From a virus, in the IMG/VR virus record IMGVR_UViG_3300010885_027842, positions 1-34,599 of that record: DNA of 34,599 bases; one strand, given 5' to 3'. A program made the position numbers and the translations under genes. Positions 1 to 34,599 of the stretch are shown in pieces. A model generated the notes under the pieces. The model saw only the letters and a list, made by a program, of their open reading frames with translations. It made no database searches and was not told the origin of the DNA. Within the stretch, counting starts at the first letter, position 1. Every line of letters starts with the position of its first letter.

Positions 1-396
1 ACCGCTTGCGGTCAGGGTAAATGCCGTGACATTCACCTGTTGGCCCGTCGCAATCGACGTGTTGTCCAGGGTCATGTCACCGCCGCCGCCTGTGGCAGTC
101 ACCGTGCCTTGGATATGGCAGGTTGCGCCTTGGTCGATGCTGAAATGCGCCGCCGTCCCCGTGGCGTCCGCAGCCGCGTCTTGCCACGTACCGGCGAGGG
201 TCTTTGACCCGCCCGACGCAGCCGCAAGCCAATCCGAAGGAAGCACCATCGTTGCCAGCACCGTACCCGCCCTTGCGGTCGCGCAGTTGGCCGGGACAGT
301 CCCCGTGCGGATTGTCAGTGTCGGGGCCGTACCAGCCGCCGTCTCGATTGCATCAAGCGCGGCGTTCCGTGCCGCGACCGAAAATTGAAAAGCCAT
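1..396 (-). CDS. phage tail-region protein, partial (3' end outside window)
   Basis: The frame is open from the ATG at 396 to the window edge, giving 131-132 residues with no stop, so the C-terminus is missing. The protein starts MAFQFSVAARNAALDAIE and is rich in Ala, Thr and Gly. Near the cut end it has a beta-rich stretch (HIQGTVTATGGGGDMTLDN). From memory this resembles a common small protein of alphaproteobacterial phages with no assigned function. An AAGGG Shine-Dalgarno (SD) sequence sits about 7 nt upstream, inside the end of the spanin gene, so it is probably translated with the lysis cassette. A small tail or capsid decoration role is possible but not shown. Confidence 0.75.
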   Translation of the reverse strand, partial: MAFQFSVAARNAALDAIETAAGTAPTLTIRTGTVPANCATARAGTVLATMVLPSDWLAAASGGSKTLAGTWQDAAADATGTAAHFSIDQGATCHIQGTVTATGGGGDMTLDNTSIATGQQVNVTAFTLTASG

Positions 397-399
397 AGT

Positions 400-624
400 T
401 CACCCTTTCCAGCCGCACCGGGCGGCACCGTATCTGTTTTGCGTGTCGATCTTCACGGCTTCCGGGCGTGCGCCTTGCACCACCACCGCCGCCACTTGTT
501 CCGGGAATTGTATCGGACCTGATACAACCTCGCAGAAGTCACCCGGCACTGCACAAGCGCTAAGGCTTGCGAGTAAGCCGAGCGACCAGAGCATCATCAT
601 CTTGCGTTTCGGCTTCGCGCGCAT
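400..624 (-). CDS. Rz1-like outer-membrane spanin lipoprotein
   Basis: This 74-residue protein has a basic start (MRAKPKRK), a hydrophobic core and the lipobox LSAC, so it should be cleaved and lipidated at that Cys and sent to the outer membrane. The mature part has a second Cys, a PIQFPE motif, the segment RPEAVKIDTQNRYGAARC and a final Cys-Gly-Trp. This pattern is usual for Rz1-type o-spanins of alphaproteobacterial phages. Its start lies inside the upstream i-spanin gene (65 nt shared, different frame), the classic overlapping Rz/Rz1 layout. GAGG lies about 9 nt before the ATG. The role is fusion of inner and outer membranes at lysis. Assignment rests on architecture and context. Confidence 0.7.
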   Translation of the reverse strand: MRAKPKRKMMMLWSLGLLASLSACAVPGDFCEVVSGPIQFPEQVAAVVVQGARPEAVKIDTQNRYGAARCGWKG

Positions 625-772
625 GTGCCTGTACCTCTTTCATGGTTTTCAGCTTGGCCGTAGCGGCCTCAGATTTGGCTTGCTGGCGGGCATGTCGCCT
701 TCCAATGGCATAGACTGCAGCAAGCACCAGAAGGCCCCCTGCCGCCGCGTATGCGTACAGGGGAAGGGTCAT
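560..772 (-). CDS. Rz-like inner-membrane spanin (i-spanin)
   Basis: This is a 70-residue protein beginning MTLPLYAYAAAGG. One N-terminal membrane segment (about residues 5-23) is followed by a charged helical, coiled-coil-like region ending DDDALVARLTRKP. An N-terminal anchor with a periplasmic coiled coil is the i-spanin plan. I chose the ATG at 772 rather than an upstream in-frame start because it overlaps the holin stop as ATGA (769-772) and puts the membrane segment at the N-terminus. It should work with the lipoprotein encoded out of frame at its 3' end. Confidence 0.7.
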   Translation of the reverse strand: MTLPLYAYAAAGGLLVLAAVYAIGRRHARQQAKSEAATAKLKTMKEVQAHAREAETQDDDALVARLTRKP

Positions 773-981
773 TTCCGGCCCCACCCGCGTAGCAGCGCCA
801 CGGCGGCAAGCGCATTGGTGAAAGCCGTAATGACCCAAGTCGTGACGACCGAGATATTGAACGGCAGAATATCCAGCGTGCCGGTCTGAATATCGAACTT
901 GGCATATCCGGCCAGCGCCAGAAGCGACGCGCCAAGGCCCACGCCGTAAGCGATCAGCCGGGAAGCAGATGCAAGGTTCAT
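769..981 (-). CDS. putative two-TM holin
   Basis: This 70-residue protein has two hydrophobic segments, LIAYGVGLGASLLALAGYA and VVTTWVITAFTNALAAVALL, joined by a short polar loop, and a basic tail (RGWGRK). Two membrane helices and a charged C-terminus fit a class II holin that controls endolysin release. It sits between the endolysin and the spanins. The ATG at 981 has an AAAGGAAC SD just upstream and overlaps the endolysin stop (ATGA, 978-981). No family-specific motif is visible, so holin is inferred from topology and context. A longer in-frame start at 1035 lacks such support. Confidence 0.6.
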   Translation of the reverse strand: MNLASASRLIAYGVGLGASLLALAGYAKFDIQTGTLDILPFNISVVTTWVITAFTNALAAVALLRGWGRK

Positions 982-1613
982 TTCGGTTGTTCCTTTCCGA
1001 ACATGCCCATGATCAGGGCGACAAGGGATTGCCACGTTGAAGGTTGCGGCGAATGGGCTTGCGCCTCGCCGATGGTTTCAGGGTTCATTGCGGGCGGGAC
1101 TTTCGGGCGCATTGATTGCACCACGGCAACGAAAGGCTCCACGTCCACCCCGGCGGCGTTCAAGCCGTCCCCGGCGTAATAGCTGCGGCCTTTCTTCGGC
1201 CCGTCTACTACTGGCAGGGATGCCCATTCCTTCGCCAACTCGTTGCAGAACTTGTTGACAGACAAATACCCGTGAAGAAACTTGTCCAGGCCCCGGCGTT
1301 TCAGCAAAGCAACGGCAAGCCGATCCTGCCCCGCCTTGTCGAACTTGCCGTCCAGCGTCATCCCCGCTTCGGCATAAAGACCGCGCAGGGTGTCTTCCAA
1401 TATTTGATACCGACCCGCCGCTTCGCTGCGATACAACGGGTCGATACGATCCTGCCACGCCAGCACTTCACGAATGGTCATTTGCGTGAGCGGTTTCGGC
1501 GAGCGATGCACCCCTTTGATACCGCCCCATATTACGTCATAGGCGCTCATTTGCAGCCGCCGCGCCGCCCCTTCGCTTTCGTGTTCGGCGATAAAGTCGA
1601 GAAGCTGTTTCAT
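978..1613 (-). CDS. endolysin, GH104 / lambda R-like muramidase
   Basis: This 211-residue protein should cut the glycan strand of peptidoglycan at lysis. It follows the lambda gpR pattern: a Glu-rich catalytic start (AEHESEGA, residues 9-16), then YDVIWGG, then the substrate-groove motif SEAAGRYQIL, and later KEWASLP and a GRSYYAGDGLN segment. The last 40 or so residues, ending in the hydrophobic WQSLVALIMGMFG, extend past the usual lysozyme core and could be a membrane-associating tail. That makes it longer than lambda R (158 aa). It is coupled by ATGA overlaps to the genes on both sides (1610-1613 and 978-981). No signal peptide is seen, so release should depend on the holin. Confidence 0.8.
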   Translation of the reverse strand: MKQLLDFIAEHESEGAARRLQMSAYDVIWGGIKGVHRSPKPLTQMTIREVLAWQDRIDPLYRSEAAGRYQILEDTLRGLYAEAGMTLDGKFDKAGQDRLAVALLKRRGLDKFLHGYLSVNKFCNELAKEWASLPVVDGPKKGRSYYAGDGLNAAGVDVEPFVAVVQSMRPKVPPAMNPETIGEAQAHSPQPSTWQSLVALIMGMFGKEQPK

Positions 1614-1867
1614 TTGCGGTTCTCCGTGATCAGCACCGTCTCAATCCGCGTCAACTTTTCGTCCACTTTGTCGAATTGGCGCGTTACATCTGTGCGCAGA
1701 TCGTCATGCCGTTGCACGCGGTCGCGCATTTCCCTTTCCAGCAGCGACAGCCGACTCCGGTCGGTGAATACCGCGCGGACAAACCACCAAATCGCCGCGC
1801 CGATTGCCGCAATGATCGAAGTGGTTGCGGCAATGCCGATTTGCTCGAGGCGTTCCAGCCAAGTCAT
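1610..1867 (-). CDS. single-TM coiled-coil protein of the lysis cassette
   Basis: This is an 85-residue protein starting MTWLERLEQIG. It has one membrane segment (IAATTSIIAAIGAAIWWFVRAVF) followed by a long charged amphipathic helix (about residues 38-85) that looks like a coiled coil. Similar small proteins are found in phage lysis cassettes and are sometimes called holins or holin accessories, but I see no diagnostic motif. The ATG at 1867 overlaps the preceding stop as ATGA (1864-1867), which decides the start. It could be a second holin, an antiholin or a membrane anchor for the endolysin. Function is open. Confidence 0.6.
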   Translation of the reverse strand: MTWLERLEQIGIAATTSIIAAIGAAIWWFVRAVFTDRSRLSLLEREMRDRVQRHDDLRTDVTRQFDKVDEKLTRIETVLITENRK

Positions 1868-2316
1868 GCGGGCCACTCCATTTCAGGAAGCCCCGCAATC
1901 GGGCTTTCGGGAATTGCGCCGCCCGCCTGCACCGCCGCAAGCATTGCCAGCGCCGCCGTCCAAACATCATCGCGCCACGCCACGAACGCAGCACCTTCGG
2001 CCTGCCATGCCGCAATTGTGCTTGCCGCGTAAGTCGCACATGACACAGCCGACGAGTATCCGCGCGCCCGTGCCGTGGCTTCTACATGCGCTTCGATTGC
2101 ATCGGTATATGCGGCCTGCACCTGTGCCAGAGTTGGCGGGGGCGGAAACACCGCCTGCGGCACTCCATTGGCATCCGGTCGGATTTCCGCGCCCGCGTTC
2201 TGCGCCGCCATCAACTGCGCATGATACTCTGCGGTGATTGCCACCAGATCATCGGGCAATTGAGGATAGTCGATTTCTTCCGGGAAAAAGCCCCGGCTTG
2301 TTGCCGAATAGCGCAT
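1864..2316 (-). CDS. tail fibre assembly chaperone (Tfa-like)
   Basis: The 150-residue product begins MRYSATSRGFFPEEIDYPQLPDD and continues with AITAEYHAQLMAAQNAGAEI. That is the usual Tfa opening: a short strand motif, then 'YP', then a helix ending near a Gly/Ala-rich turn. The middle has a Pro-rich linker (FPPPPTLAQ) and a helical C-terminus. Tfa proteins help the fibre C-terminus fold and trimerise and sometimes stay on the fibre. It is encoded directly after the tail fibre gene, as expected. Confidence 0.7.
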   Translation of the reverse strand: MRYSATSRGFFPEEIDYPQLPDDLVAITAEYHAQLMAAQNAGAEIRPDANGVPQAVFPPPPTLAQVQAAYTDAIEAHVEATARARGYSSAVSCATYAASTIAAWQAEGAAFVAWRDDVWTAALAMLAAVQAGGAIPESPIAGLPEMEWPA

Positions 2317-2325
2317 GTTATTTCC

Positions 2326-2916
2326 TTACTTTCCGAAAGCCAGCCATTGAAAGACCGTGCTTGTCAGGCTTCCCGATGTGTTCCAACCTTGAACAACAAG
2401 GCTAGCTGCGTTAGCACTTTGGCACGTCAAAATCTTGGGTGATACTTCGTTAAACGGAAATGCGAGAAACATTGGCGTTGCCGCAAAAGATGTGGAATAG
2501 GTGATAAGCACGCCGCTTGCGCCAGTTACGCCGGTTCCGCCCTCAAGCCGCATACCCGACGCGATCTGCTGTTTTTTTACCGCCCCGTTGTCGAACGAAA
2601 ACCCCAACATGGTCAGCGCGTCCGCCGCTGTAATGGTATTCGCGGGTGCAGCCCCCCCCCCGTTATTGCCCCAGAGCGAAAACGCTGGCACCGCCTCGGG
2701 GGTATTGACAAACCACCCTGCATTGGCTGCGTTGCGCTGGCGAAGGACAACCGGGGAAACCCCTGTATCCAGCCACAGCATCCCCGCAACTGTCGGACTT
2801 GGTGCTGTCGGGCCGGAATGGTTTGACAGCAGCGCCGCCACCATAGCGTTCAGTTGCACCCGCTGCGCCAACCCGCCGATTCCGGCATCAAGGTCAAAAT
2901 CGCTTGTCTGCGCCAT
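2326..2916 (-). CDS. putative short tail fibre / receptor-binding protein
   Basis: This 196-residue protein has an N-terminal module (to about residue 75) with PTAPSPTVAGMLWLDTGVSP and VLRQRNAANAGW. From memory this is the repeated attachment module of phage fibres, in which a printed-label-like 'WLDT...LRxRNAAN' stretch precedes the fibre. The remaining 120 residues are Gly, Ala, Ser and Thr rich and beta-strand-like, without Cys repeats. A run of ten G on the coding strand (C10 at 2652-2661) encodes GlyGlyGly near residue 86-88. Its start lies 1 nt after the hub gene stop and the Tfa-like chaperone follows. Likely host-contact role; receptor unknown. Confidence 0.65.
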   Translation of the reverse strand: MAQTSDFDLDAGIGGLAQRVQLNAMVAALLSNHSGPTAPSPTVAGMLWLDTGVSPVVLRQRNAANAGWFVNTPEAVPAFSLWGNNGGGAAPANTITAADALTMLGFSFDNGAVKKQQIASGMRLEGGTGVTGASGVLITYSTSFAATPMFLAFPFNEVSPKILTCQSANAASLVVQGWNTSGSLTSTVFQWLAFGK

Positions 2917-2917
2917 A

Positions 2918-5533
2918 TCAAACTATCTCTTCTGCTATTAAGCCAAGCCGCGAAACTGTCGGCGTCACATCCGCCAGACGCGATGTCAGTTCGGCCCGCG
3001 CCTGCACCCCGCGCGCCTGCACTTCCGAACTATCCGCCCGCTGCCACGGCCCCCATGTCGGGGTTCCAGACGGGTTGTCATTGGTTAGGCGAACCTGCAC
3101 CTCGACACCGACTTCAAGCGCATCGGCACCGTCCACATTATTGATGTCATCAACATTGGCCCACGCATCCGCGCTGCCCGACAAGCCAAGCGCCGAAGCC
3201 TCAATAATGCTGCGCAGCCGCACGCGGCGAACCGATCCAAGGTCCATTCCCGCCGCGAACAGATAGACGCCGGAAGGCGCGACCCCGCCAAGAATGTCCA
3301 CATTCGGCACAAGGTCGAAATTCGCTACGGAGTCCACGCTGCCCGCCGAAGCCAACCGCAACTGCGAACTGTCAACAATGACGTTTGTCCTTGTCCCGCT
3401 GAATGTCGGGTTTTCAGTCAGTGTCACCACGGGCGCAAAGGCCAGCGCAGTTGCCCCGGAACTCAACACCACCGTTTCCGGCCCCAGCACGCCCCAAGCG
3501 TCCTGTGCGCGCAAGCTGTATGCCCCCGGCATCAGCGGCACCATCACGCTCGTTGCTGATCCTGGCACCTGCGTCATCACGATTGACGATTGCCAGTTTG
3601 GCACCGTCGCCGCCGAGTGCCGGATCAGGACAAGGCCACCGTTCACCACGTCCAGATCGGAAACCGGGTTCCATTTGAGATAGGCCGAGCCGCCAATAGA
3701 CTGAATCGAAAGCCCAGCAATCGCCACGGGGGGCGCAGCAAGTCCACCTATCGAAAACACTGCACTGGACCATTGGGAAGAAACGCCGATCCCGCTTACA
3801 GCCTTGACCCGATACTCCCACCGGCCCGGTTGCACGGCCTCACGATCAAAGAACAGCCCATCGGTGCGCCCTAGCACATTCCATGCGGCGGCACCCTGCC
3901 GTTCCTCCACCTGATACTGAGCCACAAAGGCGCTTGGCGATGGTTGCCACTTAATGCGCGCGACGGCCATAACCGGGCTGCCAGGTCGCGCCTGCACAAG
4001 CCTTTCCGTGACGCTAAGGCCACCCGGCGCGTCGATAAACCACGGCGTAGGCAGCGTGGTCCGGGGCGCGGCGGCATAAATCTGAGCCTCGCTAGCCAGC
4101 CAGTCGTAAACAAGCGGCGATGTTTCACGCAGGGTCAGGCGCGGCACCAAGGCAACCCCGCCGTCCGCTTCCTGCAATTCCAGAGATGCCCGCACCACAT
4201 CAAACGGTTTTGCGCTGATACCAAGACGCGGATAGGTCAGTAAAACCGTATCGCCAACTGTCGCCTGCCATGCGCGCATCTTGCCGGACAGTTCGACCGT
4301 CATTTGGCGGCGCACCCGCTCTACGTCAATCTTCGCCAGTCGTTGCGCACACCCCGGCACAATAGTGTAGGGCAGCGCCATGTCGCGCCAAGACCGTTCG
4401 CCACGATCCTCGGCCAGATAGGCGGCGCTGGCATACGCCGGGAAATCGTCAGGTTGCCAGTCGTTTGCGGGGCTTACAAATGTTCCCCGCGCTCCATTGA
4501 ACAGGTCTGACCGACTGATCCGCGTTGAAACGGTGATCCCTTCACCGACAATATCATCAGCCGTCAACGTCAGCACGGGCGCACGATACGCCCCGGAATA
4601 AAGAAACCACTGTCCGGCCTGCCAGCCGCAGGTGCCTGCATTGGCTGTCAGCATCCCTTCAATGTTGGCTTTCGGCGTCACCGAAAGATCAAGCACCCCG
4701 TTGCAGGCATAGCGTGGTTCTGTCCCGCCGCCCGGTGTGGCAACTACCTCGTCACAGATATTCGCAGCCGCAACCAGCGCGGCAGTGTTTATGCCATCTT
4801 CTGCGCCAATGGCCGCACCAATCCCAAACACGGGGTCGGACTTGTAGTTTGCAAGGCACAGCGGCGGGTTTTCACTGTATCCGAACGCGCCCGTGCGGGG
4901 GTCGAATATGTCGTTCCTGCCTTCAATATCTGCCGTGATATTCGGCAGTCCAGTTGGGAAAACGTCAGGGTTAAAGACCAGCGCCAGCCGGATTGCCACA
5001 ACCCCGCGCAGCCGGTGATTGACGGTCCACAGGTCCGGCAGTTCACCCCGCAACTTAGGGAACGCAAATTGGTCCGCCGTGCCGGTCGCACGCTCACATT
5101 GGACGAAAAACGGGGCAAACCGCCCCACGCTATATTCTGCACCATCCGGCACGGCCAGTTCGCCGTCAAAGTAGATGTTGCCGATCTTGCGAACCGGCCC
5201 CTGCGCAAAGACGATGATGATGTTCAGACGCCCGTTGACAGCATCAGGCGCGTTGAAAACCGTCTGCGGGCTTGAATGCAGGAACACAATCACGCCACCC
5301 TTGCGCGCCCGCCCGTAGACAAACTCGCGCGGCGCAACCGGCTGTCTTACCGTCAACGTCCGGTCCTGCGCATTCAGAACGCCAGAATTACCGGGCTGCT
5401 TTGTCAACGCCTGCGCAGCGGCAGTCAGCAAAAGCGATGCCCCGGTTTTTAGCAGAAAGCTGCCAATCGCCGTTGCCCCAATAGCTGTAATCCCCGCACC
5501 AATCGCGGCAAAAACGGGCGCTAGAAATGGCAT
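2918..5533 (-). CDS. J-like central tail tip / host-specificity protein
   Basis: This is an 871-residue protein. A hydrophobic Ala/Gly-rich N-terminus (about residues 1-45, APVFAAIGAGITAIGATAIG) is typical of the gpJ / TipJ group. The hub region follows, with VRQPVAPREFVYGRARKGG, a DPVFGIG segment and Cys-containing domains. Two fibronectin III-like modules occur around residues 480-700 (RIKWQPSPSAFVAQYQVEE and SAYLKWNPVSDLD). The beta-rich C-terminus is probably the fibre-facing end. The ATG at 5533 was chosen because GGAGGG lies about 10 nt upstream and the preceding gene ends 5 nt away. It should form the trimeric tip that closes the tail tube and binds the host. Length is shorter than lambda J (1132 aa). 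Confidence 0.8.
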   Translation of the reverse strand: MPFLAPVFAAIGAGITAIGATAIGSFLLKTGASLLLTAAAQALTKQPGNSGVLNAQDRTLTVRQPVAPREFVYGRARKGGVIVFLHSSPQTVFNAPDAVNGRLNIIIVFAQGPVRKIGNIYFDGELAVPDGAEYSVGRFAPFFVQCERATGTADQFAFPKLRGELPDLWTVNHRLRGVVAIRLALVFNPDVFPTGLPNITADIEGRNDIFDPRTGAFGYSENPPLCLANYKSDPVFGIGAAIGAEDGINTAALVAAANICDEVVATPGGGTEPRYACNGVLDLSVTPKANIEGMLTANAGTCGWQAGQWFLYSGAYRAPVLTLTADDIVGEGITVSTRISRSDLFNGARGTFVSPANDWQPDDFPAYASAAYLAEDRGERSWRDMALPYTIVPGCAQRLAKIDVERVRRQMTVELSGKMRAWQATVGDTVLLTYPRLGISAKPFDVVRASLELQEADGGVALVPRLTLRETSPLVYDWLASEAQIYAAAPRTTLPTPWFIDAPGGLSVTERLVQARPGSPVMAVARIKWQPSPSAFVAQYQVEERQGAAAWNVLGRTDGLFFDREAVQPGRWEYRVKAVSGIGVSSQWSSAVFSIGGLAAPPVAIAGLSIQSIGGSAYLKWNPVSDLDVVNGGLVLIRHSAATVPNWQSSIVMTQVPGSATSVMVPLMPGAYSLRAQDAWGVLGPETVVLSSGATALAFAPVVTLTENPTFSGTRTNVIVDSSQLRLASAGSVDSVANFDLVPNVDILGGVAPSGVYLFAAGMDLGSVRRVRLRSIIEASALGLSGSADAWANVDDINNVDGADALEVGVEVQVRLTNDNPSGTPTWGPWQRADSSEVQARGVQARAELTSRLADVTPTVSRLGLIAEEIV

Positions 5534-5537
5534 TAGT

Positions 5538-5930
5538 TCAAACCCTCCACGCCATTGCCGCGCCACTTAGGGGGCGTGCGGTCAAGCCGCTTTCCGCCAC
5601 AAAAACCGCTACCGAACCGACACAGACACCAAGCGCAGATTCGCAAAGCACAATGTCACCGCGCTGCGCCGAAAGTGGCCGGATCGCATCGCCCATGATC
5701 GAACCGGACAGGCCGCAAAGGCTGTCAAAACCAAGCTGACGCAGAACCTTTGCCGCGCCCTTGGCCGTGCTGTAGCGCCCGCGCCACTTTTCCGCCGCAT
5801 CCTGCCCGGTCATCGCGCGACGAACGTCAAAGGCCCATGTGGCGCAGTCATGCGCGCCCCATTGGAAGGGCCGCGACCGCGCATCATCGACAGCCGCCGC
5901 AAGCGCCGCCTCCCAACCCGGAAGCCGCAT
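5538..5930 (-). CDS. DUF6950-type NlpC/P60-like tail-tip protein
   Basis: This 130-residue protein has PFQWGAHDCATWAFD near the N-terminus, the Cys-containing helix start of NlpC/P60-like folds, and later AQRGDIVLC, the strand that usually follows. This combination in front of a J-like gene matches the small DUF6950 proteins and corresponds in position to lambda gpK. The family may act as a tail-associated peptidoglycan hydrolase or only as a structural relic. A catalytic His is not obvious to me, so activity is uncertain. It overlaps no gene but lies 2 nt from the upstream stop. Confidence 0.65.
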   Translation of the reverse strand: MRLPGWEAALAAAVDDARSRPFQWGAHDCATWAFDVRRAMTGQDAAEKWRGRYSTAKGAAKVLRQLGFDSLCGLSGSIMGDAIRPLSAQRGDIVLCESALGVCVGSVAVFVAESGLTARPLSGAAMAWRV

Positions 5931-5932
5931 TT

Positions 5933-6493
5933 TCAGCTACGGCCCCAAACAATCTGGCGGTCCTGAATTGTGGTCACGTACTCGAGGCCACGGTCCCCAG
6001 GGTAAAGCGCCTTTTGGCTTTCATCCGTCCAGCGCCATTGCCGCGCCCGACCCAAGTCAATCAGGCGGCTTTCATAGGTGACAGTGATGGTGCAGGTATT
6101 CGCACCGTCTGAAATCGTCGGCACGTCAAGCCGCCCGGTAAACCACGCAACCGGGTCCGCTATGACTGCCCCGCCCGCACTAAGCATCCCTATCCATAAC
6201 CGACCGGGCGCGCCCTGTTGCGCATCCGCAATCACCAGCGACACAAGATCAGTCGGCACACCTGACAAAGTAACCGTTGTGCCGCCAGCTACTACGTCGG
6301 TAGTTTCTTCGATTGGCGAAACGGCTAGCAGCGTCCCGGCCCCGGTCCATGTCTGCCCAGCCCATGTGATCGGGCCAAGGCCGGACCAAAGCCGCAGGAC
6401 GCCGCTCGGAAACGCGGATTCAAAGAATATGGCAGGGCGCACTACCCCGGCGGAAAGTTCCGCAAGGACAGCGGGCGAAATCGTGCGGCTCAT
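5933..6493 (-). CDS. tail tip protein (gpL position)
   Basis: This 186-residue, beta-rich protein has LRLWSGLGPITWAGQTWTGAG, then SPIEETTDV, then VTLSGVPTDLVSLVI, and a C-terminus with YPGDRGLEYV. I recognise this pattern from a common tail protein family of alphaproteobacterial siphophages found between the distal tail protein and the NlpC-like gene. By position it corresponds to lambda gpL. The ATG at 6493 overlaps the stop of the small upstream gene (ATGA, 6490-6493). A GTG at 6505 is in frame but less well supported. Confidence 0.6.
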   Translation of the reverse strand: MSRTISPAVLAELSAGVVRPAIFFESAFPSGVLRLWSGLGPITWAGQTWTGAGTLLAVSPIEETTDVVAGGTTVTLSGVPTDLVSLVIADAQQGAPGRLWIGMLSAGGAVIADPVAWFTGRLDVPTISDGANTCTITVTYESRLIDLGRARQWRWTDESQKALYPGDRGLEYVTTIQDRQIVWGRS

Positions 6494-6639
6494 ATCGCAT
6501 CCCACCGCACTTCAACGCAACCGTCCGGGCCTTGCGTCACTATCGCCAATTGCCCCGTGGCATTGCCGACTTGCCTGCACCAATCCAAGCACATCCAGTC
6601 AAACTTACCCGGTTTGAACATCGCGCGATGCAACCTCAT
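6490..6639 (-). CDS. 49-residue small tail-operon protein
   Basis: This short gene is coupled at both ends by ATGA overlaps: its ATG (6639) with the upstream stop at 6636 and its TGA (6490-6492) with the next ATG at 6493. The product starts MRLHRAMFKPGKFDWMCLDW and contains two Cys spaced CLDWC. It has no membrane segment. Exact coupling on both sides and a coding-like composition argue that it is real, although it is short. Function is not recognised. It may be a small tail-tip component. Confidence 0.65.
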   Translation of the reverse strand: MRLHRAMFKPGKFDWMCLDWCRQVGNATGQLAIVTQGPDGCVEVRWDAI

Positions 6640-7226
6640 ATCGCCTCGCGCGCCGTAACGCTGAATTGATGCTTGTCCACCCGCTCAATCATGGTCGGGA
6701 TTGTGCCGGTAGGGCGCAACAGCACGCCGGGATCAACTACGTTAAGCGCAGCATTGGCGGCGGGCGAGTACCGCAGGGCGGGAACGAATTGCAGCGTAGC
6801 GGCCCCGGCAGTCGGTGGCGCGTCTACAATGATCCGATGCAGGCGCAACGCAGCACCCGTGCCAAGACTGAAAAAGTCGCCCGCGCGCAACCCTGTTCCA
6901 GTCCATCCGTATGTGACAAGGGTCGTGCCGGTCTGCCCAGCGCCGTTGACTAGCGGCGTGCCTAGCCCGGTTGGGTTAAGAATCGACGGGTCGCGCAGAA
7001 TAAACGTGTTGACGCCCCCTGCCAGCCAATCCAGAAAGCCCGACATGCGCCGCGCAGAATGGCCCTGCGATTGCGCAAACTCAATGTCATAGGCCCACCA
7101 GCGCCCGCCCCAATCCTGCGGCTGTTGCGTGCCGGTAAATGGCGATGTGGTCGGCCCGACGACAACGGCAGATTGCAGGGTCCGCGTCATCCGGCGCACC
7201 AGAGTCAGGGGTAGTTCAATAGTCAT
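6636..7226 (-). CDS. distal tail-type protein
   Basis: This 196-residue protein sits directly after the tape measure gene, where the distal tail or gpM-like protein is normally encoded. Its N-terminal half has QSAVVVGPTTSPFTGTQQPQDWGGRWWAYDIEF and a helical segment with a conserved-looking FLDWLAGGVNTFILRDPS. The second half repeats strands with LVNGAGQTGTTLVTYGW and LRAGDFFSLG. I know this two-part pattern from many siphophage tail proteins. It should help to nucleate the tail tip. The start at 7226 shares one base with the tape measure stop (TGATG). Confidence 0.65.
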   Translation of the reverse strand: MTIELPLTLVRRMTRTLQSAVVVGPTTSPFTGTQQPQDWGGRWWAYDIEFAQSQGHSARRMSGFLDWLAGGVNTFILRDPSILNPTGLGTPLVNGAGQTGTTLVTYGWTGTGLRAGDFFSLGTGAALRLHRIIVDAPPTAGAATLQFVPALRYSPAANAALNVVDPGVLLRPTGTIPTMIERVDKHQFSVTAREAI

Positions 7227-9058
7227 CAGTACCCCCTGGCACCGGCTGCCCGATTGGCGAAAACGGACTGCTTCACAATCGCCGGGGCTGCCTGCTGAAT
7301 GGCCTTGGCAATCATCGCCGCCGTCCCTTCAACCGCGCCCCGCGCGTCAATGTTGATCACTGGCCCGCCGCCTGCGCCAACGGCAGACCGCAACGCGGCA
7401 TTGCTGGTGACGTACCCGTTGCCGCCCATCGTCACCATTTCCGGGCCGCTCTCGCCGACCATGTAGGACCGCCCCGCCAGAACAGGACCGCCGCCCGCAC
7501 GTCCGCCGCCGAACAGGCCGGACAGGAATTTGCCACCGCCGCCACCGCCGCCAAACAGGCTTCCGGCAATGCTCTGAAATGCTTGATTGGCAAGGGTGTC
7601 CGCCAATGACGACAGAAGGTCAGCTAGCGCCTCTTGGCCGGACTTTGCCCCTGTCACAAAGCTGGTGAACGCTTCGCCGACACTGCTTTCCAGCGCCTTC
7701 ATTGCGTCTGCCGTCTCGTCGGTCTTGTCTTTCAGCGCTTCCATCGCGCGGTTGTAGGTGTCGCTGTCCAGCGCGCCGGACGCTTTCAGGTCGTTCAGCT
7801 TTTCCAGTTCAATCCCGTACTTTTCCGCCGCCGTCCGCGTTTCGTCGAAGATGCGCGCGGCCTCACGTTCGTCATCCGAAATTCTTGGCACGCCGCCGCC
7901 ACTGCGGCGTACCCGGCCACCGCCGCCCACAGGTTTCGGCACTTGGAAATGCTCAATGTTGAAGCTGCCGCTTTCCCCGGCCATGAATTGCCGTGGATCA
8001 CCGCCCCGGCCTGAATAGACCATACCATCATCAATCGCGATCTGCGCCGCTGCGCGCGCTGCCGCCGCCGCCGATTGGTTTTGCCCTACGCTAAACGCGG
8101 CACGCGCGGCCTCCCACAACTGCCCTGCCAGATCACCGGCCCCGTCAATTGCAGCACCAAGCCATCCCCTCACACCTGCGCCCGCCGCGTTGAGTTCCAT
8201 AAGCGCGCCCTGCGAAGAAAGAAGTTCGCCATACAGCGCTGTAGCTTCCAGCTTAGTGTCGCTCATCAAGCCGACAAGCACGCCAGTTGATTGAGCCATT
8301 TCCGCAGCCGACTCGGCACCCCGAAAGTCATCAAAGGCTGCTGAGAGTTCCTGGGCCTTACTTACCGTCATGCCGTATTCGTCGTTCAGGGCGGTCACTA
8401 TTTCCAGCAACCGCTCTTCGCGCGACCCTCGCGCGGCGCTGTCTGCACCCGCTTCGGCAATGCGCTTTTGTGTCTGCTCGTAAATGTTCACTTGGCGGAT
8501 AAGATCGTCTAGCGCGCTGCCTTGGTTTTCCACAAGGCCACGCGCCGCCGCCATCGCCTGCGACTCCGCAAGTTTCTGCTCACGCGACAGCATCAGCCAC
8601 ACCGCCGCGTCCAGTTCGCCGTATTTTTCAATTAGACGATCAAGGCTTGAAACGTCGAAATTCTCATTTGCGTCTTTAAGGCGCTTGATTGCGATTTCCA
8701 GCGTATTCAGCTTTTTTTCCAGCGCTACGGCTTCTTCCCCGGCACCCAAAAACGCTCGGCCCAGCGGAATAAGCACCGCCGATGCCGTACCCAAGGCAAT
8801 ACCCAAAAGCCCAAAGCCGGAAAGCAACTGCGGCAACTGTTGCGCCAATGCCTGCGATGCCGATGTTCCGGCCCCGACCTGTACGGCAAAGTCCTGCACC
8901 TGAAAGCCGAAGTTTTTCAGGCCGGACGATCCAGACCGCGAAAAACTGTCAATGTCGCGGAAGGCATCACGGCCAGCATTCCCGACACTGGCAAACTCGG
9001 CCCGCGCCCGGTCGCCACCGACAACGCCCAAACGAAAACTAACGCTTTTATCGGCCAT
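7226..9058 (-). CDS. tail tape measure protein
   Basis: This 610-residue protein has a long helical centre with heptad-like charged stretches (about residues 100-440) and a hydrophobic part near residues 70-105 (LLSGFGLLGIALGTASAVLIPLG). The C-terminus is Gly-rich (GSLFGGGGGGGKFLSGLFGGG) followed by AGGGPVLAGRSYMVGESGPEMV. This last motif is characteristic of lambda gpH / TMP_2-type tape measures. It sets tail length and helps DNA entry. At about 1.5 angstrom per residue the tail would be around 90 nm (rough inference). Translation is coupled to the frameshifted chaperone by TAATG (9056-9060). Confidence 0.9.
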   Translation of the reverse strand: MADKSVSFRLGVVGGDRARAEFASVGNAGRDAFRDIDSFSRSGSSGLKNFGFQVQDFAVQVGAGTSASQALAQQLPQLLSGFGLLGIALGTASAVLIPLGRAFLGAGEEAVALEKKLNTLEIAIKRLKDANENFDVSSLDRLIEKYGELDAAVWLMLSREQKLAESQAMAAARGLVENQGSALDDLIRQVNIYEQTQKRIAEAGADSAARGSREERLLEIVTALNDEYGMTVSKAQELSAAFDDFRGAESAAEMAQSTGVLVGLMSDTKLEATALYGELLSSQGALMELNAAGAGVRGWLGAAIDGAGDLAGQLWEAARAAFSVGQNQSAAAAARAAAQIAIDDGMVYSGRGGDPRQFMAGESGSFNIEHFQVPKPVGGGGRVRRSGGGVPRISDDEREAARIFDETRTAAEKYGIELEKLNDLKASGALDSDTYNRAMEALKDKTDETADAMKALESSVGEAFTSFVTGAKSGQEALADLLSSLADTLANQAFQSIAGSLFGGGGGGGKFLSGLFGGGRAGGGPVLAGRSYMVGESGPEMVTMGGNGYVTSNAALRSAVGAGGGPVINIDARGAVEGTAAMIAKAIQQAAPAIVKQSVFANRAAGARGY

Positions 9059-9719
9059 TAGTCTTGCGCCTTTTCATTCATCCGGTTCACCATCACGGCC
9101 TCAATAACCGGCAACATTTCCGCTACGCAGCATTCGTCAACGCCAGTGGCCCGCGCCATTGCCAGCGCCGCCGTCATATCAAAGCCGATCACTGCCCCTG
9201 GCACCGCCCTGATCTGTCCACCCAGCCGGGTTGCCAAATCCCAAACCTGCCAGCCTTCCCATGTTTCGGGCCGGTTGACGGTATAAGCGCAATCCTCGCA
9301 GGGTGACGGGCAGGCCGCACAGTATTCAGCGCCCCCGCCGGGGGTATAATGCCAAGTGGCAAGGGCGCTCAGACGTTTTTTTCTGCACTCACCATCAAGC
9401 CGCGCGTCACGTAATCCCGTGCGAAGGCGCGGGCGAAAACATAAATGTCCATCAGCGCCGCAATGCCTTCCGGTGTCGGCTCCACCGGTTCCCCGGCATC
9501 ATCACCGACACCTTCCCATTCCAGAATTGCGAGTTTCGCCACTTCGATGCTGAGAACGAAGAACCGATGATCGACCCCGGCATCCTGCGGCAATTCCCGC
9601 ATCGCGGGCGATGTGGACGCTGCTGACAAAATGGACGACGTGAACGGGGCCACCAGCACCCGCACGCCTTCGGTCAGATCAATCCAGAACGGCTCTTTTT
9701 TCAGGTTCAACCGGATCAT
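9058..9719 (-). CDS. GT-like tail assembly chaperone made by -1 frameshift
   Basis: This is the predicted 220-residue fusion. Translation begins at 9719 in the G-like frame. At the heptamer A AAA AAC (9375-9381) it slips one base back, giving residues 1-115 of the G-like protein joined to 105 residues encoded by 9058-9375. The extension has no start of its own at the junction. It begins RLSALATWHY, contains four Cys in CAACPSPCEDC, and ends NEKAQD at a TAA that overlaps the tape measure ATG. In lambda the T extension recruits tail tube subunits to the tape measure. Position, slippery site and downstream stem all match that system. Confidence 0.8.
9328..9381 (-). promoter_or_regulatory. programmed -1 ribosomal frameshift signal
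   Basis: The in-frame heptamer A AAA AAC lies at 9381-9375 on the minus strand. After a 5-nt spacer the arm AGCGCCC (9369-9363) can pair with GGGCGCT (9334-9328) across a 28-nt loop. The loop holds two further small hairpins: TGCCA-CT-TGGCA and a C5/G5 stem. Heptamer type, spacer length and a downstream structure are the three usual parts of a -1 signal. The frame entered is open for 105 codons up to the tape measure start. Confidence 0.8.
9369..9719 (-). CDS. G-like tail assembly chaperone (unshifted product)
   Basis: This 116-residue protein begins MIRLNLKKEPFWIDLTEGVRV. It has the mostly helical, acidic C-terminal half expected of a tail chaperone and ends SAEKNV. It lies between the tail tube and tape measure genes, the fixed position of lambda G. 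The last codons carry the run of seven A that forms the slippery site, so most ribosomes should stop at the TGA at 9369-9371 and a minority make the longer fusion. The start shares one base with the tube protein stop (TGATG). Confidence 0.8.
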   Translation of the reverse strand: MIRLNLKKEPFWIDLTEGVRVLVAPFTSSILSAASTSPAMRELPQDAGVDHRFFVLSIEVAKLAILEWEGVGDDAGEPVEPTPEGIAALMDIYVFARAFARDYVTRGLMVSAEKNV

Positions 9720-10660
9720 CAGTACGACGCCACTGTGTTGACCAGAACGGCAGTTGCCATGCGCGCGGGCGATGTTGCTCTTGCCGCCTGCCAGTCAAAC
9801 GTAACCTGCATCCCCGACGGGCCGGAAATCTCCCGGCGCGGGCGCGGCAGATATACCGCATGGGCCGTGATTGTCAGGCTGGCATTGGCACCAATGCTCC
9901 ACGCAAATTCCAGCGAACAAGGCGTGCCATTGACAGCCTGCGTCAGCAGCGTGGTATCGGCAAACCGGGCCACGATATTGCCGTTCATCATTGCCTTGCT
10001 TGGGTCCAGCCCGTCGATCTTTCCGTCCGACCGGATTGTTTCGATCCGGTCGAGATTGTTCATGTAGTTGACCTCGGCGGAAACAATATTGGCAAGCGTT
10101 GCCCCGTCCCTTCGGATCGCCCCGTTGAAATGGCCGAACCGTGTAAGGGTTGCCAGTTGCGCCAGCGTACCCGCCGCCGTGGCCGTCGCCAGCGTTTCCC
10201 CCTGCGCCACCAGACCGACCGTTGCCTGCAACAGCCCGGATCGCGTCATTGAGAATGACAGCCGGTCGGCCATCACGCCCGAATACATCGGGAAACTTGG
10301 CACATCCGGCATCTGCGATTCAATCGAAGCGCTTGGCAACGTCCAGCTGCCAGACTGGAACGTGTGTGTCTTTGGCGTCGTGCCGGTCGTGGCAGGGTTG
10401 CCAAACACCAGTTTCAGCCAGTATCCAATGCCGTCCGTGTCAATCGGGATCACATGGTCCCCGTCTGCGGTCATCGCATCCTTGATCGGCGCTGCCGGAT
10501 CGCGGCCAAGGCCCAGAATGTCATCATCCAGAAGCGGCTGTCCGGCGCTCAGGGATGACGTGATAAACGGCAGTTGCGTGTATCCGCTCACCGGGGCCGT
10601 GCCATACGTCGATTCAAAGGCAAAGGCTATGGCGGTTTTCGCGCCTTGTTGACGTGCCAT
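9719..10660 (-). CDS. major tail tube protein
   Basis: This 313-residue protein belongs by its pattern to the Phage_tube_2 type. It starts MARQQGAKTAIAFAFESTYG, with the TYGTAP turn typical of this group, followed by long alternating strands. Motifs include DGIGYWLKLVFG and ATTGTTPKTHTF in the first half. It should polymerise into the tube through which DNA passes. An AGGAG SD lies 8 nt before the ATG, the strongest in this part of the operon, consistent with a protein needed in many copies. It is about the size of other tube proteins with an added Ig-like or strand insertion. Confidence 0.8.
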   Translation of the reverse strand: MARQQGAKTAIAFAFESTYGTAPVSGYTQLPFITSSLSAGQPLLDDDILGLGRDPAAPIKDAMTADGDHVIPIDTDGIGYWLKLVFGNPATTGTTPKTHTFQSGSWTLPSASIESQMPDVPSFPMYSGVMADRLSFSMTRSGLLQATVGLVAQGETLATATAAGTLAQLATLTRFGHFNGAIRRDGATLANIVSAEVNYMNNLDRIETIRSDGKIDGLDPSKAMMNGNIVARFADTTLLTQAVNGTPCSLEFAWSIGANASLTITAHAVYLPRPRREISGPSGMQVTFDWQAARATSPARMATAVLVNTVASY

Positions 10661-10675
10661 AAGCTAGGCTCCTGT

Positions 10676-11110
10676 TCAGCCGAGAGGATCGGCGGTTGTA
10701 TAGTGAAGGACTACCGCGATAACTGCGGCCTTGATGGTTTCCGCGCCTTCAACCGGCAAATCTGATGGTTGCGGCGATTCCGGCTCGGCCCAATCACAAA
10801 GACCGCCCAAAGTCCGATCTGCCGCCAGCGCAGCGCCAATCAAGACGCAAATGCGGTCAAAGGCATCGTCGCGGCCATTGATCTGCACCAGAACCTCTAC
10901 TTCGGCCCTATGCTCGTAATGCCAGCGCAGGGGCGACATCGTGTATTCTGGTTCACCTGGCACTCCATCGCGGACAATCACCAATCCATCAAGCGGGATT
11001 GTAACCGGCAACGGCTCATTCCTAAGAACGCGCACAGGCGGCACTTTTTGCAGCGCATCCTTTAGCGTTGCATGAAGCGCCTGAATAACAGCTTCACGGG
11101 TGGAAGTCAT
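10676..11110 (-). CDS. tail terminator (gpU-like)
   Basis: This 144-residue protein has an N-terminal helix (TREAVIQALHATLKDAL), then VRVLRNEPLP, then YEHRAEVEVLVQ, an alpha-beta order seen in tail terminators of long-tailed phages. It lies between the DUF6441-type protein and the tube gene, where lambda U is found. It should cap the tube and stop its growth at the head-proximal end. Its ATG overlaps the preceding stop as ATGA (11107-11110). Assigned from pattern and position. Confidence 0.65.
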   Translation of the reverse strand: MTSTREAVIQALHATLKDALQKVPPVRVLRNEPLPVTIPLDGLVIVRDGVPGEPEYTMSPLRWHYEHRAEVEVLVQINGRDDAFDRICVLIGAALAADRTLGGLCDWAEPESPQPSDLPVEGAETIKAAVIAVVLHYTTADPLG

Positions 11111-11754
11111 TTCATGGCCTGAAACTTGGCAGCAATCGCCGATGGAACACGGGACGCAATCTGTTGCGCGGCTGGATAGAGGTTAAGACGCTTGGGCATT
11201 TTAACTTGGCGCACCAAGGCAAAGATCGGCACAGACGCCGCCCCCGTCAACATGCCATCTTTCCGTCTTTTGCCGCGCTTTCGGATGCCAATTTTCCGGC
11301 CCTTTGTCAGCCGGAAATCATCGGCAACCAATAATCCGCCTCGGGGCGTTTTTACAAACCGCAGGCGCACGCCGTTTCTGAATTGCCATGTTGCAGGCGT
11401 CCACCGGCCACCACGATTATTCCGGCCCGCCGCTGGCAACGGAATTGCCAGAAAGACCCCGTTTCTGGCCCGGATTATTGACCCATCGTTATGTGAACCT
11501 AGAATGTCTGTTTTTGTTTGGACATAGAGCCAAGCCGCAGCTTTGATGCTTTGCCCGACCTCTGGATAGTTCTTCCGGCGAATAGCGTTTGCAAGCCTCT
11601 GGCCCAGCCCCGCGCCCGTCACTTGGCCCCGCCAAGCCGCCTGCACCTGTGCGCCAGCTTCGCGGATTGTCCCCGTAACTGCGCGTTCTGCGGCAAGGTA
11701 CGTTTGGCGGGTCAGGGCATTTACGTCACCCTCAATCTGGACGGTCATCTTCAT
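11107..11754 (-). CDS. DUF6441-type tail completion protein
   Basis: The product is 215 residues. An N-terminal helix with AVTGTIREAGAQVQAAWRG is followed by GLGQRLANAIRRKNYP, then DGSIIRARNGVFLAIPLPAAG, a basic loop and a final VPIFALVRQVKMPKRLN. I recognise this order from the DUF6441 family, found in siphophages between head-tail joiner and tail terminator. The likely role is tail completion, like lambda Z or HK97 gp10. The ATG at 11754 overlaps the joiner stop (ATGA, 11751-11754). A further Met follows two codons later. Confidence 0.7.
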   Translation of the reverse strand: MKMTVQIEGDVNALTRQTYLAAERAVTGTIREAGAQVQAAWRGQVTGAGLGQRLANAIRRKNYPEVGQSIKAAAWLYVQTKTDILGSHNDGSIIRARNGVFLAIPLPAAGRNNRGGRWTPATWQFRNGVRLRFVKTPRGGLLVADDFRLTKGRKIGIRKRGKRRKDGMLTGAASVPIFALVRQVKMPKRLNLYPAAQQIASRVPSAIAAKFQAMK

Positions 11755-12065
11755 TCGGGCACCACGTCCAGCGTCCACACAAGCCGCTCCGTGTCCCGCA
11801 CCGGCTCACCCTGCACCCGGAACCGGTCTGCCCCGACTACCAGAATATCCCCCGCCGCAGGCCGCGCCCAATCCGCTACGCGGACATCAAAGCGGGTCGT
11901 CTCCGACCGAAACCGGCCCTGCCCGAAATCGGTAATCTCGTCTGGCGCACGCCTAACAACCCGGCATGGCGTAGCGGGCGGGAAGCCCTGCTCAAGCCAA
12001 GTAGCGGCCTCTGCCATATTCGCATCTGCGAAGATGACGTTTACGGCAGAGGCAAAGGCGGTCAT
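11751..12065 (-). CDS. head-tail joining protein (gpFII-like)
   Basis: This 104-residue protein has an N-terminal helix with NVIFADANMAEAATW and a compact beta barrel (CRVVRRAPDEITDFGQGRF, VRVADWARPAAGDILVVG, RFRVQGEPVRDTERLVWTLD). This is the usual form of lambda FII-like attachment proteins, which sit on the connector and receive the tail. It shares one base with the upstream stop (TGATG at 12063-12067). The family match is from memory of its strand pattern. Confidence 0.65.
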   Translation of the reverse strand: MTAFASAVNVIFADANMAEAATWLEQGFPPATPCRVVRRAPDEITDFGQGRFRSETTRFDVRVADWARPAAGDILVVGADRFRVQGEPVRDTERLVWTLDVVPE

Positions 12066-12421
12066 CAGGTCAGCGCCGCCGGGGCAGCGCCGTTCAGGCG
12101 GATGCGGCCCGTGGTTTCACCAGCGCCCGCGCCGACAGCGGCAACGGCAACGCCCAGAAGGATGTTGCCCGTGGTCGTGGCAGTCGTGGCAACAAGCGTG
12201 GTCGTGCCGACGCCATAGATAGCGGCACCGACGGTCCAAGCCTGCGAACCGGTCTTGGTCACGTCAACCACACCGTCCACGAGAATTTCCACGGGGTTGC
12301 CGCTCAGGGCAGTCGTGACAGCCACGCCCGCCAGAACACCGACGCGGCAAAGTTGGCCCGCCGACACGTTGGCAGGCGCTGAAATGGTGATCGTATCACC
12401 GGGTTGAATGAAGGCTTTCAT
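12065..12421 (-). CDS. DUF2190-type capsid cement protein
   Basis: This 118-residue, strand-rich protein without Cys starts MKAFIQPGDTITISAP and contains DGVVDVTKTGSQAWTVG and a LLGVAVAAVG stretch near the end. These are hallmarks of DUF2190 proteins, which often follow the capsid gene and probably decorate the shell (sometimes mislabelled RecA/RadA recombinases). An AGGAG SD lies 10 nt upstream. It is separated from the capsid gene by 64 nt that carry a strong hairpin. Confidence 0.75.
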   Translation of the reverse strand: MKAFIQPGDTITISAPANVSAGQLCRVGVLAGVAVTTALSGNPVEILVDGVVDVTKTGSQAWTVGAAIYGVGTTTLVATTATTTGNILLGVAVAAVGAGAGETTGRIRLNGAAPAALT

Positions 12422-12452
12422 GCGCGATAACTCCTGATCGCAGAGGGGAAAT

Positions 12453-12473
12453 GGGGGCGGTCATTCCGCCCCC
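12453..12473 (-). terminator. strong hairpin between capsid and cement genes
   Basis: This is an 8-bp perfect GC stem (GGGGGCGG / CCGCCCCC) with a 5-nt loop, in the 64-nt gap after the capsid-cement junction. No T-run follows on the minus strand (ATTTCCCC), so a classical intrinsic terminator is doubtful. It may act as a partial attenuator or an mRNA-stabilising element that separates capsid mRNA levels from the genes downstream. Reading direction: it lies downstream of the capsid precursor's upstream neighbours and before the DUF2190 gene's SD. Confidence 0.5.
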
Positions 12474-12485
12474 GGTTTAGGGCGA

Positions 12486-13868
12486 TCAAGCGCCCGCGTT
12501 GCGCCAGCCAGCGCGGAAGTCGATAGCACCCACGCCGAAATCCTGCGTGACCTCGAAGCGCATACCCTGGACCCCGAAAGGCTCGTCCATCCGCATACGG
12601 GGGCCACTTTCGCCGCGCAGGAAGCCATACGCAAAGTTGGCAAGCACCGAAGGATCGGCGAAAATATACCAAGCGTTGCCGGTGATGTACGGCGACACCA
12701 CAATCCGCAAGGTGCCGGAGAACGGGTTGATGTTGCCCGCCTGCTGCGCCTGAATCGGGGCGACGATCTGCTGTGCCTCGGTTTCCTTGTCCGGCCCGAC
12801 CAGCAGGATGGACGCGGTAAGGTTCAGCAGTTGGCCGGTGGCACCTGCCTTCGGGGCAAGCCCACGGCGCACGCGCATTGCGGCGCGGGCAGTGCCGAGA
12901 GCGGCAACCGTGATGGCCGTTGCCGTGCCTGCCTTGGTCGCATCCGTCGTGTTGAACACCTGACGCGAAGTTTCAGTCAGGGTCGGGCCGTCCGAGTTGG
13001 AACCCGAAAGGAACATGGCCCAGAACAGGCGGTCCTCTTCCAGCGCGACCATCTGACCCCGATTGGACAGGATGCGGTCGATAGCGTTCAGATCGTCATT
13101 GACGATCATCTGACGCGAAATCGACAGGCCAGTACCGTAGGAACGCAGCAGCAGCGTTTCCTTCTTTTCCCCGACGGTGCCGAATTGGATTTCACCGCCT
13201 TCGTTGATTTCCGTCAGCCCCGGAAAGTCGCCGATTTGGGCGATGGGATGCGGGCGGAAGTCGGTGAAGTCCATACGCTCGGCAATCGACTGATAGGACG
13301 GGGTTGCCTTGGCGTAGCTATCCTGGAGACGCTTGTTCAGCGCGTTTTCCAGCACCAGCGGGAAGTCGGACGTGGCGTGCATCGACATTTCCACGGCGCG
13401 GATGGTGTCCGCAGTGGTGCGCAGCGACCCTTTGTATCCGCTGATTTCCGCCGCCATTTCGGCCAGCTTCATGCCCATGAAAGGCCGTGCCTTGTCAGTT
13501 GTCGGGTCGGTGCGGCCCAACTGCGCGACAATCGCTGCCTCCGCGCCTTCGCGCTTGGTTTCCCGCTCGTCACGGGTCACACGCGCGCCCATCATCGCCT
13601 TGTCCACGTCGCCACCTTTCCGCCATTCGGCCACAATACGATCCGACGCATCTTCAAGCGTCACGCCATCCGCGATCATCGCGGTAACGAAGGCTTCCGG
13701 CAGACGCGCCGCCGCAGCCATTTCCACGATCCGGCGGGCGCGGGTGCGCTCTGTTGCCGTGGCAGCAGCCACCACAACATCCGCCGAAGGAGTTTCGACC
13801 GCAGCCGGGGCTTCGATCACGTCTTCTGCGGGGGTCGTCGCCTCCACAGCCTTGATTTCATCAGCCAT
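12486..13868 (-). CDS. nested scaffold-capsid protein from internal start (predicted)
   Basis: Within the protease-capsid frame, residue 222 is a Met (MADEIKAVEATTP) preceded by AGGAG with a 6-nt spacer (13875-13879). This is a better ribosome site than that of the full-length gene. Starting here gives 460 residues: the helical scaffold-like part plus capsid domain, without protease. A phage needs hundreds of capsid subunits but few proteases, so independent initiation makes sense. Lambda C/Nu3 shows that nested in-frame products exist, though there the nested piece is scaffold only. Predicted from sequence, not demonstrated. Confidence 0.6.
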   Translation of the reverse strand: MADEIKAVEATTPAEDVIEAPAAVETPSADVVVAAATATERTRARRIVEMAAAARLPEAFVTAMIADGVTLEDASDRIVAEWRKGGDVDKAMMGARVTRDERETKREGAEAAIVAQLGRTDPTTDKARPFMGMKLAEMAAEISGYKGSLRTTADTIRAVEMSMHATSDFPLVLENALNKRLQDSYAKATPSYQSIAERMDFTDFRPHPIAQIGDFPGLTEINEGGEIQFGTVGEKKETLLLRSYGTGLSISRQMIVNDDLNAIDRILSNRGQMVALEEDRLFWAMFLSGSNSDGPTLTETSRQVFNTTDATKAGTATAITVAALGTARAAMRVRRGLAPKAGATGQLLNLTASILLVGPDKETEAQQIVAPIQAQQAGNINPFSGTLRIVVSPYITGNAWYIFADPSVLANFAYGFLRGESGPRMRMDEPFGVQGMRFEVTQDFGVGAIDFRAGWRNAGA

Positions 13869-14531
13869 GAAAGGCTCCTGTTTTGAGATACGGGACGCGC
13901 CCGCGATGCTGGCAAGAATTGCCAATTCTCCCCGGCTTTCGCCGAAGGATTCCGAAGCCGCACGCGCCGCTTCGGGCGCATGGGCATAAATCCGATAGTC
14001 GAAGCGCGCGATTTCCAGCGCTTCGGTGTCATCCGTGGCCGTGGCAAAGCCCATCTGCACGGCCATTCCGCCGTCCAGAACCGCTTCATCCCGCATGATC
14101 TGGCGCGCTTCCTCGCGGCTGATCCCGGCGCGCGCCGCGTAAACATCGGCATAGGCGTTCGCCATAACGCCAAGCTGCTTTGCCGCACGCAAATGGTCAG
14201 CTTCCGTGCCGCGCGCTTCCAGCCAAGGCGCAGCCGGATCGTGAATCAGCATCCATGCGCCGCGCCGAAGAACAATTTCGTCGCCCGCCATAGCGATAAG
14301 CGAAGCCGCCGAAGCCGCTACCGCATCCACAACGATCCGCTTTTTGCCGGGATAGTCGCGCAGCAACGTGTAAATGACCTGGCCTTCTGCCGCGATGCCG
14401 CCGCCGGAATTGATGCGCACGGTAATATCGCCTGTCATCCCGGCGAGTTGTTCGCGGACCTGCGCGGCGGTAAAACTGTCTTCATCCCAAAAGGATGCGC
14501 CGACCGACCCGTGAAGGACGATTTCATTCAT
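12486..14531 (-). CDS. fused ClpP-type prohead protease and Mu-like major capsid protein
   Basis: This 681-residue protein joins two functions. Residues 1-180 are a ClpP-like serine protease: the oxyanion-type NSGGG at 41-45, likely nucleophile Ser74 in VAASAAS, likely His97 in MLIHDP, and a probable Asp near 148. Residues 185-300 are Ala/Glu-rich and helical, as expected of a scaffold or delta region. Residues 330-681 are the major capsid domain (ISRQMIVNDDLNAIDRI, NPFSGTLRIVVSPYI, RMDEPFGVQGMRFEV). The protease should release capsid from scaffold during maturation. A strong internal start at 13868 suggests that scaffold-capsid is also made alone. AGGA precedes the first ATG. Confidence 0.9.
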   Translation of the reverse strand: MNEIVLHGSVGASFWDEDSFTAAQVREQLAGMTGDITVRINSGGGIAAEGQVIYTLLRDYPGKKRIVVDAVAASAASLIAMAGDEIVLRRGAWMLIHDPAAPWLEARGTEADHLRAAKQLGVMANAYADVYAARAGISREEARQIMRDEAVLDGGMAVQMGFATATDDTEALEIARFDYRIYAHAPEAARAASESFGESRGELAILASIAGASRISKQEPFMADEIKAVEATTPAEDVIEAPAAVETPSADVVVAAATATERTRARRIVEMAAAARLPEAFVTAMIADGVTLEDASDRIVAEWRKGGDVDKAMMGARVTRDERETKREGAEAAIVAQLGRTDPTTDKARPFMGMKLAEMAAEISGYKGSLRTTADTIRAVEMSMHATSDFPLVLENALNKRLQDSYAKATPSYQSIAERMDFTDFRPHPIAQIGDFPGLTEINEGGEIQFGTVGEKKETLLLRSYGTGLSISRQMIVNDDLNAIDRILSNRGQMVALEEDRLFWAMFLSGSNSDGPTLTETSRQVFNTTDATKAGTATAITVAALGTARAAMRVRRGLAPKAGATGQLLNLTASILLVGPDKETEAQQIVAPIQAQQAGNINPFSGTLRIVVSPYITGNAWYIFADPSVLANFAYGFLRGESGPRMRMDEPFGVQGMRFEVTQDFGVGAIDFRAGWRNAGA

Positions 14532-14549
14532 GGTAATTTTTCCTTGTAA

Positions 14550-14570
14550 GCCTAAGCGGCGACTTCCTGC
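14550..14570. repeat. direct repeat copy 1 (3' ends of the paired HTH genes)
   Basis: This 21-base stretch beginning gcctaagcggcg and ending ttcctgc recurs at 14877-14897 with two mismatches. Each copy covers the last codons and stop of one HTH-like gene. It suggests either that one gene arose by duplication or that recombination at this sequence inserted or exchanges a cassette of about 327 bases. Confidence 0.7.
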
Positions 14571-14866
14571 TGTGGTGCAAGATCAGAAAGGCGCTGAATC
14601 AGGTCATCTGCGATTTCCTGCCGAACGGCATTGGCGGCAATCTCAGCGTGCAAACCAAATTCCATAAGTTGCCGCATCTTCATGAATGCATCGACATGTT
14701 TCTGATCATAGATGCGATTCCCGCCGCGTGTGCGCCCGAGCGTGGAATCATCCCACGGTGTAAACTTACTGCGGTAAATCATGTTCCTTGCGACTGCGAC
14801 GGACACGCCCGTCATGCGCACAAAGTCATGAAATCCGATCACGCCATCAGCCAAATTTGCCCTCAT
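14552..14866 (-). CDS. MerR/excisionase-like helix-turn-helix protein in head operon
   Basis: This 104-residue protein has a helix-turn-helix (about residues 10-32: FHDFVRMTGVSVAVARNMIYR), a wing with RGGNRIYDQ, and a following helix pair (VDAFMKMRQLMEFGLHAEIAANAV). This is the order of MerR-type and excisionase-type DNA-binding domains. No effector or catalytic domain is present. It lies between portal and capsid genes, where no regulator is expected. Its last codons (QEVAA-stop) repeat those of the next gene upstream. No clear SD precedes the ATG. Possible roles are a regulator of late expression or a structural protein that has kept the fold. Confidence 0.6.
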   Translation of the reverse strand: MRANLADGVIGFHDFVRMTGVSVAVARNMIYRSKFTPWDDSTLGRTRGGNRIYDQKHVDAFMKMRQLMEFGLHAEIAANAVRQEIADDLIQRLSDLAPQQEVAA

Positions 14867-14876
14867 CTGTCAGATT

Positions 14877-14897
14877 GCCTAAGCGGCGGATTCCTGC
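14877..14897. repeat. direct repeat copy 2
   Basis: This is the partner of the copy at 14550-14570 (19 of 21 bases identical), in the same orientation. It lies at the end of the 185-residue gene. The offset between copies is 327 bases, nearly the length of the 104-residue gene plus its gap. Confidence 0.7.
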
Positions 14898-15436
14898 GAC
14901 AACTTAGCCAAAACGCGAGACACTACCTTGGCCGCATTAACAAAAGTCGCCGACACAACGTTGCCAGCATCGCGCCAAGCAATGTCATTTTTGCGGTTCA
15001 GATCGTAAGTGAACCGGGTTGCCCCCTCGATGTCGCATACGAGAAACGCCACAGCCCACAAATCGCCGCTTTCAGCCATTTCCCAAATATCTGGGCCGAT
15101 CGAAACTTGCATTGCCATGTCTCTGGCAATACCAAGTTTCATTCCCGCCTCGTCAGTAGCCGCAAGCATCAGCCCCAAGCGAAATGCATCTTCGGCGGTG
15201 TAGTCGGCCCATCTGCCTTCTTGGCGGGCGAAGGGCAGTTGATTGCGCTGCAAAATCGTATCAAACCGTTTTTCAGCGCACTCCGACACCCGCAATATGC
15301 CGCCCCCTTTCATCAGGCGATCCACTGATGCGGCTTCTCTATTGCCTGCATGAAAAGGCAGCTTGCCCCGTTGATTTAACACCTTAAAGCGCCCCAAATC
15401 GACATTGGCACAGTTCAAAAGTTCGGACCTTTTCAT
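14879..15436 (-). CDS. protein with two helix-turn-helix-like units in head operon
   Basis: This 185-residue protein begins with a possible duplicated unit. Residues 5-27 (ELLNCANVDLGRFKVLNQRGKLPF) resemble residues 46-70 (ILRVSECAEKRFDTILQRNQLPF); both read as helix-turn-helix segments followed by a wing. The second is followed by a MerR-like helix (YTAEDAFRLGLMLAATDEAG). The C-terminal half is helical with two Trp and a VCDIEGATRF segment that I do not recognise. The ATG shares one base with the portal stop (TAATG). The gene ends with the same 21-base sequence as its neighbour. It may be a diverged paralogue of the 104-residue gene. Function unknown. Confidence 0.6.
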   Translation of the reverse strand: MKRSELLNCANVDLGRFKVLNQRGKLPFHAGNREAASVDRLMKGGGILRVSECAEKRFDTILQRNQLPFARQEGRWADYTAEDAFRLGLMLAATDEAGMKLGIARDMAMQVSIGPDIWEMAESGDLWAVAFLVCDIEGATRFTYDLNRKNDIAWRDAGNVVSATFVNAAKVVSRVLAKLSQESAA

Positions 15437-16887
15437 TAAGCAGTCACATCCTCAGATACGGGCGCAGCACTCGACTGCGCGATTGCGGGCTGCAACACCT
15501 GCGGCCCAGCCTTGAACACGATGCCAGCCGACTTTGCCTGTTCGGCATCTTCGGTCTGTTCCGCCAACACTTCTTCCGGGTCATACCCAAGCGCGCGAAT
15601 ATTGCCCTGACGACTTGAAAGCCCTGCATCCATGCTGGAAACCATCGCTTGCACTTCGCGGTTTGGATCAACGATGAAGCGCACGGGTGGCACCCAATCA
15701 ATCGTAAACCCCCGCCCCTCTGCGCGCATTGCCACTGCTTCCAGCGTCCATTCGCCAATCGGCTGCATCATCTGCGGAATCATCATCAGCCATTGCCAAG
15801 CCGAAACATTCCGGTCCATTTCCATGCGGCCCATCCGGCCAGACGAAAAGTTTACCCCCGACAAGTCACCCGAAAGTGCCTCGTAGGTGATGCCCAATCC
15901 CGCCGCGATTGCGCGCAGCGTTACCCGCGAAAACTCGTCATATCCTTGCACTGCGGGCGGGGTGGCAAACTTCACATCCTCGCCAACGCCCAAATTCTCA
16001 ATCCGGCCCGGTGACAGGGTGGCAAACCGTTCCGCCGTCTGGCTCGGGCTTTCGTCATCAGGTTCTACGCCCGTGCGGAACGCCGCGAAGCACGCCGCAA
16101 TCTTCTGTTGCAGCAGCTTGGCATCCTGATGGTCAGACCAGTCCTGCATTGCCAATGCGACCGGCGCAAACCACGAAACCCCGCGTGACTGGCCGGGGCG
16201 GTCCTGCCGGAAAACATGCACAATCTCTGATGCAGGAACGCGCCGCGATTCCAAGCCACGCCCATAATAGCGGTTTGACGTGCCAGGGTGCTGATCGTAA
16301 AGCCAATAGGCGACACGTTCGCCCCGCTCGTTATACTCGATCCCCTCCCGGATTTCCGGCCCGGTTACGCTCGTCTTGCTGCCATCCAGATAGTCGATCT
16401 CCAACACGTTCAACTGAAACGGGATAGCCTGTCCCGACCGGACGCGCCGAATAAGTACCTCGCCATCTGCCACAACCGCCATCAGCGCCAGCCGTTGCAA
16501 TCCGTAAAGGTTTTCCCGGCCCATCGCGTCAATCGCCGTCGTGTCGAAATGCGCTTTCATCATTTCGCGAAGGCGCTTTTCCTGCCGCTTGTTCGTGCTG
16601 CGCAGCTTGGGGATAATCCCGTCTCCGATCACGTTTGCCACGATGACCTGCTGCGCCTTCACGGCAAACGGCGCATTCCGGGTCATATCCCGCGCCACCG
16701 CCGCAATCCGGTTGCGCGATCCTGTAACCGCATCCGCGTCACCACCGACAGCGCGCCAGCCCTTGGTACGCGGCCCGCGCGATCCGGCGTCATAGCGCAT
16801 GATCTGCGACATCACCTTGCGCGACCGCACCCGCTCCAATCCAGATTCCGGCGACAGCCAAGCAATGGCCCTGTCAAGAATGTTCAT
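15436..16887 (-). CDS. portal protein, lambda gpB type
   Basis: This 483-residue protein starts MNILDRAIAWLSPESGLERV and contains NPFAV-like NAPFAVKAQQVIVANVIGDGI, DGEVLIRRV, the stem-region motif LAMQDWSDHQDAKLLQQKIAACFAAF, and GLGITYEALSGDLSGVNFSSGRMG. These are characteristic of Phage_portal_2 proteins. Twelve copies should form the vertex ring for DNA entry and docking of terminase and tail. Its stop overlaps the next start (TAATG). Length is close to that of lambda B (533 aa). Confidence 0.9.
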   Translation of the reverse strand: MNILDRAIAWLSPESGLERVRSRKVMSQIMRYDAGSRGPRTKGWRAVGGDADAVTGSRNRIAAVARDMTRNAPFAVKAQQVIVANVIGDGIIPKLRSTNKRQEKRLREMMKAHFDTTAIDAMGRENLYGLQRLALMAVVADGEVLIRRVRSGQAIPFQLNVLEIDYLDGSKTSVTGPEIREGIEYNERGERVAYWLYDQHPGTSNRYYGRGLESRRVPASEIVHVFRQDRPGQSRGVSWFAPVALAMQDWSDHQDAKLLQQKIAACFAAFRTGVEPDDESPSQTAERFATLSPGRIENLGVGEDVKFATPPAVQGYDEFSRVTLRAIAAGLGITYEALSGDLSGVNFSSGRMGRMEMDRNVSAWQWLMMIPQMMQPIGEWTLEAVAMRAEGRGFTIDWVPPVRFIVDPNREVQAMVSSMDAGLSSRQGNIRALGYDPEEVLAEQTEDAEQAKSAGIVFKAGPQVLQPAIAQSSAAPVSEDVTA

Positions 16888-17087
16888 CAGGTGCCCCGCT
16901 CGTAAGACGGGTTCCAGCCCGTCACGCGCGCCGCTGAAACCTCCAAGCCGCGCGCCACGATCCGGCGCGCCCGCAACAATTCGTCAAGCGTGGCGTACTC
17001 CACCCGCTTGCCATCATACATGACAACCTTCGTCCCCGACGCTATGGCCGCGTCCAAGGCGTCAAGCTGTGTCTGCGTATAAGCCAT
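16887..17087 (-). CDS. gpW-like head-tail joiner
   Basis: This 66-residue protein starts MAYTQTQLDALDAAIASG, followed by TKVVMYDGKRVEYATLDELLRARRIV. A helix, a beta hairpin with 'V.YDGKRVEY' and a second helix is the gpW fold pattern. It lies between large terminase and portal, as in lambda. Start 17087 overlaps the terminase stop (TAATG, 17085-17089); an upstream GTG/ATG extension is possible but unsupported. Role: connector adaptor between portal and tail. Confidence 0.75.
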   Translation of the reverse strand: MAYTQTQLDALDAAIASGTKVVMYDGKRVEYATLDELLRARRIVARGLEVSAARVTGWNPSYERGT

Positions 17088-18874
17088 TACAGCCAGTCCC
17101 CCCTTGTCTCGATCCACCCGCCATCCGAAGGCTTTGGCTTTATGATCCGTTGCGGCTCTGCCTGCGACAGATCAAACCGCCTCTGGTTCCAATCCGGGTT
17201 GACCATCTGGCGCACTGCCCACGCATACACAACGCAGTCCAGCGCTTCGGCCCTGCGCCCCGGCAACCGCTCAAACACCCGCTTCGGAACGCCCCGCGAA
17301 TAGCGAACCACAATCCGTTCCGATGCCAGTTGCTCAAACCAGACCGGGGGCAGATCAGACGAAAACCGCATAGCACCCGGTATGGACAGCCGCCGAAACA
17401 ACGCTTCCTTGACCGTATCCACGCCCACGATACACAGCCGGTCCCCGGCCTTCTTCGCATTTGTTGCACGCGCAAACATCGGGCGGTTTCCGTCCGCGCC
17501 TTTGACCGGCACAATGCGCCGCCTGCGCCCGCAGAAATTAACCACACGCTGCATTGTCGCGCCGTCACCAGCGTCTATCGCAACCGCATCGAACCCGATC
17601 TTGCCGCCTAAAGCATGGTCAAACCGGCGCGCGATAAGCGTATCCAATTCGCCCCAAGTTTCGTCATCATCCCACGCGCCCCATATTACCCATTGGGCAA
17701 GAACACATGGTGAACCTTCATCGGCCCATCCTATCGCGGTCGCCTCAATCCGGTCGTGCTGCACATCGCAGCCCAGCGTCAGGGCAAGCACTTCGGCTGG
17801 CACCGGCTCTACTCGGATAGGCTCCGCACGGGCCATAAGTTCCGCGTCCGATACTTCATCACCTTCCCCACGCCAGCCCTGGCCGAGAATGGTATTGATG
17901 AAGGTCTGTAGCGTTGTCGGGTCCGACTTGACCGCAATAAACTCCCGCGCCAACTTCGCCCAGCTTGCGTTTGCATGAAGCGACACAAGCGCATTCAGCC
18001 GAAACCCGGCATGGCTCACAACCTCGGGCCGCAAAGCGCGCCACCGGCCCGCTTCGACCATCGAAGGCTTTGACGATTCCGGGCTGTCCGCACCGCAGGC
18101 GGGGCAACTAAAATGCGCCGTTTCCGGGTCGCCATCTTCCCATCGGATGTGCGCCCATTGTATCTCTGTAAACGTCCCGCAATGCGGACACGGAACCTCA
18201 AATATCCGGCTATCCGATTGCGCATAGCTGCGCAGGACGTGACTGGTATCCTCGTGAACCGGCGTCGAACCAATGACGATCTTGCGATCCGGGAACGACA
18301 TGGTGCGCCGTTCGGCCAGCAAGATAGGCGAACCTTCGGGCGTGTTTTCCATGCCGTCAGCTTCGTCTATAAACAGCACCCGGACGTTGTGCCGCCGCAG
18401 GTTTCGTGGCGACTTGGCCGCGACAACCTTTAGCGATCCACCGGGGAACCGGCGAGACATAAGCGTATTCCGCTCACCCTCTGCCGCATCTTCGCGCAGC
18501 GCGTGCGCCACAACCTCAGTTGCCCCGAATAGCGGCTCCACGTCCGAAACCACATAGTCCCGGCAATCGCTTTCCGTCGGCAACAGGCACAGGATCGGCG
18601 CAGGGTCGTTCGACACATAGGAAGCGACCGCCGATGTCAGCAGCGTGGTAAACCCGACCCGAACCGGCTTTACCATCGTCACCCGTTCTATTTCGGGATC
18701 ACCAATCGCATCCGCAATCTCGCGCTGAAACGGCCAAAGCCTGACCGGCCCCGGCTGCGCAGACATGCCATCCGGCAGTCGAACATGCGCCTCGATCCAT
18801 TCCGACAGCTTTAGCCTTGGTGGCGGGACAAGCGCGCGCCGCGCACGATCCAGCACCATTTCAGGCGTCAGCAT
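17087..18874 (-). CDS. terminase large subunit, lambda gpA family
   Basis: This 595-residue packaging motor belongs to the GpA_ATPase group. It contains LWPFQREIADAIGDPEIERVTMVKPVRVGFTTLL, in which KPVRVGFT stands in the Walker A position as in lambda A, then ILCLLPTESDCRDYVVSDVEP and the Walker B VLFIDEAD. Next comes a zinc-ribbon-like CPHCGTF...CPACG, and then the nuclease domain with LTLGCDVQHDRIE and a later FDAVAIDAG. It cuts concatemeric DNA and pumps it into the head using ATP. Start 18874 follows GGGAG, though with a short spacer; 18859 is an alternative. Confidence 0.9.
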   Translation of the reverse strand: MLTPEMVLDRARRALVPPPRLKLSEWIEAHVRLPDGMSAQPGPVRLWPFQREIADAIGDPEIERVTMVKPVRVGFTTLLTSAVASYVSNDPAPILCLLPTESDCRDYVVSDVEPLFGATEVVAHALREDAAEGERNTLMSRRFPGGSLKVVAAKSPRNLRRHNVRVLFIDEADGMENTPEGSPILLAERRTMSFPDRKIVIGSTPVHEDTSHVLRSYAQSDSRIFEVPCPHCGTFTEIQWAHIRWEDGDPETAHFSCPACGADSPESSKPSMVEAGRWRALRPEVVSHAGFRLNALVSLHANASWAKLAREFIAVKSDPTTLQTFINTILGQGWRGEGDEVSDAELMARAEPIRVEPVPAEVLALTLGCDVQHDRIEATAIGWADEGSPCVLAQWVIWGAWDDDETWGELDTLIARRFDHALGGKIGFDAVAIDAGDGATMQRVVNFCGRRRRIVPVKGADGNRPMFARATNAKKAGDRLCIVGVDTVKEALFRRLSIPGAMRFSSDLPPVWFEQLASERIVVRYSRGVPKRVFERLPGRRAEALDCVVYAWAVRQMVNPDWNQRRFDLSQAEPQRIIKPKPSDGGWIETRGDWL

Positions 18875-19319
18875 CGCTCCCTGCCTCGAATAGCGCAGTC
18901 CGCAATTCCCGGTCCACCGCAAGCGTCTGTACCTGCGTCAGTCCCGCAGCCACCTGCACCCTTGCAGGCAGCGCCAGAAGCCGCGACCGCAAGCCCCGCA
19001 GAAAGTCAGACCAAGTTACTTCCACCTCACCAGCCTGCAACAATTCGCCTCGCAGAATGGCGTTCTTGATTTCCTTTTCGTCCGCCTGCTCTTTTGCCAG
19101 CCGCGCCCGTTCTTTCGTCAGGTCCAACACCTGTTCTTCACCGCCGCGCCCCGATGCAATGCCCCGCATATGCGCGCAGTAGGCCACAACCGTTGCCTTG
19201 ATGTCGTATCCCCGGCCATCACGAATCATAAGGTCTTCGTGCTTGTCCAGCGCCCGAGCGGAAACGCCAAGCCAAGCAGCCATTTCCGTTTTGTTCCCTA
19301 TCAAAACTGTAGGCCCCAT
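18861..19319 (-). CDS. terminase small subunit, Nu1-like
   Basis: This 152-residue protein starts MGPTVLIGNKTEMAAWLGVSARALDKH, a winged helix-turn-helix as in lambda Nu1 that should bind the cos region. A charged helix (LTKERARLAKEQADEKEIKNAIL) follows for dimerisation and a C-terminal part contacts the large subunit. It overlaps the large subunit start by 14 nt. The start is uncertain: 19319 gives the conserved-looking beginning, 19337 is another ATG and neither has a good SD. The cos site is likely near its upstream side but I cannot point to it. Confidence 0.8.
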   Translation of the reverse strand: MGPTVLIGNKTEMAAWLGVSARALDKHEDLMIRDGRGYDIKATVVAYCAHMRGIASGRGGEEQVLDLTKERARLAKEQADEKEIKNAILRGELLQAGEVEVTWSDFLRGLRSRLLALPARVQVAAGLTQVQTLAVDRELRTALFEAGSDADA

Positions 19320-19388
19320 CTGGTTATCGGACCCCATTGCAAATTTTTGCACAGACAAAACTCACGCGCCTCGTCGCCCCGTATACGT

Positions 19389-19619
19389 TTATTGGCCGGA
19401 AGGACCCGCCGACTGTGCGCTGATGCACATTGTTGCCGGTTTGCCGCACTCGCTGGCCGGTGTGACGCGATGCGATGCCAGGCATAGCTGGCACAAGCCC
19501 TTGTCTCGCCTCATGACGCTGGCACGCAGCTTGCGCCATTGGCTGCCATAGCCGCGCGCCGTGTTGATCTCTGTGGCATGGTGCCAGGGCTTGCGTGGCA
19601 TGGTGTGTGGCGTGCCCAT
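19389..19619 (-). pseudogene. HNH endonuclease N-terminal fragment
   Basis: The product has ARGYGSQWRKLRASVMRRDKGLCQLC followed by a stretch ending RVTPASE. This is the exact opening of phage HNH nucleases encoded next to terminase (HK97 gp74-like). In that family the next residues are the catalytic Asp-His and later Asn and His. Here the reading continues CGKPATMCISAQ and stops, so all catalytic residues are missing. I read the other two frames onward and found no DH or second Cys pair. It looks truncated by a deletion close to the terminase gene. Start uncertain (19643, 19619 or 19601). Confidence 0.6.
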
Positions 19620-19683
19620 TATAAGCGGTATTGGTGCAGTCACATTGCAGGGAATGAATGTCGGTCACGTATTGTTACAGGTA

Positions 19684-19712
19684 TTGACCGTGACTAGTCA
19701 TGATGGCATATT
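19684..19712 (+). promoter_or_regulatory. promoter of the counter-oriented cassette, with palindrome
   Basis: TTGACC (19684-19689), a 17-nt spacer and CATATT (19707-19712) make a sigma-70-like promoter upstream of the gene at 19747. The spacer contains the perfect 10-bp palindrome TGACTAGTCA (19691-19700), placed where a repressor would block polymerase. GTCACG (19664-19669) and CGTGAC (19689-19694) form another inverted pair around the -35 box. No similar sites were noticed elsewhere in the window. Confidence 0.55.
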
Positions 19713-19746
19713 GTTTGCATAGGAAAACACAAACCGGGAGACGACG

Positions 19747-20043
19747 ATGATCCATCCGAGCCATATGACGAAAGACGCCTTTGAGGCATCCGCACGCGGC
19801 GACCTTGAAGCTTTGATTGATGCATACTTTGACCAAGAGAAAGTTTGGCGCGCAGCCGCCTCGGCAAAATTCGTCCCATACGAAAAAAGCCAGAACTTTC
19901 GCAGTGTGGGTGCGCATGAGTTTTTTGAGCGCAACCGGCTAGACGCGATCTTCTACGGCATTGCGGGGCTTTTGGGGTGGGACGAAGACCGCGCTAGGCT
20001 TGAGATTGCCACCCGCGAAGCAAGCAAGGGCGACGCCGCATGA
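19747..20043 (+). CDS. 98-residue protein of unknown function, counter-oriented cassette
   Basis: The protein starts MIHPSHMTKDAFEASARGDLEALIDAYFDQEKVW. It is soluble and mostly helical, with aromatic residues clustered in the middle (FVPYEKSQNFRSVGAHEFFERN) and an acidic helix (GWDEDRARLEIATRE). A good SD (GGGAG, 6 nt) and a promoter precede it. It overlaps the next gene by ATGA. Both genes run against every neighbour within 7 kb, the usual sign of an independently expressed accessory (moron-like) unit. I recognise no family. Confidence 0.75.
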   Translation: MIHPSHMTKDAFEASARGDLEALIDAYFDQEKVWRAAASAKFVPYEKSQNFRSVGAHEFFERNRLDAIFYGIAGLLGWDEDRARLEIATREASKGDAA

Positions 20044-20234
20044 CCGACGCCACCCGCAAAAAAGCCGAACGCCAGCGCAAACGTGCGGCTGGCCTCGCGC
20101 CCATCGAGATATGGGCGCATCCGGATCAGCATGACGCGATCCGGCAGTTTGTCCGCGAATTGGTCAGCACCAGGCCAGGAGCGATTGCCTGTGGCCGGGG
20201 CCTATTGTCCGAAGGCGTATGTCCAAGACAGTGA
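20040..20234 (+). CDS. 64-residue basic protein, possible ribbon-helix-helix
   Basis: A Lys/Arg-rich N-terminal tail (MTDATRKKAERQRKRAAG) leads into a strand (LAPIEIWAHP) and a helix (DQHDAIRQFVRELVS). Strand-then-helix after a basic tail recalls ribbon-helix-helix DNA-binding proteins, and similar small phage proteins occur in alphaproteobacteria. It is coupled to the 98-residue gene by ATGA (20040-20043). It might autoregulate the cassette through the palindrome in its promoter, or act as the antitoxin of a pair. Neither is shown. The tail after residue 46 (PGAIACGRGLLSEGVCPRQ) has two Cys. Confidence 0.6.
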   Translation: MTDATRKKAERQRKRAAGLAPIEIWAHPDQHDAIRQFVRELVSTRPGAIACGRGLLSEGVCPRQ

Positions 20235-20311
20235 CGACCCTCGGCGCATGAAGTGAGCGCGCCTATCCGGTGCCTGTACGGGGGAGTGGCGTGTATGAAG
20301 GATGCCGCGCT

Positions 20312-20379
20312 CTGCCATGTCGCGATGCTGGCCAGCTTTCCCCGCCGGATAAGGCCAGCAGGTATTCGCGGCATGGCAG
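20312..20379. repeat. 22-bp imperfect hairpin in non-coding region
   Basis: CTGCCATGTCGCGA plus TGCTGGCC (20312-20333) pairs with GGCCAGCA (20353-20360) and TCGCGGCATGGCAG (20366-20379). The stem has 22 pairs including one G-U (on the plus-sense RNA), one 5-nt bulge (20361-20365) and a 19-nt loop. No T-run follows on either strand, so it does not look like a terminator. It lies just beyond the 3' end of the minus-strand tRNA-like element. Confidence 0.75.
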
Positions 20380-20395
20380 AAAGCAGCGAACGCAG

Positions 20396-20456
20396 TCCCG
20401 ACGGCGGGAATCGAACCCGCAACCGCAATGGCCTCTACCGTTGAAGCTACGCCGGA
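20396..20456 (-). ncRNA. tRNA-like element lacking a normal anticodon arm
   Basis: The minus strand reads as a tRNA with one arm missing. TCCGGCG (20456-20450) pairs over all 7 positions (two G-U) with CGTCGGG (20403-20397), and an unpaired A follows. TA takes positions 8-9. GCTT/AGGC is the D stem, with loop CAACGGTAG holding the conserved GG. GCGGG-TTCGATT-CCCGC (20420-20404) is a textbook T arm. Between the D and T arms there are only 10 nt (CATTGCGGTT) instead of about 23, able to make at most a 2-3 bp mini-hairpin. No CCA is encoded. It is 61 nt long, cannot decode normally, and may be a relic, a mimic or a processing signal. Confidence 0.6.
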
Positions 20457-20463
20457 TCCGCGC

Positions 20464-20543
20464 TCTGTAGATGAAGCCGAGGCAATCCTACGTTCCGTGT
20501 TGGCCCGGGGGTCAGATCACATGTGAAGGGCTTCATCTACGGA
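20464..20543. repeat. 15-bp inverted repeat around a palindrome
   Basis: TCTGTAGATGAAGCC (20464-20478) pairs with GGCTTCATCTACGGA (20529-20543): 12 perfect pairs, one G-T, then two more. The 50-nt interior contains the perfect palindrome TCACATGTGA (20517-20526). On the minus strand this structure lies just before the tRNA-like element and after the NusG-like gene. It may be RNA structure or a protein-binding or recombination site. Confidence 0.7.
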
Positions 20544-20676
20544 AAGCGGCAATATGGCCCCGTAATGACAATCGCATTACCCGTGACGGGATTTTGCGTT
20601 GCCCGGTGGGCCTACGTTGCGCGCGCCTATGTCACGCAGCTAAGGTTACACACCGTTCCGAGACATACCGAATACA

Positions 20677-21222
20677 TTACCGCAACAGATCGGGAACGTC
20701 AACCCGTTCCAGCGATGCCAAGTCTGTTTTGATTGCCCGCCCGTTCAACAGCACCGTCACCACGTTGCCGATGGATTGGACCTCGACAGTATGCCCCGAA
20801 AGCGCGCCTGTCAGGAATCGGGCGGTATCGCCTTCCTTGACGCGCAGCATTTCCAACCGTGCCGCTTCCAATTCCTGCGCCTCAACCGATAGCCCGTGCA
20901 ACCGCTGGATAATCGGGCGCGGGACAGTCACGATACAGCCGTTGCACGTCACAAAGCCGTAAAAGCCCTTGAGCCGTTCCCGCATGTTATCCGCCAGCGG
21001 CACGCGGTCAAACTTGGCGAACACATAGCCGGTGACTTCGGCGCGCTCGACCGTCCATGTTTTGCCGAAGCGGTGACGCTGCACAAGTCGCCCTGGAAAG
21101 AAACTCTCCACGCCCCATTCCTTTAACGCTTCGCGCGTCATAACCTCGCAGTTGCTACGAACCTTGAGCATCAGCCATGTGGGGGCTATGGGAACGTCCA
21201 GGGTGATTGTCTTGTGCATCAT
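20677..21222 (-). CDS. NusG-like transcription factor (NGN-KOW)
   Basis: This 181-residue protein has an N-terminal NGN-type domain (about residues 14-115: WLMLKVRSNCEVMTREALKEWGVESFFP, then AEVTGYVFAKF) and, after a helical linker, a KOW domain (about 128-178: VKEGDTARFLTGALSGHTVEVQSIGN). NusG, RfaH and relatives bind RNA polymerase and change pausing and termination. A phage copy suggests control of phage transcripts. It is the last gene of the leftward early operon and is followed by the structured region. GAGGAG lies 8 nt before the ATG. Specific partners cannot be read from sequence. Confidence 0.8.
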   Translation of the reverse strand: MMHKTITLDVPIAPTWLMLKVRSNCEVMTREALKEWGVESFFPGRLVQRHRFGKTWTVERAEVTGYVFAKFDRVPLADNMRERLKGFYGFVTCNGCIVTVPRPIIQRLHGLSVEAQELEAARLEMLRVKEGDTARFLTGALSGHTVEVQSIGNVVTVLLNGRAIKTDLASLERVDVPDLLR

Positions 21223-21578
21223 CGCCCGCGCTCCTCAATCCACCTGACGTGCTCCGGCAACCGATTCACCGCGTCCATCACCACACCGATTGCCGATGCC
21301 GGGGCGGTCGATTCCTGGCCGTCCTCAATCACCGGCACAGTGCCGCAAGCCTTTGCCAATGCCTCTGGCGGCGCACCGTACTGCATCGCGTTGCTGGCAA
21401 TGGTGCAGTGGTCGTCCAGTATCCGTGTCAGGTCTGCGCCGTACCTTGGCCCGTGGGCAAAAACCTCCATTGCCGCGCCCGTTGCCGGGTCAACTCCGAT
21501 TGTCACAACAAGGGGCATACCGTTGTATTCTGCGTCAACTGTGATGCAGGGACGGCGGGATGGTAGGACGCGCCTCAT
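21219..21578 (-). CDS. TSCPD-domain-like protein
   Basis: The product is 119 residues. GMPLVVTIGVDPATGAAMEVFAHGPRYGADLTRILDDHCTIASNAMQYG resembles the TSCPD domain at the C-terminus of vitamin B12-dependent ribonucleotide reductase: two strands, a Gly-rich turn, then a helix with '.ALQYG.P.E.L'. Here it stands alone with a short basic N-terminus. A nucleotide-metabolism adaptor role is possible; no catalytic domain is nearby. The ATG at 21578 overlaps the upstream stop (ATGA, 21575-21578); a TTG at 21584 is less likely. Confidence 0.6.
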   Translation of the reverse strand: MRRVLPSRRPCITVDAEYNGMPLVVTIGVDPATGAAMEVFAHGPRYGADLTRILDDHCTIASNAMQYGAPPEALAKACGTVPVIEDGQESTAPASAIGVVMDAVNRLPEHVRWIEERGR

Positions 21579-22153
21579 TTGCAAATCGCTTTCAAGCCAA
21601 GCTGCGTGATTGCATGGAAGGATCGGCCCCCACTGTGCGCCGTACTTTGAATAAACCCGTAGCTTCGCAGTTTCCGCACCGCTTCCTTGCCCCGCGAATC
21701 TGACATCTTGATTGCCGCCGCCATTCCGTTTGTCGTATCGTCGCCGCGCGAAAAATGCCGCAAGGCGCGGGCCATGTAATCCGGCAAGCCGTCATGCTGC
21801 TGTGAGACAAGCCCGCCTGCGCTTCCCTGTTGCCGCTGCAATTCGGTGGACCGGGGAAGCCCGCGCATGTGGCCTTCACGCCTGCACAGGGCTTTCCATT
21901 CATCCGCAAGCACATCCTCGTCCCATTGAGCAAACCTATCGGGCTGCTCAGACCGAACCTTTGCAATGGTCGGGGTCCGCACCGATATGGGTTCAAACCT
22001 GCCGGGGCCGGGCCGCTGGTGTTCCGGTTTGAGTTCCGGTTCATCCCACGGCTCGGCGCGCAGGGTAATGCGGTCGACGTGTACGCCGGTCTCTCCGGCG
22101 TCCATGTAGGTGCCAGGGCGCTTGGCGATGGTGCGGGTTTGGAATGTCATCAT
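21575..22153 (-). CDS. unknown protein with possible C-terminal winged helix
   Basis: This 192-residue protein has a Pro/Arg-rich, low-order N-terminal half (to about residue 120). Its compact C-terminal domain (SDSRGKEAVRKLRSYGFIQSTAHSGGRSFHAITQLG) reads as the recognition helix and wing of a winged helix: 'VRKLRSYGFI' followed by a beta hairpin. It may bind DNA in replication or regulation. ATGA couples it to both neighbours (22150-22153 and 21575-21578). Family not recognised. Confidence 0.55.
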   Translation of the reverse strand: MMTFQTRTIAKRPGTYMDAGETGVHVDRITLRAEPWDEPELKPEHQRPGPGRFEPISVRTPTIAKVRSEQPDRFAQWDEDVLADEWKALCRREGHMRGLPRSTELQRQQGSAGGLVSQQHDGLPDYMARALRHFSRGDDTTNGMAAAIKMSDSRGKEAVRKLRSYGFIQSTAHSGGRSFHAITQLGLKAICK

Positions 22154-22410
22154 GCGGCTTCCTTTTTCGACGCGCGGGTAGCACGGGCTTTCTTCACGGC
22201 GGCTTGGCGGGCAAGGAACGCCGCCTCATTCTTTGCTACGGCGTCATCCGCAAAATCGCGGGCCGATTGACGGGCGGCGTCTGCGGTCGCGCCAGTAAAG
22301 AAAATCGGGTATTCCTTGAACGGTTCAAACTTGGCAATGAAGGCGGGGCCTCTGCCTTCAATGCGCTGAAAGACGCAAATTTCGATATTGCGAAGTGGGT
22401 GTTCCATCAT
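22150..22410 (-). CDS. 86-residue protein of unknown function
   Basis: The protein starts MMEHPLRNIEICVFQRIEGRGPAFIAKFEPFKEYPIFFTG and ends in an Ala/Lys-rich helix (KNEAAFLARQAAVKKARATRASKKEAA). The first half looks like a small beta sheet; the tail is very basic and might contact nucleic acid. Coupled by ATGA to the loader-like gene upstream and the winged-helix gene downstream. No known motif. Confidence 0.6.
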   Translation of the reverse strand: MMEHPLRNIEICVFQRIEGRGPAFIAKFEPFKEYPIFFTGATADAARQSARDFADDAVAKNEAAFLARQAAVKKARATRASKKEAA

Positions 22411-22820
22411 GCCCTCCAGATTTGGTTGAGAATACGTTCGGCAGACGCGCGGCGTTCTTCGACGGGCGCAAGTTCCCGTTCTTTCGGCGGCGGCAAGCTG
22501 GCGCGATACACGGCTATCGCCCTTCCACGTTCGGCCTGGACCAGCGCCCGCACATCACCGACATTCGGCTTTTGCCGGGGATGGTCGCGCAGCCATACCC
22601 GGCAGGCATCGCGGATTTCCTCTGGCGTGAACGCCTCCAGCCCGTCGATCCAGTCACCGACGATTTCGGCTTTTACGGATTCGTCCGGGCGGTTTTGCCA
22701 ATAGCCGTCAAGCAAGGCTTCGACCCGCAGGCCAATCCACAGGCGATGCTTCAAACGCGCTTGCGGCTCTAGCGATTGCCCGTAAAGTTGGATTTTCGGG
22801 GGCAGAAGGGCGATTTCCAT
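22407..22820 (-). CDS. putative helicase-loader-like replication protein
   Basis: This 137-residue protein is mostly helical. Its central part (DWIDGLEAFTPEEIRDACRVWLRDHPRQKPNVGDVRALV) recalls small phage replication proteins such as G39P-like loaders, in which 'P.P.DIR' marks the end of the domain. It directly follows the O-like initiator, as lambda P follows O. Its own SD (AAGGG, 7 nt) and ATG lie inside the initiator gene, giving an unusual 113-nt out-of-frame overlap. Loader function is inferred from position and a loose pattern. Confidence 0.45.
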   Translation of the reverse strand: MEIALLPPKIQLYGQSLEPQARLKHRLWIGLRVEALLDGYWQNRPDESVKAEIVGDWIDGLEAFTPEEIRDACRVWLRDHPRQKPNVGDVRALVQAERGRAIAVYRASLPPPKERELAPVEERRASAERILNQIWRA

Positions 22821-23460
22821 GATGCTTTCCCTTTGCGTTAAAATACCAGTCCGGTTCGATTGTCAGCCATCCGCGTTCCTCGGCCAAGCCAAGGGCATCA
22901 TCTGGATTGCCCCCGGCTTGGAATATCGCTTTAAGGTTTTCGGCCAGCCGCTTTGAAGCCGTGAGTGTTAGCGCCTTGCCCTTGGACTTGCGCCGATATG
23001 CAATGAAGCTGGCGACGGCTTCCGGCCCTGCCCACGCCTCGAGAAGCGCAGCCGCTTCGCGCGTCTTACTTATATCTGATGGTTCTTTGATGGTTCCTAA
23101 TGGTTTGGGGGCATCTGCTGCCCCCCTATCCGGCACCAGATGCCCCCCTGAGCGGCACGTCGTGCCGGGGGCATTTCCTGCCGGGGGCATCTCCTGCCCC
23201 CCCTGCGGGCGCACGATGTAGACGTTTGCACCGGCCTGACCGGCCCCGATCTGGACCGATAGAAACCCGCCACTTTCAAGCGCCCTGATGTTCTGCCGCA
23301 CCGCCCGTTCACTTAGCCCCGTTCGGTCGCACAAGCGGGAATTGGATGGATAGCAGCGCCCTTGATCGTCGGCGTGGTCTGCTAGCGCAAGCATCACCAG
23401 ACGCTCGGTGGGGCCAAGCGTTTTGCTGTCAAATATCGCGGACATGATTTTAACGCTCAC
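22708..23460 (-). CDS. O-like replication initiator with helix-turn-helix
   Basis: This 250-residue protein starts MSVKIMSAIFDSKTLGPTERLVMLALADHADDQG, followed by CYPSNSRLCDRTGLSERAVRQNIRALESGGFL, an HTH_36-type winged helix common in phage initiators. A flexible Pro/Gly-rich middle (about 85-125) leads to a C-terminal region with LTLTASKRLAENLKAIFQAG and ALGLAEERGWLTIEPDWYF, often seen in these proteins. The start is a GTG overlapping the upstream stop as GTGA (23457-23460), and the family usually begins MSVK. The phage origin may lie within this gene, as in lambda O, but I could not pick iterons. Confidence 0.75.
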   Translation of the reverse strand: MSVKIMSAIFDSKTLGPTERLVMLALADHADDQGRCYPSNSRLCDRTGLSERAVRQNIRALESGGFLSVQIGAGQAGANVYIVRPQGGQEMPPAGNAPGTTCRSGGHLVPDRGAADAPKPLGTIKEPSDISKTREAAALLEAWAGPEAVASFIAYRRKSKGKALTLTASKRLAENLKAIFQAGGNPDDALGLAEERGWLTIEPDWYFNAKGKHHGNRPSAPENPTLRAIARAASAFEASPVDWPAGRSLA

Positions 23461-23741
23461 TCGCCGCGCCTCGCTTTTTCGCGCACAATCGCGGTGCCGA
23501 TGGTGGTATGGTCCCGCCCGCCAATGCTGCGGCCAATGCGCTCCATTGAATAGCCTTCCCGGTGCGCCATGTAGCAGACCAGATCACGGGCCATTACAAC
23601 GGATGACACGCGGGATGCGCTTAAAATGCGGTCAATATCCACGCCGCTCAATTCTGATACATCTCGGACGATTTTACGGATACCAGCGTCGGGAAAGCGG
23701 ATTGCCTCGGCGGCGGCAATATCGGCGGGGGTCATTGTCAT
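23457..23741 (-). CDS. stand-alone DnaA domain IV-like protein
   Basis: This 94-residue protein has the DnaA C-terminal DNA-binding pattern: SASRVSSVVMARDLVCYMAHREGYSMERIGRSIGGRDHTTIGTAI. GGRDHTT is the DnaA signature that reads DnaA boxes. The ATPase domain is absent. It may load onto host DnaA boxes, compete with DnaA, or help the phage initiator encoded just downstream. Both junctions are coupled (ATGA at 23738-23741, GTGA at 23457-23460). Confidence 0.8.
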   Translation of the reverse strand: MTMTPADIAAAEAIRFPDAGIRKIVRDVSELSGVDIDRILSASRVSSVVMARDLVCYMAHREGYSMERIGRSIGGRDHTTIGTAIVREKARRGE

Positions 23742-23998
23742 GCCGCACCTACTAGCTTGATTGCATCATCGACCGACCGGACGATATGCACCGGCCATGC
23801 CGCGTGAAATTCCTCCTGATCCGGTGTCAGCTTGCCCTTCGGCCCCTTCACTTCGACAAGCCAAAGCCTGCCACGGCGGGCAACGAGAATGTCCGGCACG
23901 CCGCCACCCAGGGTGTGCATGTGCATGACGCAGCAGCCCAGCTTGCGAAGGGCCGCGACGATTTCCGGTTGGTTGAGGTCGGCCTTAGCAGCCCTCAT
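23738..23998 (-). CDS. VRR-NUC-like nuclease
   Basis: This 86-residue protein carries the compact core HTLGGGVPDILVARRGRLWLVEVKGPKGKLTPDQEEFH. PD...(15)EVK is the PD-(D/E)XK catalytic arrangement of stand-alone VRR-NUC proteins, which cut branched or flap DNA. It probably processes replication or recombination intermediates. It sits between the methyltransferase and the DnaA-like gene in a chain of ATGA overlaps. Confidence 0.75.
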   Translation of the reverse strand: MRAAKADLNQPEIVAALRKLGCCVMHMHTLGGGVPDILVARRGRLWLVEVKGPKGKLTPDQEEFHAAWPVHIVRSVDDAIKLVGAA

Positions 23999-25005
23999 TC
24001 TGCCGCCATAGCAAACAGATCACCGACAGACGCGGCGGCTTCGGATAGGTTCTTTCCGGCCTGCGCGGCGTATTCAGGTTTCAACTCAAACCCGAGATAA
24101 CGCCGGAATTGCTTGATCGCCTGATAGCCGGTCGATCCAATCCCGTTGAACGGGTCCATAACCACATCGCCGGGTTTGCTGTAGAGCCGCAGGCAACGGT
24201 CGATCACGTCGAGTTGCAGCGGGCAGACATGCCGCTCGTCACCGACACCCTTGATCCGGTTAAGGACGTTGCCTTGCTGAATATCCATCCAGACAGGCGA
24301 GGCTAGCCGCTGCCACTCGTATACGTCAAATTCAGCGAAGGGGATCAGAGCCTCAATCTGGGCCGCTGTAGGGGTTTCTGAGGCCAGCCCAAGACGGTGC
24401 ATTTCATGCAGCCATGATTTCGCAATCTTGACCGCCTCTTTGGTGTCACCTGGGGCGCAATGCTCTACACGATCCGGGTTATCGCCGGGGGCGCGGAAGA
24501 ACAGCATATAGTCTGGCATCCCGACGCGGTTCATGGTGCTGTCTTTGCGGATTTGCTTGTAGAGCAAGCCCAGCGCCTTGGTGCGCTGCATTTCAACTAC
24601 GGGGTCTTTCCAGATGGTTGCGCGCCCGTGGTAGATCATCCCTGCCGCTTGATGTGCTTCCACTAGCGCGCCGGAAAAATCCTGCAATCCGATAAACCCA
24701 TGCTTGCCCTTGCGGGTCGGCAGGTCTGTGCAATGGACGCAAACCATCCGCCCCGGCTTCATAACTCGGGTCAGGGCTTCGGCAAAAAACCGATACTGCG
24801 CCATGAAGGCGTTACCCTCGCCCGCGTTGCCAAGGTCACGTTCACTGTCCGAATAGACAAACAGATCGCCGAAAGGCGGCGAAAAGATCGTGCAATCCAC
24901 CGACGACTCGGGCATGGCGTGCATGCCCTCAATGCAATCGGAATTGTGCAGCGCCCATCCGGGGCCGGAATACTCAGGCTGTTTCACATTGCGCTCCTGA
25001 TCCAT
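23995..25005 (-). CDS. beta-class DNA methyltransferase
   Basis: The product is 336 residues. Motif IV is SPPF (residues 42-45, in DCTIFSPPFGDLF) and motif I, the AdoMet loop, comes late as DPFNGIGSTG (284-293). IV before I defines the beta class. SPPF/SPPY is more usual for N4-cytosine enzymes (as in PvuII) than the DPPY of adenine enzymes, so base choice is uncertain. A middle segment with WQRLASPVWMDIQQGNVLN may be the target-recognition part. It overlaps the helicase gene by 22 nt, so the two are made together. No restriction enzyme is seen. Anti-restriction or replication-timing roles are possible. Confidence 0.85.
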   Translation of the reverse strand: MDQERNVKQPEYSGPGWALHNSDCIEGMHAMPESSVDCTIFSPPFGDLFVYSDSERDLGNAGEGNAFMAQYRFFAEALTRVMKPGRMVCVHCTDLPTRKGKHGFIGLQDFSGALVEAHQAAGMIYHGRATIWKDPVVEMQRTKALGLLYKQIRKDSTMNRVGMPDYMLFFRAPGDNPDRVEHCAPGDTKEAVKIAKSWLHEMHRLGLASETPTAAQIEALIPFAEFDVYEWQRLASPVWMDIQQGNVLNRIKGVGDERHVCPLQLDVIDRCLRLYSKPGDVVMDPFNGIGSTGYQAIKQFRRYLGFELKPEYAAQAGKNLSEAAASVGDLFAMAAE

Positions 25006-26372
25006 TCGGGGAAGGCCAGATCAAGCGGGCGGTCGTAAACCACCCGGAGAACGCCTTCCGATTGCGCGGACCGCATAGCGTTAGCCATACGCCGCTTCAT
25101 TTCGTCGTGCTTGTCGGATTTCGTGTTGATGACGTTCCAGATGGACGCCTCAGTGTCGGCAATCACAATGTCATTGCGGACTGTCTCGGATTGCCCGAAA
25201 CGATGTGACCGGCGCACGGCTTGGTAGTGCTGCTCGTAAGAAAAGCTGATCGACGCAAAGACCGCATGGGCGCAGTGCTGCCAGTTGACGCCAAAGCCTG
25301 CAAGTTTCGGCTTGGTGACAATCACCCGGTATTGACCGTCTGCAAACCCAAGCAACCGCCGCTCTTTCTCGTCGGGGTCCAGATCGCCGCGCACTTCAAC
25401 CGCGCCGTCGATCATCTTTGCCAGCATCGCGCTTTCGTCGTTCGTCTCGCACCAGACCGTTACGGGCTTGTCGTGGCCCGCCAGATCAGCGGCAAGCTGG
25501 CACCGCTGCTTTAACGTCAACCGCTTTTCCTCGTGAAACGAGGTTGCGGACATTTCGGGGATACGGAACAGCATCCCATCGCCGATGCTAACCATCCGGT
25601 CGGCTGCAACTTCGTGAACGCGCCGGTCGATCTGCGGCAGGACGTATCCGGTATCATCCCCGCCAAGGTCAGACGGTAGAGTTGCGCATCGCGCCCATGA
25701 TGCGACAAATGCCCAAAAGTCTTCCGCAGCATGTCCCTTGAGACGCCATTCCTGAGAAGCCGTCGCAGTGTCATTGATAAACCACTTGGACAGCATTTCC
25801 TGCTGGCGCATGACGCCCAAAAACTCTGCATGGTTGCCGAGTTCGGTATGGTCATTCGGAGACGGCGTTGCGGTTGCCGCCAGCTTGTAAGGAGTCGCTT
25901 CAAAAGCCTCCTGAATAAGCGCGCGGGTCCGGCCCGCGTAGCTTTTCAGGATGCCGCTTTCGTCCAGGATAACGGCACCGAAAGACGCGGGATCAAGGCG
26001 CTGCAGCCGCTCGTAGTTGGCAACCATGATGCCCGCGCCAACTTCGGATTGATCCCTGATCTGGCGGGCATCAATGCCGAATTTTTCCCCTTCGCGGACC
26101 ATTTGCCCCGCTACCGCAAGGGGCGTAAGGATCAGGGACGGCTTGCCGGTTTCCTCTGCGCACTGGCGGGCAAATTCCAGTTCAATGAAACTCTTGCCCA
26201 GGCCAGTATCCAAGAAAGCCGCAGACCGCCCGCGTTCCAAGGCGAAACGCAACACCGCGTCTTGGTGCGCTTTCGCGGCATTGTTGATCGGGCGCGGCGC
26301 AAAGCCTGCCAGCTTTTGCACCGGAGCGCGGGATGCGATGAATTGCCGGTATTCTGCCAGTGACGATTTCAT
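24984..26372 (-). CDS. SNF2-like superfamily 2 helicase
   Basis: The product is 462 residues. Motifs in order: HQDAVLRFALERGRSAAFLDTGLGKS (Q-like and Walker A, DTGLGKS at 55-61), ILTPLAVAGQ (Ia), VILDESG (II, 137-140), TATPSPND (III, 167-170), then VTWCE-like VTVWCETNDESAMLAKMI (IV), FGVNWQHC (V) and QAVRRSHRFGQ (VI). The last motif is typical of SNF2 proteins. The size fits a bare motor without extra domains. It probably remodels or translocates on DNA together with the methyltransferase that follows in overlap. Start coupled by ATGA (26369-26372). Confidence 0.85.
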   Translation of the reverse strand: MKSSLAEYRQFIASRAPVQKLAGFAPRPINNAAKAHQDAVLRFALERGRSAAFLDTGLGKSFIELEFARQCAEETGKPSLILTPLAVAGQMVREGEKFGIDARQIRDQSEVGAGIMVANYERLQRLDPASFGAVILDESGILKSYAGRTRALIQEAFEATPYKLAATATPSPNDHTELGNHAEFLGVMRQQEMLSKWFINDTATASQEWRLKGHAAEDFWAFVASWARCATLPSDLGGDDTGYVLPQIDRRVHEVAADRMVSIGDGMLFRIPEMSATSFHEEKRLTLKQRCQLAADLAGHDKPVTVWCETNDESAMLAKMIDGAVEVRGDLDPDEKERRLLGFADGQYRVIVTKPKLAGFGVNWQHCAHAVFASISFSYEQHYQAVRRSHRFGQSETVRNDIVIADTEASIWNVINTKSDKHDEMKRRMANAMRSAQSEGVLRVVYDRPLDLAFPEWIRSAM

Positions 26373-26515
26373 TTCATCCCCCGTGCCAGCGCCCGATGCA
26401 CGGCCTCATATCGGGCCACGGCTTCGGCATCGCGGTTGCAGACGCGGACAGCACGGCGGGCAATGATGGCTTCCACATGCGGGCGGCGAAATATGGACAG
26501 GAAGCGGCGGATCAT
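26369..26515 (-). CDS. 48-residue basic protein of unknown function
   Basis: The product starts MIRRFLSIFRRPHVEAIIARRAVRV and is very Arg-rich with a short hydrophobic N-terminal helix. I chose the ATG at 26515 because it overlaps the previous stop as ATGA (26512-26515); the stop overlaps the helicase start in the same way. Short length leaves function open. Confidence 0.6.
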   Translation of the reverse strand: MIRRFLSIFRRPHVEAIIARRAVRVCNRDAEAVARYEAVHRALARGMK

Positions 26516-26721
26516 GCGCGCTCCTGAATTTGTTCCAGCGCGCGAACGGTCGCTTCGTAAAACCGGGCGTGTGCGCCGTTCCGCCGGTCCCGCATCATGC
26601 GATAGAAGGCCAGTTGGCCCTCCAGATTGTCGATGTTGTACGTCCCGGACCATGCCCCGGCGCTCAGGCGGAATGACTGGCCGTCCGAAGAAAGCACGGC
26701 GAAGGGAACAACGTCGGTCAT
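26512..26721 (-). CDS. 69-residue protein of unknown function
   Basis: The product starts MTDVVPFAVLSSDGQSFRLSAGAWSGTYNIDNLEGQLAFYRMMRD. The first half forms likely strands and the second a charged helix (HARFYEATVRALEQIQERA). It is coupled by ATGA to the Cro-like gene (26718-26721) and to the next gene. It is in the place where lambda has early unknowns after cro. No family recognised. Confidence 0.6.
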   Translation of the reverse strand: MTDVVPFAVLSSDGQSFRLSAGAWSGTYNIDNLEGQLAFYRMMRDRRNGAHARFYEATVRALEQIQERA

Positions 26722-26969
26722 TCCGCTGCCCCTTGCGCCAAGGGGGCCTGATCTTGACGATCAGCTAGGGTGTCCCCATGTGAGGTTGCGACGGCCCATG
26801 ACCCGACAGGGACTTCACCGCCTGTCTCCGCCTCGATCCGAACCATCAGATCGAAGCCGGGACGGCGATACCCCGAAAGGTATTGGCTAAGAACGTCTGC
26901 CCGGATTCCGATTTTCTTAGCAAAATCAGACTTGCGGCGCTGTTTGAGGTACTGGTTGAGTGTCTGCAT
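26718..26969 (-). CDS. Cro-like helix-turn-helix regulator
   Basis: This 83-residue protein starts MQTLNQYLKQRRKSDFAKKIGIRADVLSQYLSGYRRPGFDLMVRIEAETGG. Helices 2-3 (SDFAKKIGIRADVLSQYLSG) form a Cro/CI-type helix-turn-helix, as in YdaS-like and Cro-like proteins. It is the first gene of the leftward operon. The -10 box ends 6 nt before the ATG, so its mRNA is probably leaderless. The promoter carries two operators. It likely competes with the CI-like protein for them, as Cro does. Confidence 0.75.
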   Translation of the reverse strand: MQTLNQYLKQRRKSDFAKKIGIRADVLSQYLSGYRRPGFDLMVRIEAETGGEVPVGSWAVATSHGDTLADRQDQAPLAQGAAE

Positions 26970-26975
26970 GGGGTG

Positions 26976-27004
26976 ATTTTAGCCAATGGCTAAACGAAAG
27001 GCAA
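26976..27004 (-). promoter_or_regulatory. leftward early promoter (PL-like)
   Basis: On the minus strand, TTGCCT (27004-26999), a 17-nt spacer and TAAAAT (26981-26976) form a good sigma-70 promoter. The core operator (26979-26993) fills the spacer and overlaps the -10; an upstream operator lies 34 bp away. The start point predicted 7 nt past the -10 falls on the ATG of the Cro-like gene. It is nearly the same sequence as the rightward promoter at 27651-27679. Confidence 0.75.
26979..26993. promoter_or_regulatory. operator O1 (leftward promoter core)
   Basis: TTAGC-CAATG-GCTAA is a perfect inverted repeat of 5-bp arms (6 with the next bases inward, TTAGCC/GGCTAA). It lies in the spacer and -10 box of the leftward promoter, so bound repressor would block it. 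The same arms and spacing recur at 27662-27676. Confidence 0.75.
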
Positions 27005-27012
27005 GAGCATGT

Positions 27013-27027
27013 TTTGCTATTCGCAAA
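27013..27027. promoter_or_regulatory. operator O2 (between divergent promoters)
   Basis: TTTGC-TATTC-GCAAA is a perfect inverted repeat with its centre 34 bp from O1. It ends one base before the candidate -35 box of the CI-like gene (27028), so a bound protein there could touch polymerase and activate, as lambda CI does at OR2. Compared with O1 and O4, the third base of each arm is changed (TTTGC for TTAGC). Confidence 0.7.
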
Positions 27028-27056
27028 TAGACGTAGCGCCGCCGCGCCACCAAAAT
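27028..27056 (+). promoter_or_regulatory. candidate promoter of the CI-like gene (PRM-like)
   Basis: TAGACG (27028-27033), a 17-nt spacer and CAAAAT (27051-27056) match the consensus 4 of 6 at each box, so this is weak alone. The start predicted 7 nt downstream is exactly the ATG at 27063, giving a leaderless mRNA and explaining why no SD is present. A weak promoter next to an operator fits an activator-dependent repressor gene. Confidence 0.45.
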
Positions 27057-27062
27057 GCCCCC

Positions 27063-27374
27063 ATGGCGCTAAACATTCGCATACGGGAAATCCGCAAGGC
27101 CAGAAGGATGACGCTGGCCCAGCTTGCTGACGAGGTGTCGGTATCGACCCCGCACATTTCCGAGGTTGAGCGCGGCCTGAAAAACCTGAACAATCACCTT
27201 CTGGAGCGCATCGCCCGCGCGCTTGGGGTCACCCCAAGTGATCTGATCTCAGACGGCGCGGAATCCATACAGATCAGTGAACTTGTCGCACGCCTGGACG
27301 CCCGCGATAAGGCGCGTGTTGCCGCCTTTGCGGAAGCTCTTCTGAAGTCTCAAGAAGAAACAAAGCAAAGCTGA
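27063..27374 (+). CDS. CI-like XRE-family repressor, short form
   Basis: This 103-residue protein starts MALNIRIREIRKARRMTLAQLADEVSVSTPHISEVERGLKNLNNHLLERIARALG, a clear XRE helix-turn-helix (LAQLADEVSVSTPHISEVERG). A short helical tail (ISELVARLDARDKARVAAFAEALL) follows, probably for dimerisation. There is no S24 / LexA-like peptidase domain, so RecA-stimulated self-cleavage is not expected. The gene lies between two operator-promoter modules, as lambda cI lies between OL and OR. The ATG at 27063 lacks an SD; an ATG at 27009 with AAGG upstream is possible but would put operator O2 in the coding region. Confidence 0.75.
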   Translation: MALNIRIREIRKARRMTLAQLADEVSVSTPHISEVERGLKNLNNHLLERIARALGVTPSDLISDGAESIQISELVARLDARDKARVAAFAEALLKSQEETKQS

Positions 27375-27627
27375 TCACCGCAACGCGATGCTCGCCTGTA
27401 AGCGCCTCAAAAAGCGCTTCGGTCGTTTCGATTGTGCTGTCTTGCTGCACCATGCCCCACCCCACTTCGGAACATTTAGAACAAATCACGAACCCGGCGC
27501 TGCGACAAGCCCGCAAATTGCAGTGCCGTCACAAAACAAGCCGTAAGGTTGCGGGCGCGGGACCGTGCCGGTGGATTTTCCATTGCAGCGCATAGCCTTA
27601 CCGGGTGCCGCCGTCGCGTGGAAATTT
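27375..27627. other. non-coding stretch between the CI-like gene and the rightward promoter
   Basis: I see no supported gene. A weak hairpin AAGCGC-N8-GCGCTT (27400-27419) lies 25 nt after the CI-like stop and may end its transcript, though no T-run follows. A minus-strand frame (27274-27516) overlaps the repressor's end and lacks an SD; it was not accepted. The rest, ending in gaaatttttt before operator O3, shows no further signal. Confidence 0.5.
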
Positions 27628-27642
27628 TTTGCTCTAAGCTAA
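27628..27642. promoter_or_regulatory. operator O3 (upstream of rightward promoter)
   Basis: TTTGC-TCTAA-GCTAA matches TTWGC-N5-GCWAA with one arm mismatch. Its centre is 34 bp from O4 and it ends 8 nt before the -35 box. This is exactly the geometry of O2 relative to the leftward promoter. Confidence 0.65.
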
Positions 27643-27650
27643 ATTATCCG

Positions 27651-27679
27651 TTGCATACTGTTTAGCTAATCGCTAAAGT
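27651..27679 (+). promoter_or_regulatory. rightward early promoter (PR-like)
   Basis: TTGCAT (27651-27656), a 17-nt spacer and TAAAGT (27674-27679) are followed by a roughly 45-nt leader to the gene at 27731. The spacer and -10 contain operator O4. Aligned with the leftward promoter, the two share TTGC-T, GTTTAGC, GCTAAA and TCA at identical spacing, so they look duplicated. Confidence 0.75.
27662..27676. promoter_or_regulatory. operator O4 (rightward promoter core)
   Basis: TTAGC-TAATC-GCTAA is a perfect inverted repeat overlapping the -10 box of the rightward promoter. It has the same arms as O1 and sits at the same place relative to its promoter. Confidence 0.75.
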
Positions 27680-27684
27680 CATCC

Positions 27685-27710
27685 TCACAGGGCGCGACAC
27701 ATAGCCGCCC
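27685..27710 (+). repeat. leader element copy 1
   Basis: TCACAGGGCG...CACATAGCCGCC precedes the gene at 27731 and recurs, slightly changed, before the gene at 28069. GGGCG (27690-27694) can pair with CGCCC (27706-27710). The SD (GGAGGAA) follows 6 nt later, so the stem may modulate translation or mRNA stability. Confidence 0.5.
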
Positions 27711-27730
27711 GTTTCGGAGGAAAGACGGAC

Positions 27731-28000
27731 ATGACCGAAATCGAAAAACCACTGCGCCGCGTTGCTGCTGGCGCGATTTGGCACTTTGTTGATGGCGTCA
27801 AAGTTCACGGCCCGCATGACCGCATCTGGGGCGACGTGTCCGGCATCTGGGGCCACGTGACCGACATCCGGGGCGACTTGACCGACATCTGGGGCGACGT
27901 GACCGACATCCGGGGCGACGTGTCCGGCGTCGAGGGCGACGTTTCGCTCATACCGGCAAGTGCGCGTCCCTGCAAAATTGCGAATTGGGTGCGCGACTAA
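27731..28000 (+). CDS. heptapeptide-repeat protein
   Basis: This 89-residue protein has a 30-residue start (MTEIEKPLRRVAAGAIWHFVDG) followed by nearly six 7-residue units of the form I-[WR]-G-D-[VL]-[ST]-[DG], then a short tail. Such DV[ST]GI.G repeats, which I have seen in other phage proteins, may form a regular solenoid with Ile facing inward. Function is unknown. It is the first gene of the rightward early operon, with a strong SD (GGAGG, 8 nt). First position and early control suggest a host-interaction role, but this is inference. Confidence 0.7.
   Translation: MTEIEKPLRRVAAGAIWHFVDGVKVHGPHDRIWGDVSGIWGHVTDIRGDLTDIWGDVTDIRGDVSGVEGDVSLIPASARPCKIANWVRD
27824..27943 (+). repeat. 21-base tandem coding repeats
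   Basis: Five full 21-base units plus a partial sixth lie inside the heptapeptide-repeat gene. They keep the core GGCGACGTGACC/TCCG with changes mainly at ATCTGG/ATCCGG. In-frame length means that gain or loss of units would change the protein only by seven residues. Confidence 0.8.
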
Positions 28001-28007
28001 CCGTTAA

Positions 28008-28031
28008 TCACAGGGCGGCACATGAGCCGCC
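28008..28031 (+). repeat. leader element copy 2
   Basis: TCACAGGGCGGCACATGAGCCGCC resembles the leader at 27685-27710. Here the hairpin is GGCGGC/GCCGCC with a 6-nt loop. It lies between the repeat-protein gene and the next gene's SD. Confidence 0.5.
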
Positions 28032-28068
28032 TTGGCCCCGGCACCACGCCGGACAGAGGGAGAGATAC

Positions 28069-28281
28069 ATGACCGCTTCATCAAACTTGGATAATGTCAC
28101 AAGCGTTTTCGCTACAGACTTGCCGGTGCCGAGCAACCTCCATCAAGGCGTCCTTCACTTTAGGGACGCGAACGGCAACCGCTTCGACGTGTTTATGCCC
28201 TACGCCACTGCCGACGCGATGGCGCGGGCCTTTCAGGTCGCAACCAGCGAGCCGCAGTCCGCACAGGACGACGCAGCATGA
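28069..28281 (+). CDS. 70-residue protein of unknown function
   Basis: The product starts MTASSNLDNVTSVFATDLPVPSNLHQGVLHF, with a likely strand pair (GVLHFRDANGNRFDVFMPY) and a helix (ATADAMARAFQVATSE). An extended GAGGGAGAG purine-rich SD precedes the ATG at 28069; an in-frame start at 27985 has none and reads as out-of-frame sequence. It ends in an ATGA overlap with the small membrane protein. No family recognised. Confidence 0.65.
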   Translation: MTASSNLDNVTSVFATDLPVPSNLHQGVLHFRDANGNRFDVFMPYATADAMARAFQVATSEPQSAQDDAA

Positions 28282-28367
28282 AGGCCCTGATCTTTTTGGC
28301 CGATGCGCTGATTGTGGCCGGGTTCTTCGGCGCGCTTTGGCTGATGCTGGCGGTGACGCCGTCATGA
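28278..28367 (+). CDS. 29-residue single-TM protein
   Basis: This very short gene is coupled at both ends by ATGA (28278-28281 and 28364-28367). Apart from MK at the start and TPS at the end, the product is one hydrophobic helix (ALIFLADALIVAGFFGALW, then LMLAV). Exact coupling in a packed operon supports it. Small early membrane proteins of phages can affect host membranes or exclude other phages; nothing specific can be read here. Confidence 0.6.
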   Translation: MKALIFLADALIVAGFFGALWLMLAVTPS

Positions 28368-28855
28368 CTGAATACGCCATTGGAAAAAACCGGCTGACGT
28401 ACAACTCAGAGACAGGACTGTTTACTTGGCCGCGCACAAACCATGTTGCTGGGTCGCTGGCCCGCGATGGATACCGCAAGGTTTGCGTTGATAACAAGAT
28501 TTTCAACGCTCACAAGCTGGCGTGGTGTCTTGTGTATGGGGAAATGCCCACGCAGGCGCTTGACCATATAAATGGCGCTCGCGACGACAACAGGATTGCA
28601 AATCTGCGGCTGGCTACCCCGTCCGAAAATGCACAGAACAAACGGTCATCGCCTGCAGGGAAGCGAACAAAAGCCCCGCTAGGCGTTACCTTTCACAAGA
28701 AGTGCCAAAAATATCAGGCTCAAATCATGGTAGGCGGCTGTTCGCATTACCTCGGCCTTTATGAATCACCGGAAGACGCACACGCCGCCTATTTGGCAGC
28801 AAAGCGCAATCTTCATCCATTTGCCGACCTTACAGCACAAAGGGGAACGCCATGA
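28364..28855 (+). CDS. HNH endonuclease with AP2-like DNA-binding domain
   Basis: The product is 163 residues. The HNH part (about 40-88) reads AHKLAWCLVYGEMPTQALDHINGARDDNRIANLRLATPSENAQNK, with the DH, N and N of the HNH_3 type. It is followed by an AP2-like domain (about 108-150: GVTFHKKCQKYQAQI, YLGLYESPEDAHAAYLAAKR). Free-standing homing endonucleases of phages have this layout. Its start overlaps the 29-residue gene (ATGA), so it is neatly fitted into the operon, unlike a fresh insertion. The longer in-frame start at 28094 would overlap two other genes. Confidence 0.85.
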   Translation: MTEYAIGKNRLTYNSETGLFTWPRTNHVAGSLARDGYRKVCVDNKIFNAHKLAWCLVYGEMPTQALDHINGARDDNRIANLRLATPSENAQNKRSSPAGKRTKAPLGVTFHKKCQKYQAQIMVGGCSHYLGLYESPEDAHAAYLAAKRNLHPFADLTAQRGTP

Positions 28856-29706
28856 GCGCCTATATCCTGCGATCATGTGACAGCAACTTGCAGTCACGCG
28901 GCGGCTTTCAATGGCCCGAAAGCGGCCCCGTAGAGGCCCCGGACTGGAACCCACAACCGGAATGCGGAAATGGCCTGCACGGCTTTCTTTGGGGCAATGG
29001 CAATGGCAGCTTTGCCAATTATGCAGACACTTCCCGCTGGATTGTCGCCAAAGTGGACGAGTGGGTTGATCTTGGCGGCAAGGTGAAGTTTCCCCGCGCG
29101 GATGTCGTATTTGTCGGCCAGCGCAATGAAGCGGCTGCGGAAATTGTCCGCCTTGGCGCGACCGGCGCGGTTATCGGGTATAACGCCACGGCAGGCGAAT
29201 ACGGCACGGCCACGGCAGGCAACGGAGGCACGGCCACGGCAGGCAACAGAGGCACGGCCACGGCAGGCAACGGAGGCACGGCCACGGCAGGCAACGGAGG
29301 CACCATCGTTATTCAGTGGTATGACGGCAATCGCTTTCGTCTTGCCGTTGGCTACACCAATGAGTCCGTTAAACCCAACACGGCATATCGCTGTGAACGC
29401 GGGAAGTTTGTCGAACAAGGCGGTGGCAGCATGACCACAACCGAAACCCACTTCAACATAGGAGGTCCGCACGGCGGCGCATGGTTTGAGGCCAAAATCC
29501 AATACGACTATTATTGGGACGGCGAAAGCGGCGGCGTGTCGGTGTCGTACATGTGGTTCCGGCACCCTGCCGTTAAGGGCAAGCCGGAATTTGAGTGGCA
29601 GGAAAACCCGCTGCTCGAACAACTGCTGGATACCGAAGATTTGCGCCTGTCCCTGCTCGAAGAATACGAGGGCGCGGCGCGGTCCTATGCGGAGGCTGCG
29701 GAATGA
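28852..29706 (+). CDS. DUF7666-like repeat protein fused to a second domain
   Basis: This 284-residue protein has two parts. Residues 1-190 resemble DUF7666: CGNGLHGFLWGNGNG, VVFVGQRNEAAAEIVRLGA, then an octapeptide-repeat stretch and GTIVIQWYDGNRFRLAVGYTN. After KFVEQ comes a GGGS linker and then MTTTETHFNIGG, starting about 92 residues that look like a separate small protein (PEFEWQENPLLEQLLDTEDLRLSLLEEYEG). The Met at 29431 follows an SD-like AAGGCGGTGG, so a shorter product may also be made. Coupled by ATGA to both neighbours. Function unknown. Confidence 0.65.
   Translation: MSAYILRSCDSNLQSRGGFQWPESGPVEAPDWNPQPECGNGLHGFLWGNGNGSFANYADTSRWIVAKVDEWVDLGGKVKFPRADVVFVGQRNEAAAEIVRLGATGAVIGYNATAGEYGTATAGNGGTATAGNRGTATAGNGGTATAGNGGTIVIQWYDGNRFRLAVGYTNESVKPNTAYRCERGKFVEQGGGSMTTTETHFNIGGPHGGAWFEAKIQYDYYWDGESGGVSVSYMWFRHPAVKGKPEFEWQENPLLEQLLDTEDLRLSLLEEYEGAARSYAEAAE
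29203..29298 (+). repeat. 24-base tandem repeat, four copies
   Basis: Four contiguous 24-base units (ggcacggccacggcaggcaa plus cgga, or caga in copy two), encoding Gly-Thr-Ala-Thr-Ala-Gly-Asn-Gly/Arg. A partial unit precedes them. High identity suggests recent slippage, and the in-frame length keeps the protein intact. There are no spacers, so it is not a CRISPR array. Confidence 0.85.
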
Positions 29707-29858
29707 ACATCGCAACTGAGATTGCAGACACGCCTATCGGCTCAATCTGGTCGGCTTGGCTTTCCGAATTGGGCGATGCCAGCCCGCACGGCATTGGCGA
29801 TACGGAGTCCGATGCGATTGCCGATTTGCGGAAACAGATAGAGGAAACAGACGAATGA
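29703..29858 (+). CDS. 51-residue acidic protein of unknown function
   Basis: The product starts MNIATEIADTPIGSIWSAWLSELGD, with a helix (ESDAIADLRKQIEETDE) at its end. Net charge is negative. Overlaps by ATGA at both ends (29703-29706, 29855-29858). Small acidic early proteins sometimes mimic DNA or inhibit host enzymes, but no motif supports that here. Confidence 0.6.
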   Translation: MNIATEIADTPIGSIWSAWLSELGDASPHGIGDTESDAIADLRKQIEETDE

Positions 29859-30004
29859 CACCCGCAACCGAAGCATTTGCCCGCACTATGGCAATCCAAG
29901 CTATCGGCTATTGGCGCACCGGCAAAATGCCAAAGACGCACGCCTATCACCGCCGCTATGCGTTGGCACTGCTCCGCATGATCCGTACGGGGGTCATCGA
30001 ATGA
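29855..30004 (+). CDS. 49-residue basic protein of unknown function
   Basis: The product starts MTPATEAFARTMAIQAIGYWRTGKM and is helical and basic (HRRYALALLRMIRTG). It overlaps both neighbours by ATGA, which decides start and stop. No family recognised. Confidence 0.6.
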   Translation: MTPATEAFARTMAIQAIGYWRTGKMPKTHAYHRRYALALLRMIRTGVIE

Positions 30005-30225
30005 CCGGCCTGCCCCGGATCAGCCGCATGTCCCGCCCCCGCACCCCGTGGGCAATCTTTGTCATTGGCGGCATGGAACGGCTGACCCGCTCTTTGATGG
30101 AAGGCGACGAATTTGACGCGGAAGCCCTGAATGACATGCACTCGCTGGCAATGCGGGCGAGTGCTTTTGTGAACGCGCTGGAAGCCCGCAAAAAAGCGGC
30201 GGGCGTTGTGGTGGAGGAAGAATGA
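30001..30225 (+). CDS. 74-residue helical protein of unknown function
   Basis: The product starts MTGLPRISRMSRPRTPWAIFVIGGMERLTRSLMEGDEFDAEALNDMHSLAMRASAF and ends in a charged tail (VVVEEE). It shares ATGA with the previous gene and overlaps the Rad52-like gene by 4 nt (30222-30225). It could be an accessory to the recombination proteins by position only. Confidence 0.6.
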   Translation: MTGLPRISRMSRPRTPWAIFVIGGMERLTRSLMEGDEFDAEALNDMHSLAMRASAFVNALEARKKAAGVVVEEE

Positions 30226-30893
30226 TGGATTGGGACACGATCAGCATTGCGCTGAACAAGAAGCTGGACCCGGCAGCAGTCAAGCCGCCGCCGAAAGGCA
30301 AATTTGGCGAATATGTCGATGCATACCATGTGATTTCCGAGGCCAACCGCATCTTCGGCAACGGCGGCTGGTCCTACACCATCACGCGGCTGCAAGAAAC
30401 GCACCGCGCCGAATTGGAACTTATGGGGAACAACAACAAGCCGTACAAGCAATTCCGGTGCAGCTTCCTTTGCACGGTCAAAGTCCAGGTTGGCGATACC
30501 TTCCGCGAAGGGTCCGCCGTGGGCATGGGTTCCGGCAAGATCGACAACATGGGCGACGTGATTGAAAGCGCCGTCAAGGAAGCCGAAACGGACGCACTCA
30601 AGCGCGCCCTGCGCAGCTACGGCAACACCTTCGGGCTGGCCCTCTATGACAAGAGCCAATCCAATGTCGGGGTCGATGCTACCGAAGCCGAAATTGAAAC
30701 AGCCGTCGATGTGCTGTCACGGGCCGCAAGCCTGTCGATGCTCCGCGACCTGTTCACCGGCTACTACACCGACATGCGCCACGTCGCCGATAACCCCCGC
30801 GTGGTTGCGGCGAAGGAACGGCGCAAGTCCGAATTGATGACGCCATTCTCCCCGGCAGGACCGGACGAAGGCGATCAACATAGCGCGCATTGA
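30222..30893 (+). CDS. Rad52/Rad22-type single-strand annealing protein
   Basis: This 223-residue protein carries the Rad52 core: PPKGKFGEYVDAYHVISEANRIFGNGGWSY, then FREGSAVGMGSGKIDNMGDVIESAVKEAETDALKRALRSYGNTFGLALYD. The last segment, with 'AETDALKRALR.FG..FG', is the Rad52 family signature. It binds single strands and anneals complementary DNA, driving phage recombination and mosaicism. The C-terminus (after 160) is helical and acidic and may contact partners. An SSB-like gene follows 20 nt later. Confidence 0.9.
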   Translation: MMDWDTISIALNKKLDPAAVKPPPKGKFGEYVDAYHVISEANRIFGNGGWSYTITRLQETHRAELELMGNNNKPYKQFRCSFLCTVKVQVGDTFREGSAVGMGSGKIDNMGDVIESAVKEAETDALKRALRSYGNTFGLALYDKSQSNVGVDATEAEIETAVDVLSRAASLSMLRDLFTGYYTDMRHVADNPRVVAAKERRKSELMTPFSPAGPDEGDQHSAH

Positions 30894-30913
30894 TGTAAAA
30901 CAGGAGATCACAA

Positions 30914-31270
30914 ATGAATACCCGCGTCTTGAAAGAACTGGCCGTGGCAGTATCAACTTATGAGGACCGCGCCACCGGCCAGCAAAAGACCCGATACAAG
31001 AATATCGGCGTCATGATGGAAAGCACCAATGACCGGGGGGAACAAAACACGTTCCTAATGCTGGATCGGTCATTCAATCCCGCTGGCGTTGCCTTCAAGC
31101 CGGGAAGCGACAAAATTCTTGTCAGCATGTTTGACCCGAAACCGAGGGACGGCCAAGACGACAATGTATCACGCCGCGATACGGCCCGTCAGGCACCGGA
31201 TGGATATGGCGCGGGCGGACGGCCCAATCTGGATGATTCGATCCCATTTGCCCCCGAGTGGCGCATCTGA
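30914..31270 (+). CDS. SSB-like partner of the annealing protein
   Basis: This 118-residue protein has an N-terminal compact beta domain (VAVSTYEDRATGQQKTRYKNIGVMMESTNDRGEQNTFLMLDRSF, then KILVSMFDPK), a disordered middle and a tail with DDSIPF. DDxIPF at the end is the tip by which SSB proteins recruit partners; here six residues follow it. I infer single-strand DNA binding from this and from the Rad52-like neighbour. AGGAG lies 7 nt before the ATG. Confidence 0.55.
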   Translation: MNTRVLKELAVAVSTYEDRATGQQKTRYKNIGVMMESTNDRGEQNTFLMLDRSFNPAGVAFKPGSDKILVSMFDPKPRDGQDDNVSRRDTARQAPDGYGAGGRPNLDDSIPFAPEWRI

Positions 31271-31306
31271 ATACCGCGCACGTCTCCTCCCCGTAGCGCG
31301 GGAAAA

Positions 31307-31339
31307 CCCCCGGCACTGTCTCCTTCCCGGTGCCGGGGG
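31307..31339. terminator. 10-bp GC hairpin after the SSB-like gene
   Basis: CCCCCGGCAC (31307-31316) pairs perfectly with GTGCCGGGGG (31330-31339) over a 13-nt loop, in the 89-base gap before the next gene. On the plus strand no T-run follows, so it may only attenuate. On the minus strand TTTT follows, so it could stop leftward antisense transcripts. Its right arm belongs to the leader that is duplicated at 31556. Confidence 0.5.
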
Positions 31340-31366
31340 CAACTAAACAAAAGGAACGCATGATGC
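31331..31366 (+). repeat. duplicated leader, copy 1
   Basis: These 36 bases cover the end of the hairpin, the AAAGGAAC SD and the first codons of the first DUF551-like gene. They recur as 37 bases at 31556-31592, differing at three places. The repeat shows that the two following genes arose by tandem duplication with their leader. Confidence 0.8.
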
Positions 31367-31608
31367 TGCGACCGATGGACACGGCCCCGAGGGATGGGAC
31401 GCTCTTCCTGATGTACCGGAATGATTTGCCGCCGATTGTCTTGAATTGGCCGGAAGGATATAGCCAAGGGACTTGGCACTGGTTTCAAGGCATAAATTGC
31501 TGGCGCGGCGTGGGCCACCCGATTGAAGGCATCGGATGGATGCCCATTCCTGCGGTGCCGGGGGCAACTGAAACGAAAGGAACGCATGATGCAATGGCAA
31601 CCGATTGA
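31360..31608 (+). CDS. DUF551-like protein, copy 1
   Basis: This 82-residue protein starts MMLRPMDTAPRDGTLFLMYRNDLPP and ends its domain with GHPIEGIGWMPIP. 'M.TAP.DG....L' plus a C-terminal 'W.P.P' is the DUF551-like pattern of small phage proteins. Its last 17 or so residues (PGATETKGTHDAMATD) are just the next gene's leader read in this frame. SD: AAAGGAAC. Function of the family is unknown. Confidence 0.7.
   Translation: MMLRPMDTAPRDGTLFLMYRNDLPPIVLNWPEGYSQGTWHWFQGINCWRGVGHPIEGIGWMPIPAVPGATETKGTHDAMATD
31556..31592 (+). repeat. duplicated leader, copy 2
   Basis: This is the second copy of the leader (see 31331-31366), now inside the 3' end of copy 1. It supplies the SD and start of copy 2. 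One extra base shifts the frame relative to the first copy. Confidence 0.8.
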
Positions 31609-31825
31609 AACCGCGCCGAAGGACGGGACGCGGGTTATTCTTTTTCGCCCCACGGCGCGCTCTTGGGCGCAGATCATCACCGGAAAATTTAATCTGGACA
31701 TCTATGCAAGCAAGATGCGCCCGTATTGGGATACTGACATTTCCATTCTGGAAGGCAAGAGCGCAACAAGATCGAACGCGCCGACCCATTGGATGCCGCT
31801 GCCGGAGCCGCCATGCGCCGAGTAA
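31586..31825 (+). CDS. DUF551-like protein, copy 2
   Basis: This 79-residue protein starts MMQWQPIETAPKDGTRVILFRPTARSW and ends THWMPLPEPPCAE. The motif order is as in copy 1, but the sequence between has diverged (FNLDIYASKMRPYWDTD). The ATG at 31586 follows GAAAGGAAC. It overlaps copy 1 by 23 nt and NinB by 13 nt. Divergence despite a conserved leader suggests different tasks or targets. Confidence 0.75.
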   Translation: MMQWQPIETAPKDGTRVILFRPTARSWAQIITGKFNLDIYASKMRPYWDTDISILEGKSATRSNAPTHWMPLPEPPCAE

Positions 31826-32196
31826 TCACCATCCGGGGCATATCCGACCGCGCCAACCTGCACTGTTGGGTTGACGCCGCGCCCATTGGGTTCCGCGTGG
31901 AGTTTAAGGAACCGACGCGCAGCTTGGCTCAGAATGACCGCCTCTGGGCAATGCTGGCAATCATCGCCAAGGAAGCGCGGATTAACGGCATGGCCTATGA
32001 CGCCGACGCGTGGAAGTGCATCTTCATGAAAGCAATGGGCAAGGAAGCGCAATTCCTGCCGACACTGGACGGGACGCAATTCTTCCCTACCGGGTTCCGG
32101 TCATCGGATTTGTCGGTCAAGGAAATGTCCGATCTGCAAACGTCGATTGAGGTATATGCGGCGGAACAGGGGATTGAGTTGGAGAAGGCGGCATGA
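31813..32196 (+). CDS. ninB: NinB-type recombination protein
   Basis: The product is 127 residues. RVEFKEPTRSLAQNDRLWAMLAIIAKEA, then DADAWKCIFMKAMG, then GFRSSDLSVKEMSDLQTSIEVYAAEQGIEL follow lambda NinB (Orf) closely: 'TRS..QN..LWAMLA', 'W...F', and 'L...EM.DL...I..YAAE.GI'. NinB binds single strands and replaces RecFOR functions in phage recombination. ATG 31813 was chosen because it gives the family's usual beginning. ATGA couples it to the next gene. Confidence 0.85.
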   Translation: MRRVITIRGISDRANLHCWVDAAPIGFRVEFKEPTRSLAQNDRLWAMLAIIAKEARINGMAYDADAWKCIFMKAMGKEAQFLPTLDGTQFFPTGFRSSDLSVKEMSDLQTSIEVYAAEQGIELEKAA

Positions 32197-32567
32197 CTGA
32201 ATACAGTGACGATTTCAAGGCGCAGTATCCCAAGGATTATGGGCCGTCGTTTCGATGCAGGAAGCCGGATTATGCGCGGTGTGCAGAAAGTGTTTCCGAT
32301 GGTGGGCGCATGGTCACATCAAGCCAATGCAGCCGCAAAAACGGACACGGCCCCGGCGGCGCTTTCTGCAAACAGCATGACCCCGTTGCCATTGCTGCAA
32401 AGCGTGTAGCAAGGGACGCAGCTTTGAAGCGGGAATGGGATCAAAAGGCTCGAGAGTCCGCGTTTACCGCAGAATCGAAAGCGGCGATCCGCGCGATTGC
32501 CGAAGGCCACAATGACCCAATGACGCTGGCCCGTGAAATTCTTGCCCGGTATGAGGGAAAGGCATGA
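32193..32567 (+). CDS. Cys/His-containing protein of unknown function
   Basis: This 124-residue protein starts MTEYSDDFKAQYPKDYGPSFRC, with RCRKPDYARC, SSQCSRKNGHGPGGAFCKQHDP and then a helical tail (ESKAAIRAIAEGHNDPMTLAREILARYE). The Cys and His spacing in the middle could bind one zinc ion. It lies between NinB and a Ref-like nuclease, with ATGA overlaps at both ends, so a role in recombination is plausible. Family not recognised. Confidence 0.6.
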   Translation: MTEYSDDFKAQYPKDYGPSFRCRKPDYARCAESVSDGGRMVTSSQCSRKNGHGPGGAFCKQHDPVAIAAKRVARDAALKREWDQKARESAFTAESKAAIRAIAEGHNDPMTLAREILARYEGKA

Positions 32568-32908
32568 CCTTCAACCGGTGGACCGAACCGAACTTCAAGC
32601 CGCCGAAGATCAAGAACGGCACGGTGGCGGGATTGAAGCACATGGGCCGGGTAAAGCAGCTTCCTTGCGTGTGTTGCGGGGCCACCCCGACAAGCGCGCA
32701 TCATTGTATCAGCGGGCGCTATTCCCAAGCTAAGGCCAGCGACTATGACACGATTCCGCTGTGCTACGAACACCACCAAGGGGCCACGGGTATCCACGCG
32801 AACAAGGCCGCATGGGAAGCGACGTATGGACTGGACACCGAATATCTTGCTGTAACTAGGGATATGCTGGCGGGCGAGTATGTATCGCCCTGGGCAAGCG
32901 GGGCCTAG
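32564..32908 (+). CDS. Ref-like HNH nuclease
   Basis: The product is 114 residues. LPCVCCGATPTSAHHCISGRYSQAKASDYDTIPLCYEHHQGATGIHANKAAWEATYGLDTEYL contains CxxC, the HH of an HNH site and the second zinc/HNH part CYEHH, with the 'G.H..K..W...YG' ending. This matches the Ref family (recombination enhancement, phage P1), a nuclease guided by RecA filaments. It follows NinB in a recombination block, which fits. Confidence 0.8.
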   Translation: MTFNRWTEPNFKPPKIKNGTVAGLKHMGRVKQLPCVCCGATPTSAHHCISGRYSQAKASDYDTIPLCYEHHQGATGIHANKAAWEATYGLDTEYLAVTRDMLAGEYVSPWASGA

Positions 32909-32935
32909 CCTTGGCGAACAACGGAGGGAAGGCGA

Positions 32936-33382
32936 ATGACTGAGATATCAAAGGTTGATGTGCGGGTGAAGCGGGAATGGAGCCGTATACTTCGCAACGG
33001 ACTTACCGATTTGGAAAAGATGCTGGGAGACCGCATCAAAGCCCTGACGGCAGAACTCGCCGAACATGCAGACGCGCGGACACAAATCGACCACCGCCTT
33101 GAGGAACTTGTGGGGCAGGTTGACGCCCTGACGGCAGAGCGGGACAAGTGGAAAGGCGCTCATGAAGAGGCATGTAAACATTGGCTCACGCAGTGTGAAA
33201 ACGCGATTATCCAGCGCAATGCGGCAGAGGCAGACAACGCGCGGCTGCGGGAGGCGCTAAAGGAACAAATTCACATCCGGCAGAATTGCCACCTAATGCC
33301 GTGCGCCGCGCCGGGAAATGATAGCTGCGAGTGCGAAAGGATGTACCGCCGCGCCCTCAACACCGGAAAGGAAACCAAATGA
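32936..33382 (+). CDS. coiled-coil protein of unknown function
   Basis: This 148-residue protein is dominated by a long charged helix (about residues 12-108) with heptad-like spacing (DLEKMLGDRIKALTAELAEHA, QIDHRLEELVGQVDALTAER). A short Cys-containing end (NCHLMPCAAPGNDSCECERMYRRALNTGKE) may bind metal. GGAGGG precedes the ATG. ATGA links it to the next gene. The CEC motif and the NTGKE ending recur in that gene. Confidence 0.65.
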   Translation: MTEISKVDVRVKREWSRILRNGLTDLEKMLGDRIKALTAELAEHADARTQIDHRLEELVGQVDALTAERDKWKGAHEEACKHWLTQCENAIIQRNAAEADNARLREALKEQIHIRQNCHLMPCAAPGNDSCECERMYRRALNTGKETK

Positions 33383-34599
33383 GTGACCTGATCGCGGAAA
33401 TCGAATTTGAAGCCGTCAACAGCGAAATTGATCGTCACCTTGCGGGCCGGATCATCGCCGCCCTTCCCGCCGTGCAGCCCAGAGTGAAGCCGCTGGTTTG
33501 GAAAGAATTTGGCACCGACTGCCTGCGGGCAGAAAGCGTCTTGGGCATATACGAAATTGTTTGGGGCTTTCACAACGGGCAGGCAACTCTTGATGTTCCC
33601 GCCCTGCAAAGAACGCTCACATGGCACCCCAACCTTGAAGCCGCCAAAGCCGCAGCGCAGACGCACCTCGAAATGATTATACACCCCGCGCTGGAACCGC
33701 AGCCCGACGCCGCTGCGATACGGGAAATCGCAGAGGGGCTTCTAAGCCTTGGTGACAACCTAGCCTACATTGCCGCCGCAACAGAGGCTCACCTGCACAG
33801 CGAAGCCTACGCTTTGCGCGCCAGTGTACTTGCCCTGATCGACAACACCGGAAAGGAGGTGCGCGGCAGGATCTGCGGGTTGCCGATATGCGAGTGCGGC
33901 ATGATGGGTCCATGCAAAGCGCCCAAACCCGGAAAGGAGGTGCAAAGTCAACGGGAACCCGCCCGACCTGCATCTTGGCCCTCATCCGCGCTAAAGGAAG
34001 CCATTGATTCTGCCGAACAGACGTTTCCGTACCTCGATCAGCCCGGCAACCAAGCGGTTGCCGGGGCCGCGCGGGTGCATCTGGACGTGACATGCGAGTG
34101 CGGCAAATCTCGCCCTTGCTACCCCGCCGATAAATGCCGGTGGCCTGTGAAGGCGCACAACGCGGTTGCCGGGGCCGCGAAGTTTGCCCTTGACCGCATT
34201 CGCGAGTGGGAGTCCGACAACTTAACCGACGGCACAGAGAGAGATTGGCACGGGCATGTCGGGCCTGCTCTGGCGCGTTTGGCTTCTACCCTAGTTGCCC
34301 AGCCCGAGCCGGTTGCCGAGCCTGTGACGGGCGCTGTGCGCGACGTGCTGGCCGAACGGCAACGCCAGATCAGCGAAGAAGGGTGGACGCCGGAACATGA
34401 TGACGACGCTGGACGGCCAGGCGACCTTGCCAATGCTGCTGCCTGCTACGCGATGACTGACCCTGTGATGGACCCGGATCGACGCCGCCTGGAAGGCCCG
34501 CGCCCGCGATCTGGCCGCGCGCGGCGACGAGGTGCAGATGAAAGAACTGAACGTGGCGCGGGACAAGGCAAAGAAGGAACGCGGCAATGGCTGACCGCA
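33379..34599 (+). CDS. long mosaic open frame, partial at right edge
   Basis: Open for 407 codons to the window end, starting MSDLIAEIEFEAVNSEIDRHLAGR. It looks assembled from modules. The first (to about residue 160) ends LIDNTGKEV. A Cys module follows with CECGMMGPC, and a second with CECGKSRPC. Then come two AVAGAA-containing helices and a domain with RQISEEGWTPEHDDD (residues about 328-342), common in phage accessory proteins. Two perfect SD-like AAAGGAGGTG sequences lie inside (33853 and 33933). After about 34,470 the frame turns Arg/Gly-rich and unnatural while another frame becomes protein-like, so the true product probably ends or shifts there. Function unknown. Confidence 0.5.
   Translation, partial: MSDLIAEIEFEAVNSEIDRHLAGRIIAALPAVQPRVKPLVWKEFGTDCLRAESVLGIYEIVWGFHNGQATLDVPALQRTLTWHPNLEAAKAAAQTHLEMIIHPALEPQPDAAAIREIAEGLLSLGDNLAYIAAATEAHLHSEAYALRASVLALIDNTGKEVRGRICGLPICECGMMGPCKAPKPGKEVQSQREPARPASWPSSALKEAIDSAEQTFPYLDQPGNQAVAGAARVHLDVTCECGKSRPCYPADKCRWPVKAHNAVAGAAKFALDRIREWESDNLTDGTERDWHGHVGPALARLASTLVAQPEPVAEPVTGAVRDVLAERQRQISEEGWTPEHDDDAGRPGDLANAAACYAMTDPVMDPDRRRLEGPRPRSGRARRRGADERTERGAGQGKEGTRQWLTA
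34453..34594 (+). pseudogene. small gene apparently split by a short insertion
   Basis: From 34469 to the TGA at 34592, the frame gives WTRIDAAWKARARDLAARG and then a charged helix ending KKERGNG, a convincing protein end without any start codon, since TGA precedes it (34466-34468). The ATG at 34453 in the neighbouring frame reads MTDPVMDPD. Removing 10 bases (about 34470-34479) would join MTDPV to IDAAWKARARDLAARG, which looks like a normal small phage protein. A short insertion or a sequence error is therefore suspected. Confidence 0.4.
34587..34599 (+). CDS. start of a next gene, partial (tentative)
   Basis: ATGGCTGACCGC begins 8 nt before the end of the previous reading frame and runs to the window edge (MADR). 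GAAGGAACGC upstream could be its SD. Only four codons are visible, so this is tentative. Confidence 0.25.

Follow-up and report, generated by a model that had tools for sequence, protein, structure and literature searches.

A tRNA-Like Module without an Anticodon Arm in a Predicted Modular RNA between a NusG-like Gene and the Late Genes of a Virus

Results

Gene Order and Relatives of the Locus

The window, a stretch of 34,599 nucleotides, covers positions 1 to 34,599 of the viral contig IMGVR_UViG_3300010885_027842 (IMG/VR). Its minus strand carries, in order, replication genes, a gene for a NusG-like protein, a tRNA-like element, and terminase, portal, and tail genes. The NusG-like antiterminator gene (20677–21222, minus strand; 181 amino acids) matches phrog_6386 (E = 3.6e-15), and its product contains a NusG domain recognized by Pfam PF02357 at 31.1 bits, above the cut-off of 22.2; a comparison of the protein with phage records returned no match. 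The large terminase subunit, a late gene, is encoded at 17087–18922 (minus strand; phrog_15, E = 2.8e-184), and it lies downstream on the same strand. Between the stop codon of the NusG-like gene and the late side is conserved, apparently non-coding DNA, in which a variable middle separates a 5′ core from a 3′ core.

Relatives were found via the NusG-like protein and via DNA patterns (L002, L003, L004, L005, L009, L091, L092, and the divergent L094/L095). Immediately after the 3′ core, ARAGORN calls a tRNA-Trp(cca) in seven of them (L002–L005, L009, L091, and L092) and none in the window. The NusG-like gene is directly upstream of the non-coding region in the window, while two small genes separate the two in L095. 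In the most divergent relative (L094), a different NusG-family gene precedes the region; its product matches phrog_6386 at E = 1.3e-6 and has no match in Pfam, and the best of its PDB matches, which are weak, are to NusG KOW chains.

A possible promoter, TTGACG-N17-TAATGT, was noticed by eye at 20674–20702 on the minus strand, where it overlaps the NusG-like stop codon. The motif TTGAC recurs at a comparable distance ahead of the RNA in two relatives with different upstream sequence, L091 and L095. A scan with the sigma70 consensus was empty and did not recover this candidate, which is only suggestive; a consensus scan for intrinsic terminators was likewise empty.

A Predicted Structured RNA Built from Exchangeable Hairpins

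The minus strand from 20669 to 20161 is predicted to specify a structured, modular non-coding RNA of about 509 nucleotides, or 519 nucleotides if counted from the NusG-like stop codon. Measured from that codon through the 3′ core, the length ranges from 519 to 1,283 nucleotides among the window, L002, L003, L004, L005, and L009, and the version in L095 measures 383 nucleotides. The 5′ core (20550–20669) is near-invariant in the relatives, and the 3′ core (20161–20304) shows 96–98% identity over 154 bp. Sense-strand folds have z-scores of −5.0 in the window and −4.4 to −7.0 in four relatives, with none of 40–60 dinucleotide shuffles reaching an energy as low in any of the five members. The reverse complements of five members also give negative, weaker values (−2.8 to −4.3), and five coding pieces of the window, used as controls, range from −0.9 to +1.4.

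Long-range pairing is predicted between the two cores; for the main helices in five members, mean probabilities are mostly 0.7–1.0. For L091 and L095, which differ in the 5′ part, pairing is predicted between GCCUAUC and the 3′-core sequence GAUAGGC, at probabilities of 0.72 and 0.99, respectively; L005 folds differently, with low confidence. The variable middle consists of hairpins that open with CYGCUUUC (A) and close with GAGCGCGG (B), in which the positions of mismatches are constant and the stems otherwise differ. Two such modules were assigned in the window from the module table and compensatory change, one at 20458–20549 (A, CCGCUUUC; B, GAGCGCGG) and one at 20305–20386 (CUGCUUUC to GAGCGCGG), both on the minus strand. 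Modules were catalogued in nine loci. Among relatives they have been exchanged in mosaic fashion, with retention of the cores.

Covariation is strong in these hairpins. In an alignment of 17 distinct modules, 95.8% of cells are paired, and 10 of 18 pairs have been altered on both sides. The double-changed cells number 63, compared to 20.3 in shuffled alignments (0 of 500 as high) and 5–15 when the partner strand was slid; the slid controls carry most weight, because related modules may beat shuffles without any structure. Modules had been chosen by their end motifs, and the inner stem that gives the signal was not part of the selection. A U-G wobble pair in the arms is preserved in 16 of the 17 modules.

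The family known so far comprises only nine contigs, eight of them closely related. A search of viral contigs with the hairpin-module pattern produced no further members, and no homologues of the RNA were found in isolated phages, plasmids, or bacterial genomes; 39 bacterial matches to GGCACCGGATAGGCGCGC all look like chance. Apart from tRNAs, no Rfam family matched the RNA above its gathering threshold.

The tRNA-Like Element

The element at 20396–20456 lies on the minus strand, which the original prediction had not specified, and reads, from 20456 to 20396, UCCGGCG-UA-GCUUC(AACGGUA)GAGGC-CAUUGCGGUU-GCGGG(UUCGAUU)CCCGC-CGUCGGG-A. The features on which the original prediction had been built are all found in the minus-strand sequence: seven of seven acceptor pairs, two of them wobbles (U1-G72 and G5-U68), U8-A9, a D arm with GG and a stem of 5 bp (one pair more than usual), and a consensus T arm, so that all three arms follow the tRNA consensus. 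All 17 positions of the T arm agree with the consensus of the tmRNA/tRNA T arm in Rfam (E = 8.2e-5 for 651 nucleotides compared with all of Rfam). Confirmed as well is the shortness of the spacer: the 10 nucleotides CAUUGCGGUU replace an anticodon arm and variable loop that normally take about 23. CCA is not encoded at the 3′ end.

ARAGORN does not call the element as a tRNA in the window or in the relatives, and Rfam RF00005 does not match it at the gathering threshold of 29 bits in the window, L002, L003, or L009. A search of IMG/VR with the combined D-arm, short-spacer, and T-arm pattern yielded matches nearly all of which lie in tRNA- or tmRNA-derived sequence, which indicates that the element is not a chance arrangement. 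Judged by sequence, its descent from a tRNA is clear and a cloverleaf fold plausible. The 61-mer alone is not unusually stable (minimum free energy z-score of only −0.8; ViennaRNA), and its exact fold is uncertain, because the isolated molecule energetically prefers a different hairpin that displaces the canonical D arm. The D arm is not favored by folding programs in the larger RNA either.

A Predicted Extension of the Acceptor Stem with Alternative Pairing Partners

Within the larger RNA, the tRNA-like block occupies one slot between a B sequence and a complementary arm, B′, a position filled by other structures in relatives. It is highly probable that the block belongs to the structured modular RNA. 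B (GAGCGCGG; 20465–20458) pairs in eight of eight positions with B′ (CUGCGUUC; 20395–20388, minus strand), the two flanking the acceptor stem and extending it by 8 bp. The B′ arm has the general format CYGCGYUC, and as CUGCGUUC, CUGCGCUC, or CCGCGCUC it allows the 8-bp helix in all seven element-bearing members. This bears on the discriminator A that had been proposed to be unpaired: the A is present, yet instead of marking a free 3′ end it faces another A in a mismatch ahead of the B–B′ helix. In L002 the base has been lost. Since the helix continues the acceptor, the supposedly free discriminator is therefore either a mismatch or absent.

The seven records that carry the element are about 97% alike in it, amid otherwise shuffled surroundings, and both acceptor strands are present together with the D and T arms. 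The earlier arguments against random decay and against a half-tRNA attP remnant thus stand. Preservation of acceptor pairing, which had also been put forward, holds completely in the window (7/7) but not throughout the family, as pair 3-70 is a C-U mismatch in three of six distinct sequences; variation at the other paired positions is one-sided and preserves pairing. The compensatory acceptor changes sought among homologues did not materialize: the six distinct sequences, which are too close together, contain no two-sided change, and proof by covariation consequently fails for the element itself, unlike for the hairpins that neighbor it.

The B–B′ slot is dispensable. L005 is without the block, and L095 has a different insert between B and CCGCGCUC. 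In constrained folds, states with A–B and B–B′ pairing lie about 0.7–5.3 kcal/mol apart, and the favored state varies by member. These models predict two alternative states, one in which B pairs with A and leaves the tRNA-like ends free, and one in which B pairs with B′ and buries them.

Anticodon-Arm-Less tRNAs in Other Phages

Viral contigs were searched for short-spacer tRNA patterns, and matches were filtered for U8 and acceptor pairing; L015, which has no D arm, was dropped. The search identified 32 distinct armless elements unrelated to the window family, of which 29 have seven of seven acceptor pairs. Their acceptor sequences differ widely, their spacers are mostly 11–14 nucleotides long, and a long acceptor extension occurs only in L197. 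Many are located in phage tRNA clusters and others are isolated. The set was drawn from L010, L013, L016, L043, L056, L057, L066, L069, L074, L135, L141, L143, L146, L150–L152, L157, L158, L161, L163, L173, L184, L188, L191, L193, L195, L197, L200, L201, L204, L205, and L207. By eye, the genes after the element look terminase-like in L151 and L163.

Several elements are kept in diverged surroundings. Those of L143 and L183 are identical (58/58 nucleotides) with an unalignable downstream flank, and those of L163 and L188 agree in 59 of 60 nucleotides with flanks that are barely alignable. Named Lactococcus phages (P335, bIL309, TP712, D2950, and others) account for 14 of the 16 phage or prophage records that match with a 61-nucleotide element. 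The copies in bIL309 and D2950 (positions 1201–1261 of L221 and L222, respectively) are identical, lie in different flanks, and are unannotated; both are downstream of the lysin gene. Here the ten nucleotides ACCGTTCGGT take the place of the anticodon arm and could form a mini-arm of three pairs.

No armless tRNA was found in 780 bacterial genomes from two classes, where the pattern matches are serine-type long variable arms or chance; this is a result on occurrence, not a comparison of rates with phages. Many other viral matches were set aside as tmRNA 3′ ends (L008, L020, L022, L025, L026, L030, and others), which often sit near the end of their contig, a location that ssrA attachment sites would explain. 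A search of largely open-access literature for anticodon-less phage tRNAs returned nothing relevant. The near-identical elements in diverged flanks, the recurrence in phages, and the null result in the 780 bacterial genomes support the view that armless tRNAs are under selection in phages. The window block was probably captured from this class and modified by the extended stem; a resemblance of its acceptor and T arm to the elements of L151, L163, and L188 offers a lead only.

Discussion

Comparison with Known RNAs

In phage lambda, the gene of the antiterminator Q is followed by pR′, the 6S late leader, and the late genes, and some related phages have tRNAs there. The succession of NusG-like gene, leader RNA, tRNA, and late genes resembles such late control by antitermination, except that a NusG-family protein replaces Q and the leader is much longer and structured. 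The NusG paralogue LoaP acts via a leader hairpin (PMC12691694) and shares with the present locus the combination of a NusG-family factor and a structured leader ahead of a long operon; LoaP, however, works with a single small UNCG hairpin and a terminator that depends on NusA (PMC12691694), whereas the consensus scan of the window RNA revealed no terminator-like site.

By kind, the nearest RNAs are GOLLD and ROOL, although neither matches in sequence. GOLLD is a large, ornate phage non-coding RNA that often lies near tRNAs or contains one, at times in a linker, and has a conserved 3′ part and a variable remainder (Nature 2025, PMC12286853). GOLLD is not known to have modular A/B hairpins or a NusG-like neighbor, and no Rfam covariance match links GOLLD to the window RNA or its relatives. 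ROOL is likewise phage-encoded, close to tRNAs, and of similar length (about 660 nucleotides), but again there is no Rfam covariance match here and the architecture differs.

The element itself invites comparison with mascRNA of MALAT1 (RF01684), which is about 61 nucleotides long, has acceptor, D, and T arms and a reduced anticodon arm, and forms the tail of a long non-coding RNA. The window element is similar in length, arms, and location within a non-coding RNA. The two are not homologous, RF01684 does not match the element, and the acceptor ends of mascRNA are free.

A Putative Late-Operon Leader

We consider it fairly likely that the element is a tRNA-derived module without an anticodon arm, housed in a structured, modular RNA that forms a leader, with a NusG-like antiterminator gene ahead of it and the late genes behind. 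This judgment combines great confidence that the block is part of such an RNA with a considerably more guarded view of antitermination: the structure is well supported, and function is inferred. A role of the RNA as an antitermination leader is judged somewhat less likely than not. The NusG-like factor is tied to the RNA by positional association, and a leader worked by this factor is favored because the gene order resembles late control by antitermination, a NusG-family gene is present even in L094, and LoaP provides a precedent.

In such a model, transcription of the minus strand would begin near 20670, near GGUAUGUCUCGG, and the transcript would run through the RNA into the late genes, in relatives by way of tRNA-Trp. 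The NusG-like protein would be recruited to the nascent hairpins and allow polymerase through, in the manner of LoaP at its leader hairpin. The tRNA-like block would serve as a compact, nuclease-resistant piece of the scaffold or as a conditional processing site, given that B has two alternative partners: A, which leaves the ends free, and B′, which buries them.

A broader proposal, which we regard as somewhat doubtful, is that phages carry a widespread class of functional tRNAs cleanly stripped of the anticodon arm, with the other arms retained under selection. The window lineage would have captured one of them as an exchangeable block of new, modular, NusG-associated late-leader RNAs, in which A–B and B–B′ pairing may switch its ends between free and buried.

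Alternative Explanations

The original prediction of a stand-alone tRNA mimic finds support in the wider phage class, but the window block sits within a larger modular RNA, its acceptor embedded in the 8-bp continuation. RNase P, RNase Z, and the CCA-adding enzyme read the acceptor, D, and T arms of a tRNA, all of which the element has. A free-standing mini-tRNA would be excised as the 61-nucleotide element by RNase P and RNase Z, receive CCA, and act as processing punctuation, as a decoy, or as a substrate of anticodon-independent enzymes. Such a reading is in keeping with the 32 unrelated viral elements, most with complete acceptor pairing and nearly all with unextended ends, with the preservation of the L143/L183 and L163/L188 pairs and of the Lactococcus-phage element in diverged flanks, and with the free ends that A–B pairing would give the window element. 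We nonetheless judge it unlikely for the window, where the acceptor can be extended by 8 pairs in every copy (elsewhere a long continuation is seen only in L197), half of the distinct sequences have the C3-U70 mismatch, L002 is without the discriminator base, and CCA is not encoded. Decay of a tRNA, or a tRNA half left by integration, was already disfavored and is very improbable. Phage tRNAs often decay, and a genuine tRNA-Trp is nearby in relatives; such a remnant would hardly retain both acceptor strands and the D and T arms at about 97% identity in seven records whose neighboring modules have been exchanged.

The exchange of modules could also reflect recombination at the level of DNA. A shuffling hairpin array of the REP or MITE type, or one belonging to a site of packaging or recombination, would pair as cruciform DNA, and the repeated arms, the mosaic exchange, the location on the terminase side, and the good folding of the reverse complement are all compatible with it. 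The stronger sense-strand folding in all five members tested, the U-G wobble preserved in 16 of 17 modules, and the flanking NusG-family gene and tRNA-Trp argue for RNA instead and make a DNA element rather improbable. A bacterial Y RNA, which binds Ro60 and has a tRNA-mimicking effector module, would also place a tRNA-like module on an extended stem, as in YrlA and the Deinococcus Y RNAs. There are weak covariance matches to Deinococcus Y RNA (18.8 and 22.2 bits) and to YrlA, the latter spanning the element and its extended stem. With scores far below gathering (80 bits) and no TROVE/Ro60 protein in any of nine possibly fragmentary viral records, in a search that recovered the Deinobacterium control, this identity was rejected as exceedingly improbable. 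A leader RNA worked by the NusG-like factor remains the favored reading.

If right, it would add a new large structured phage RNA, with exchangeable hairpin blocks and a positional tie to a NusG-family antiterminator, and might offer a way into the question of what ornate phage RNAs do. More generally, armless tRNA genes recur across unrelated phages, including unannotated copies in well-known Lactococcus phages, though they are unable to decode; they bring RNase P punctuation, tRNA-targeting defence, and tRNA mimicry within reach of tests on common laboratory phages.

Additional Features of the Region

Two small plus-strand open reading frames oppose the late operon in the window. One (19747–20043) weakly matches an AcrF1-like family (PF20829, E = 0.0079, below the cut-off), and the other (20040–20234), whose end is antisense to the 3′ core of the RNA, is MazE-like (E = 0.013, below the cut-off); a homologue of the latter adjoins the RNA in L095. 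A further plus-strand frame at 28852–29706 encodes a repeated GTATAGN-type peptide motif and has an N-terminal DUF7666 match. Apparent insertion-sequence junctions are found at the end of the NusG-like gene, before the RNA, in L006 (about 6515) and, in reverse complement, in L009 (about 280).

In L003 (7828–8339), and also in L091, the tRNA-Trp is split in its anticodon region by an insert with a second complete tRNA-Trp. The L003 insert also contains a small HNH-like frame (Pfam HNH, E = 0.0056, below the cut-off), and the 3′ half of the first tRNA-Trp resumes beyond it; the insert resembles a homing element equipped with a tRNA of its own. The variable middle of L003 further holds, on the opposite strand at 6739–6801, a tRNA-like sequence with an acceptor (GGAGCTA/TAGCTCC) and a T arm, in which the D and anticodon parts are unrecognizable.
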